Shown here one piece after another: positions 1 to 64,000 of a stretch of 64,000 nt of DNA. Numbering within the stretch: position 1 is the first letter of the stretch; every line of letters begins with the position of its first letter. Origin of the DNA: Sipunculus nudus (Eukaryota; Annelida; Sipuncula; Golfingiida; Sipunculidae); contig CM049307.1 of the NCBI GenBank assembly GCA_026874595.1, positions 63,580,370 to 63,644,369 on the forward strand, given 5' to 3'. The position numbers were made by a program, and so were the translations under genes. The notes below the pieces were generated by a model. That model did not search any database. It saw only the letters and a list, made by a program, of their open reading frames with translations, and was not told the DNA's origin.

Positions 1-539
1 GTCAGTTGCGTCGTGAAATATTTAGAATGTGTGCAATATGTTTAACGGAGAACGAAAAATAAATAACCCTGCGGTGCAGCTAAAGCAGCAAGTCTAGGGC
101 TTTAATTGTCACGACGTTATCAATGTTATCATACTTATATTTCATGAAACACTCTCTAATGTAATAGCAGTCAAAGGTGGATTGAAATATCCTCTGTTCA
201 TTTATACTCTGATAGGAAGAAAGGAAACGTTTTAATATCATACAGACGATTATCTGCTGTGTAAGCTCGATTGGGGATCAAATATTTCATAATCTTTTGT
301 GTGGAGTACGTGGGCGATCGGATAGAATCATTTCCATCATTGAACCATGTATGTATATATATATATTTACGTAGGCGCTCTAAGATTCAAGGGATAAGAA
401 ACCATATGCGTTAAGGTGAACGAACAGCACCAATTGATCCACTTACAGGAAACGAGAATAAACCTTGTGTTAGATTAAACATTTGATAAGTTTCCATGTT
501 TTAGCTAAATATATAATATTCCTCCTCCGAAGGAATATG
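1..539. other. Non-coding flank, nothing recognised
   Basis: AT-rich sequence with no open frame of note on either strand and no recognisable repeat apart from a short (AT)8-like run near 350-366. It leads into the minisatellite that begins at about 540. Confidence 0.6.
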
Positions 540-2140
540 TCCCTTCAGATTCTCTACCACGAGATAGTCCACATCCAAACAGTCAGTTAATTGAGCTATT
601 TATGTCTCAGCCAAGAAATAATCCTCACCCAAACAGTCAGGCAATTTAGCTATTAATGTCTCACCAAAGAAACAGTCCTCCGGAAACGGTCAGTTAATTT
701 AGCTATTTCTGTCTTAGCCACGAGAAAGTCCTCACCCAAACAGTCAGGTAATTAGCTATTTATATCTCAGCCACGAGATAGTCCTCACCCAAACAGTCAG
801 GTAATTAGCCTTTCATGTCTTAGCCACGAGAGAGTCCTCACCCAAACAGTCGGGTAATTAGCTATTTATATCTCAGCCACGAGATAGTCCTCACCCAAAC
901 AGTCAGGTTATTTAGCTGTTGATGTCTCAGCCACGAAGTAGTCCTCAACCAAACAGTCAGGTAATTAGCTATTTATTTCTCAGCCAAGAGATAGTCCTCA
1001 CCCAAACAGTCAGGTAGTTGGCCATTTATATCTCAGTCACGAGATAGTCCTCACCCAAACAGTCAGGTAATAAGCTATTTATGTCTCAGCCACGAGATAG
1101 TCCTCATCCAAACAGTCAGGTAATTAAGCTATTTATGTCTCAGCCACGAGATAGTCCTCACCCAAACAGTCAGGTAATCAGCTATTTATGTCTCAGCTAC
1201 GAGATAGTCCTCACCCAAACAGTCGGGTAATTAAGCTATTTATGTCTCAGCCATAAGATGGTCGTCACCCAACCAGTCAGGTAATTAAGCTATTTATGTC
1301 TCAGCCATAAGATAGTCCTCACCCAACCAGTCAGGTAATTAAGCTATTTATGTCTCAGCCACGAGATGGTCGTCACCCAAACAGTCAGGAAATTAAGCGT
1401 TTTATGTCTCAGCCACGAGATAGTCCTCACCCAAACAGTCAGGTAATTAGCTATTAATATCTCAGCCACGAGGTAGTCCTCACCCAAACAGTAAGGTAAT
1501 TAGCTATTTATGTCTCAGCCACGAGGTAGTCCTCACCCAAACAGTCAGGTAATTAAGCTATTTATGTCTCAGCCACGAGGTAGTCCTCACCCAAACAGTC
1601 AGGTAATTAAGCTATTTATGTCTCAGCCACAAGGTAGTCCTCACCCAAACAGTCAGGTAATAAGCTATTTATGTCTCAGCCACGAGATAGTCCTCATCCA
1701 AACAGTCAGGTAATTAAGCTATTTATGTCTTAGCCACGAGATAGTCCTCACCCAAACAGTCAGGTAATTAGCTATTTATGTCTCAGCCACGAGGTAGTCC
1801 TCACCCAAACAGTCAGGTAATAAGCTATTTATGTCTCAGCCACGAGGTAGTCCTCACCCAAACAGTAGGTCATAAACTATTTATGTCTCAGCCACGAGGT
1901 AGTCCTCACCCAAACAGTCAGGTAATTAAGCTATTTATGTCTCAGCCAAGAGATAGTCCTCACCCAAACAGTCAGGTTATTTAGCTGTTGATGTCTCAGC
2001 CACGAAGTAGTCCTCAACCAAACAGTCAGGTAATTAGCTATTTATTTCTCAGCCAAGAGATAGTCCTCACCCAAACAGTCGGGAAATTTAGCTATTTATG
2101 TCTCAGCAAAGAAATAGTACTCACCCAAAGAGTCAGGTAT
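540..2140. repeat. Minisatellite A, 53-54 bp unit, about 30 copies
   Basis: Tandem array whose unit contains the phrases ATGTCTCAGCCACGAG, ATAGTCCTCACCC, AAACAGTCAGGTAATT and AAGCTATTT. Successive TGTCTCAG starts at 1511, 1565 and 1619 give a 54-bp period. Units with AATTAGCT instead of AATTAAGCT are 53 bp. The centre (about 1060-1960) is the most regular, and both ends decay (540-720 and 2080-2140), as expected for an array homogenised by unequal exchange. A 54-bp unit is 18 codons and reads MSQPRGSPHPNSQVIKLF on the plus strand, but 53-bp units break the frame, so open frames reach only about 70 residues. It is therefore judged non-coding. Confidence 0.95.
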
Positions 2141-2395
2141 TTTTTATGCAGTGATATAATATTAGATTCATTCCTCATGTACACGCCTAGCATGGTATCG
2201 AATGTGTAAGGTAGTAAAACGGTACCCAATACCATTAAAATTGTAAGCAATGCTGTCACAGCTGTGCTCTAAGAGACCTTACTCCATCAAGCCGCTCCGT
2301 CAGCTATTACCGCCATCAACAGGCTCGCATGCGATGGGATCGTAATCTCGATAGCCAGTCATATTCAACATTTTAAATTGAAAGGTGCAACTCAC

Positions 2396-2476
2396 CGTAT
2401 CAACAGGATCACATGAACTAGAAACTGGAAAGGTTTTACAAGCCTTCATATAAATGTCCAAATTTTCGATAACGTT
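2396..2476 (-). other. Candidate 81-bp exon (speculative)
   Basis: On the minus strand an AG (opposite plus 2477-2478), preceded by a moderately pyrimidine-rich stretch, is followed by 27 open codons and then a good donor, ACG|GTGAGT, with GT at 2395-2394. The exon would be in phase 0 at both ends. The peptide begins NVIENLDIYMKAC and ends in SSSCDPVDT, with two cysteines, as might be seen in a secreted protein. No family is recognised. The only support is the splice-site pattern plus an open frame, and 81 open bases arise easily by chance. Confidence 0.18.
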
Positions 2477-2510
2477 CTGGCATTGCAAGACGGGTGGTAT
2501 GAAGAAAGCA

Positions 2511-3583
2511 ACATTTGTTTTGCGAGGTAATTACAGGTGGCGTAATTCATGATATTGCAGGTCAGATTTGTTGAAGCAAGACCTCTCTGGAGCGGGAGCC
2601 TTGCTTATAGGAAAGACGGTGAATACGGGCGTAACGTGAACACAGCTTCGGTGATTAATGCTAACGACCATCTATATTAGAGCTATGTGATAAATGAGTC
2701 CAGAATGCAGTGATTTCATTATCTCCCTTCTCTGGTATCTCATGTGAAACTGAAATGCATCAGCAGGAACCCTTGGACAATAAAGAGTGACCTCTGGCTT
2801 ACTGCGGGTTGTCTCCTATGTTAATTGACGAATTATTGCTTATTGGTTGGTTATAGTGTTATATTCATCGGCTGGAATCGGCAAGGATACTTTTTACCAG
2901 GGACTCGAGGCTAGCTTTGACATAACTTATGAGATGTCTGCGTAGACTGTGAAAATGACGTCGAGGAAGGCCGTATCTGATAATTAGGACCTTGAAAGAT
3001 CTCCCAGGAGGGCAGCAACATTTTGATTTATATATTCACAAGGCCATAGAACTTCTAATACAGAACCCAGCTCCTGTATGCACATAACAAAATCAAGCCA
3101 GTAAATATTGCAGGTATTTATAAATACAATGAAGGCCTGTTATTCCTATAAGAGTAATCCATGTCTGAGACCCTCCCCCTCCCGGGAAATCCATCAGGCG
3201 GTCGTCCCTGGCCTGTTGTCCTTTTTCGGCTAGCCCCTGTTGGCTCGTAGACTGTGCTGTTTTTTAGACTTTCTTTCAAGCAGGGGCTTGCCTTGTGATG
3301 CGAGGGCCCTGAGCACGAATAGCGTCCCTCCAACAGTGATGAAAAGCCAGACGTATTAGTGAGGCAGCCATTTCAATGACATCTACCCGGGTGTTCCTTG
3401 GTTTTTAAATGTTCTGGCAGTGCAGTGAAATATATTCATGTTCTGATGAGCTGGTTGGTGTGTCGTTTTGCTCCAACGGCTGAGCAACTGACGGAATTTT
3501 TTGTCGCCTTTTCAGGTTTAACCATGGCTTTCATCAGCAAATATGTAATGTTAATTATTGTCTCATCTAGGAGAGTATGCGTT
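2511..3583. other. Non-coding sequence, nothing recognised
   Basis: No repeat, RNA gene or convincing exon was recognised. Short open frames on both strands (the longest about 75 codons) lack any family resemblance or splice-site context. Confidence 0.5.
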
Positions 3584-3700
3584 CATCCCTGTTCGTGTGT
3601 TTGTGTTTGTGTGTGTTTGTTTACATCATAACTCAATCATGAACGGAATTTCATGAAATTTTCAAGGCATTTTGGCCGAGCAAGTGAATGGCCGAGGCTT
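3584..3700 (+). repeat. Fragment of the CCTCCGCC-type dispersed repeat
   Basis: A TGTGTTTGTTTGT-type run (3592-3624) is followed by ATAACTCAATCATGAACGGA and then TTTCATGAAATTTTCA. This is the order seen near one end of the widespread invertebrate repeat also present at 24722-24990 (TTTGT run, AGCAATATTACTCAAAATGTTA, ACGGATTTGATGA). The CCTCCGCC terminus itself is missing here, so this is a decayed internal piece. Confidence 0.45.
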
Positions 3701-3860
3701 GCATTCATTACCATGCAGATTTCTAGTGTTGTAAATTAATTCATATCACACTTGGCTCTGGCCTTTGATAATGAATGTAAGTCTGAAATAGCTCAGAGAA
3801 AAGGATCAACCGGAACTCACACTGAACACACACACACGGGCTCAGCAGGTAAGGTCGGGT

Positions 3861-3862
<2 letters not shown>

Positions 3863-3903
<41 letters not shown>
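3863..3903. repeat. (AT)n microsatellite
   Basis: Uninterrupted AT dinucleotide run of about 41 bases. Confidence 0.97.
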
Positions 3904-3905
<2 letters not shown>

Positions 3906-5206
3906 TAAATGACAGATAATAGAAATATCGTGATAAAAAGGTTATTCCTTTCAAAGTACATTTTCTTATTGTCGAAATTAAGCTCAAGAGGAAATACGAT
4001 GCCGCCTTGACCTCAAGGTTTTCAGTTTTAGCTACAGACCTATATATATTGTCCTATTGCCAAAGAGTGCAGCCTGTCTTCTGCACAAAGAAGAGTGGCA
4101 GGACAACTTATAATCCAAAGCAGAGCACCATTATGCAGCGCAGGGGACGATACACCATGTAATCAGTTCTGCCACTCTTTGCTTGAAGAACAGAAGTATA
4201 AAATCTTGCAAGAAAAAATAAAATTGTCTGAAAAAGTATGAAAAAGTACAAATCATTGCAAAAGCTTGGAACATTTCGCATATCTTTACTATAAGGTGCT
4301 TTGAAACAAGCAACAGATGTGATATTTGCAGTCAATCGGAATTTATCATACATTATTTCATATTTCCGATCATATGGTCGAGCCAGTCTTAGCTCAAGGA
4401 AGTGTCACTATTATGAAACACCTTGAAATTTAGATTTTAAGTTTTGACAGTAGTGCCGGCCGTCCCACAGTGCGTGCGAGGAAGAGATTCGTTTGGAGTA
4501 GAAACGACCTCTGGCGGAAGGCTGTCGTTGTCTCTGTCAGTCGATTATTATTAAGTCATTACACTGTGTGATTTCGAAAAATCCACCTTGCTTCAAGTAA
4601 TTAACATTCGTAAAATTCATTATACGCGCATTTTTAATCCATACTCCCGGAAAAAAACGGATCACGCTCATTAAACAGATACGAAAACGTATTTTGCTCA
4701 TAAAGTGTACCATTTGAAGCAGTTATGATCTGAATTAAAGTCGGCCTGGTCAGGCTGCCTCAACTGTACCCGGTGCATAATGTAACATTGGAGCAATATC
4801 GTAAAGATATACCCTGGAGACGGCGGTGCCGTATATACATCCCCTCCACGTTACACCCCCGGGACGTCTTGGGGCTTGAGTAACGCTTTTATCCTCCAAG
4901 CTTGACGTCTAGAGAAGAACTACTGACCTTCTGTGATCTCAGGCTCTTCTATTATAGGTGCACGGCGCTCAGAGAAATAAGATGATAAAGCGAAACCACT
5001 GACACGTTATGCTGGAATCAGCATCAAGGGCAGTTTTACCAGTATCATCCTAATGGACTGTTTGACCGTCAGCAACTTTTCCACGGAATGGCAATCTCCA
5101 AGCGTGCGCTGAGCCTAAATAGCTGCCGACGGTATATAAACTGCACGTTAATGCACACAAAAGTAATCCAAGGAATATACACATTCGAATAGCTATTATA
5201 ATATAA
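3904..5206. other. Non-coding sequence, nothing firmly recognised
   Basis: Contains one 11-bp inverted repeat (AAGAGTGGCAG at 4091-4101 and its complement at 4169-4179) and a locally GC-rich patch near 4740-4870. There is no gene or mobile-element signature that I can name. Confidence 0.45.
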
Positions 5207-5207
5207 T

Positions 5208-5335
5208 GTGTACACTCTAAGAAGAAAGGGTTTTTGATGGTTCTTTTAAGAACCCACAAGGTTCCATTGAGAACCATGGTTTCTTCAGGAGAGATGTACT
5301 TTGAACCGCTAGGGTTCTTTGAACGGCTGATGTTC
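5208..5335. mobile_element. Short DNA-transposon relic with GGTTCTT/AAGAACC repeats
   Basis: Begins TACACTCTAAGAAGAAAGGG and continues with alternating GGTTCTT and AAGAACC blocks (5239-5275, 5309-5323). The end sequence ACACTCT followed by an A-rich stretch and GGTTCTTTT...AAGAACC resembles a class of short non-autonomous DNA transposons that I know mainly from fish genomes. No second copy of the TACACTCT terminus was found, so the element is truncated or decayed and its superfamily is not assigned. Confidence 0.4.
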
Positions 5336-5712
5336 GTATGGAACTATTGTGGTGAAAGGACATTCCGATAACTGAATTTCGCATGCGTGGTTTCATTTTA
5401 AACATACAACATTTTTGGTCGTCCAATATGCATTCCATTGATCAAACATATTTGTGCAGATTTAATGACACATGTCTATGATGTCATACTCTGGTTTAAA
5501 AATGGTCCGGATGCTGGATGATTCTCAATATTTAAGAAGATTTAAACTCTCAGTCATTTTAAATATCATTTTTCCTGTCACTTTTAACACCAATTCCTTA
5601 AATTTCTTTCAATACGCAAGGTTGTGTCAGTGTGTGCACCGCGTAACTGCATAGCAACCACACTGATTATGCCATATGAAAGGAAATTATGAAAACAGGT
5701 CTCTGTCCATAG

Positions 5713-5846
5713 CACAAGCGGTCTGGACCCCTATTTTTCAGCCGCTGCAACCCTTTTAAAAGGTTTCAGACCAAATTTTTTTTTATTTTGCCATTAGTTC
5801 CTCTGAGTTGGACCACTCCTTTTCCTAAATCCTGGATCCGCCCCTG
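5713..5846 (-). mobile_element. hAT-like MITE relic ending CAGGGGCGGATCCAGG
   Basis: The minus strand starts with CAGGGGCGGATCCAGG (plus 5831-5846), a terminal sequence common in short non-autonomous hAT-type elements of animals. The opposite end near 5713-5740 carries GCGGTCTGGACCCC, a diverged partial match to the same terminus. An 8-bp target duplication could not be confirmed, so the left boundary is approximate. Confidence 0.35.
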
Positions 5847-8335
5847 CATACCACTGGCCATGATCTGTAAACATACCATGTATTGATCTCCCACAGCAGG
5901 TACATTTTCCAGGGAACATCCCTGGGATGCAATGCATACATTCCATTCAAACCCCGTAGATCGTTCGTATCCCATGGTTCTTTGGTTTAAGCAGAAGAAT
6001 GTTTCAATTCTATAATTTCCTACATTCTATACACGACAGAGTTAAACGTGTATTTGGCGCATGATCATATATCTATAAGACCTCGTTGGTGTTATTTCCA
6101 ATAAATTCACAAATCAAGTGAATGGGAAATAGCGAATTCAGTAGTACAGGGGAAAGTCCCAGAATCACATGTAACAGAGAAATATGTCACATTACAGATA
6201 GTTCTGTCATGCCCATCTAATCAACTTTCATAATGGCAACTGCAAAATTTAATTACTGTGTACTTTGGTTTCACAATCCAAAAAAAGACGGTACTACCCA
6301 AGACTTTCGTTTTATTAATATCTCACCACCGGAACCAAATATACACCTGAATGAGGGGATAGACACTTTTGATTATTTTTAATTTTGTTTCGTTGCATAA
6401 ATTGTCATGCTACTTTAAAAAAGTGAACAGAATTATTGTATTAATCATTGCGAATATGAAAAGTTTTATCTTATTATTGACCTTGCATGTTTGAATGTTA
6501 ATTAATAGAAGTTAGTCCTCGATAATTCGGGGGAAAATCCTACTACCAGGTATGTTATGAGTACCTAAAAGACATGTACGGCTGCACTTCCTGCATCTGG
6601 CTTTAAAAAGGGTGTTGTCGGATTGATGTTTGTTCTTTTTTTTCAGACATTCAGAGTACCTTTGTCTGTCAGATAGCACATAGAAAACTCTGGTCAATCA
6701 ACTTTCATTTTTAAAAAAATCGTGGTTCGCAGAGTATTATTGAGAATGGACATAAAGTATATTAAAGCTCAACTAACGTACAGTATTAGTACCAGCGGCA
6801 GGTTATATCAAAACCGATGCTGAGTATATAAATGCACGAGGCTTCATGACTGTGTTAGAGAAATAACAGGTGGAGCCGCCCGGCTTGATGTGGCGCTGCC
6901 GGCACTTTAATCTCCATATGGGGCTTTCTACAGTGCTGGAAGTCTTAACAAACCAGTCACGAATCGACAGGAGTAACAGCCGGGTTAAGGAGAGATTTAA
7001 ACACATTGATGTGAGCGTGGGCCTGCCTGGAGCCTGCTAATCTTAGTTTTAGTAACCTGGCATGAGGACTATGTCCGAAATCATACCTTTTTTATTATTC
7101 ATAAATTATCCAGCCGCGCCGTGAATGTCCCATAATACAATTATCTTTTTTTCGCATGTAAGCTAAGAAGTCCCCAATCAGCATCAGTCAGAAATTATCA
7201 ACATAATAAATGACATTGGCAGGACTGATTTAACTTTACTCTTATACCTGTTCTTATGATTCCTTTATTGATATATAAATAATTGTTTAAGGTGCAGGAA
7301 TAATTATTCTTCGAGATATAACAACAAGACTGTGCCTCTAATTAAGGGCAAATTAGCACTAATGATACATTTTTTTGCATGCAGTGAAGCCTGGAGTGGT
7401 GCCTGACGCCTGCCTGTAAAGCTGATTTGCGATCTGGTGCTTTCTGCTGAGTCATGTTCTAGCATATTTAGAATAAAACGGAAGAACAATAAGGTTAATC
7501 AGAGATAATCAGCTGACAATGTAAACTTTCTTCCAAGCTGTCACTTCAGAAATATAATTTTATCATGCAATCTTTGAAACAGGACGGAAGCTAATTCAAA
7601 TTTCTTTCAGCTTTACCAAACTGAATCTCCGAGAGTCAATAAGATTTAAAGCCTTATACGCTCCAAAAATCCGTCCCCGGTATAAGAAAAAATGGAGGAA
7701 AATTTTAGTCATGTTTATAAAGATATCTATGAGTGTTCAACGTTTTATTTTGGATGTGACATTTATTTCTTTGAACAGTTGATGTTTTTTATCGTGATGG
7801 TGTGATATACAGACAAATACCGAAATATCGATCGCAGGGGTGAACCACTACGATTACCGATGGCCCTGACAAGAACCATTCCAAAGACAGGACAATATTT
7901 TAAGTGGTACCATAGACAGGATAGTTAGTTATCTTTTAATATTACATGATAAAAGTAAAAAAAATAAAGAGTCGAGCAAGGTGGTGCAACGCATACGAAG
8001 TGCAGTTGAATCCTTCTTCATTAGGAAGAGTAAATACCAAAGACATAGTTTTGAGAGAGATCTGTAAATCTTATTAAAATAATGAATCTTAATGATAACG
8101 TGTGTTAATTAAAAAGGACGATGGCCAAAGGTTCAGTCCTTAAACTTGGAAGACTTGAATGTCTGAGTGGTCGGGTTTCTGAGTGTTCCTGTCGGAATTC
8201 ACCTAGCATGTCTGGGTTATGCCTCGCCCTTTAAAAAAGTTGACTATGTCGCTGATTATATAAATACAACTGGCAGAAAATATAACGAAGAATAATGCAT
8301 TGTCAATGAAAAACACAGTTTCATTTAAGATGACA
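5847..8335. other. Non-coding sequence, nothing recognised
   Basis: AT-rich sequence without a recognisable gene, RNA or repeat. Open frames are all shorter than about 70 codons on either strand and show no known motif. Confidence 0.5.
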
Positions 8336-9420
8336 TCAAGACCCAAACAGACCTATAATCAAAGACAGAAACGACAATACCACAAAACACGACAGATATG
8401 ACCCGATAACAATAGCAGAAATCATGACGGAGACAACTCCAATAACCATATCAGAAAAATAGCGCAGAAACGATCCCAATAATACTAGCAGGAATCTCGA
8501 CAGGACGACCCTTATAATAATAGAAGAAACCATAACACAGACGATCATGATAACAATAACAAAACACTTGATAGTCAAGACCCGATTACAATAGCAGAAA
8601 CAAGACAGACACGACCCGATAACAATAGCAGAAACACGACAGACACGACCCCATAACAAAAGCAGAAACACGACAGACACGACCCGATTACAATAGCAGA
8701 AATCATGACAGACACGACCCGATAACAATAGCAGAAACACGACAGACACGACCCGATAACAATAGCAGAAACACGACAGACACGACCCGATAACAATAGC
8801 AGAAACACGACAGACACGACCCGATAACAATAGCAGAAACACGACAGACACGACCCGATAACAATAGCAGAAACACGACAGACAGGTATCCTGACAGAGA
8901 CGACCCCGATAACAATAGCAGATATCCTGACAGAGACGACCCCGATAACAATAGCAGATATCCTGACAGAGACGACCCCGATAACAATAGCAGATATCCT
9001 GACAGAGACGACCCCGATAACAATAGCAGATATCGTGACAGAGACGACCCCGACAACAATAGCAGATATCCTGACAGAGGCGACCCCGATAACAATAGCA
9101 GATATCCTGACAGAGACGACCCCGATAACAATAGCAGATATCCTGACAGAGACGACCCCGATAACAATAGCAGATATCCTGACATAACATCATCCAGCAA
9201 TGGCAGAAATAACGACAGTGATGACTCTCATCAAGATGACGGGTAGGGCAAGGACAGGAGAGTAAACATCCAATAACATGAACAATGACAACTGCTTTAA
9301 CCCTTATAACAACGACAGTTCAAATAATTATGACAGACAGGACTCGAATAATGACATATACAATAACAGAGACGTCAAGTTACAGAGACTGTTCTGATAA
9401 CAGTTACGGAAATGAATTAT
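8336..9420. repeat. Minisatellite B: adjacent 34-bp and 36-bp unit arrays
   Basis: Two related tandem arrays sit side by side. From about 8581 to 8885 the unit is 34 bp (ACCCGATAACAATAGCAG plus AAACACGACAGACACG; starts at 8718 and 8752). From about 8886 to 9185 it is 36 bp (ACCCCGATAACAATAGCAG plus ATATCCTGACAGAGACG; starts at 8941 and 8977). Degenerate units extend left to about 8340 and right to about 9420. The minus strand is open for 285 codons (8336-9193) and a second frame for 165 codons (8703-9200), because the unit has no stop there and 36 is divisible by three. The 34-bp part rotates through frames, which argues against real coding. Confidence 0.93.
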
Positions 9421-9880
9421 TAACACTAATATAGACAACTGCGGAGACTTCTTTCTTCAACTCCGATAACCATGCGTGTCATGTTTATTAAACAAATATT
9501 ACTGACAGCTTTAAACAAACATTCTCTCCGTGTAAAATATTTTCATACATTAAATTTTTTATTATCTTTTCAATTTCCTTGAAAAAGGGTTAAGTATTTA
9601 TAGTATAAGGTCTGGGTGCCCTTTTCTGACACTTTTCTTGTCTTTTAAATTTATTTGAAATGTGTGAAAACCATAACAGTAAAAAATCGCATGCATTAAT
9701 GAAACGTGAATAAGATGTCCTCATTTTTCATAATAATATATATTTTTTTGCATTTAGCACTGTAAAAGGGTACAAATTTAGAAAATCTCATTTTATCATG
9801 ATCTCTTATAAAAACAAATGACTGTGAAAATATATATTATTCCCGGCGGTATTTTCTTATGTAATCCCGGGGTGTTAATC
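9421..9880. other. AT-rich non-coding sequence
   Basis: Nothing recognised. Several homopolymer T and A runs, and no open frame of note. Confidence 0.5.
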
Positions 9881-9882
9881 CT

Positions 9883-10342
9883 CTATATCTGATGTATTAT
9901 GACTCCGTATTGATGCGGCCACCACGATGGCATCGAAAAGAATTCACCGTCATCCGGCCGCGACGCCAGCGCCCCGATGAAAAAAGACTCCGGGTCAGCG
10001 GTAAGCAAGATGGCGTTTATATCTGGCCTGTTTATGCCGGCCATGTGAATGAGGTTTTCTGGCTGCACGGGAAGACCTTAATCTCATCAACAGATCTAAA
10101 ACACACAGCTCGCCTGATTGGGCTGCATTTTGAATGGCTCCGTCTGTGAGCCACGTCACGAGGCCGGCACATGGGGACGTTCCCTGCTAAAGCCAGATAG
10201 ATCTATTGTACCATTTAGAATAGGCGCAGATGGCCAACGGTCAGACAAACAGTCCAGGGTGACGGGGAGAACCTTATACCTCCATCTACCAACTCACGAT
10301 CACTCCCGAGCACACAAGATCCTCTGGCAAGATGGAATTTGA
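9883..10342. other. GC-richer block with overlapping short open frames, function unknown
   Basis: This block is clearly less AT-rich than its neighbours. It is open on the plus strand at 9892-10149 (85 codons) and 10118-10342 (74 codons), and on the minus strand at 9883-10068 (61 codons). None of the conceptual peptides resembles a family I recognise, and there is no clear splice-site frame. It may be an old exon, a conserved non-coding element or chance. Confidence 0.2.
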
Positions 10343-10901
10343 AATGCATTGGCTTCAGGACTGAACATATTAGCTCGAGAATTTTACATTCGCTGCCTCC
10401 CGTGGGATGTTCCTATACCCAAAAGAATTCCAAAGTCCGCTCACATGACGACGAGTATGATTAGGACACCAGGGGCAGAAAATGTTCCTTGCAGAAGAAA
10501 ATAAGGATAGAAATTGGTATTTTCGACATTAAGCGTATTATTGTCCATTAAACAGATTTTTGGTGGAAACAAGATGATGCGTGAGCCCCCTCTTAATTTA
10601 ACTTAGGACATTGTCTAAGAAATCGCGTATGTTAAAGAGATACTTGCATTCATTGCCCCTAGTAGCTGACCCCGAAAAAAGATATCATTACTCCTGGTCC
10701 GGACCGATTCTGTCGGTACGCTACGCAAGCTTCTCATGCACGCATGTCTCGAGTTTCTGCTAATATCAATATAGGTTGAGGATGAAGTAAAAAATGTCCG
10801 GAGGTAGGCGGTGCGTTTATTCAACAAAGCTGAATGTCTCGTTACGAAGCTTGACTCAGCCTCTTTTTGATTGTAGTAGCGCGGGTGAGAGAGAGGGTGA
10901 A

Positions 10902-10920
10902 CCCCCCCCCCCCCCCCCCC
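10902..10920. repeat. Poly-C tract
   Basis: Uninterrupted run of 19 C. Confidence 0.95.
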
Positions 10921-12989
10921 TTCCACGCCCGGTGTGGAAATTCCAAAAATGTGAGCGTAAAATGGGGTGATATCACTTTTGACTTAAATTTTTATTACAG
11001 TTCCAATATACCTTTCATATAAAGATGCCTATGATATATCTAGGCCCAAGTAAACGTGCATGTTGGATACTATCAGGATCAGTGTCCTGATAATTCTGAG
11101 TCCTTCTGCGCCCCCTCTGGGCCCCATAAAGGGGCGTCCACGCCTCCAACCACATCTGGTTCCGCAGTTAATGGTTATATTACCTCAGGTATGAGGTGTT
11201 TCTCGATTCCCTGTGGCCTTACCATCTGCGGTTAATTTATTGTGCATGATAACCACAGGCCAGACGGAAAATGAAGAGTGATGATCACGTGCAATCAAGA
11301 GGGTGTCGGCAGTCCTGGCCGGTTAAACACGGCCGGTTTAACGTTGTTGTTGGTGCTTAAGATGCATTAATGCCATGTCTTATTTTTGTAGATAATTTAC
11401 ATCCTCGTAGCACGCATGCTTTCGTCACTGACGGTCACCCGAGACTGTCCTTTGACCCCCCCCCCCCCCCACCCCACCCTTTTTAATCTTTGCCTGGCCG
11501 CAAGAAAAATAATATAATTTAGCACGACAATTTGACCGCATTTTTCCAAATTTCATGTCAATCATAGATTACGATTGTCGATATCTTTGACTGAAATCAA
11601 TACATAAGTGCAGCTCTTTATAAACTGGCATTACAGGCAGAGCGTTTTGTATTATTTTCAATTTATGTGGGTAGAAAAATTGCAATTAAGACAATAAATT
11701 ATAAGCCGTTGAAAAACGGCTTCCTCGCCGTTCATGTGTAGGCCTGAAAACAGTTCTCGGAGTATTTCTGACCGAGTACTTAAACATTTAAGCAAGGAGG
11801 TGGAAATGGTTAACCCTTGTTTTAAAGGGAAGACAAACCACACAAGAACCGCACTTACATGGACAGCAGAGGGATAAAGGAAACGGGGAGACACAGACAA
11901 CTATGGAGACGAACAATTGTAAAGAAAGGACATGACCTGCGGTGGAACAACTGGATAGAGACAGCCATTGCAGCTCAAAACCGACATGAATGGCGTTAGA
12001 TGTGGTATGATGGCCTTGCGCCACCCCTGGCGAGAAGAGGATAGGACTTGACCGAGTATTCGGGGTGGAAATCAAGACTTCACTTCCCATGTTGACCTTC
12101 ACTTTGAGATATTTTTTAAAGAAACTATTCTGTTTTTTTTTTATTTACGCCTGTCCATCTGGTTTGTCTGATACATAATAAAATGGCATCCCCTCATGTA
12201 TATTACAGGATATAATGCCATTATATTTTTTATGTAATAATAATAGAAAAAAATCGTTTTTTGTGATTTCTTTAACTTTAAACGTTAATTTTTAATAGAC
12301 TGATGTCATGGTAACAAGTACTGAAGTTAGATTCGGGTAATATAAAACGAGTTGTCCAGTTCTACATTTGTTCTGGCCTATTCGTGTGATCCAAACTCAA
12401 TATACCTGGCTACTGGTGAAACAATGAAATAGTACGTCCCTATTTGGACAAAGACATGGTCATTTTAATAACTTTGTATAAATTCATACATTCAAACCTT
12501 AGATTGAAATGATCGTTTCCCCTAGCGCTAGCCCCAAATTCTGGCGAGATGGATGTCACGGAAACAGCTACTGATGTAACTCTAAGGAGGACAGTAGCAG
12601 TGTTCTCGGACAAAAGTTGACACCTTGTTACGTGCTCACGAAAAATTAATGTTAATGCTACCACAGACGCCAACCTCCGTACAGGGTCAAAGGTCTATTG
12701 AGCCAATGATTGGACCCTGCCATTTGATACGGACTAAAGCATGTTTGACCTGACATCTGACCCGGTCAACGCCTCGCATGGGTGATCAGTAAATGTAAAC
12801 AACATGTGACTCTCGATCCCTTGGGACTCATTACTTATTTCAGCATGCAATAATGGTTAATCTTCCAATTCATGCACCGAATCCTTTTGCATAATGTTGA
12901 AAAGACCACAACAACTGTCCCTGCACTATCACTGTGCATTTATGTATGCAACTAATCTGACAGCAATGGTATCACGTAAACTAGCAATG
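10921..12989. other. Non-coding sequence with a second poly-C tract
   Basis: A 15-base C run lies at 11456-11470. A GC-rich patch near 11100-11120 carries AGGGGGCGC on the minus strand, a core that resembles a CTCF-type site but without a supporting flank. Nothing else is recognisable. Confidence 0.4.
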
Positions 12990-13290
12990 GTAGAACGTGC
13001 ACAAGTTCCTGTTTATATTTACAATACCGCGTCACAGATATTACACCGCAAATAGGTCCGCAGGTTTATCAATATAAAAAATATGTTTCACCGACAAATG
13101 TCGTTTCTCGGTTATATTTGAAATGGATGTTGTCGAAGTATCCTTTATATTTACTATTTGTTCGAATAATTGTAATTTTTATTTGCGGGTGATATATGTT
13201 TCCGTTCGACTGGAATAAGTGCTTTGTCGCACATCGACTGGCAAGAGGTCTGTCCCCTTCATAGACGAGATCTCGCGTGTGGAGAATGCC
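12990..13290 (+). repeat. Dispersed repeat pair D, copy 1
   Basis: Clearly homologous to 50988-51285. Shared blocks in the same order are TTATATTTGAAAT..ATGTTGTC (13113-13135), AATTGTAAT (13166-13174), CGTTCGACTG (13203-13212), a TTGTCGCACAT-like stretch with GACTGGCA, CCCCTTCATAGACGAGATCTC (13255-13275) and GAGAATG (13281-13287). It is a two-member family within this window with no coding capacity seen. The class is unknown, and no terminal repeats or target duplications were found. Confidence 0.75.
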
Positions 13291-13520
13291 ACAGATGCAT
13301 GGAAAAGTGATCCAAGCACCAAACCCATATGCCATGAAAATAGAATTTGCATTGAGATAATAATCTTATCATGCACCTTGAGGGATTTACAAATGCTGTA
13401 GGTGTGTATACATACAAGGGTATCCGGCACAAATATATGATAATTTCTTACCTAGAAGGACCTGTGCTCACACACAATTTTGAGTTGCAATATCTCACAA
13501 TCTAAAAATCAGTGCTATTA

Positions 13521-13522
<2 letters not shown>

Positions 13523-13595
<73 letters not shown>

Positions 13596-13598
13596 TAC
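13523..13598. repeat. (AT)n microsatellite
   Basis: AT run of about 76 bases with two AC interruptions. Confidence 0.97.
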
Positions 13599-13612
13599 AG
13601 GCAAGACTCTCA

Positions 13613-13630
13613 CCCCCCCCCCCCCCCCCC
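13613..13630. repeat. Poly-C tract
   Basis: Run of 18 C, 14 bases after the (AT)n tract. Confidence 0.95.
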
Positions 13631-16600
13631 GAGGATCCAGGGTTCATGAACATCGTCACGAAAAGACATTTTCATTGATAGTTACATAACCAAGTCATAC
13701 TTGAGGTACCCACATTCGGCCGACCATTGCCGATCCGGATGAATATGTATGGCCCAATGATTCACCAAAAAATATGGTATCGTTGTCGGAAATCCGCCGG
13801 ATTGCCATTGTATAATGTTGGCTTGATATGTTGCTGAACATCAAATATCGCCAGGTTCCGACTGTAATGTAACATGAAAGTGTAGTGTATCATAGTTGCC
13901 TCATACATTGCCCACATTTCCTGGCGTGAACGTTATCCTCGTGCCGTCAGAATCAGTATCCCTGGATTTTTTTCTCTGTTCCTTGAATCAGTTTTGTCTT
14001 ATAAGTTAATTTAAGACAGAGTCAGTGAGGACTGGCAGTTCCTGTACACAAAATACATTGTTTTTCTCTTATCAAATGGATGGACCATAAAGTGCGAAAA
14101 ACGCTAGGAAAACGTCAGATAAGTTATAGTTATAAAGAAATGAACCAGAAAAGTAACAAATGTTACCGAAATCTACACTAATAGCAATTCAAGCGCCTGT
14201 GCTCTTACGGAACGCTAAGGCAACAGACTTGACCTTGGCTTCCCGGAATTCTTTCCAACTCAGCACCCGATGTACATCCGAGGCGAGAAGCTAACGGATT
14301 CGGCCGAGGTGTTCCGAGTGGAGGTAGCCAAAGACCATCCGGAAACACAAGAGGGATAGTGGTATTGAGAAAGTATTCAACGGCTTTCATTGGAGTGAAA
14401 CAGTCGGATGTTGGCCAGATGCGCCAAAGCTGGAATAATATATATGGACGTATAAACGCATGGATGATATGAAAGCTTGAGATCAATCAGTGCCGGAATA
14501 TCGTACGGCGTTCATAACAGATACCTCTAAAACACCTGACGATGGCACTTATGGGCTTCACTTTGAACGGGATGGGAGAACTGTAATGACAGGCCAAGCA
14601 TGTTTTGTCAATCTGACCTGTAAATTTTACATGATGTCAGTCACCGAAGCCAATACATGTGAAACAAATAATGATACAGAACAGAGATACTCTCGCCGGT
14701 TTGCTACACTGGTTACAGAGGTTACCATGGAGATTCCCGAAAAATCGCCCTAAATCCAAATCTTGCCATGCAAGGGAGTAAAGCACAGAGATTCTTTTCT
14801 GCTTAGCTTTCGAACTAATGAAAAAGCCCTGTCTCAAATATTTGGTCACATTAAAACCTTCCTTGGAATTTACGAAATTCAAACCAAAGTACGGCAAGAT
14901 AGTCATGCACGTACAGTCCAACATATTTCTCTTGGAAGCCACGCAAATGTGAGAACTCGGTCTTTTTACGTGTTAACTCAGGAACTGTGGAGAGAGTGGC
15001 CGTTTGTGCAAACGGTAGGTCGCATTTATACATAAAGCCAATCTTAAATTACGAAATTCGACCTAAGTGCAGCTAAATATTCCGGAAGGTCAAATTAATT
15101 TTCTATTTGCAATAGTAAATTTAAGAAACCAGACCGAGTAAGCAGCCGAATGTAGCATCTATATCCCACGCGGAGTCCTTCATGTCAATGTCCCTGGTAT
15201 TTATGCAATGATTTTGTTTTCCGGGACTTTCTTTATAGTTATTCGACCTGATCAGAATACTATAAGGTACTGCTAGACAAGCAGTTAGGGAAAGGGTGCT
15301 TGGAAATCCGTCTTCGATTTGGTCCCTTGCTTTCAGTTCACGTTCCCTAACCATTAGGCTTGGATAATATAAATAAAATATGAGACAAGTAAGAACGCTT
15401 AGCATTCCATCGACCTAATTTCAACAGTGACCTTATTTTAAAAACAAGGGACGAAAACCTTATTTTCAACATTAAACGGTCAGACCTCTATCATATCTTA
15501 ATTTTAGATCAAATACTTATATGGAATATGCACCAAGGATTTGCCTCATATTATTTATACTAGATCACATATTTTACTGTATAGACCCACGTACCAGACA
15601 TTTAAACAAAATCTTCAAACCTAATGTATATTTGCGAGTGTATTCTCAATTTTGCAGCTGTATCATGAGACAGGTGTTTTTGTCCACGTGTGTTTGTGTA
15701 TTACCCTGGTCAAAAAAACATAGTTCTGAAGCGACTTTGATAAAGATAGTATATTCGGCCAGATGCAAGTTTAAAATATTGAATCTAGGATTGTCTAGAA
15801 GATTTAATCAGCGGCAAAGCCAGATCCTTTCTTGTAACTGCTTGTTTCTGTAATTTGAGCTCTGTGGACTCCCCGTATCGGTGACGTGAGAAATATTACA
15901 GGCCAACTGCTCCAGGTTAATTGTTTTTCGTGTCTGCGCTCCGTGTGGTCCCGCTGTTTGTCCACATTGCACCTGGTGAATCTTCGAGTCAAGCGCAGCA
16001 CCTCAAACCACTGGCATAACCAGAGAAGGGAGTTGGCCAAACTCACCAGACCTACCATCCCAATATCAAATCTGACAATTTATGTTTTTAAATGTAATAG
16101 CGAGTTTAGCCAAAGTTCTGGAACACTTCCATATTCCTGGAGGACATACCAGAATTGTACGCAATACCAGGGGTTGTCCATTGGTTTTTGGTAACAAATT
16201 ATGTTGAACTGTCATCTTTCATGAGTTAGAGCTAGAATTGTTTACTCAACAACAAGCATGTAAGTTTACTCAGCATAGTTGATATGATCTCAAAGGGTTG
16301 ATGCCATTGTCGTAGAAGTATTGTAAAGAACACTTTAATATCCATAGAAAACAACATCCTAAAAAGCATGGACATGTGAAGCGAAGTGAATGCCGAAAAT
16401 TGGAAGGGGATAGGGCAGATGTTTGGCGTGAGAACAGAAAACTATAACGAATGGCATTGAGGTCAAGGTCACAGAATCTCATGACCATGGTCAATGACAA
16501 ACTGCGCATGTAGAAGAGTACGACTATGCTGTTTACGGTTTGTGGGAGTCAGTATGTGCCACCCACAATGCACCAAGGATGCTAAATACACCAGAGGCGT

Positions 16601-19544
16601 AGTAATAAATGAAGTGAAGAGTTTAATGTAGTCCGTTAAAATTTTCAAGGCATATAACATAAACATGGATGTTTTGTAGTAAGGAATTCACGGAATAAGT
16701 AATATTTTGTAAGTATACACAAGTGAAATGTAAATAGAAGGTGTTTCCTTGAAATGCAACAACTTCAGATTTTAGAGTCTGACAGGTTAGACATGTAGTC
16801 CCGGTCATCCCACCCTGCCTGACTGGAAGATCAGGGAACTACAAAAAGAGAGATTGTGTCATATTCACAAGAATGAAAGCAGTCCGCATATTCACTTGTA
16901 AAAATGAAAGACCTTAACGCTACATTACTCAATATTACATATGAACAATTTCAACGTGAAAGTCTCAATAAATTTTAAGCAAATGGAAAACGCTGGAATT
17001 CAAACTAAATATATAGCAGTCTTAAACTCAGTTGTAAAACATGGTCCTTCTACCAAGCAAATAATATATCCTTAAACAATATAAATATCCTTAAATAATA
17101 AAATTAAATAAAAGAATTGTAAAGTATGACATCGTTCATACTGTTTGTTTACCTCGGTATTTAACAGAACTTGATACTAACCAACTAACAAATGTAAGCG
17201 TCTAGATAACCCACTTTGTCTTAATTACCTGCTGTTTTCCAGGAAGTGAATGAACAAATAAATGTTCAACATTATACTATCTTTGGTTCATAAAGACATA
17301 CCTACATTATTTGTCCCCAGTTTACCTTTCACTTAAATCGACACCCTCGCTAAACCACAACTCTCACCTATCGCCAATAATTCTTGTGACCCTGTTGTTG
17401 GCGTAAGAATGAGGTCATACTGTATAACATTTGAAAACAAAACCCATAAACGTATACAGTATTTACGTTTAAGATAAAAAATGTAATGCTGTGCAGCTGC
17501 TATTTGTTTTTATAGTTATCAAACCGAAATGTTCAAATAACGAATACATGACCGGTTAAAACCGTGTAAAGAAATCATTTGCTTCTATGGTTATGTATAT
17601 ATATACTGTATATGCTAGTTTATGCAAGGCAAGTCCTTTTAAGCTTTCTGTCAATGTTTTTTCTGATCACTCCGGACCATGCTTCATGGAGCAATGTTTA
17701 CACTACCATTGTAAATTTTCTCCGACTCAATACTCCTCTTCCAGGCCCAACACTGAATGGCCCAGAAAATGTCGTTCACACGCATGATGCTATGCGATCA
17801 CTGCCGTGGCATCGTTCCTACTTTGGGGTCAATTGCGCATGTCTTCCACAGATGACTTTATGGGTCAAGTGACCAGTTGTTTCCACTTGCGGAGGCTTTA
17901 CAGTATGGGATGCAATTATCTGGGGTGGCATCTTTTTAGAGGACCTACTCTTGTTTATAACAGCCATTTGTCTCGGTCCATCTTTTTATACAAATCTATA
18001 CTACCATCCTATTACTAGCGGCTGAGAGTAAACATGCCACCGTCTACCGCTGTCTGTGAAAAATGGCCTTTTCATTGTCATTCTCAAAATACCACTGATG
18101 GCTTCGTGGACGCGGTTTCTGCATTAGAAGGGTCTAATGTATCCATAAAAGCAAACTTATTAAAAGCTACGGAGCCATCTTTGATGCCTTAAGTAGTCTA
18201 CGATTTAAACACTGACATATTAAAATATCAGTCAATACTTTATGTTTTTGCTATTTTCCTTTTCAGACCAAGGGTCGGACGTCTTGCTATTCACTTTGTA
18301 AATTTAAAGGTTTGATTACCGGAAAGCAACTTCAACCAGAACAATACGCTCCTCACTCAGTGTTTATTCAATGAAGTCGTCCAAGATCTCTTTTCGTGTA
18401 ACCGCTGCTTTCTAAAACAAGGTTCTTTGAGGTCGAACACCAGGGTGCACACGGATAAAAAAATGTAGTCAGACCAATGAGAACATGGCATCGCATTGTG
18501 CATCTAGCTCCAAATTTTAAACATGCGACACCTGTCTTCTTGGTCTGATAACACTGTTTCTGGCACAGGGCCAAGAGTCAGCCCAACGAGAGCGGATGTC
18601 GCATTTTTTAAAATCTGGAGCTGGATGCGGATGCAGGCGCCGTGCCGATATATAGTTGGTGGGGACTCCTTTAATTATCCGATGAGCAAAACCTTTACAA
18701 AATGATTCAAGGGTTTTTGTGCTGGCGATATTTTGGCTGTCGTCGGTACGTCTTAGTACAAAGATGACCCAAATCTGGTTGGAGCACACTACACATAACC
18801 AATCCTTTGGTTACAGGAATTGACAGATGTATATTGTTTTTTTTTCAATCAGCCTTCCTTTAGTCTATCTTGCTTATGTCAAGAGTTTACAAAAGTAATA
18901 CGGAAACCGTGGAGGTGGCCATATAAGCCTACTTAAACAGATTGTGTCATTAACAACCAATATTATTGTATCAGAAACCCATGGCGAAAACACACAATAC
19001 CACCCCTGTAATTGGTCGGATTATTCTTTGCCCTTAAGAGTGCCCTAGCCACCATATTCGGCAAAGGCGGCTTTGCAAGCAGTGGGTAATTGGAATGATT
19101 CAGAACGACTGTACAGCGACCACTGTGTAAGGAGTGTAAATATGAATAAGAATGAAGGTCAGCTCAGCAGAGACGAATAGGAAAATGTTCGTTAAACAAG
19201 TTAATTGTATAGAATGCTCTAAAACATGACCTACAATTCATGTTACTCGATGACCTTTTACACATAAGTGATTATTCTATACCGGTGCCATGCAATCTTT
19301 CTTTTCTATTCATTTCTACACGAAAGAGATCCATATTACGGATATGAACGTGGGCGGAAATAAACATTCCCTGGGTGCTCGAGGTTACAGGTTTGGATTA
19401 TATAATGCTGCGGACCATAGAAGTCTTCCTTTTTTTTCATTTTGTGTCTTATGTCAATGATATATTTGAAAAGGTTGAAAAGTTGGTCTTCGCAGAAGGC
19501 GGGTTTTGTTAACATTTAATGACGTTTTACTGTTGGACAAGGAA

Positions 19545-19546
<2 letters not shown>
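13631..19546. other. Non-coding sequence, nothing recognised
   Basis: About 5.9 kb in which I recognise no gene, RNA or mobile element. The longest open frames are 110 codons (15521-15853 plus) and about 100 codons (15886-16194 plus; 14637-14942 minus). None shows a domain motif, signal peptide with downstream context, or repeat structure. Confidence 0.45.
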
Positions 19547-19597
<51 letters not shown>

Positions 19598-19636
19598 TGT
19601 ATATATATATATATATTATTTATATATAATATAATA
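19547..19636. repeat. (AT)n microsatellite
   Basis: AT repeat of about 70 bases with AC and GT interruptions, passing into TATATAATATAATAT. Confidence 0.97.
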
Positions 19637-21557
19637 TGGCAATGTCAGGAGTGTTAACCATATGAGTTGTGTTGTGTATAAAATCCAGTTTGAATATGTT
19701 GAAAATGTCATCTACTAACAAGAGATGATGTGATAAGTGGCTGTGATAAGTGACTGTGATAACTGACTGCGTTCCCACCGTCCTGACGCCGAGGTAGCAC
19801 AGCTCATCATTTCATTTCATCAGGCAAATCGATCTTCATATCTCACAGGGCGGCAGGCTCCAAAATCATACTGTTATTACACACATTATCACATTTTATC
19901 CACCCGACTCTTCCGGACACTTGATGAATATCAGAAATGTCACCCGCTAACATCATATTAATCACCAATATATGTGTTAACCAAGGTTTCTTTAAGTAAT
20001 GTCGTTCAATCGTGTCAGAGGCTGATACTTGTCTGGCATGGAACTAGGCCGGGCCCCTTCTTGTTACAAGGCCCTGTCATAAACGACTGGAAAATTAAAA
20101 CTCCTAACCTGCTGATATGGGGTGATATTTTCATATATGTTGTCTATTTGGCTCAAATAATGTGTTACTGAGGATATGTGTTAAAATATTTTTATTGATA
20201 ATTTTCCACAACAATCCCACTGCTTAAGTGAATGCGCCCTGAAGTGCATCTGCCCGTTTATAAAGTGAACTTCAGCTATTCGTCATATATACTTCATTCT
20301 TTTATAATGGCGGTGACTAATGGCTTGTTGACGCTCGAGCCGTGGTGGGTAATTAGAAAAGAGTATATCTGTGGTCGCGTTCTTTTTATATCTGAGCTCA
20401 TTAGCTAGCCGGCCAAGGACCTAACGTCCTTTCTTCTGTGCCATTGAAAATCTAATTGACTCACTTAACCTTAAAATTGTGCTCCAGAACATTGGCCGCG
20501 CAATTGATCAACCTCATCTTTTTGTCTGACAAAATGCAATTATTCCTTACCAGGATGACCGTCTCAATAATAAGTTATATTTTATATTTTTCTTGTTTTT
20601 TCCGGTAGACTTGAGCTTGAGACTGTATCGGTGCCTTTTTTAATAAAACGTATCCGATGTGAAACAACGGCCCATTCTGCTGTTTTTGTTAAATTCCCAT
20701 TAACAGACACGGTCGTAATTACGTGCAATGCCCAATTCATCAAGCCGTGATATTTGTTTTCCAATTATCCCTTTTTAAAAGGAGACATTACCCCGTCCGC
20801 TATGGAAATGCCAGCAACCTTTTTTCACAAGGCTGCTTTGTATTGTACTCGAGAGTGGCAATTCTGCAGAGTAGTTTTCTCAGCCCATTAATGCATAAAT
20901 ACACTTTATTAGGACCATTAAGTCCTTGAGGATGCCGAGGCGGGATTTCTATACCAAGCTTATGATTTATGTTAGCTCATAGCTGTAGCCCGATCCATAA
21001 ACGAGTCAATCTCTCTCTGGTGGTGGTTCAGATAAAGATTTATTAAGGGCTCCTATGTTAGGTCTATGACACTGTGAGGGGGGCAACCACCCAATTGGCA
21101 TAATTTGCATGAAAATGTTGGAACGTACTCAAAATGTTCTAAGAGAAAAGCATCTAAGTGCTACTAGTACTTACGTAAAAAAAATTATACTTATTTTCAG
21201 GCAAAACATTCACATTCACAGGAAATATCAGTATATCATGAATATATCTTAATTTTGGAACTTTATTGCCATAAACAAACAACTTACGGGGGCGACAAAG
21301 AGGGGTACTTGTATTTACGTTCTATATCGTCCACCGTTCGGTCGCAAAATTAAAAAAAAACTTTTTGTTTGACTAAAAATGTATTCATGCGACTCAGGCT
21401 ATGTGCAATGTTACAAAATATGAAATTGTGTTATTAATGGAGAGAGATTAACTGTGATTATTATTTGATCATTATTTGACCATTATTTTATCATAATCTA
21501 TTATTATCAATATAATTAATACGGAGTTGGTTTTTTTCTAGACCACGGTTTACCTGC
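19637..21557. other. Non-coding sequence, nothing firmly recognised
   Basis: No gene or repeat was recognised. The part near 20280-20540 is rich in homeodomain-type TAATTG/CAATTA cores and is less simple than its surroundings. It could be regulatory, but nothing in a single sequence proves that. Confidence 0.35.
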
Positions 21558-21965
21558 TCTGACCACCGTTTGACAAATTCTTTTTGGGGTTACAGGTATG
21601 TTGAGTTTTATACATTAAAAAATATCTTTCCATGATAACCATGGTTTCAAATGTTTGGCCAAGTCATGTGTTTTATGAAGTTTTTTTTAATAAAAAGAGC
21701 CCCACAACTTAATAATCATTCGGATTGGGTGGGGGGGGAAGGGTTCACATATATTTGTTCACCTTTCGAGTATCAGAACAAATAAATACGAATGGGTGGC
21801 TTACACACGGGGACAAAGTAATGGTCCTTTGTCATAATGCTTTATAAGAAAATATATATTGTGGTGATTCGTATTACCTCCAAAATGAAATGGACTATTG
21901 ATATGTCTTTACCCTAACCCTCTGCAAGTGTTCAGCAAAACATTTTTCGCCTGTTACGCTTTTTC
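21558..21965 (+). repeat. Dispersed repeat family R, copy 1
   Basis: Shares a block order with 22145-22650: CACCGTTTGACAAA, TACAGGTATGTTGA (21593-21606), TATACATT, CCATGATAACCATGGTTT, TTTGGCC, a poly-T/A stretch and AAAGAGCCC. After a diverged middle come TATATTGTGGTGATTCG, ATTACCTCCAAAATG.AATGGA (21873-21894) and TTCAGCAAAAC (21930-21940). The last part matches the tail shared by the CCTCCGCC-type repeat copies (ATTACCTCC ... TTTTGCGTAAT). No coding capacity was seen. Confidence 0.7.
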
Positions 21966-22144
21966 TGGAGGCGACCTGTAATCCCCAATGCACCCAATTA
22001 CCATTATATCGAATGTTAAGGAATTTTACTCTGTCAAAAGGAAGTAAAGATTTAAATTCAAGCACGGAACACATGTCCACATGAATCATTAAATAGGGAG
22101 CACTTTTCCGTTGAGTGGACACAAAGAGCTGAGGCCCTTTACAC

Positions 22145-22650
22145 GATCACCGTTTTATAGGTTTACAGGTATGTTGATTTTTTTATACATTCAGAAGTAT
22201 ATTCCCATGATAACTACGGTTTTAATAGTTCGGCCGATTTATGGGTTGTTTGAAAAAAGTTTTTTTCCAAAGGAAGCCCGGGGGGGTTGCACACACTTCT
22301 AAGAGTCCTCAATCTTCTGGGGATTTTGAAACCCCCGGCAGAATCTACTAATATGTCGTTCGTTCTTACGTGCACGTTTCATGTAAAACATCGTCAAGGT
22401 TCAGAAGCATGGGTTCACCAGGCGAGTGGCAGAACAACTGAATACGAATTGCATACTCGGAGATAAAAGGAATAGGCCCTTATAATTATTCATTTGTGGA
22501 ATTGTGATTATGGAACTTAAGAAAAAGTATATTATGATGATTCCGATTACCTCCAAAAATGTAATGGATTACGGATGCAGTTTTACTGTACCCCTCTTCA
22601 AAATTTCAGCAAAATCTGTATATAACATTTTGCGTTAATTTGCTGAAATA
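22145..22650 (+). repeat. Dispersed repeat family R, copy 2
   Basis: Head-to-tail neighbour of copy 1, diverged from it. Shared blocks are CACCGTTTTATAGG, TACAGGTATGTTGA (22163-22176), TATACATTC, CCATGATAACTACGG, GGCCGAT, a poly-T stretch and GGAAGCCCGG. Later come ATTATGATGATTCC, GATTACCTCCAAAAATGTAA (22545-22564), TTTCAGCAAAATCTGT (22603-22618) and CATTTTGCGTTAATTTGCTG (22626-22645). It is longer in the middle than copy 1 by about 100 bases. Confidence 0.7.
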
Positions 22651-23256
22651 CAATGCAAGGAACCAAGGCTGAAGCGGTTTCTTTGCTAAATGCTTTCATC
22701 GAAATAGGCCAACCTGCTTTCTTTTTATCTGGGAGGGTTGTCAATTTTGCATCAGACCTGACTATTCCATAACAATTTACAGTACTTAAACCAAAAATTT
22801 GATACTGTTGGAATATATTTTTCTGGGCCTATCTTTTTCACATTGGCAGCTATACGTTTCGCGTACAAGAGACCAACGACATATGTATGTGTTTACAAAT
22901 AACGCATGTGTCTGTTAACATGCCTTAGACTATACTATCAACTGACAACACTGAATAAACATCGTGTTTGACGATGTCGCCTGAGCTTCAAATAATACAA
23001 AGCATCTTTCATATAATTTCACGGTAGGATGCTTCTTTATACAATCATTAGACCTACGATTTCCCAAGCAATGGAAGCTGTCGGTCCTGTGTTGTTTATC
23101 GGGAAAAAACTTCTCACTTAAAAATTCATATACCCTGTATATGCTTCACGTCGCTTTCCAAAAATTATTTTTGTGAGATTTCTGGAATAGAATAATTTTT
23201 CTTTCTATGTTGATATTTTGGGGGAGGGTGTTCCTGGCGAATTCTAGCAGAAGTAA
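22651..23256. other. Non-coding sequence, nothing recognised
   Basis: AT-rich, with no open frame or repeat of note. It lies between repeat family R and the Helitron-like fragment. Confidence 0.45.
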
Positions 23257-23397
23257 TCTTTATATCATATAAGTGACACACATGACAAAAGTTCCTGCAA
23301 AAACCTTAGAATTAAAATATGTGTCGTTTGGTTCCTATCAGCTCATTACAAAAATATACATCAGATAGAGCCGTGGATTTTCCACGGGGGCAGCTAG
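23257..23397 (+). mobile_element. Short non-autonomous Helitron-like element
   Basis: The 3' end has Helitron features: a hairpin CCGTGGA-TT-TTCCACGG (about 23371-23387) followed after 6 bases by CTAG (23394-23397) and then a T, consistent with insertion between A and T. A plausible 5' end is TCTTTATATCAT at 23257, preceded by A, giving a 141-bp element. The 3' terminus is much better supported than the 5' end, which is chosen only because it begins A|TC with an AT-rich start. No Rep/helicase coding sequence is present. Confidence 0.42.
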
Positions 23398-24059
23398 TAT
23401 TATTATTATTACCATCTTTATCTTTTACGCGCATGATGTTTATTTTCTAATGACAAACAAAGTAATGGCAGTTGTATCACAAAATAACGATACGCAGCTG
23501 CAGTAAAACCCGATGAATCAAGTTGTTTATTAAATGCAATATCTTCGGATTCTTAAAGTTTTTAAGCTTTATTGTTGACCGTAAGAACTTGATACAGATA
23601 AGTCATCTTTTCATCACAGGGAGGTTATCGTAAATTGTATATATGGGATGATTTCCCCGATGACTTAGGGTGACGTCACAGCTGACCGTGTGGAACTGCA
23701 GTGTTAAGAAAATCGATCCGACATTTGCCCTTTTACAGAATTTACACTCTTGTCACGGATGTTTTGCTCAAAGCCCGAAACATTTGGGAAGGCCTTTCAG
23801 GAAAGGAATTAAAGCCGAGGATTTTCCACCCTCTAACACTGGAATTCCAGAACATATCTTGTTTATTTTAAAGAAGCTGATTGGTGGCTTGTCAAAATTG
23901 ACTCTGATAAGATGGGAAGTGAAATTATGGTTAGTAAACAATATTTAATACAAGAGAGTAGTCCAAGACCACAGCCTCCGCCGGAATCCTAATCAAACCA
24001 CACAGCAACAGAAGAACTGTGTCACGGGTGAACTCCATCACAGATCACCTATGTCAATA
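23398..24059. other. Non-coding sequence, nothing recognised
   Basis: Starts with a short (ATT)5 run right after the Helitron-like end. One open frame of 92 codons (23670-23948 plus) has no recognisable motif. Confidence 0.4.
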
Positions 24060-24235
24060 CAGGGATAGAATCCTTTGAATTAAAAAAATATATATTATTG
24101 TGATAAAGATTACCTTAATATTCTAATGAATTCTTCCTTGGTTGTTACCCTTACTCTTCACAATATTTCATTAAAATTCGACCATGATCTTTGCGTAATG
24201 TTGCTGGCAGACAAACCAACCAACCAACCAAAAGT
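24060..24235 (+). repeat. CCTCCGCC/TTTGCGTAAT family tail, copy 3
   Basis: Carries AAAGATTACCTTAATATTCT (24106-24125), AATTCTTCCTTGG, ATTTCATTAAAATTCG, CTTTGCGTAATGTTGCTGGC (24190-24209) and AGACAAACCAACCAACCAAC. This is the typical 3' portion of the repeat family, facing the oppositely oriented copy that starts at 24722. Confidence 0.65.
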
Positions 24236-24721
24236 AGGTGCACGTCATGGTGCCAGGTGCATCGTCATGCCCTGTAGATTTCACTGACGTAGCCATGTTC
24301 ATATCTAAAAGATTCTGACGCAGCGCACGGGCACACATATCTATAAGTAAGTACATTTTTTAAGCTTTTTTGTGTGTCGAAAAAAAGTGTTCAATGAATC
24401 TGAGCAATTTTTTTTTTGTCTTCTTCAGGAATTCATTGCATAGAAGAAATAAGAAATAACCTGAGCAGTTAATATAGCATTTCGGTCGACGTTAATTTTA
24501 ATATCGTTTGTTGAAGCACGCAAATTGAAGGAACCGTGAGTTTCTGTGCCGTATACTGTATATTACCAAGAAGTTTCCATCATTATTTATGTATGTGCTG
24601 ACTAAAATAGATTGTTTGTTCAAATAGTCATCCAGTTTTTATGCTTATCCCAGGTTTCATTATACAAAATGGTATATTGCTAAAGCGGAACCGTTCGAAG
24701 TAGAACGGAAAGCACGCTCTT

Positions 24722-25010
24722 TTTACCTCCGCCAAGCGGGGGTTATGTTTTTGCCGGCGTTGGTTTTTTTTTTTGTCTGTCTGTTAGCAATATTACTCAA
24801 AATGTTATTAACGGATTTGATGATTGTTTTAGGATAGTTCGGCACTGATACAAGGAACAAATCATTAAATTTCGTGATCCAAATCAATATCAGAATCCTG
24901 GAGTTTTTTTAATGAAAAATGCTACATTACTGACAATGCTATATATGGGCGTAATGAGCTGCCTTGGCGGAGATCTGCGCTCTGTGTGTGCAAAGTTCTA
25001 GTTCTTTCTG
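24722..25010. mobile_element. CCTCCGCC-type repeat with inverted termini
   Basis: Left end TTTTTACCTCCGCCAAG (24721-24737), followed by GTTATGTTTTTGCCGGCG, a GT/T-rich run, GTCTGTCTGTTAGCAA, ATTACTCAAAATGTTATTAA, CGGATTTGATGA, GGTACAAGGAACAA-like and ATTAAATTTCGTGATCC. The right end is CTTGGCGGAGATCTGCGCTC (24963-24982), then GTGTGTGCAAAGTTCTAGTT. The termini CCTCCGCCAAG and CTTGGCGGAG are inverted repeats. I recognise this as a repeat found in many invertebrate (and some fish) genomes. I do not assign a superfamily, and no coding sequence is present. Confidence 0.75.
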
Positions 25011-28000
25011 TTTATTTGCGATAATTAAAACACACTTTAAAATGTAAATCAAAAGACAAAAAGGAGAAAATAGAGTATTGTTACAAGTGCGGAAAGAAGA
25101 GTACTGTTTTTTTTATTTTGATTTAATTTATTGGTTTAGTCCTGAAAAAATTTAAATATTATGTTTTCGTCCCGGTGCTTAAAATTTGGGTTTTTTTCAT
25201 ATCAGCAGTCCCTTCATGGAATGCAAACCCTGTAAAGTCGCACTGAAAAAAAAGAAATACTTCATCTTATTTCCTTCCGTTAAATTGTATGGCTTATCAT
25301 TAAGCATTCTTTTCTTTGCAAATATGATGTTCTACATTCAGTTTTTTGGAATTATATCTGATCCGTTTTCAGATAAAGAAAAATGACCTGGTGTACAAAA
25401 TTAGATTCTCCTTGAAAGAAGATAACAAAAAAGAAATGTTTGGTTTCAGACTGTTTCTTTTGTACGGAATGAATTCCATGATCCCTTGGAACATGTGGCT
25501 TCCAGCACGCCAGCCAAGCAAGACAAGTGCTGGGCTTAGGAACCCCACTCTCGGCTGGTCTTATTGGTCTGTGACCATTCAATACATTTCACACGTTAGA
25601 TCCTTTTGGTGTTTTCCTAATAAATGTACTTTCCTCCGGTCATGCTTGTTTATCAGATAACCTTAAGTGTTCTGTAAAAGTGGAACGTGAGACAAGGTTT
25701 TTACCGTCATCAGCTATACCATGATATACATGCAGGGCCCCATAACTTATTATATCTCAACCCTCCCCACCTCTCTCACCATCTGTTATGATCATGTCAA
25801 CCGGAGTGTCCATCTTTACTCAGTAACCTCTAGTTTTTCCTCGGTAATTTTTAGGACAGGACTTTTTTCAAGTGGGTGATTACGGGCAGGGCCTGCTACC
25901 ACTACCCGGCGCTTTAGATACAAGCTACCCTGAAATATCCGGCCATTTGTCCACATTTTACGCCGGGGCATTACCGTACAGTTTACTGTGATCACAGTGA
26001 CAGCCCTTTGTGGCGCTGTATCATAATATTGACGACAGGGGACCCATGACGGGCCGCTTTTATTCACGGGACCCCGAGCAATAAAACAAGCTAATTTCCC
26101 CTAATATTTACAGATCGTTAGGTATCACTCATAGGCGTATTATGTAACACTAGCATTATTGATTCCAAACGGAAAGACTGTCTGAGAAAACGTTACATTG
26201 AAGTCTGTCCGAGGCGGACCTGTAAGAAACACCTGCCGCCGCTGACAGGAACAGGATATGCGAGGTGCACGTAAAGGGACCTCCTTTGGGTGTGGTGTTC
26301 TTTCACCATAACGTGAAACTCTTGTTCCGTTTATTGGTTGCGCCGTTCGCTTTGTCCCTATTTGCCGCGAGGCTGGCCGACAAGGCTGGTCAAACAGTCT
26401 GACTTCTTACAAAGTGGACTAACAGCCGGGCGTGATTACTGTCTAACCATGTTTGGTTGTGCTGGTCCATTCCTCAGGCAGTTTTCCATGAGGGTCGCGT
26501 GACCTCACTACTTAACGCCATTAGTGAATGCATCAGGCAACGTTCCTAAAGCGGGATACAACACTTTTGTCGTTCACGCAGTTATTTGCTAGTTTTGCAC
26601 TCCTAAAATATCTGTTGAATAACAACAACTTTATTTACATTCTTGAACGCTCACCAGTGGGGTATTTTTTTTACTTTCAGAAACTTACAATTATACAATA
26701 TTCGACACATCTTACTTTAAAGGTACAAAAACATTTCAAATTTTATTTGTATTTTCTCACACGATTAATTCATTTTGGCTGAAAACATACGTTCCCCAGG
26801 TAAAACCATCCTGGAACATAGACTTACTCTCTCCAATTCACCTGTTTTAAACACCTGTTGTGGTTAAGAGTGCGAGTAAATACATTCAACGTGTGTCTGT
26901 CTACCATAACAAGATTATGTGATCAGAAGTCTGATCTTGTACATGCGTGACATCTGCCAAACAAGGGGGAACATGAAATAAGAAACACTAACGTATCTCC
27001 GATTGGAAGCTAGAAAAATCTGAATTTGTGAAGTTGCGCGGTACGTCCACCAGGTTGATTACGGAACTAATGTATATTGTGGCTACTCGCGCCATGTGCA
27101 AGTTAACTTTTGTTTAAAGGAGTAACCAACTTTTTCCAGAACGAAACATTGGAAGAAACAATGGTGTTTTAAGGAGAAAACACTTTACTCAATGTTTATC
27201 TAATATACCTTGCATGTGAAAAAGTCCCCTTAAATTCCTATAAATGACATAATATTTTCGTTTGACTTTATAAATACCTCGTGGGAAAAAAGCGGGAACA
27301 TTTGGGTGGAATATTTGTAGAAACTACAAAATGTCACACAATTTTGAAACACATGGATACTTATTTTAACAGGGAATATTGCGAGAAGTCCGCGGTCCGA
27401 GTGAGGTAAATGCAGGGTATTATAGACCTGTACACACAACTCTCAGCAGGCGTTTTTATCTTTCATTCAGAGATTGGGAGATATATTTCAAGTGTGGTAT
27501 TTTATGTACTCGTCTCCAAAAAAGTAAGCAAAATTATCAATAAAAATTCTAAATTACAAAATATCGTCACTGAGAAAAGCATGTATGCTTTCTTGGCAAC
27601 GTCTTCTAACAGTTGGTAAGGTATTAATGTATCGGTTATACAAGGTCGTTGGAAAATTGATCCAAAAGGTTGCCATCCGGATCACTGTATAACAAGTGTT
27701 TCTTGCCGAGTTTTAACTGCATGAGTTATAAAAGAATTTTACAGTAGTATATTCTTCAATGTTAGTAAAAAAACTATCCCAAGTATAGCCAATATGATAT
27801 TTCATCTATCATCCAAAATATATATTGTTTTAATTGTTTTATTTTAGCCCTTTCTACTTTCATTATTATTTTTATTATTTTATTTTTACAATGAATAGAA
27901 CATAAGACTAAGATACATGTACTTTTATGAAAAAACGCTCTCGCATGAATTTTGATTATTGATTGAAACTTTGTTTTTCATAGAGTCTGTTTTGTTTCAG

Positions 28001-28680
28001 CGGTATGTTTGAAGTGTATGGCCTTACCATCGTAACTGAACTATCCATAAAGCAAGATTCTAAAAAAAAAAATTAAGTTTACTCATCACAGTGTATTTCT
28101 CCATTAGCTCTAGATTATTTGACACGACAGGTTATCCGCATAGTTGGGTGAATGTACAGTCAAAATATATGACCTGTAAACACATAAACTTTTAGTGAAA
28201 AATTATAAATGTAAACTTTATTTAACGTGTTCATGCCAGTTTTAGGACCTGCCTGGGTCTGGGTATGATAAAATGGAACTGTTGCCAGCATTATTTGGTT
28301 TTATCAGACTATTATACCGTTTTGACAGAATCAGAAGAGAATGCAATTTCAAAAAGACTTACCGATTTTGAGAACAGTCCGGAACAAAAGGAACTTCGTG
28401 AGCCCTGATGTACATGTCTCATTAGTTTTGTTCCCTGCTCAGATCGTTGACACATAGAATGGTAAAATATATAGTTGACAAGGACTCAACCTGTGCAACA
28501 GTTGAAAGTAGAGCCAATTGTACTGATATAAAAAATATAAGTTTGACCTTTTTTTGGCAATAAAGCGTCTTAAATACTGGTTCTGTCGCTGGTTTTACAG
28601 TGGTTTTAATTACTCTCCCAGAGGGTCGGTATTTTCTCGTCCGTGGAAGGATTTTATTATATGGTAACAGTTATATATTA
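25011..28680. other. Non-coding sequence, nothing recognised
   Basis: No gene, RNA or mobile element recognised. The longest open frame is 104 codons at 25346-25660 plus, without a family resemblance. Confidence 0.45.
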
Positions 28681-29718
28681 AGTTGTCCCCCCCCCATCAC
28701 ACACACACAATAGGCGTGATCATATTTTATCATATAATAATAATTTGGGCACAGTGCATATATGTTAAGAAATATTTTGTGTAGGGAGGCATGGCATTCC
28801 CTCTCGCGATGGTCCCCATTAGTTACCACGAGTTGCCTCTTCATTGTACCGAACATATGCAATCTCATCTGTACTGAAAACAAACAGCCCCTGTGTTTAA
28901 TGAACCCGCGATAACGGGCAAAAAATAACACAACTTGGGAACTTTGAGACTATTTATCTTGTTATCTCTTCAGACTACGCTAGGATGCTCTCCCACGAGG
29001 CTTTGTCACCATGCGACACCGGTCTCAATCAGCTAATAATGGTATATATGGTAATTAATTTGGCGGACGGAGCCAGGCTACAGGAAAGTAAAATTTTGCT
29101 TCAACTTCATAAGGACCTCTCCTTCCCTCGCAGCAGCCTTGCTCGGTGTATGTGCGGGGAAGTTTTTACATGTTCCTTTCCACAGAATAACAAAATTGTT
29201 TTGTCGCAAACAGACACGTAAGATAATTAGCCAAAATAAACATTTATAAATAACCCTCACCCTGTCTCTCAAAGGTGCTAGAATGAGTAACTAAAAAAAT
29301 ACTATTTAATATGCCATATAAATAAGATTGATCATGATCCGGGTCCAGGAATGACTACCAGAAATATTCACAAATGTTCAGTCACGTATGCCGATTGAAC
29401 ATGGGAATATAAGCCGAATGAGTAAATGCAAACACGTGTGTGTGTGTTCGTGGGGGGGGGGGGGGTTATGCACGAATGAACAGGGAGTATGGGCCGAATA
29501 AGAGAATGCAAATACGAGTTGGGGAGCATCCCACAATAAGGAACGACCACATGGCGGAGGCCTGCATTCCTGAGAATGGCCGTTTCGACTTTCAGAATCT
29601 CACGGGCTGCCAGTTATGTGGGCTTCACTGTATCAGGATAATCAGAAGATTGCATGTTCAACATTTAACTCTATTCGTAATTACAGGTCGTCACAAATAG
29701 GGTGTGTGTGTGTGTGTA
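28681..29718. other. Non-coding sequence with short simple repeats
   Basis: Holds C and CA runs at about 28686-28710, a GT run and a 14-base G run (29452-29465), and a (GT)n run at 29701-29717. No coding or mobile element was recognised. Confidence 0.5.
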
Positions 29719-31235
29719 ATGACTTTTTATTATTAGTGACACATGCCAGAACAAAAGTGATTGTCTCCTCATCCCTGTTTCTGCATATGACAAGCATATT
29801 ACTGCATTTTTACTCACTTGCCTCTCAACAACAGACTCATAATAAATTTAACAAGGAACAATTTAGAGAATACGGACACAACACTCTCTCGTGGCGATAG
29901 ATTAGATAAGATTGTGGATGGATTAAACGTGATGATGAGTCATAGAAATGCATGTGGCATAAAACTTAGCGAGAAAGAGACAAAAAGGTTTGTGCCAAGA
30001 AAGAATTTGACACGCAGGGGACATAAATAATATTTGAAAGTGTTAAGAGACGTGGTTGGCTTTAAGTTTAGCACGAAAGAATCAAAGATGTCGATGGCAC
30101 GAAGGTTATATTATTAGTAGGAAGGGTGGAAGAGGATTTCGTCTACAGGGAATAGTTCCGGTGAACGTCAGAAACTTCAAAAGTAGAATGTCAGAAACCA
30201 CGCGACACGCCGACATGGGTAAAAGATTAAGGGCTAACTCCCAAGGATTGTGAGGGTTCATTTATATGTCTGATTATTAGCCCTACCCTGAAATGGCCCA
30301 GTTTAGGTTCAGAAGTGATCTTCAAGTTGTAAGTTCTACCTCAGCTGTTAGATCCAACAGGAATGCGTGCGGGGGGTTCACCAGAACGACAAGGGGCATA
30401 TCTCAAGTAACCAATACGGATGGACACTTGACATTCTCTGGGCTGCTGCGTCATCAAGGGATGAGATCCAGAGACTCAATTTGGTCATGAAAGTGCCAAT
30501 CTGAATATGGATGAAGTCTGAGGAGCGGTATAACAAGGTGTTATCCAGGTCATTGTCGTCTTATTGGCCTTGCAGGAGGGACATTATCACGTCACGAGGA
30601 ACATGCAAGGTTGCGTGTCCCCCGTTAAACAAAGTTTAGCAGAGCATTATATACCAGCAAATGGCTATTTTTATTTATTTTCATAAATTTGTCGTCTCTC
30701 ATTTAAGAGCCTCGGAGATTTGTTGTACTCCTGAATTAACTTCCAACACCTTCTTCGATGGCGATCCGATTAAAAAAAAATATGCGATATATAGGTTTAA
30801 AGTAATGTTATATACTAGTCACACAGTTGTCAGGGTAACTAAATCAAGAAAAATTACTTACAAAGAAGCAAAATAAGCAATGTATTGATTCTACAGGTAG
30901 CCGTGAATTCAGGAAGAAAGCCCTCTTGACGAAGTCCTTGAAGGCAAGAATTCCTACTGTGCCAAGACACCTCGAAGCTCATTTTAATCCTGCCAGTGAA
31001 ACGAAATCCGTATAACATAGCCTGTACTAGCACGGTATGTTTTCAATAACAAACTCAGACACTAACTAGAATTGATGAGGCCGGGTACATGAAAGCAAAA
31101 TTTAAGTTGTTATTCAGTCCTTCAGGCGCAAATCTCGTTTTTTTAACAGATTGTAACATTTGTGAAACGCAGATATGAAGTATTCATTAAGCATAAAAAG
31201 CGCATCATGATTTCAACTTTGCTTTGTAAATTTCC
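29719..31235. other. Non-coding sequence, nothing recognised
   Basis: Short open frames of 65-94 codons on the plus strand at 29616-30490 overlap in different frames and match nothing I know. Confidence 0.4.
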
Positions 31236-31400
31236 AGTTTGTTCAAAGGTCAAAGGAAACAAAGCAAACAAACAGTTATGAGACATGTAAAGTTATAAAT
31301 TTTATAGGTGTTACCTTAATCCACCAAAAAAATCCAAATTCGTTCATGTTTAACGTTTTGCGTTAAATTACTAACAGACAAACCAACAAACCCTTTACAA
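31236..31400 (+). repeat. CCTCCGCC/TTTGCGTAAT family tail, copy 4
   Basis: Carries GTGTTACCTTAATCCACC (31309-31326), CCAAATTCGTTCATG, ACGTTTTGCGTTAAATTACT (31353-31372) and AACAGACAAACCAACAAACC. The order and orientation are the same as at 24060-24235; the body upstream is not recognisable. Confidence 0.6.
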
Positions 31401-34400
31401 AACAGAACTTCCGCCACAAAGAATAAGGAACGATCCTTAATAAAACACACCAGAAGTCATTCTGCATTCTCAGTATGAAATCAAATAATGACAATCACAC
31501 CCCCGTACAAAACAATCACATCATATGAAAAAAAATTCAGTAAACACATTTTCAAATTTGATAAAAAAAATAAATAAAAATAAAGAAAGAAGCTTAACAC
31601 TGCGTGTGCAGTGGTCACGCATTTTCATGATTTCATTTCAGTCATCCATATGCATGCAGGCAAGCATCGTAATATTAACGTAGTAATATTCATAAGCATA
31701 TATGATACACAGCTGATAAAGGCAAACGTGGAGGTTGAGGGCATCATGAGAGTCGTTCTTGGCTGTTGACACAGTCCTAATCCCGCCAGTTCTATGAAAG
31801 TCACAACAGTTTCAGCACTGTCACGTCATAAGTTACCAATACTTTTATAAGAACACAGACATACACTCTGTGGCGGAACAATACAGAATTAGCGGACACT
31901 GTGGTCGGTCCCATGTGATTCAATGACTATAACTACTTCTTAGCCTTGTTAACAAGCAAGGCCGGGACCTTTCAGACGCTATAATCGTCTGGCAACACTT
32001 AGATGGACAATCGATTGTATGAAGCCCCCAGGGGTCAGTGGAACACACGTCAAGGGTGCATTAGGATGACCACGCAGTGGCCGGTGAAATGGTCAGTAGA
32101 TGGGACGTTTATTAGCACTCTTGTGATAAACGTTTAGGACAGCCATATGAGGAAGGGCTCATTAGATGTCTGTCCGTGGACAATAATTCGTGTGTCGTAT
32201 TTAATCAGCAGGAACCAATCAAAGGATTGGCCGGTGTCTCACACTTAGGCAAATGGAATTTGGACACTTTTTTGCAACATTAACTATTTTCAGGATTAAT
32301 ATTTTTTTTTTCATATAAATTACTATTTTAATAATAAACTTCATACTGTGTTTTATAGTTATGAAAATTATATTTGCCCAATGCATGTCGAAAATTGCTA
32401 GATCAGATGAAATAATATGATACCTAAAGCGACCATAAATCGATCGTTCATTCGGTAAGACTGATATTTCAAAGAGGTCCGATAATATTATTGTTTAAGG
32501 TCCTAATATGATCTAAAATGATAAAACGGTCATGTTTAAGAAAACTTGGGAACTACTGTTATATCAGCCTGGTCTGCAAAATAGGTTTAATAATGAGGTT
32601 AACCTTTAAGAAATGTTACAATTTAAATCAAATTGTCAGGCCCACGTGGGATGTATACCAAAGCACTTATATTCCGAGAGAACCAACGCATCCTTCATCT
32701 GCCCATTGGCCGGCAAGACAGGCGGGACTTGACTGACATCTGGTACTGTGGCCTGCATCAACAAGCATGAGCTTGAGCATCCCTTATCTTAATATGCGAG
32801 GCACTGTTTATTGACACTGACTGTGTAACCAAGAGCTGCCTTGAGCTCTGATAACTGGGATCACGAGCTCCGAGTATAGACACTTACAGACTTGGCATCG
32901 GCAGGAAAATTATTTTTTAATGGCACATTAATAAGACCTATCCGGTAGAAAGGGGAAAAAAATTCAAACCATAAAATAGATACATTTCATACGACTGCAC
33001 ATTCACATTCAGTTACTCAACCAGAATGAAATAATGTCACTCAAAGAATTCTTTGCTATATTATCGAACAAAACCGTATTTAACTTTTTTTTAAAATTGA
33101 AATCTAAATAAAGAAGAAAAGATGATAAAATATAATATCTTTAATGTTGTGATGTATTTGTTTAAACATTAATCATTACAGATTAAAATGTTTTGAATTG
33201 CCGTACTAGTCTATCACTAGTATTACAATATACCGCAGTATCATTCTTTAGAGTTGATTACGATATTATTTTTTGTGACAGGTATTTGAATTAAATGGCC
33301 CTTTTATAGTGTCTATGCATACTGTTGCTTGGATGCATGAATTAATACAGAGTTATATCAATATAAAGGGTGCAAGCTGATTAGACTGCATTATCAAATG
33401 ACAAAGAATAATACATGTTAGGTGAGTCTTATATTGTGAGGGGAAAAAAGCTATAAAAACTTAAGTTACCGAAAGACAATATAATATTTATAAACGAATA
33501 TGCCATATTTATCACTGACTTAACGCGTGGCTTTTGTTTACATTAGGGCAATATCAAATGTGCAATCTAAAGTTTACACTATTAGCAGGTTTTCTCTCTA
33601 ACGATAACGGCGGTGAAGTTTTCACGTAATTATCTATTCAGAATATTTTCCATTCTAAATGGAGATGAAATTAGAGTAAATGGGCCCCTATATTTGCTGC
33701 TGAAATTTTTCCGGTAACCTATCATGTCAAGGCTGTTCATTCACTGCGGGCCGTTTCATTCTTCGCGGTGGTCGCAACTGATGAACTAATGACTTCATGG
33801 TCAGGTTTTATAGATGTTATGATCAGAACGGATTGGCGCTGCTTTGTAAATGATAATGCAGTGATCTCACTGTTAATTACAAGTTTTAATCACACTCATC
33901 TGTCTTTCAGCCCTGATGGAATATAAGAAAATAACACTTGACAGCAATATGCCGATTCCTGTTCATAGGTTCATAACATCATATTTTTTATGCCTTGTTT
34001 AAGGTAAGCTACCTACTTGAGAACGGAAAAATAACTGATCTTTACTATAATCTGTTCCACCGTAGGGTGCCATATTGAAATTTGGCGATTATTCTCGTTA
34101 ACTTACATAATTAGACACTAAAGCCGTTGAGGGATAAAAGGATTGTTATCATATGTAAAACGTCATAACAAAAACCAACATTTATATTTCGCAACCTTCT
34201 GTTTCTTCTTAATCTTTTGACCCAGTGACATGGCCTCTGTCATGGGTAGGCAGCCTCACTTTGACAATTACATTTTCTTAGAATTTTTTAGACACCCAAC
34301 AACCAATCATCAGCTTTTAAATAAAGTTGTTTAAGCCTGTGATTAGTCACCTTGGCCTTCATCAGTTTTGTTGAGATTTTGTAAAACACACACTCTTGTC

Positions 34401-34640
34401 TCATTTCCTTACTGTTGATTTTATTATATTACTAAAATATGTTACAAGGTTTGGTTTTTGGTTTCATTCCAGCTGATTGGTCCTTGACTTATCCATCCAT
34501 TGCAGCTTGGTTTCAGGATCTGATCTGTGAGTTTAAAAAGATAAACAAATTGCATCGGACGCACCGCTATTGAACAGACTATAGCATGCTTCATAAAGAC
34601 TACATTCTAGTGCACACTGAGCCAATATGCCGTAATCAGG
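31401..34640. other. Non-coding sequence, nothing firmly recognised
   Basis: About 3.2 kb without a gene or named repeat. Two stretches (about 32030-32240 and 33720-33960) look less simple than their surroundings and contain TAATTA-type cores. They are candidates for comparison with related genomes, not supported features. Confidence 0.35.
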
Positions 34641-34645
34641 GGAGT

Positions 34646-34759
34646 AAATATAGGAGGGGTGGGGGTAAATATCCCCTCCCCCCATTTTTTTGACAAGGGG
34701 GGGCGGGGGTCGGAGTGATCAATGTAATCACCCCTCAACCCCCCCCCCCCCCCCCCCCC
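34646..34759. repeat. G/C-tract double hairpin ending in poly-C
   Basis: First arm pair: GGAGGGGTGGGGG (34653-34665) against CCCCTCCCCCC (34673-34683). Second arm pair: GGGGGTCGGAGTGAT (34705-34719) against ATCACCCCTCAACCCCC (34727-34743), after which the C run continues to 34759. The plus strand has several G runs that could form a G-quadruplex, and the minus strand could form one from the poly-C complement. This may be a decayed palindromic transposon; no target duplication was seen. Confidence 0.55.
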
Positions 34760-35030
34760 ACTATTCAGAGAACATAATTTATATATTGCAAATGAAATAT
34801 AGAAATAAATAAAACAGACTTTAGTTTTATTTATGAGTTTACTATATGAAATATTATATCTAAACCTGATTTACATAAAATGGAAACATAATACCTAATT
34901 ATTGTCTAAGTCTTTATACTTATTTGTAATTTATTTGAAATGGGGTGAAGTATTTTATATATTTGAAATGTGTCATACAGGCGCTAATAATTTTTAATGT
35001 GTCACATAGACGCTAAAAAGGTATATAAAT

Positions 35031-35081
35031 ATGATATATATATACATATATATATATATATATGAATGTGTGTGTGTGTGT
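35031..35081. repeat. (AT)n plus (GT)n microsatellite
   Basis: ATATATATACATATATAT run followed directly by GTGTGTGTGTGTG. Confidence 0.95.
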
Positions 35082-36585
35082 CTACGAGTCATCCCTCCTT
35101 CTCTGGAACATAAATTTATTCCACTAGTAGTCAATATTATACAGACTTTGGAGCTTGACAGGCCAGGAGTTATCCTGCGTGGAACGCAAAGAAGTGATGG
35201 CGTATTTTCTTTAATATAACCAAATTTAGATTTTTATCGACCTAATAAATTGCTATGAAGTCTTGGGGGACAGTTCAGTGAGTGATTTACGGGGCTTCAG
35301 ACTCCGTATAAATGTTTACGAGCGCTAACCACCCGTCAGATCCAATCACTCCCATCTCAAATCGATAGCTGATTGTTGTTAATACAGATTTGGAAGGTAT
35401 TGTACATTCTGTGCATAATCTTGATTCTACATATTCTACATTTTATATGCACTGTATGAGTCTACGCAAAATTAGGATGAAAAACCACTGCACTCCCACT
35501 GTGGAGCGAGATGATTTTTGTCATACATAGACAATATAAAAAGAGCATCAGATTATACTTTTTTATGATCCTCCTATTCACTTTTTTAATTAGACCGGAA
35601 TCCCCATCCTCTTGAGTATAGATTGATGACTTCTTTTTATTTGAAAAACGTTAGATTGGTTCCATTCAGAGTCGTTTAATTTCACAAAACGGTCGGTTTG
35701 ATCCCTTTGATGATAATAAGGCCAGACTATTAGAGAAAGTTGGCTTTTGTAAATACCAGTTAAAAACCATTTGCCCATGTCTAATTGCCCCGCACAGTCC
35801 ATATGACATGAGATCCGATCAACATTTACACAATCGAGCTAATCCAAGCCTTAGCACTTTGTTTTAGCCTGGTGTTAACGCAGTTCAAGTATATCGGGTT
35901 GGCCGTGACCGGATAAACCCGCCCAAGACCAGCTGGGTGTCTTGGCGCGATCAATGGTACCAACATACACCTCCGTGAACAGGCGGTGAAAAAGCAGCCG
36001 GTAACGTGATCCGGCCAATATATTTCAAGTCTTGATGAGCGACCTGTACGCACAAAAAAGATTTCGGCGACACACAAACATAAATTGTTCTACGGACTCT
36101 GAGGGCAAAATAAAAAAATTGCGAGCGTGCTTTTTTATTTTTTATTTTCTGGTCGAGTCACATTCATGGAATTTCGTTCGCTTGCAAGGAAAAATACAAA
36201 ATTTTGCTTCAATTTTTTAAATGGTGCATATAATCCATACAAAATTTAGTATTTTCGATAAAAAATTAATCACGAAAAGTAGGCATCCTTAGAACAACTT
36301 ATGTTTCTGTGTTGTCTTATATATTCATTTATTAAGGACGATTGTCCAAGCATTGAGTATTGAACATGTCTGAGTCGGAGACGGTTTGTTAGTTAGTATA
36401 TGGGGCTCATGAAACACAAAGATTACTGGTTAAAAGTCAGTTCATGTCCCTTGACAGTTTCAGTTTGTTATTGCACTTATGCTATTGTAACTGTTTTTGG
36501 AATAGCCCCAAACCATGTTTTGCCACTGTAATGCAACAGCCTGTCAATGTGTGAAGCCTCCTTCCCACTTTCACCATAATAATTC
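35082..36585. other. Non-coding sequence, nothing recognised
   Basis: No gene or repeat recognised. Open frames stay under 85 codons. Confidence 0.45.
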
Positions 36586-37620
36586 GTAGGGAGTCGTGGG
36601 GGTGTCATAGGTTATGTCTTGGACATTCGGCAGTATTCGTAGAAATGTCTTGTGCAATTAGAATTCGTGGTGCATTTTTTTAAATGTTCAAAAATTAAGC
36701 ATTTCCCCTCACAAGTAGAGGCGAAGTCGAATTAGTTTCTTGTCAAGTCGTGTAAATTTCCTCGAAATTCGTGGTCATCCGTGATGTGAAACTGTGTCAC
36801 GAATGATCATGACCTTGATACGACTTCAACACGACTAGAGTACGACCACAACAAGAACCACGCAAGAAATAGCCACGATCATGTGACGTCAAACGGAGCG
36901 AAAGAACATGGACCTCGACGTTGTAGATACATTCTCTTATAGTCTCAAGGGGCCTCCAAATCACAGCAATTCGAGTTGTAGAATTTCAAATCAAAGTCGA
37001 CCTTCGTTCAGTCATAGTCATATGGACACAGGTTCCGTATCAAACAAATATAATGTTAGTTTTCTTTTAAAAAAAACAGGTTCAAATGTGAACTTTGAGA
37101 AACCATTTATTTGTTTTCTTGAAGTTTTCAAATTCATATCCATTCAAAAATATCTCCATGTAATAAAGGTATCACTGGAGTTAATAAATTGGTACTGTCT
37201 GTCTGGGTATATTATACGGGTACATTTGTCTTTGTTATATAACGGAAAATAAAGTTTTCTTTTTAATTTGGGACTTCTTTAAAACAAACGAAGAAGAAGT
37301 TATTACAGCTAGCTAACTATGTATATTCGTTTTAAAGGAAGACGTGTTGTGTGGATATTGGTTCCAACTAAATTTGAACCAAAATGATTTGAAGAAGCTG
37401 AAACAGTTTTCAATGGACTTGAGATATACATGGTCCACAAGTCGAAGCCCAGTCGTGGAAAATCGTGAAGATATCGCACCAGTTTCTTAGACGTCGTTAC
37501 GGTGTCGTGAAAATTCTTAAAAATCTTACGTCATATCGTGCTGGCATTGTGTCCCTGTCGTAGCAATTCGTACTCGCAACGTACTCCTCTCGTAAAGCAC
37601 CGTCCCCGTAATGGATATTT
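36586..37620. repeat. TCGT/ACGA-motif-rich stretch, possible decayed inverted element
   Basis: From 36590 to 36790 the plus strand has many TCGTG/TCGTA pentamers (GTCGTGG, ATTCGTAG, ATTCGTGG, AGTCGTG, ATTCGTGG). From 36795 to 36880 the motif flips to CACGA/TACGA (CACGAAT, TACGACT, CACGACT, TACGACC, CACGATC). From 37440 to 37600 it returns as TCGTG/TCGTA (GTCGTGG, ATCGTGA, GTCGTGA, ATCGTGC, GTCGTAG, CTCGTAA). Between the last two blocks lies a 114-codon open frame (36908-37252) with no recognisable motif. This is unlike the surrounding sequence and suggests a decayed repeat with inverted arms. Confidence 0.35.
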
Positions 37621-37926
37621 TTTTTCATTCGACAGGCAGATTTAAACATCGCGGCGATTCGGTGTCAGTTCGTGAAAATAAATCAGAAAAATGATAGCAT
37701 ACTAGAAGTTGCAAATTTTCGGTTCAGCTTGTATATATTAGTAAATAAATTGCGTCATATGGTATGGAGTTAGAAGTCATTAAATTGTCATTAAGCTGTC
37801 ATTTGACATATTAACTTATAGTTACAAGGATACTCTGACGACAATTTTTCTGCAAACCTGATTAGGATGTAGGGTTCATTTGGACTATAAGCATGGCCTA
37901 CTCCAGGCCCTTTCAAGACCTCGAGC

Positions 37927-38090
37927 ACTAAGGCTGTGCGATATTATCGATATATATTGGTAAATCGCGATACGGAATTTGCAAATTGCAGAGTGCAAAT
38001 TTTTGTATTTTGTCACACGTGAGTGAATCTGATTTATTTGACTAAAATATATTGTAATAAAAGAGTGAACAGCTCTTCCCTCGAGGTCTG
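37927..38090 (+). mobile_element. hAT-like terminus fragment
   Basis: AAGGCTGTGCGATATTATCG (37931-37950) followed by ATATATATTGG and AAATCGCGATACGG resembles the end sequence GGCTGTGCGATAT...ATCGCGATAC of a hAT-type element family known from animal genomes. The opposite terminus was not found within 2 kb, so only one end is preserved or visible. Confidence 0.4.
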
Positions 38091-41000
38091 TCAAAAATAA
38101 GTAATATTGAACAAAGTACTTTTACTTTTGCTATATTTCCTGTGTGAAATATAAACTGACCTGCACATACTTAAATGATGTCGTCATATGTAACACGATA
38201 GTAAACTACCAGAAACACACACATTAATTGGAAATGCCCAGCAGTAGACCTCACTTGCTTTGCCTCACATATCTGATCATCTCCTATAACCTTTCTGTGA
38301 ACAATGGATGAAATGCTGGTAGAAATAAACGGGCCAGAGCAACAATGAACAAAACTCTCTCAACAAACAGGACCACGATCGTTACTTGGAGTAAAGGTCA
38401 GTCAAACGACTTGTCACAGCTAGCTCGGCAGTTGAAAAGAAACGTCCCATTTCTTGAGAAGATACCAAAACATCTGAGACGACCCGTAAGATGGAATTCA
38501 AATATGGCAAACGAGAGCATGCAAACAAGAACAGAATCATGCCGAGCTTGTGCCAAAAAGGTTAAACTTAAAAAAGGATACATAAAATGGGAGAAAGAAA
38601 CGGCTAAGGTATGCCGTAATGCCAAATTTCAGTATACTAGTAGAAGTAAAAAATAAATTGCGGAAGTGCAACCTATGATCTGAAAACAGCGTATACAGTG
38701 ACGTCTGATCCACCGTGCCGAAGAGTTGCCATATACCATAACCCACTACGCACGTCAAGGACAGTATTCGAATGACCACAGACCGATGAAGATTGGTTCC
38801 AACTATGAGGGAGCAAAAGACGACCATTGCTACTTACCAAATGACCCTGGTGTCACGAGAGTGAGGGTTGTTCACCAGCAAATTGATGTTTACACTACAC
38901 CCCCTCCTTCGTGTTAAGCTTCTTCTCTTAAAATACAGGTCACAAGCCAGCATTTTGGTGTCAATAGTCGTTGCTGTAAGCCGCTGATTGAGGCTGGATA
39001 CAGTCTGAGAGTTGAAGCGTTGCATCTCGAGACCGTGCGTTCCCGTACAGAAAGGCAGAGACAAATTTTCAAATAACAAAATGGTTCTAATTTGGTATCG
39101 AAAGATTATGACCTAAACGCATAAAGTTTCCAAATATCTGTCTCATAGTGGTTAAATGTTATAAAAAGAACAAAATACACGGCAATAAGCAGAAAATTGG
39201 AACATTTGGCCGCCATCATGAAATTCAATATGACAGCAATCTTGGCAGCAAACTCAAGCTAGGTACAAGTTTGTAGTAGTCAACATGGATTCTTCAGTAT
39301 CACAACCATGGGTATTGACACTACTTCTAACCTTCTATGTTGCATAAAACCCAAGTTTGGTAACACATTGTGTTGAAATGGCGGCCTTTTTTTTAATTTT
39401 GCATGTGAAGACAGCATCGGCTCACCTGTAAACAGTCAATTTCGGATTCAGCACTCTCGAAATACCCTAAAACACTTGCTTTACGACTTTTAACACAAAA
39501 TGCCTGCAGTATTTAATAATTATCAAATTGTAACCTGTCTATATCAGAATGAACCGTGTCTTGTCCCACAGTTTGGCACAAGTTGGCAACTGTTGAAACC
39601 GTCAAAAAAAATATAAGAAAACACTTCCGGTTTACCCGAAGCCAGCCCTATCCGAAGCAAGGATAATACTGTATCTGAGGCTAAATTATGGTTTGACGAT
39701 TTTCTGTTGCACATTAAAGATATTTTAATTACGGGTTTTCGCTTTGAAACCTGCAGCTGGACCATGGGTAGAGAGAGAACTGGCAAGTGTTTGCTGAAGA
39801 TGGAGGGACCGCAAGACAGCTAAAGCAAATCCATCAGGAGATGCGAGTGTCTATGTACATTATTTACAATTAACAAGGATCCTATCCGACGGCAAGAAAA
39901 ATCAGCTATTCAGCTGAGACCCTCGATAGGACCAGTCTAAAAACCAAGCTAAGTGGGGGTACTCGGAGGGACATGGCAAGATCCGGCGTAAATCCTTTTA
40001 AAGTGCACCGGCCTCAAACGGGGAATTTAAACACGCTGGGTGGATTGACGAGACCAGGAAAGGAGTGATTATATCTGTTCCGCAGACAGGTCATGTCACG
40101 CGAGTCATCAACGATACGTGAACGACATTTATAATAATGTAACATGTAAAAAAATGAACTGCTTTCACATTAATAAGAAGAAACTAACTTTTTTTAACAC
40201 ATCTGTTTGACATTTGAAGTATGATAATCATCATTAAACATTGGAAGCCTTCGAAAGTGCGTATAGCCAAAAGGTCCTGAGTTCAAAACCATAATGAAAA
40301 GTCAACATCCGTTGAGTGGAGCAATAAGGGGCACCAACGAGAGCATTCAAACACAGTTAGTTATGTGCAAATCGCTTCAGGGACTCATGCCCTGTGCAGC
40401 TATAGTTTGTTATATAAGCATGTGTAATATAACAATATTGATTTTCTAGTTGTTGATCATATGCTTATTTAAAAAGTATTCTCTTTCTCAGTGGTGCAAC
40501 ATGTATCAGTTACATGACATAAAAATTCCTAATTGAATCCTCATCAATTCATCATCACAAAAAAAAGCATCTATAAGGTGTCATTGCATAATATATTCTA
40601 TTAAACACAGGAAGGGTAACCGAGTCTTTTCAGACGAAGGGCACATATATTCAACAATGTCAGTGATGCTTTTGTCTTCCTGGTGGCAACGTTCACAGCC
40701 ACAGCCTTTGACATATTGTAAAATGAGACTGGAGCGGGGGATGATCACATTTTGGCCTGTCTGCCTGTCTCCCCCATATCTTCTACTTCCGTCCTTCTGT
40801 GCTGGGTGCATTTACTCATAAGTGCTTATACTCCATCTACGTTAAATATAAAAAACATAAGCAGCCACACAAGGCAGTACTTTACTGGTACACAAGTCGC
40901 CCAAGTCTTTGTTGATCGTGGGTTGCCAAGATCAGATGAAAAATTCCAAGAAATAATAAGTAAGTACGGCACGCAGTTTGTTAAGTCGAGTTAGAAATCA

Positions 41001-43125
41001 TTTATGTAATCCAAAATTCAAGCCCTGAAGCTGGTCAGGGATTTTGCTGTCGCCATGTCACGCAAACACGCATGACATTGATGTTTACAGTGATGACCAC
41101 ATGGTAAGGTGTAGGCGAAAGCGTGTGTGGGCGTGTATGCGGGACGGAGTTGCAGTCAGAAAAGTCGCAGGTGGATATATGCCGGGGCTCTTCTAATTAG
41201 ATTATTGCTTGCATCAGGGGCCAGGCGTATTTTTCATATTGTTTTAATATTTATCCGGTATTCGCCTACGGACAGATATGACATGAATACTTGAGTCATC
41301 TTTGACCTTTCACTGTTGTGCAGAGGAAGTATTTTGGCCTCTGATAATGAAATGCTGATAAAAACTTAGACATAGTCCGGGGTTTAGGTAGCATAACTGG
41401 CTAAAAAACTCCATCTAATATCAACCCAAAAACTGTTTAAATCAACATAAGCCCGCTGAAGTATAGTGTTCATTCTGATGGTTTATTTTAAATTTCTATT
41501 CATTTTCAAATGATATTTTAACCATTTTTTTTTCAATTTTTAAGCAGTACGCTATTTTAAGAATTGAATCAGCAACAGCAAAACAAGTTCTAGTAGATTA
41601 ATATTTAAACTTATATTATAATTGTGTCAATATAAAAATTTTACTTTATAAAAAGAAAGACACACAGTAAAGTAAAAATATATATATATATGAAAGGCTT
41701 TTGAGATATTTTCCCGTAGTTAATCCTATTCCACTAAATAGTAGCTTGTTACTACTGGGATGTTTGAAATAGCGTACCTTTTAAAATTTTTAAAAATTTT
41801 CAAAATGTAAAAATATCATGTGAAAATTTAAAAAATATGTATACCATCATTAAAAACACGGTACCAAGTTTAAAATGGTGTATACTTTATTGGGTCTAAT
41901 ATGAATCTGAAACACCTTTTGGATTGGTTTTATTACAGGGGTTTTACCAAATTGTGATACTATAAGGCGTCGGGCTACAACACTTCCCAGATCCTCAATG
42001 AGACATGGTGAAATCCCGTTAGAACCGCTCTATTTTCCTTTCCAGCCATATGTCGATGTTAGATGACGGCTTCTACTGCGCAAATCTGTGTATAAATTTG
42101 GTAACAATAATCTAATGTAATGAAGAATTTTCTACAACCGTGATACATATGATAACTACCATAAGATGAGTTTTCTTTCCAGAGAATTATAAACCTTCTT
42201 TACAACTGATTATTGTTGGGAAAGGTGTTTTCCTTTAAACTCCAGTAGTCAGCGAGATACATAGCAACAGAGTGACATTGTCTTGATACACTGTATACAG
42301 CCAATACACTTTAAAGTATTCCCTCAAGATACCATACGTGAAAGAATTTTCGTCTTTTCTTGCTTTTTAGACCATAAATTTGTTAAGAAGAACATGTTTG
42401 TTCTTAACTGACATTTTTTTTACTAAGATTGGAAAGTTAGGAAATATTTTGTTTTTAAAATGTAGATAATTTTTGTACTCTCAACATTTGCAATTAGGGT
42501 GATATAACTTTAAAGCAAATCGTAAACAGCGGACACACAGGCGGAAACATCCTCGGTTTGAACGAATAATGTTGCACTTTTAAATATTACTTTATACAAG
42601 GCTGATGGGTAAAAACGAAATATTAATAGACCACGTGTTTAGAAAGATAATATCCCTTAGTTTAAATAGGAAAATTGACCAGTTTTTGGAAGTGTATATA
42701 CGGATCTACGGACACCACACATTTTTCTGTAGTATGTACCTGTGCACTATTATGTGACTTTAAATTATTGCTGACATTATTTTGGTCAGTTTAAATATGA
42801 TTTGCTGACACTCTACCAAATCTACTTCCATTCTTGAGAGAATATTGAGTCGCGATCAAGTCTAGTTTGTCCATGTTTTCCATCGGTAAGTAGCTGTTAT
42901 TTAATATCTTTAAAGTGTTGCCTTTGCAGCAGATAATCAAAACCATTCCAGAAATCTGTACCCGTTTCAGAACTATTCACAGCTAAACCAAGCTAAATTC
43001 CATTCATCGAAAGTCCGAGCTGGTGAGGATTAGCATCTTCTACCGGTTCTCCTACGAAACCAGTAGTTCTATTGTTATATGCAATAGTATGGCTGTTTTT
43101 CCTTCAAGAAATGGGGGTATCAACT
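38091..43125. other. Non-coding sequence, nothing firmly recognised
   Basis: About 5 kb with no recognised mobile element. A 103-codon open frame (38345-38656 plus) is lysine-rich at its end and matches no known family. At 40878-40959 a short open stretch ends at a good donor-like GTAAGT but has a poor acceptor, so it is not called as an exon. Confidence 0.4.
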
Positions 43126-43350
43126 AATGGCCGCACAGCTGATTAACTGGACCTATTCTTATATATGGGATAAGGTGGATTGGTCAGCAGTGACCGATAG
43201 GTGGTGCTCTGTACTTCCCCCTGGTCATTAGTTGGGGGTAGGCCTATTAACTCAAGGCCGCAAAGCTGATTGACTAGACTTTTTTTCGGTTTTTCAAAGG
43301 GAATTGCTGATCAGATCAGTAGTGACCGCAAGGTGGCGCTTTGAACTCAT
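43126..43350 (+). repeat. Diverged tandem duplication with CTCF-like motif in each unit
   Basis: Unit 1 (about 43113-43220) and unit 2 (about 43233-43350) share GGGGGTA, a TATCAACTAATGGCCGCACAGC versus TTAACTCAAGGCCGCAAAGC block, TGATT(A/G)ACT(G/A)GAC, TCAG(C/T)AGTGACCG and AGGTGGYGCT. Each ends in a CTCF-like core: CCGATAGGTGGTGC at 43194-43207 and CCGCAAGGTGGCGC at 43326-43339. The second fits the bilaterian CTCF consensus well. The duplication is seen in the sequence; the CTCF role is inferred. Confidence 0.6.
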
Positions 43351-44358
43351 GTCATTTAATCTAGACTGGTACCCCGCATTAATATATACTCGGCCCACCA
43401 TGCCGGACTTGGCGCTTTGACCTTCTGACAAACAGCATTGTCACTTGACAGGAATAATACAGGAGTACAAATAATTGAAGAAACACCAACAATTTTGGCT
43501 TTACCCTATCAAACGGTACCTCATCAAAAAATAGGTAATGGCTTCTTAAGAGGAAGTTAAACTCAAAAGCACCAGACTGTGGCATGCACCTAGGTGACTG
43601 GTGACAGCTAAGCACCTAGACCATCCAGACTACGGCAGCTGGTGGTCTGCCCGCAATAGACATCGACATTGTTAAATCTATGGTCCGCACATGCTCTATC
43701 ATATATTAATAGTGGACCATACAAAGGTGGCCAGAAAAGGATTAGTGTAAATAAGCGAAACCCAAAAAAAGGTCTGCCAATCACACCCCTGGAAAAAATA
43801 CCTGCTTCGTACAATGTTATACATAATATACGGTTTGGTTGCTTGGCCCACAAGGCGGATGATTCATTAGTGTACTTTCAAAATCGATTGTTTTATGGTG
43901 TGTATAATTTTAAAAAGAATTCAATTTAAAATATTCTATTTCATGTTAAGCATATTTCAGTTCGAAGCAGTGTACATATTCCACTTACCTTTACGTTCAC
44001 CAATCATTTATATGAGAATAAAAAATAGAATAATATGTGAACATGGCTTGGGGAATGATGTGGTTCACTCAATGTCCGACGGCACTGAGAATCAAATGCG
44101 GTATTACCGTAAGCATTTAAGCCTATCACAAGTAAAGTTTTAGTATTGAAAAGTTGTCGAATGTAACGTTTATAATAAAAAACAACTACAACTTTTCCTG
44201 TGAGTCACACTTGTGTTTGTTTGAGAGACCTTCTGGAAAATGAGAAAAAGAAAAAAAACAGCCTACTGGTGAACGTGCCGTCCATCGACGTTTGTGTAGA
44301 CCTGCTACCAAGGTCCCTCATTTAATTCTTCTGGTATTTCTATGTCATGACTTTTGGC
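43351..44358. other. Non-coding sequence, nothing recognised
   Basis: No supported feature. Open frames of 78-86 codons overlap on both strands and resemble nothing known to me. Confidence 0.4.
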
Positions 44359-44362
44359 GTAT

Positions 44363-44519
44363 TGTTACGAAGACAATTTATTTGAAGGGAAAATTCTTGG
44401 CCCATCCAAGTTTCGAACCCATAATGGTAGCGCACAAGTCCGGCGTACCAACCGCTTCGCTAGCAAAGCAAGCTTCCCTAGCGAGACCGTTCGGTCTGCT
44501 TTTATGTCACCCCGTAACA
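44363..44519 (-). repeat. TRIM 3' LTR
   Basis: 157-bp copy of the LTR, about 85% identical to the 5' LTR, preceded on the minus strand by the purine-rich AAGAGGGGTG. The A-box is unchanged, whereas the B-box has decayed (GGTTCGAAACT). Confidence 0.88.
44409..44462 (-). promoter_or_regulatory. Partly decayed tRNA-like promoter in the 3' LTR
   Basis: A-box TAGCGAAGCGG (plus 44452-44462) is intact. The B-box position (plus 44409-44419) reads GGTTCGAAACT, two mismatches to consensus. The spacing is again 43 nt. Conservation of both positions in both LTRs shows that the motif belonged to the LTR when the element inserted. Confidence 0.65.
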
Positions 44520-44531
44520 CACCCCTCTTAA
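44520..44531 (-). promoter_or_regulatory. Polypurine tract of the TRIM
   Basis: On the minus strand AAGAGGGGTG directly precedes the TGTTACG start of the 3' LTR, the position where plus-strand DNA synthesis is primed in LTR elements. Two pyrimidines (TTT just upstream and the T in GGTG) make it imperfect. Confidence 0.65.
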
Positions 44532-44616
44532 AAGCGTTCTGCTATCAGAACAAGACTAATTATCCCAGGAGTCAAACTTAGGTGAGCCTATTCCCTGGTC
44601 CACAAAGTTAACTGTC

Positions 44617-44634
44617 ATCCCGGACGAGCCCCCA
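44617..44634 (-). promoter_or_regulatory. Primer-binding site complementary to tRNA-Pro
   Basis: The minus strand reads TGGGGGCTCGTCCGGGAT, three bases after the 5' LTR. It is the exact 18-nt complement of the 3' end of animal tRNA-Pro including CCA (plus strand ATCCCGGACGAGCCCCCA). A reverse transcriptase would start minus-strand DNA synthesis here. A perfect 18-nt match in such an old element is strong support for the LTR-retrotransposon reading. Confidence 0.9.
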
Positions 44635-44637
44635 TTT

Positions 44638-44793
44638 TGTTACGAAGACAATATACTGAGAGGAAAATTCTTGGCCGATCCGGGATTCGAACCCATATCG
44701 ATGGCGCACAAGTCCGGCCTACCAACCGCTTCGCTAGCAAAGAAAGTTTCACTAGCGAGACAGTTCTGTCCGTTTTTGTGTCACCCCGTAACA
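44638..44793 (-). repeat. TRIM 5' LTR
   Basis: 156-bp long terminal repeat, upstream in the element's own (minus) direction. It carries a tRNA-like internal promoter (A-box and B-box) rather than only an ordinary Pol II LTR layout. It ends CGTAACA immediately before the AAA spacer and the primer-binding site. Confidence 0.88.
44683..44736 (-). promoter_or_regulatory. tRNA-like Pol III promoter (A-box, B-box) in the 5' LTR
   Basis: A-box TAGCGAAGCGG (plus 44726-44736) fits TRGYNNARNNG exactly. B-box GGTTCGAATCC (plus 44683-44693) fits GGTTCGANNCC exactly. The two starts are 43 nt apart, the spacing found in a tRNA gene. The sequence between them (GTTGGTAGGCCGGACTTGTG and onward) also reads like a D-loop plus anticodon-arm region. 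The 7 bases before the A-box do not pair with the bases after the T-arm, so it is a tRNA-like promoter, not a functional tRNA gene. Confidence 0.75.
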
Positions 44794-44797
44794 GTAT

Positions 44798-47700
44798 GAA
44801 CACTGGCCACTGTTATAAAAAATAAAGCTCGGAGACGCTACTAGATGGTGGACGGATGACACGCGAGTGTGATTTTCTTTTTCAAAATGTTGATAGTTGG
44901 TAATTAACATATCATTACTGTAAATTTATGTAGTTTACACATTGGGGAAATATGTGATATTTTGAAACGGAGTGGAAGGAACAACAGAAGATATCCGGTC
45001 TAACTGTGAAATTAAGCATGTGGTAAAAAGCATAATGACGTCAAATCTTGACCTTGAGATTATATCAATAATCTTATAGCTTCCAACAGGAAAAGTGAAT
45101 GGACGGTTTCTCCTGATCTCAACACTTTCAGCGATGATATATTATTCCGCAGCAACTACATTCCATGTCTGGTCGACTTGCGTTAATTAATTACTGGGCC
45201 CGGCGGATATGGCAGGTCTTGTGTTCACATAAACGCTTATAACAGAAAAGAAAAGCTGTCAATGTCGCTCAGAGAAAGAAGAGCTCATCTGAATTTCAAT
45301 GAAGCCTCGGATAGTTCTTTAGTAACTAGAGTTGACAAATTTGACGCTTATGCATTGATTGATTGCGCTGTTGGTGTTTGGTGGCGCCAAAACTAACCCT
45401 AAAGTGGTCCCTGCTCGACCCCGAACTCTAACTCGATCCCTTTACCCATCTGCAGATGTTTATCATCAAAGACGTGATATCCTCAGCAAAGTAATTACAC
45501 GTCACAAACACGGTCCTGCTTCAATCCATGTAATACTCGCATGCATTGATCATGCGGCATTAAAACCGACTCTAGCGCGCTATGGAAGAAATTCTGGGTT
45601 TTATCAGTCCCGCCAAAACTAGATCTAATCAAACCAAGTACGGAACTGCACACGCCTAAACTATACGGGATAATACATCACCTGCTGGCCAAATTTCCAT
45701 TAACAATTAAGGTCATTTATAGGAGATGAGCGACTGGTTTGAGGTCTCCTTTGGATGTTTAGTAGAACAGCGCCGGAGGATGAAGCGGAGCTCTCAGCTG
45801 CTTAGCCACTTTTATGCCTGGGACCTGTTCACACCGGGGTTTAGGGATCTGATAAACACAGACAACCGGTTTTCTCTTGAGTAAACTCTCTGTGTTATCA
45901 GAGCAAACTTCAAACAAGGACAAGGAGAGACCTTCGTCATTAAACAAAATTTATGTAGACTCTTGTAACCTCGGCGGAAATGAGGCCTTGTGGACCATAC
46001 TGGGAAAAGAGACGGACAAACTGACTGACTTAACGAATGGATGACAAAATAGTCGTAAAAAAACTAAAATATTAATTTTGACACAACAGGGAAGTGGTGG
46101 AGAAGAAGGAAAACATCAGACTCAAAGGATAAAGCACGGAAAGGTAGGACAGTTTTTACATCAAATAGGCCTACCCAAGTGTAAGATTAGATATATAGTA
46201 TACTCTCTTAGTTAAGATGAAATATTACTTATTTATTTTGACACTGCATTGATGGTAGAAGAATTTATTGTCATTTCATATGAATGTATTGTCATTTCAT
46301 CTCATACTATTCATGGCTGGCTTAACGGATCCTTCAGGGCGTGGCCATTTTATGATCTGGTTTTGGCTGAACCAATAAACGGATGTTTATTACATGTGGC
46401 CATTCTTTCCAATGCCGGTCGCTCCCGTCTTTTCCTTCTTCCTTTTACCTCAGAAAGTTATAATATTCCTACATTACAATATACATAATAACATTTATCC
46501 GACTCTAATTGGTTAGATTTGTTTGAAACTACTCAAAATTGAAGGGTGATTGGCTAATTATGCATGACGTCATCATATTAGAACAAAGTCAACCATCAAG
46601 CATAAAGGTAAATAGTTGTCTGGAATAAATGGATGGATGGCTATTCTAAACCATAAAGTGTAATCACGGATTTAATGCGAGCAGAAGAAAGGCAATTATG
46701 GTTAATGATGGACAACTACGAAACTGCATAAAATTTATAAAACAAGAACACATTTTCAACCCATCACTCGGCACCGACTGTTTAGGGAGCGCCCAAGACC
46801 TATCTCTAACACCAGTGAATGATCGTGACCATGACTGGGAGCAAGGAAACTACCATAAATCAACTAAACTTCTCTTCACAGCTTTCCAGATTCACGACAC
46901 ATTCAGTTTATATTCATTTATATTCATTTGTTAGCTTATATATAATTAAAAGATAAAGGAAACATTAGCCCTCTGTTCAGACCAAGAAACGTATATAAGG
47001 GAGCTTTTATTCAGCAAGGATACGACGGCTTCGAGCGTATACAACATGTATATTGACTTTATTCCCGGTCGGGAAGACCTAAGGTTTTCGGGCAGGGTCA
47101 TATCCCCGTATATCACATCTCATTTGTGAACTGGTTATTGTAGTTTTGTTCCTCCGCGCAACCTTTCTCCCCTGATTACGTACACGGTGACATATTATAT
47201 GAATCACACCCACAACTAGGTCCAAACACATCGGCGTTATTATATCATGGGAGATTTTATGTAAGATAGGGACCGCGATGCCATAAATTGTCTTGCCTTC
47301 GGGTGGATGTAAATTACACAATTCTAGCCAACCTGTCATAGTGCTCGGTTTTGATTGGATATTGATATTATTGGTTTCAGATTTGGATAAGAATTGGACT
47401 TTTATCGCCCTTGACAAAGCGGCCGACGAAAGCGGTGATCAAACGAAGTCGCTCTGATCTGGCAGTGATTTGCCCCGGGAGGTACCGTCGATAAAATTGG
47501 TCCCCAGCAGAGTTTGGTCACGTTTTTCATCATCCTTGTCTTTTCTCATATAGCCCATGTGTTCCTTGTATTAGACAGTGAGACACCACTCCACAAGGTT
47601 TTATTGTGCCGAAATAGGGAATCAACACGGGTTTGTATGCGGATAACTGGTGAATGTACAGGTCGTTGCGACGAGAAAAAAGACATCCGTAAACCGCAAC

Positions 47701-50700
47701 ACGCTTCTTGGGGTTAAATACCTACCAATATAAATCAGCACCCCTATCGAGTTTTGTTCAATGTAATTAAAGCAAAAACATTGTAATTAATAACACTGAC
47801 GTTACTTGTATTGAAATATAAGCAGACACTTAATATATTGTGATATACATTATCTCTAGCATGGTATCATATTTGTAATTTTGAATGTAATTGCTAACCA
47901 GTATTCATGTTAAATAAGTTAAATCTAATTGCTACCATTTATGGGGTACAAAAAACAGACACTTCAAATAACTAATATAAAAATAACCTGTAGTAATTAT
48001 GAGTTTTAGAAAAAATACAAATAGCACATCTTTTCTGAAGGCAAATGAACACACTCACCTCAAATGCTCATAAATTTTGTCTGCTGAAAAATTGCATCGT
48101 ATTTTCCTGATTCTCATCCAAGACTTGCTGTCAGTTTACTTTCTGTCATACTGTCACAGAAAATCACCAGAACGCAGAAACCCAGAAGAAAGACGGATCC
48201 GTCGTGGTCACGGGAATCAAGTATCCTTATACAAATAGAAGCATTTGTATGAACGCCACGCTCCTCTATCTGCGGATCTCTGTGACTGACGCAGACAAGT
48301 CCGTACAGTAATTGCCGCCTGGAGCTATTGAACGCTGGACAACTTTGGTAAGTGTCGCAATTGGAGCGCGTTACACCCCATCACCCTGATCCAAGAAATG
48401 TCATGCTGTCTGTATCGTTACGCTGTGTTAACAGACGGTCGTCTGACAATGATTCGAAAGCTAACGGCAAATCCGACAGTTCCAATTTTACTGAGAAATT
48501 TCGTTCCACCGCGTCACATGTGAAATCTAGTATCCACCCGTCCAAGCATGACACGCTACAATGAGAAAACTGTTACAGGTTAAATGGACGGGATAACAGG
48601 CATTTTACCAAATGACGCCAAACCCGCCACAGGAACGCGGGGACCAGCCAGTGTGGGATTTATTCTATCCGGCAGGTTGGCAGAGGGCGGGATGCCACGG
48701 CTTATCTGTGTAACATCTTGGAACCAGCCTCCGGCTGTTTCGTCGTCGGCTTAATACTGCGGCAGTAGCAATCTTGCATGGTGGCACATAGTCGTGGCAG
48801 AAGCGGATCCAGATCTACCGTGCCCCCAGGCGACACGCATAGGTCAGATCGCATTCTGTAGGTGAAGTGGTTGCACAGTCAAATAGTACTTGCTCCAGTA
48901 TCGATCAGCTACTGAGAAGATTTTAAAGTGAACATAAACGGCCCATGGGACACCCCGACCACGAGGTCTCCTTCCCCTCTCTTGTACCCTATAATTGCAC
49001 TATTTCATCTTCGCCATTAGCCATCTCTGAGAGATTATGACCTTTCATCTTTCGATATCACCCCTCGTTCATATTATTGAGTTTGATAGTAAGCCTGGAT
49101 GTGCGTGGATATGCAGTGTTAATTTAACTCATTGCTTAGAAACTGTGCAATGAGAAGAACAAGTCGTGACTTTTAAGGAAACGTAAAAATGACAAGAAAT
49201 GTGTTATCCCTTTCCAATGTTGTAAGAGAATCGTTAAAAATTATTATGTATTATTTATTCAATCAAAATTTATTATTAAGATAGAGTGAGATAGCTATAG
49301 AGAGAGAATATCTGAAATGCTGTTTCGTTGTTTTATATATAGCTCAGTAAAAAAGTGGCTTGCTGTCAAAGGGTGTTTTAAATAAAGCATTTGTTTTAAT
49401 TTGATAATATTAAAATATCATTGAAACATCATATAAACTTCATAAATGCAATCAGACAGAACAATGTACTAGGTTTAAAATGATGGGTACTTTACTTTAT
49501 AAGAATTTAAAACAACTTTATTGAATTTGAATGAATCTGTGATGCTATCTAAGTTATGGTAACCCATGTGTGTAGTACTCTTTATTATATTGTATACTGA
49601 AAGTCACCTAGCATTGTTTATTTGCGTACATAATTTTACATCATAGATTATGAAAATGTACCGATTCTTCTATTGACCCTAGGCATGCAGGCACTACACT
49701 AATGTTTATAAATATTTCAGTACTTGTGTGTTCTGATTTGCTGTCCGTCCCAATAATGGATATCACTTCAGAATTTGAATTACATGCGACTTCGCCTCCA
49801 TGGAATCCTCGGGGGTAATATCCCAAGGTCAAATTCACCAGTATGTGCTAGCGATAAACGCCACATCGCTGCTTTCTGTCTTGGGAACCCGGGATGAAAT
49901 CAACAAGCTGACTGACGTAAATTCCCGTGAGATGTTCTGAACGTCATCATGCCGTTGTCCGCGAGGGCTGTCACGTGATCGCTTGGCTGCATGCGTCAGA
50001 AGAAGAAACTAAGAGCAATGATCTGGCATCTCTCATTTATCCTTTGTGACGTCGTTACTGTGCGAGAGGTTTCTTAGCCTTTAGCTGATTGCAACTAAGC
50101 CTGCCAATGTCAGTATGATTAATGATTAAAATATTTCTGTATGATATTACACGGGTGGTTTTTGATCATTTCAAGTGTTTGCTCTGTCATAACCTCTTCA
50201 CATTGATTCATAAAAAAAATAATGTAATATTTTTTTTTCATTAGGGTGACCTCACATTTCTCGCATCGCTTAATGCTCCGTTTTGGATACCATTATGTTT
50301 ATCTCATATTACTGAAAATCATCGGAGCATTGTACAGGAATGCTAACTTTGTCCCTCACCTTAGAAGCTAGGTTCCTGCAAAGGCTCTGGAATCCTTTTA
50401 AACATGATACAAATTTTTGTCTGGGCATGCATTATGATTATAAAATATTCTGACACGATTACAGACATATGGGCGTGAAAAGATTCCCTTTTTGCTGAAA
50501 GAAATGCTGCTAAAAGCGCCTCGTTGCTAGGTGCACAGTCATTCAATGAGTGAGGGAATCCCTGGGAAATCCAATATGAAGTTGTCTCCTTAGATTTATT
50601 TTTATTTTGAATTAATTAATTTCAAGGGTGCATAGTTTTGTCTAATTTTAACTTTTGAGTTAATATATCTTTATATGAAGAAGAATACACCTTATTTGAT

Positions 50701-50987
50701 TCAGTTAAAATAAAAGTTCTTAATTATATTTTTGAGGTTCTAAACAAGTGACCAATCAAAAAAAGGCATCATTCGTTGCCAAGAATGGCGGAGTACCAAG
50801 TGCCACCCCCGTGCAGGATCACGGTCTATTGAGACCATGACAGATCCCTGCAAGAAGATGTGCACACGACACGGAACTATAGCGAGTTTGTCCTGACTGT
50901 ATATAAACATGGCGGACCACATGCACCTGGGCGTCATCTATCACCCCAGAATCGCACCCATTTACCAAACACATGCTTAAACCGTGT
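44798..50987. other. Non-coding sequence, nothing firmly recognised
   Basis: About 6.2 kb with no recognised gene, RNA or mobile element. A 112-codon open frame at 47079-47417 minus has no known motif. At 48799-48825 the plus strand has CAGAAGCGGATCCAG followed by a C-rich stretch, which recalls the CAGGGGCGGATCCAG type of transposon end seen at 5831-5846, but it is isolated. Confidence 0.4.
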
Positions 50988-51285
50988 GGCACGTGCGTTT
51001 GTATACATTTAAATCACTACGTATCCAATGTCGCGCCGCAATGTAGTCCCCGAGTTCCACATGTAAAAGACGAACAGACAATCATATTTTTTATAACCAT
51101 TATATTTGAAATAAATGTTGTCAATATATGTTCTGTATTTGGCCCAATACCTTAATTATTGTAATATTCAATTGCCAGGCGATACAGATTGCGTTCGACT
51201 GAAAATAGTGCCTTGTGCACATTGATTGGCAGAGATCTATCCCCTTCACAGACGAGATCTCACGTTAGGAGAATGTTCCAGATGT
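50988..51285 (+). repeat. Dispersed repeat pair D, copy 2
   Basis: Partner of 12990-13290 in the same orientation. Shared blocks are CGCAATGTAGTCCCCGAG (compare CGCAAATAGGTCCGCAGG), TTATATTTGAAATAAATGTT, TTATTGTAATATTCAATTG, GCGTTCGACTGAAAATAGTG, GATTGGCAGA, CCCCTTCACAGACGAGATCT and GGAGAATG. The two copies are 38 kb apart and moderately diverged. Confidence 0.75.
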
Positions 51286-51808
51286 TGGTTTTAAGTGCCG
51301 CTACCGGTCAGAAAAAAGCGATAATTTTTCTCCGGATATTGTGGATCTTTATGGTGGAGTACCAGTAGAAGTAATTAAATTAAGGTTTTGTTCCTGAAAA
51401 CACAAGTAAAATGGATTTTACAGACCGAAAAGTAAATATTCTTATTATCGCTCATCTCCGAATCCGCTGTTTTAAGCCATCTTTTTTGAAGGCGTATTCT
51501 CGCCAGCAGGTCTGGAATCGGGATAATATAATTAATTATCCTATAATGTATGCCAAGCCATATAAGATTTATCGAGATTTTAGGGATTCAAGTGCATGTG
51601 GTTCCTATCTGTAACAAAATTTTAAAAAAGGTCAGCTTTGCAGGAATGACTAGATTGATGGACTGTCAAAAAAAATTAATGTGGCCATAGATCTTGAATT
51701 TCGTAATTCTTAATTTCGTAGCATTGTTATTGTATTTTTGAAAAACACCAGACGGTTTACACCTTTTGGTCTATCCCCTAGTATTTTTAATTGGGAAAAG
51801 GTTGTGGT

Positions 51809-51811
<3 letters not shown>

Positions 51812-51864
<53 letters not shown>
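51812..51864. repeat. (GA)n microsatellite
   Basis: About 53 bases of perfect GA repeat. Confidence 0.97.
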
Positions 51865-51867
<3 letters not shown>

Positions 51868-52063
51868 TATCTGTGTCTGATTAATATTTCTTTGTGAACT
51901 CTAACACCTGTCTATTTTTAAGCCCATTTATAATTGTATGTGGGACTCTTGATACATCTAAACCGCTGTTTTGCGCTGTTTATGTGTTCACATGATGTAG
52001 CACAGCTTTGGTCACTCCCAGGGTCATCTTGCTCAGGTGTCGGGAACCTTTCAGGGTGAATGT

Positions 52064-52066
<3 letters not shown>

Positions 52067-52141
<75 letters not shown>
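52067..52141. repeat. (AT)n microsatellite
   Basis: About 75 bases of perfect AT repeat. Confidence 0.97.
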
Positions 52142-52142
<1 letters not shown>

Positions 52143-53952
52143 CCATGGCCACATAGGAATGACGGTAGAACGATCTAATGCCAAGACCAATTATAATATA
52201 TATAATTGATCGCATAATAATCCATATTAAGATTTATAAAAAATAACCGGCTCAACAGAAGTTGAAAATTTCCTATCTAAAGTAGGTTAACACTCTTTTG
52301 TAAATACAATGACGGTTGATGGACCTGATGACACGATAGACGTATCACCTGGTTTACTGCTGAGGACAAGTCTGCGTCCTGTTCACTAAATGCCTCGTGC
52401 TTCTATAAGCTCCCGAGTTAAAGATTTATTAGAACGTTATATCGCGATCAACAGCTCCCGCTTAGCATTGCGAGTGTTTCACCTTGCAGTGCACAGATGA
52501 ACTGGAAATTGGCTGTGAAAACTTAATCTCAAATAGCGATACTTGAAATTCGGTATATAAACGTGATTTATAATAGGTAGAAAGCGGTTGATGGTGAATC
52601 GGAAAAAAAAAACTGAATACACTTAAGATAACATATTGCAAAATCAGATTTTCACTTCGGTGTTACCTATCTTTATCCATGTTAGTAATATATTCTGCTG
52701 ATTTTTACAGCACTGCATGTGTGTTGCCATGGTTTTTTTTACAAGAATAAGCTATCGTAATAGTACAGTCTATCTGTCCATCAACATTAAACGCTCTGAA
52801 CTTTTTTTAACATACTTTTCCCTATAAATATTATTTAAAAAAAAAAGATTTTCAGTCTCGCGTCAGTGTGAGAAATTCATTAAAGAAGCAAATGAATAAC
52901 GGAAACATTATCTTCCGGGTTTGACTGTTGATATTAGGTTTTCGTTTTGTATAGATTTGGTATTCCTTAAAAAAATGGATCAGTTAACATGTCTTTATTC
53001 TTTTTTGGTGTTTTGCTGCATCGTTTCGGTATATAAAAAAAAATCAAACCTAACAGTTCTAACTGGGGACACCAAGCTGACCAATACTTTAAAACCTGGT
53101 TTACAAAGACAGTACGTAATACCAACGGGAATACAATCCAAGATAATAAGTTTAATTAAAATATTCAGATTACCTCAAAAATTTATTAGAATTTTATCTG
53201 GGTGTTAGCATAATTACACTCATCAGTTTCATCAGATTAGAAATAACTGAATAAAGTAGCTAAAAGACAAAACCTTATAAGCGCCCCGAGCGCTTAACGA
53301 CAATGATAGTATGACTTAAAGTGCCTGCTTTAGGTTTAGAATTCGCCCTACTTTACTAAATCGCTGATTCGAATGACTCACAATGAATTGTGATGCAAGA
53401 TTCGTTTCCCAGTGTTGCCAATTTATAGGATAATATATGACTGAAAGGAATGGGAACTTCAAAAGTGGTGGAAATGAACAGTCTGTCAAAATTCAAACCA
53501 TGCGGGGGCGGATGTGAGGACAGATATGCTTATCAGGTATTAAAAGGGCTTTCAGGAACGCAAGGGTAAGCGTCTCTGACGCTCAAAATCTCTTACAGAC
53601 GCGCGGTTCTGAGTGTCCAAGCGTCCGTGGGACGCGCGAATTTCTTGATTTAGCACCTTGTAGCAGTCAATGACCATTAGGCCTACCGGGTGCCTCAACC
53701 GAACCAGTCAGTTGTGTAAACGCCGCGTAGATAACTGAGGCCTACAGCAAATATCCATATATCGACACGATTTCTAATCGTTTTATGATATGATAATTCC
53801 ATAAAATACGAAAGGATTCATTTTTTTAACCCTTCAAACTTGGACACAAATATCATCTCCGCTTGGGACGCTCTAAACTCAATTGGGACTCCCTAAAAAT
53901 TTTTGCTCGAGTGTAACGGACTCTTTAAAGTTACTTCCTATTGAAAGCCCTC

Positions 53953-53954
<2 letters not shown>
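52142..53954. other. Non-coding sequence with a weak family-R tail
   Basis: At 53150-53205 GATTACCTCAAAAATTTATT and TTTTATCTGGGTGTTAG resemble the ATTACCTCC-type tail of the dispersed repeats at 22545 and 24106. At 53565-53640 GCGTC/GACGC words recur several times (two GACGCGCG, at 53597 and 53632). No gene was recognised. Confidence 0.35.
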
Positions 53955-54037
<83 letters not shown>

Positions 54038-54040
54038 ATA
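53955..54040. repeat. (AT)n then (GT)n microsatellite
   Basis: About 70 bases of AT repeat followed by GTGTGTGTGTGTATATG. Confidence 0.97.
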
Positions 54041-55439
54041 TGTACATGTGTAAATGTTACGTTTATATTCTTGGGGCATTATAGATTTCTTACACTTTGT
54101 CTTATAAATATATATACTGCACAGCATAATTCCTATATTATCATTACCGTTCCATTTATCATTGCCCGAAGAGAGTATAGGAAGTATATAGTCAATAAAG
54201 TAAAGCTTATACAGAGTAGTTGACGGTGACGTCTTAATATAGTAGGGACCAGTCTAGAATAATGAGGAACTTAGGAAAAAAACAGCTGGTTTTTAGTGTA
54301 ATCTCTCTTTAAGAACACGATTTTTCCGTCAGGTCCAACAATGTAGCAATTAGTACACAACCGCCAAGTACATCGATTTTCTCATTCTCTACTTGAACGT
54401 CAACGCACATTTACCAGGATCTGTTGACTTGTGGGAAGCGTGCGACAGATTGCGACATCTCAGTGCTGCTTTCGCCCCTCAGACTGACAGCCAGTGTTTA
54501 AGGGCTTCGTTTTCATGGTTTGATTGTCACAATTCAACACTTCAGCACCAGCTCGGTAAAACTGAATTATGGTCGGCTCAACGATTGCCAAGACTGCATA
54601 TTCAGGTTTAATCGCCATCTTTGGCATTAAGTCACTTCGAACTCTAAAACTGCTGCCACTGGTCCTTTTTATCGTGTCTGAAATACGTGCAGCAGGCATG
54701 AACGGAAAGTAGGAGTCTGAAGTAAGATTCACGACAGGTTCACGTAAACTTTTTTTAAACAGAGTTGTATTTTTCATTATTTTTTTTTTATCTAAGGTAT
54801 TGTACAACATGTGGTTTGGTATTCATGATTTTGATAATCGTAGATTTTTTTTTCATTGGCCAGGCCTAGGTGAGTGCTCTATACAGATTAAATATTCCGT
54901 CCATAAGACTATCCGTCTGTTCCGCTCTTCCGAGATATTCCAAGATAAGGTAATAACAACAGTATAACTTCAGTATGAGACTTACAAAGGGCAACGCCTT
55001 ATCCAAGGTAAACACAAACGGGCTTTACATTGTTATAATTTAACTTCGAGCAGAGGAACTCAACACAACTGGATTTTTCGATTTAAGCGTGCTCGACACA
55101 ATGAGGTTTAACTATGTTTCAGTACTAGAAAAAAAAATTCAATCCATACAATATAATGAATTTAAAAACATGTTTGCTGACTGCATATATAGTATATTCA
55201 GTTTGTAACATGCATGTACATTCCTCTTTTAAAGTAAACAAAGTTAAAAACAATTCCTTAATGATAGAAAGCTATTAGGAAACATTTCGGGATACATCCA
55301 AAAAGTATCAGGGTAGTGCTGCAAATTTATTCAGACTTTTATGATTTAATGCTGTCAGCATTGATTTTTTTTTCGCTCAGTTAAGAACTGTTTACATCTC
55401 ATTCTCATTTCGTATTTAAAAAGTACTAATAATATATTT
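54041..55439. other. Non-coding sequence, nothing recognised
   Basis: One 116-codon open frame at 54460-54810 minus has no recognisable domain. The end of this interval may include 3' untranslated sequence of the LINE that follows. Confidence 0.4.
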
Positions 55440-57830
55440 TGATTTATCTATGCATTAAAAAATCTTATCGCCTTCGGTACAAATAAATTGGAATACCGGT
55501 TTGTTCTGCATTTCAGAGACTGCAGCCTTCGGCCTGATGTTAGCCAGACAATATAATCACAATGCAAGCTTTTACCTTCTGCCATTTTTATTCGTCATAT
55601 TCATAACATTGTTTTCAAAAATAATATTTTTGTCCTCTAAATTAAGACCAATAACTTTTTTTCTGCGATTTATCTTATCCGTCCAATTTTCTTTTTGTTC
55701 TTAATGGTCAGCATATGATATGACACTCTGGATCATCAAAGAATAGAATAAACTCAGTAGTTCACTATCCATATTAAACGATTTCAGCTTCCTTAGAAAG
55801 TATAAACGCTGCTGTTCTTTACGGTATACTATATTTACATTATTATCCCATTTAAGCCTGTCATCTAATACTATCCCTAAGTATTTGTACTGTTGTGCAA
55901 TTTCTACTTCTGTTTATCAATAGATACGGGAAATTGACAGGTTGGTCTTTGTCTGAAATCAACTAATTCCTTTGCTTTTGAGGGATTTAGTAACAAATGA
56001 TTATTATTTCACCAAGTAGCTACTTATCCAATTTCCTTTCGATATTTATTTTCATCACAACTGGAAAATTATCAAACAACTACGGTATCATCTGCATATT
56101 TCAAAATTAGACATCCTTCTAATGTAGCCTGGAAAATCTTTGGTATAAATTATGAAAAAGAAATTGTGATAGCATGCATCCTTGCGGGGCCCCTGCATTC
56201 AACCATAAATCTGATTAATTGCTTTTACCAACCTTTACATACGGCTTTCTACTAGTGAGAAAGTCCAGTACCCACAAACATAGATCATGTGGATCATTTA
56301 ACAGTTGTAACTTATTAATCACGAAGGAGGTTGAATGGTGTTAAATGCTAACCTGTAACCTATGAAAAGTGTTCTTACATAAGTATGCGATTGATCTAAA
56401 TGTTTATATAAACTGTCCAAGAGCACAAGAATAGCGTCTTCAGTCCCACATTCTTTCCTTTTATCAGTATATTGTTTCCAGTATATGTTTATTAGTATAG
56501 TTCAAACTATATTTCAATACACACGTCTCTTAAGTATTTCATAGCAACCGGTATTACAGCCACAGGCCGATAATCATTAAGCACAGTAGGTTTACTCTAT
56601 TTAGGTATAGGTACTATTTCTGATGTTTTTCATGAGACTGGCACGGTTTCCTCAATTAATGATCTGTTGAATATATGAGAGTAAATCGTTGATAACTTAT
56701 CTGCACAGAATTTCAGCACCTGTGCTGAGACACCATCTGGTCTTGAAGATTTATTACCCTTTTAAAACACTTCTAACCTCATGTTCAGTTAATCTAACCG
56801 AATTTTCACATTCAGATATTTCTTTCCTTACTTGCTCCTGTTCATCTCTTTTGTTAAACGCATCAGATGTAAAATAAAATTGATTCAGTTCCTCAGCGAA
56901 AGCTTTATGATCTGGAACATTTATACTCATTTTCTCCTAGTGGTAGCCACTTGCTTTACGTAAACTTTGCCAGACTTGCCGTGGATTATTTGACTGAAAC
57001 ATGATATTGATCTTATCTCCGTATTCATTTTTTTACATTTCATTATAATAGAAATCAACTCAGTTTGTTTAGCTTTCAACGAGTCTTTATCTTGATATCT
57101 TATCATTCTTTGTTTTTACTTCAGGTGTTTCTGGGTTTCTTTTGTAATCCAGGGTTTATTATTTGAGAAAATTTTGATTTGTTTGGTTTCAATACACAAA
57201 TCCTCACAAAACCGTTTATGGACCGATATGGTATCTGTAAATTTATCGATCCTGGTAATAGTGTAACATAGCACCGACCAGTCCGTGCACCTTGTAATTT
57301 TTCTAAAGAACTGTTGTCATATATCTTGACACATCTCGTCGTGGTCTTCTCCCCCTTCAACAATTGTTTATACTTGTGAATATTGTTATGGTCCGATTTA
57401 CCCAAGGGTGCCAGCTTGTTAGTCTTGTAGGCATCCTATATGTTACAGAAGCAGAGTTCCAGGGTTGCCTCATATCTGGTTTAACATGTCACAAACTGCT
57501 GAAGCTGGGGCAAATCACTTTCAGCATCAAAGCCCTTGAAATCTCCAAGCATAATGATGGCTGCCTCCGGCTTATCATTTTGACAATCAGAAACATTGCT
57601 GATCAACTTATTACTCCTTTATCGTCTGTCATATTCTCTACAGGGGTTTTCTGGGACATAAACCACAATAAACGAAAAAAAAAATCATTTAGTCAATGTA
57701 TTGGCTGCAGTGTTTGCATTTTATCACAGTCTTTGCGTTCTCTCAAAACAAATTATAAAAATGTTCTCGACTTGTCCTTTAGTTGTTTAATGTGCAGGCC
57801 GAGATTAACTTAGTCAAGTACAACAACACA
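55440..57830 (-). pseudogene. 5'-truncated, inactivated LINE (CR1/L2 group): endonuclease end plus reverse transcriptase
   Basis: Reading the minus strand from 57830 downwards gives the landmarks of a non-LTR retrotransposon ORF2, spread over several frames. First is the C-terminal part of the apurinic endonuclease: LPQLQQFVTC (near 57510) and APLGKSDHNN (near 57400, the conserved SDHN motif). Then come a linker with TTTRCVKIYD, and the reverse transcriptase: SLIEETVPVS (near 56645), NDYRPVAV (near 56570), GAPQGC (56180-56193), KYADD (active-site YADD, 56088-56099), QQYKYLGIVLDD (near 55875), KEQQRLYFLRKL (near 55805) and a C-terminal CRTNRYSNLFVPKAI (near 55490). The motif order and wording fit the CR1/L2/Rex1 group. 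Many in-frame stops and frameshifts, and the absence of ORF1 and the endonuclease N-terminus, show a dead 5'-truncated copy. The 149-codon plus-strand frame at 57364-57813 is its antisense shadow. Confidence 0.9.
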
Positions 57831-57971
57831 AGTGTTTATGTTGACGGATGTATTGTGTAATGTTCTTGATAACTACTGTTCATAAACAAAACGTATCGTA
57901 ATCCAAAGGTATCGTAACAAGGTATCACATGAAGTATGAAGAGAAGAAAAGTAGAGAAGATGAAGAAGGTG
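57831..57971. other. Spacer between LINE and hAT-like element
   Basis: No recognisable motif. It may be more of the decayed LINE 5' side or older flanking DNA. Confidence 0.4.
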
Positions 57972-58887
57972 GTTGATACTAGTGGTGGGCCGATCGAGTT
58001 TTTTCGAAAGTCAGTCGGTTAGATGCCACTTTCAAGCGCTCGATTACCAAAGGCAACTATCGATTACATCATAATCATGATTGTTTTTACCAGAATGTTT
58101 TTATGTTATAGGCAAAAATTATTCCATTCTTCCATTTTTTAAAACATTCCGCTCTTCATATAATGAGTCTGTGTTCCCAAATAACCTTCGTATATAACTG
58201 AGTATGACACGGTACAGATGAGAAAACTTATTAAACCTCCGTGAACAAGCAGGGAGCTGCAGAATTAGCGGAGAGTTTTCTAACGAGATGTTCATTGCAA
58301 AATATGGGCGGTATGGCGTTAAAATGCTCCATATTTCTCCAGGTCTATGCCAATTTTGCAAGATTCTCTTAGAAATATCTCCTCAACTGATGCCAGGTGC
58401 CGCTGCCGCATAAGTAATTATATTTTTGCTTTCAATCACTTTTTTTTAAAATTTTTACCAAAAATTATATGGGCTTGTGATTTTTCTGGCAGTCCTGTGA
58501 AACCAGTATGCATGTCGGCAGTCATCATCATTATAATAAAATGAAAGTCCTTTCTGGTGGTGCAGTAAAATACGCGGGAGTATTCAGCAAGGGCCAGCAA
58601 GTAGATGTCCTGCACTGTGGTTTAATTCTTGATTATTATAATTAATTAAAATGAAACTTTGAATAGAATGTCTTAGTAATAATAGGAAAATATAAAAAAG
58701 GCAAAAACTTCTTTTCGTCAGGTAGAATTACAAAGACATGCGGGCTGGGTTAAGAGAGTACAGTTTCACATATAATTGCACATTTCTTTATATTTGTCTG
58801 AACCGATTAATAATCGATCATCGATCGGTTTGCCTAAACCGATTATCGATTATGAAAGAGGAAGCGACTCTAACCACTAGTTGACAC
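57972..58887. mobile_element. 900-bp non-autonomous hAT-like element with 8-bp target duplication
   Basis: Flanking 8-mers GTTGATAC (57972-57979) and GTTGACAC (58880-58887) match at 7 of 8 positions, the length typical of hAT insertions. Between them the element (57980-58879) starts TAGTGGTGGGCCGATCG and ends ...AACCACTA, so the terminal inverted repeat is TAGTGGT, weakening inwards. Subterminal regions at both ends are full of CGATCGA/ATCGATT words (58000-58070 and 58803-58852). No transposase is encoded; the longest frame (80 codons, 58119-58361 minus) has no known motif. It must have been moved by a transposase encoded elsewhere. Confidence 0.75.
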
Positions 58888-60485
58888 CTACAATAGAAAA
58901 CGTGTCTCAGATTTGACCTATTAAAATATTATACATACAAATCCTGGGTATTTAAAACAATAAATCATGATCTATCATGACAAAAGAAATATAAACTGTA
59001 CTATTACTCAATAACAGATACTAATACTTATACTCAATGATCTCCAAGTAGCAATGACTGCTCAAATACATATGTGTGTATACATCAGCTGATGGGTATA
59101 GCCTACTTTAATAACTACACATAAAATAAACATACGCATATTATCTAACATTAAACCAGCGCTTACAAATATTAACAAACTTTAACATACAGTCACCTGT
59201 TATAGCACAAGATATCAGCTCAATAATAATTATAACGCATCTGTATTTCAGCTTAGGCTGTTAGGCTGACAAAGTCAGACTAACCTAATTAAAGTTGTAC
59301 ACTGACAGATACCAATTCCAGAGTGCTAACACTATATTTACGTGACAAAAGCGATATTCCAAAACAGATGTAGAAATCATGGATGCAAATAAATATTATA
59401 AACCACCGTGGATCTGATCCTAACGATCGGTTTAACAGATACCAGTTTCTACAGCTTTAATCAAGTGGACATGAATTTACAGTTCACTCTGTCCAGAATA
59501 ATGTCACAATATCTCTGACCTTTTACTGACAAATTTACACATTAATCAACACTATTTTCAGACATGCGCAGTACGCGATCTAAACTTGAATGAAGGAGGT
59601 CATTTTTAATAGTGAAATTTTCCAAAACTTTACCCGGTAAATAAAGTATCCGAAACTTAATGTCATGCACACAGAGTTACGGCAAACTAATCCTGGTATA
59701 ACATATAAACATCTTACACACCGTATCCAGCCGTAATATCTGAAATCCTGGCACAAAACAATGAAACCTGTGCGACATCCAAAGTCGTGGATATCAACAA
59801 AAACAGCGAAAACGAGAAAGAGGCTGACTGAACAAGTGATCGCGTGACGTCATATGCAAAATTGTAATGGGCAGCAGGAGAGCCCCTGAAATCAGAACTG
59901 ATCACCTAAAGTCATAAACTCTCTTTCATTCAAGCTTTTCGCAAATACGTACAGCATCTCTAGCACTGCTACAAATGCAAGCCATTAATTACACTCTGTA
60001 TTGATGAATGTAACTGGGGCTAAATGGTTAATTAGTTCATCATGCAAACGTTCAGATGCTGCCCACTTATTTCCATTAAAGCATGCAATTAAAGGTATTG
60101 TAACAGCTGAAGACCGGTTTCAAAATCACTTTGACCCGTTTAGATAATCGTACTATTCATTACTGCGTGCATCGGAAGGATATATGAGAAGTAACTTGCA
60201 TAATAATACTCTTTAGATGACCTTTGAAATATACTAAACAGAAACAATGTTAGGTATGACTATTAATACTATAATTCCCAGAAATACACTGCATCTCCTA
60301 GTATATCCCCTGAAATCCGGGGAAGTCCATCTGCCCTGGGAAATATGCGTATTTCCCTGGAAATTAACAACCCTGATAGATAATCATTTTATCTTTTCTG
60401 AGGAATGGTACCGGTCTTACACGGTATTTATAATAATTAGTTTTTTGCGCGTGATGATGATGATTATAAGAATGATGATGATTAC

Positions 60486-60486
<1 letters not shown>
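58888..60486. other. Non-coding sequence, nothing firmly recognised
   Basis: No gene or repeat recognised. Around 59985-60090 several TAATTA cores and an ATGCAAAC octamer-like word lie close together, which could be regulatory but is not demonstrable here. Confidence 0.35.
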
Positions 60487-60557
<71 letters not shown>

Positions 60558-60620
60558 CAGTAGTAGAAGTAGTAATAATAGTAGTAGTAGAAGAAGTAAT
60601 ATAAGTAGTATTAGTAATTT
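60487..60620. repeat. (ATT)n microsatellite with impure AGT/AAT tail
   Basis: About 70 bases of perfect ATT repeat (60487-60556), then imperfect AGT/AGA/AAT triplets to about 60620. Long isoleucine- or leucine-only open frames across it are artefacts. Confidence 0.97.
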
Positions 60621-60839
60621 TATTTGGATGTGTTTATTATTTATTATTATTATCCTACTATTTCTTTCCATTTATTTAGGCATTAACATGTATAGAAAAT
60701 GACCAGATAAGCTAGATGTTGACAATCATAAAGCGTTTAATCATGCCTGAACGCTTCAACAAATTTCTATTATTAAATCAATTTAATGTAACGTTGAGGT
60801 TATCTGTTTTACGTATATAGCATAAATATTTCATGGTTA

Positions 60840-60842
<3 letters not shown>

Positions 60843-60892
<50 letters not shown>

Positions 60893-60955
60893 TTCATTAT
60901 TATTGTTATTATAATTATTTATTATTAATTTATTATTATTATAATTATTAGTATT
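60843..60955. repeat. (ATT)n microsatellite, interrupted
   Basis: About 48 bases of pure ATT repeat followed by interrupted ATT/AATT units. Confidence 0.95.
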
Positions 60956-61511
60956 AGAGTTATTTGCGGAACTTTGAAATATTGATTAAAAATGTCACTC
61001 TAATGGTGTTTTATCAGTAAGCGTTGCTTGGAGAGAACGTTATATTAAAGACTGATGAACAAAAAAGCTGAGCGTCACATATGACGGCGTGCAATCAGAC
61101 ACAGCCCCGTCCCTGTCAAGATATTCCGGCGCCAGATGTGCCAAAACTCAACAAAATCTCGTTTCCATGACGACCTTTCTTACCAGTCGACTCTTCGTAC
61201 ATTACGGTTGTGTAAAATGTTCCACCCGTATAATACCTGAGGCCGACATGACAGCCACGTTCCCAGGTGAATTGTGGCCCATAAAAGAACCCCTCAGGTT
61301 AGCTAACTCACCAGGTGTCATCTGCTGATTAACAAATGGTGTTTCTATGAATCTCAGCGCTCTGCCAGCATCACAATGTTTGCATGGTTTCGCTGAAGCC
61401 TCTGATGAAATTGAACTGCCAGGGAGGGTAATAAGTCAAAATGAAACGGACAACTCACAAACGCTCCCAGCAAGAGACGGTGAGTCCTCGGACCACAGTG
61501 AGACGGCTAAT

Positions 61512-61514
<3 letters not shown>
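60956..61514. other. Non-coding sequence, nothing recognised
   Basis: Less AT-rich than its flanks. Two 79-codon plus-strand frames (61089-61328 and 61347-61586) lack recognisable motifs, and the second runs into the microsatellite. Confidence 0.4.

Positions 61515-61584
<70 letters not shown>
61515..61584. repeat. (AT)n microsatellite
   Basis: About 70 bases of perfect AT repeat. Confidence 0.97.
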
Positions 61585-61587
<3 letters not shown>

Positions 61588-63235
61588 GATAAAAAGAAAA
61601 CGGCAATATATAATATACAGTATCTATATGCTATAGAAATAGGTATATAATAAATATACTCAAAACTCTCTTGGTTAAATAAAATTGTGTTTGATGTTAT
61701 ATTTTGTCAACCACAAATTTTCAAGATAAATATTCAAGTCTGGACTTCCAGGCAGGTCGGGAAAAAAATCCAAATTGTATCAGTGAATTTATGGTTGAGA
61801 TAACATAGTTGCTTATGTTTTATTGCAGCAAATATGGACAAACGCTGAGTAAGAACGTCATTTCCCAGGCCCTTGTCTGTTGATATCCGGGAAGACTGTC
61901 TCCCATTAAGGCCCGGCTGGTCCTGTGAGGCTCATCCCCGTCCAGGCCAGGGTGTTGTAAATAGGTATAAACGTAGAAAATACCCAGCTATCATATAAAT
62001 CCTAATCCGGAAACGGCTTCATTTTCACTCGTCTAAACCTCTGTGACATCCGGCTGTATGAAGCGAGTGGCGTGACATTCCAACGCTCCGCGGCCATTTT
62101 TTTCTAAACCACGACGCAAACATTGTAAAAACCGAAACAGCATTTGCACGGTTGGTGTGAAAATTGGTAAATAAATTTGAGTGCTCTGGTATTTTTGTTT
62201 GACGGTTATCTGCTCTGGTTCGTGAATGATAGGAACATTTCTGCTCCCTTGAATTTTACTTATTTATCCCCTCTGCATATTTGTATCTATAAAGGGGAAA
62301 ACAAAATGGCGGCTTTGTGGCAAGTTCGTTGTATACTAGTCTTTAGTTTGGAACGATTGATATACAACTATGAACAACTGGGTCGCATCTGGTTAAGCAA
62401 CAAGTCGTGGTCCACACAATTAATCCTACTGTTGTATTTTTGGTATATGAATCAAGAATGTTGTTTTACAACGTAACTGTCCCTTTTATAAAGCATGTAA
62501 AATAGCTTTCATGTTAACGATATTCTGGACTGTTTATTCGTCCATATCGCGAGGGAATAGGCCATGACACACTGTTAGTAAACCTAAACCTGAAAATCAA
62601 GACACTACAAGAGGGATAGTTTATTTTATTGATATTGTTCCAATAAATGTAGATAACAGAAATCTACAGCATTTCAAGCTCCTACCGCTTGACTTTAACA
62701 GGTGGACGTGAGCAGAATCTTCCTTTAAAATACGATTCATCGCAAGAACCTTTTTTCGTTAAGCCTGGCCAAAGTGACTGTTAAACCGTATTTCCCCTCT
62801 AAGTGTATTCTATGGGGGTCTCCTGGTTTAAACGGTATTTGAAACGAGGTCTATTGACCCTGCACTGAATGAATAACGAACAACAAAAGCACGGGGACTG
62901 AAAAGGAAACCAAAAGGAAAGAACGGCCACAGATAAAGGTCACATAGGGCAATTAATTCAGAAGAACACAAGGCCTTCACTGATCACGCTGCCTGTGCTA
63001 TGAAACCAAATATTTTATAATGATTAAATACATATTATTAAAGCCAGAGAGGTTTTTCCTTTAGAGTATTTTTTTATTCGTTCCCAAATCAGCCGTGTCG
63101 CATTCACGTTCAGACGTGATATGTATTTGGAGAAATCATACTCATGTAATAAGTAAAACTTTTTTTTTATATTTTTTTGTAGTTGGAGGTTACCATCTCC
63201 ATTTTTTTGCTAGCTTAACTTAGCATATGTTCATC
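61585..63235. other. Non-coding sequence, nothing recognised
   Basis: No gene, RNA or mobile-element signature was recognised. A 99-codon frame at 62177-62476 plus has no known motif. Confidence 0.45.
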
Positions 63236-63399
63236 GGAAAAATTCCATTCCGGTTTCGCACTACGTGACAGGGAAGTATCACACGCTTCTTATCATTATA
63301 TCCGGGTGTTAACCAGGCCCTGTGACTCCTACACCTGCGGGCCCTGGGTGTGAAAACGTCTCCATTCTGCGTTATATCGCCGAGGAACCCCCGAAAGGT

Positions 63400-63580
63400 G
63401 CACTCCATTTGTAAGTGAAACACGATCGTTCGGCAGGGCCTTCCAAAAAAAGCCTGTAGAACGCTCACCCCGGGATGGTACTGGCCATTAAAATTCTCAC
63501 CGCCTCGGCTTAGATTCGAACTCACGATCTCCCGGCTTTGAGTCCTGTGCTCTTCCCCTGTGCCACAAACCTGGTTATAA
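63400..63580 (-). mobile_element. tRNA-derived SINE (head region)
   Basis: On the minus strand the sequence reads like a tRNA from its D-arm to its T-arm. The A-box is TGGCACAGGGG (plus 63555-63565). GAAGAGCACAGGACTCAAAG and CCGGGAGATCGTGA follow, then the B-box-like AGTTCGAATCT (plus 63512-63522), 43 nt after the A-box. The body continues with CCGAGGCGGTGAGAATTTTA. This is the head of a tRNA-derived SINE and not a tRNA gene, since the acceptor stem does not pair. The 3' end of the body was not located and may extend towards 63240. Confidence 0.65.
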
Positions 63581-63734
63581 GATAAACTCAAATGGTTATA
63601 TATTTGCTTTGTGCTCCCATGTTGGCGACGTCATGTATGAAAATTGACATTAAATTCCAGCTTAAGACGTACAAACAGATTTAAGTTTGCCTTCAGTCGT
63701 AGCCATTTAGGGACTTATCATTTCAAGATTGACG

Positions 63735-63800
63735 ATGGACTTGTGGGTAGGATGTGGCCTAGTGGTGAAATTGATCGACCTCGGTGCTGATCTCCAACAA
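63735..63800 (+). other. Weak A-box-like, tRNA-like stretch
   Basis: GGATGTGGCCTAGTGGTGAA contains TGGCCTAGTGG, a good Pol III A-box, but no B-box is found at the expected distance. It may be a decayed SINE head. Confidence 0.2.
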
Positions 63801-63945
63801 CGCCTGAAGGATAAAAATTATGAAATCTTGTGCTGCAGAAGGTTGGTTTCTTGTTCAGTGTTTTCAGTTGCAACTAATTTCATCGAACGAGCCCTTGATT
63901 TCCGACTTTTGCCAAGTTGAACATTTGGATATCTTATTAAAATAA

Positions 63946-63948
<3 letters not shown>

Positions 63949-64000
<52 letters not shown>
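63949..64000. repeat. (AT)n microsatellite, cut by the window end
   Basis: AT repeat of at least 52 bases continuing to the last base. Confidence 0.97.

What the first reader, a model, noticed from the sequence alone, without database searches (positions are those of the whole stretch)
44359..44797. A 431-bp TRIM whose LTRs carry a tRNA-like Pol III promoter
Seen directly: two TG...CA terminal repeats, a GTAT target duplication, an exact 18-nt tRNA-Pro primer-binding site and a polypurine tract. Inside each LTR lie A-box and B-box positions 43 nt apart (both exact in the 5' LTR). Known: TRIM elements lack coding sequence and depend on other LTR elements; Cassandra TRIMs of plants and ferns carry a 5S rRNA-type Pol III promoter in their LTRs. 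Inferred: this would be an animal counterpart using a tRNA-derived promoter, a hybrid of SINE-type transcription and LTR-type replication. I am not aware of a described family of this kind in this kind of animal, but I cannot search.
Basis: partly seen in the sequence, partly recalled or inferred. Interest (0 to 1): 0.88.

Follow-up and report, generated by a model that had tools for sequence, protein, structure and literature searches.

The report
Mini-retrotransposon with tRNA-like LTR promoter
A tiny parasitic DNA element that carries a tRNA-gene-like switch in each of its ends is real and present in many copies in this animal genome; its kind (called Helenus) was described in 2024, but its broken copies here preserve unusually clear traces of how it is copied and which larger element probably copies it.

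Summary
Window 44363-44793, minus strand, is a two-LTR, non-coding element with a GTAT duplication, an exact 18-nt tRNA-Pro primer-binding site (PBS), a polypurine tract, and A and B boxes 43 nt apart in the LTR. It belongs to a large family: 1,896 exact LTR starts in its genome, 639 directly after a polypurine tract. Added here: (1) a T-run follows the B box in 115 of 126 LTRs and poly(A) signals are nearly absent, so each LTR looks like a complete Pol III unit; (2) many copies fuse the PBS to the LTR's own tRNA-like T-arm, inverted; 10 of 34 such loci have a 4-bp duplication round the unit (0.55 expected): recurrent misplaced plus-strand transfers; (3) a few copies contain reverse-transcribed tRNA-Pro; (4) a chimera with matched Helenus LTRs carries part of a tRNA-Pro-primed, Gmr1-order Gypsy element, the likeliest helper. 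Pol III use is untested, the host is unidentified, and 16 of 40 loci have a PBS that fits tRNA-Pro over only about 12 nt.

The parts
44359..44362 (.). target-site duplication GTAT, one copy
   Evidence: sequence; also found by the end search (ATAC on the minus strand)
44363..44519 (-). 3' LTR, 157 nt, TGTTACGG...CGTAACA
44390..44393 (-). T-run (TTTT) of the 3' LTR, possible Pol III terminator
   Evidence: sequence; T-run at this place in 115 of 126 LTRs
44409..44419 (-). decayed B box of the 3' LTR (GGTTCGAAACT)
44452..44462 (-). A box of the 3' LTR (TAGCGAAGCGG)
44499..44506 (-). TATA-like CATAAAAG of the 3' LTR
   Evidence: CATAAAA at this place in 104 of 126 LTRs
44520..44529 (-). polypurine tract AAGAGGGGTG
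44520..44637 (-). internal region, 118 nt, no coding sequence
44617..44634 (-). primer-binding site, 18 nt, exact to the 3' end of tRNA-Pro with CCA
   Evidence: tRNA-Pro genes of this genome
44638..44793 (-). 5' LTR, 156 nt
44664..44667 (-). T-run (TTTT) of the 5' LTR
   Evidence: sequence
44683..44693 (-). B box GGTTCGAATCC of the 5' LTR; with the next bases it gives ATCCCGGA, which can pair with the PBS end TCCGGGAT
44726..44736 (-). A box TAGCGAAGCGG of the 5' LTR
44794..44797 (.). target-site duplication GTAT, other copy

Best explanation
It is an old copy of a Helenus-type TRIM, a non-coding LTR retrotransposon moved in trans by a tRNA-Pro-primed Gypsy element. Shown: two-LTR structure, PBS, PPT, 4-bp duplications, high copy number, A/B boxes and T-run in the LTR; copies in which tRNA-Pro was itself reverse-transcribed; a chimera with a Gmr1-order Gypsy (X) that has a matched pair of Helenus LTRs. 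Inferred: RNA starts near LTR position 45, set by the A/B boxes and perhaps the TATA-like CATAAAAG; it must read through the T-run of the 5' LTR and end at the T-run of the 3' LTR, so that R runs from about 45 to 130 and the T-run does the job of a poly(A) signal. Reverse transcription starts on tRNA-Pro with the enzymes of X or a relative. The plus-strand strong-stop DNA copies 18 nt of the primer up to m1A58; its 3' end TCCGGGAT normally pairs with the PBS copy, but sometimes pairs with ATCCCGGA in the tRNA-like part of an LTR, which turns synthesis round and gives the recurrent inverted products.
For: Structure and copies. Boxes: 67 of 126 LTRs with both at the right spacing against 0 of 2,520 shuffles; T-run at 127-130 in 115 of 126 (shuffles 223 of 2,520); T-run window ranks 3rd of 154 in conservation; AATAAA or ATTAAA in 4 of 126. 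Primer: of 52 hits of LTR end plus exact PBS with a base other than G after it, by my own sorting: 7 Gypsy LTRs, 15 internal regions with changes, 30 rearranged; 17 of the 30 run into antisense LTR at the T-arm, 3 into a longer tRNA-Pro copy. Of 34 distinct T-arm loci, 22 have LTR-type ends on both sides in the stretch held, and 10 have a 4-bp duplication round the unit (2 of the 10 are ATAT) against 0.55 expected by base composition. Rfam's tRNA family reaches its gathering score on the tRNA-Pro copy in L052. Helper: in L063/L062 two Helenus LTRs spanning 4,974 bp are 94.3% alike, nearer to each other than to any of 44 other LTRs, with tRNA-Pro cDNA, X LTR end, X gag, integrase and RT pieces between them; X LTR plus PBS also joins antisense Helenus LTR in L134, L135, L138, L140 and Helenus internal region in L030.
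Against: No RNA or Pol III data. 68 of 126 LTRs have another TTTT at 53-56, just before the A box. The T-run inside the 5' LTR should stop most Pol III transcripts early. The TATA-like box fits Pol II as well. Box conservation (0.94-0.95) is only a little above the rest of the LTR (0.91). Only 8 of 40 loci have the exact 18-nt PBS; 16 of 40 (18 with two that the test missed) fit tRNA-Pro over about 12 nt and then read AACG or similar, which routine copying of 18 nt of primer would not preserve; unexplained. A second tRNA-Pro Gypsy (with a MYND finger) shares LTR ends, PBS and 4-bp duplications too, so X is not the only candidate. The flanks of the X chimera match in 3 of 4 bases only. In 3 of 8 simple palindromes the arms are no closer than other LTRs. 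24 of 34 T-arm loci show no duplication, 12 of them because no pair of ends could be tested.
Confidence: 0.72

Rival explanations
1. Ordinary Pol II TRIM: the genomic RNA is made by Pol II from the TATA-like CATAAAAG, and the tRNA-like part is a leftover of a SINE that once inserted in the LTR.
For: CATAAAA at 14-20 in 104 of 126 LTRs; T-run in the 5' LTR and often before the A box works against Pol III; Rfam's tRNA model does not match the LTR.
Against: Poly(A) signals in only 4 of 126 LTRs; both boxes at their spacing in 67 of 126; variation within the B box is highest at its two free positions; boxes kept across the families of Kojima 2024.
Confidence: 0.27
2. Tandem tRNA-derived SINEs that only look like an LTR element.
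For: The LTR unit does contain a tRNA-like A/B-box region.
Against: PBS, PPT and internal region shared by the fetched copies, 4-bp duplications round the whole unit, 639 of 1,896 LTR starts right after a PPT, TG...CA ends, no SINE tail.
Confidence: 0.02
3. The inverted PBS/T-arm copies and the X chimeras arose by DNA rearrangement or nested insertion after integration, not during reverse transcription.
For: Copies are old, arrays and segmental duplicates exist (L067/L068, L089/L094), in 3 of 8 palindromes the arms are not specially alike, and 24 of 34 loci show no duplication, 12 of them untestable.
Against: The same junction, PBS nucleotide 18 to LTR position 115, recurs; 10 of 34 loci have a 4-bp duplication round the unit against 0.55 expected; 5 of 8 palindromes have arms nearer to each other than to at least 40 of 44 other LTRs; long tRNA-Pro copies carry CCA, which the five tRNA-Pro genes read here do not encode.
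Confidence: 0.15

Closest known systems
Helenus (TRIMp3), Kojima 2024, PMC10886601
   Same: Non-autonomous two-LTR element within the published 311-1263 bp range, tRNA-derived A/B boxes in the LTR, PBS and PPT, 4-bp duplications, tRNA-Pro among the bivalve primers, Gypsy helper proposed, tandem arrays reported for one family.
   Different: Kojima found no complementarity between the tRNA-like part and the PBS; here there are 8 nt, and they are the recurrent site of inverted products. No T-run, tRNA-Pro cDNA or helper chimera is mentioned in the sections I read. Family-level identity could not be tested because the Repbase sequences are not held.
Cassandra TRIM of plants and ferns
   Same: TRIM with a Pol III promoter inside the LTR.
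   Different: 5S rRNA-type promoter, other hosts, 565-860 bp (from PMC10886601).
biv-TRIM of bivalves, PMC6934838
   Same: Non-coding TRIM with solo LTRs and tandem arrays.
   Different: Repeats of 202-218 bp, internal 77-80 bp, PPT mostly GGGGAGA, no clear PBS.
Gmr1-clade Gypsy elements
   Same: The proposed helper X has an integrase C-terminal match before RT in one frame, the order reported for Gmr1 (PMC8220671 and PMC2774666, passages only).
   Different: Clade membership of X was not tested by a tree.

Membership tests
TRIM | short non-coding element with two LTRs, PBS, PPT and target duplication | tested here: met
Helenus / TRIMp3 | tRNA-derived sequence with box A (TRGCY..YGG) and box B (GGTTC) in the LTR | tested here: met
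Helenus / TRIMp3 | 4-bp duplications in animals | tested here: met
   26 of 40 loci with 4 bp or more, 15 of them not (AT)n
Helenus / TRIMp3 | primer tRNA shared with a Gypsy element of the same genome | tested here: met
   tRNA-Pro PBS in two Gypsy families, X and the MYND family
Helenus / TRIMp3 | active Pol III promoter | not testable with these tools
   no RNA data; Kojima also leaves it open for Helenus
Helenus / TRIMp3 | sequence similarity to a named Helenus family | not tested
Cassandra | 5S rRNA-derived LTR promoter | tested here: not met
   Rfam scans list no 5S match; boxes are of tRNA type
SINE | single unit with 3' tail, no PBS or PPT | tested here: not met
biv-TRIM | 202-218 bp repeats, GGGGAGA PPT, no PBS | tested here: not met

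The most novel reading that the evidence does not exclude
In this family the tRNA-like part of the LTR is not only a promoter: it is a second landing site for plus-strand strong-stop DNA. Because the primer tRNA and the LTR share a T-arm sequence (ATCCCGGA), the cDNA end that stops at m1A58 of tRNA-Pro repeatedly turns back on an LTR, and integrase inserts the inverted products; the same step joins the TRIM to its helper Gypsy. This would be a cost, or a source of new forms, peculiar to elements with tRNA promoters, and it makes the unknown helper of a TRIMp3 traceable from genome sequence alone.
Probability: 0.6. Interest if true: 0.55.

Novelty: new member of a known kind. Interest (0 to 1): 0.4.

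Why it matters
Who moves TRIMs with Pol III promoters, and whether Pol III really makes their RNA, is open: Kojima calls Cassandra the only validated case and infers helpers mainly from likeness at the PBS. Here chimeric copies and copied primer tRNA point to the primer (tRNA-Pro) and to a specific class of helper, and the anatomy gives a sharp prediction for RNA ends (about LTR 45 and 130). The same fossil junctions can be sought in every other Helenus host.

Tried and rejected
SINE dimer: rejected. Full tRNA gene in the LTR: Rfam and ARAGORN find none. Host identity: of 10 strong COX1 hits I looked at the surroundings of two (C60, C123), both bacterial; the other eight were not opened; an eleventh is a weak chromosomal fragment. 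Autonomous element sharing LTR or internal sequence with the TRIM beyond PBS and LTR ends: none seen among the loci fetched; no dedicated search was made. Same element in viral contigs: one exact pattern, 0 matches. Arm identity as proof of one-molecule snapback: a first measure with gaps counted was uninformative; without gaps 5 of 8 fit, 3 do not. Papers on this strand-transfer product: one term search, four general papers, listing only; papers with the word TRIMp3: of four listed only Kojima 2024 is on this subject.

Full report
OBSERVATION. The element lies on the minus strand at 44363-44793 (431 bp). Read in its sense direction it is 5' LTR (156 nt), AAA, an 18-nt site exact to the 3' end of tRNA-Pro, a non-coding stretch, a purine tract and a 3' LTR (157 nt), flanked by GTAT. 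The LTRs are 86% identical, so the insertion is old. A and B boxes are exact in the 5' LTR and start 43 nt apart; the B box of the 3' LTR has decayed.

FAMILY. The window lies in a 1.43-Gb genome. The 439-bp query gave 47 matches with only 40 of 3,152 candidates scored. I fetched the 40 places that hold them (39 others and this one). In 39 of 40 a TRIM LTR comes first and LTR and internal region alternate; the exception, L030, begins with the LTR end of another element, X, joined through the PBS to TRIM internal region. 7 of 40 hold three or four LTRs in tandem and 26 of 40 have a duplication of 4 bp or more at the ends, 15 of these not simple (AT)n. Exact 22-nt LTR starts number 1,896 (reversed control 0); 639 of them follow GAGGG within 4 nt, that is a purine tract, where intact two-LTR elements would give one in two. 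So a large part of the copies are or were two-LTR elements; the rest should be solo or damaged LTRs, which I did not sort.

WHAT IS KNOWN. Kojima 2024 (PMC10886601; abstract, Results, Discussion, tables and legends read) described TRIMs with tRNA-derived LTR sequences as Helenus, 51 families in pteriomorph bivalves among others, 311-1263 bp, 4-bp duplications in animals, tRNA-Pro among the bivalve primers, Gypsy as likely helper, Pol III use inferred. The present family meets each feature that I could test. biv-TRIM (PMC6934838; abstract, first part of Results and Discussion read) differs in lengths, purine tract and lack of a clear PBS. I could not compare letters with Repbase, nor name the host, so I cannot say whether this very family is listed.

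PROMOTER ANATOMY. I used 126 distinct LTRs (84 from the full-length loci and 45 from PBS/junction loci, 3 repeats dropped; LTRs not aligned from end to end were left out). The A box TRGYNNARYGG is intact in 98, the B box GGTTCGANNC in 90, both in 68, both at the right spacing in 67, against 0 of 2,520 shuffles. A T-run follows at 127-130 in 115 of 126 (shuffles 223 of 2,520) and is among the best kept windows (rank 3 of 154), next to variable positions 124-126. TTTT occurs in 2 of 126 between A box and T-run, in 3 of 126 further downstream, but in 68 of 126 at 53-56 before the A box. Poly(A) signals are seen in 4 of 126; a TATA-like CATAAAA at 14-20 in 104 of 126. My reading: each LTR is a complete Pol III unit; a genomic RNA that starts near 45 in the 5' LTR, passes the first T-run and stops at the second would have the terminal repeat R that LTR replication needs. 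This is inference. A Pol II start from the TATA-like box is the main rival.

PRIMER FOSSILS. To see what follows the PBS I took all 52 exact hits of LTR end plus 18-nt PBS followed by a base other than G, so ordinary copies with G are left out by design. Fifty of 52 were seen in fetched loci; C6:64299745 and C16:31864093 were judged by their matched letters, which equal those of the MYND Gypsy. Sorted by eye: 7 begin in a Gypsy LTR, 15 run on into internal region with changes or gaps, 30 are rearranged. Of the 30, 17 (15 loci after merging duplicates) run from PBS nucleotide 18 into antisense LTR at position 115, 3 into LTR sense strand, 3 into a longer tRNA-Pro copy, 2 into a later part of the internal region, 2 into other antisense joins (one of these, L113, starts in another LTR), 3 into sequence of X. 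A search with one such junction gave 20 places spanning it, duplicates included, and a 21-nt motif search found more: of 11 newly fetched loci 3 were tRNA-Pro genes and 8 were junctions. PBS end TCCGGGAT and LTR ATCCCGGA are complementary, and tRNA-Pro and LTR share this T-arm sequence.

Of 34 distinct T-arm loci, 12 have no pair of LTR-type ends in the stretch that I hold; among the other 22, 10 have an exact 4-bp duplication round the unit (two of them ATAT), where base composition predicts 0.55 (118 end pairs tested). In 5 of 8 simple palindromes the arms are nearer to each other than to at least 40 of 44 other LTRs; in 3 they are not. So the products were most likely made during reverse transcription, partly within one molecule and partly between molecules.

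A RESULT THAT DOES NOT FIT. Only 8 of 40 full-length loci have the exact 18-nt PBS. In 16 of 40 (18 with L041 and L043, which the test missed) the site fits tRNA-Pro over about 12 nt and then reads AACG or similar before TGAC; the rest carry other changes. If each round copied 18 nt of the primer into the PBS, such a class should not persist. Either its PBS is inherited from the RNA, or copying stops early, or it uses another tRNA. I leave this open.

COPIED PRIMER. In L072, L125 and L052 the PBS runs on into antisense tRNA-Pro for tens of nt, with the CCA that the five tRNA-Pro genes read here do not encode (ARAGORN called two of the five, the other three, L132, L133 and L137, were judged by eye). 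In L072 and L125, and in a shorter copy in L147, the base opposite position 58 is changed, in L052 and L145 it is not; the genes read have A58. That position carries m1A in tRNAs (recalled). Three of five is suggestive, not proof.

HELPER. Two Gypsy families with the tRNA-Pro PBS were followed (a third, L106, was only seen). One has LTRs TGTAACGG...GTAACA, 4-bp duplications (CATA, TAAG), RT, RNase H and integrase domains and a MYND finger. The other, X, has many copies (40 scored of 1,710 candidates) and an integrase C-terminal match before RT in one frame, the order reported for Gmr1 (PMC8220671, passages). In the loci examined X, and not the MYND family, is joined to the TRIM: X LTR plus PBS fused to antisense TRIM LTR in L134, L135, L138 and L140 (two of the four were missed by the stricter test, in which 23 of 27 classified junctions have the TRIM's own LTR on the PBS side), X LTR plus PBS fused to TRIM internal region in L030, TRIM LTR plus PBS fused to X in L073, L084 and L116, and a 4,974-bp unit in L063/L062 with TRIM LTR, PBS, 66 nt of tRNA-Pro, X LTR end, X PBS, X gag, integrase and RT pieces, then PBS, TRIM internal region and TRIM LTR. 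Its two LTRs are 94.3% alike and no other LTR of 44 is nearer to either; its flanks agree in 3 of 4 bases; Pfam support for its integrase piece is weak (E 0.002, below the cut-off) and clear for RT (E 1.7e-10). The simplest reading is that TRIM and X RNA were reverse-transcribed in the same particle. X is therefore my first choice as helper; the MYND family is not excluded.

VERDICT. A real, abundant, well-formed element of a kind described in 2024. The new part is not the kind but the fossil record of its replication, above all the recurrent use of the LTR's tRNA-like T-arm as a misplaced strand-transfer site.

Noticed in passing
G000 contigs C60 and C123 (opened); C61, C62, C66, C72, C74, C75, C89 (hits only): The assembly holds bacterial contigs, possibly symbionts or contaminants: C60 has a cytochrome oxidase operon, C123 nucleoside-metabolism genes; seven further contigs give COX1 hits of nearly the same score and frame length as C60, two of them in C89, which is at least 3.2 Mb. 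No mitochondrial COX1 was recognised.
   Followed up: no
L130 (C16:31865300-31868300), L077, L078, L083: A tRNA-Pro-primed Gypsy family encodes a MYND zinc finger between gag and RT (Pfam E 4.7e-11); its LTR occurs with and without an insert of about 1 kb, and in L103 the sequence goes on with GTAAG after TTTGCAG.
   Followed up: partly
L009-L048, PBS position: 16 of 40 full-length loci have a PBS that fits tRNA-Pro over about 12 nt and then reads AACG or similar, a second PBS class.
   Followed up: partly
window 8336-9319: Tandem repeat readable in three minus-strand frames as repeated protein-like motifs; looks like a minisatellite, not a gene.
   Followed up: no
G000:C2:77016226-80226992: Nine listed LTR starts share the same GAGGGTATA flank, as if one insertion was multiplied by local duplication.
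   Followed up: no
G000:C14:19081324-19319681: Cluster of sixteen matches to the tRNA-Pro 3' part, many spaced about 3.6 kb; of two fetched, one is an intact gene and one only a 3' fragment.
   Followed up: partly
L065/L066 (C1:7856978-7857063) and L109: Repeated units of LTR 3' part plus PBS (about LTR 109-156 plus PBS), a second kind of PBS slip, sense to sense.
   Followed up: no
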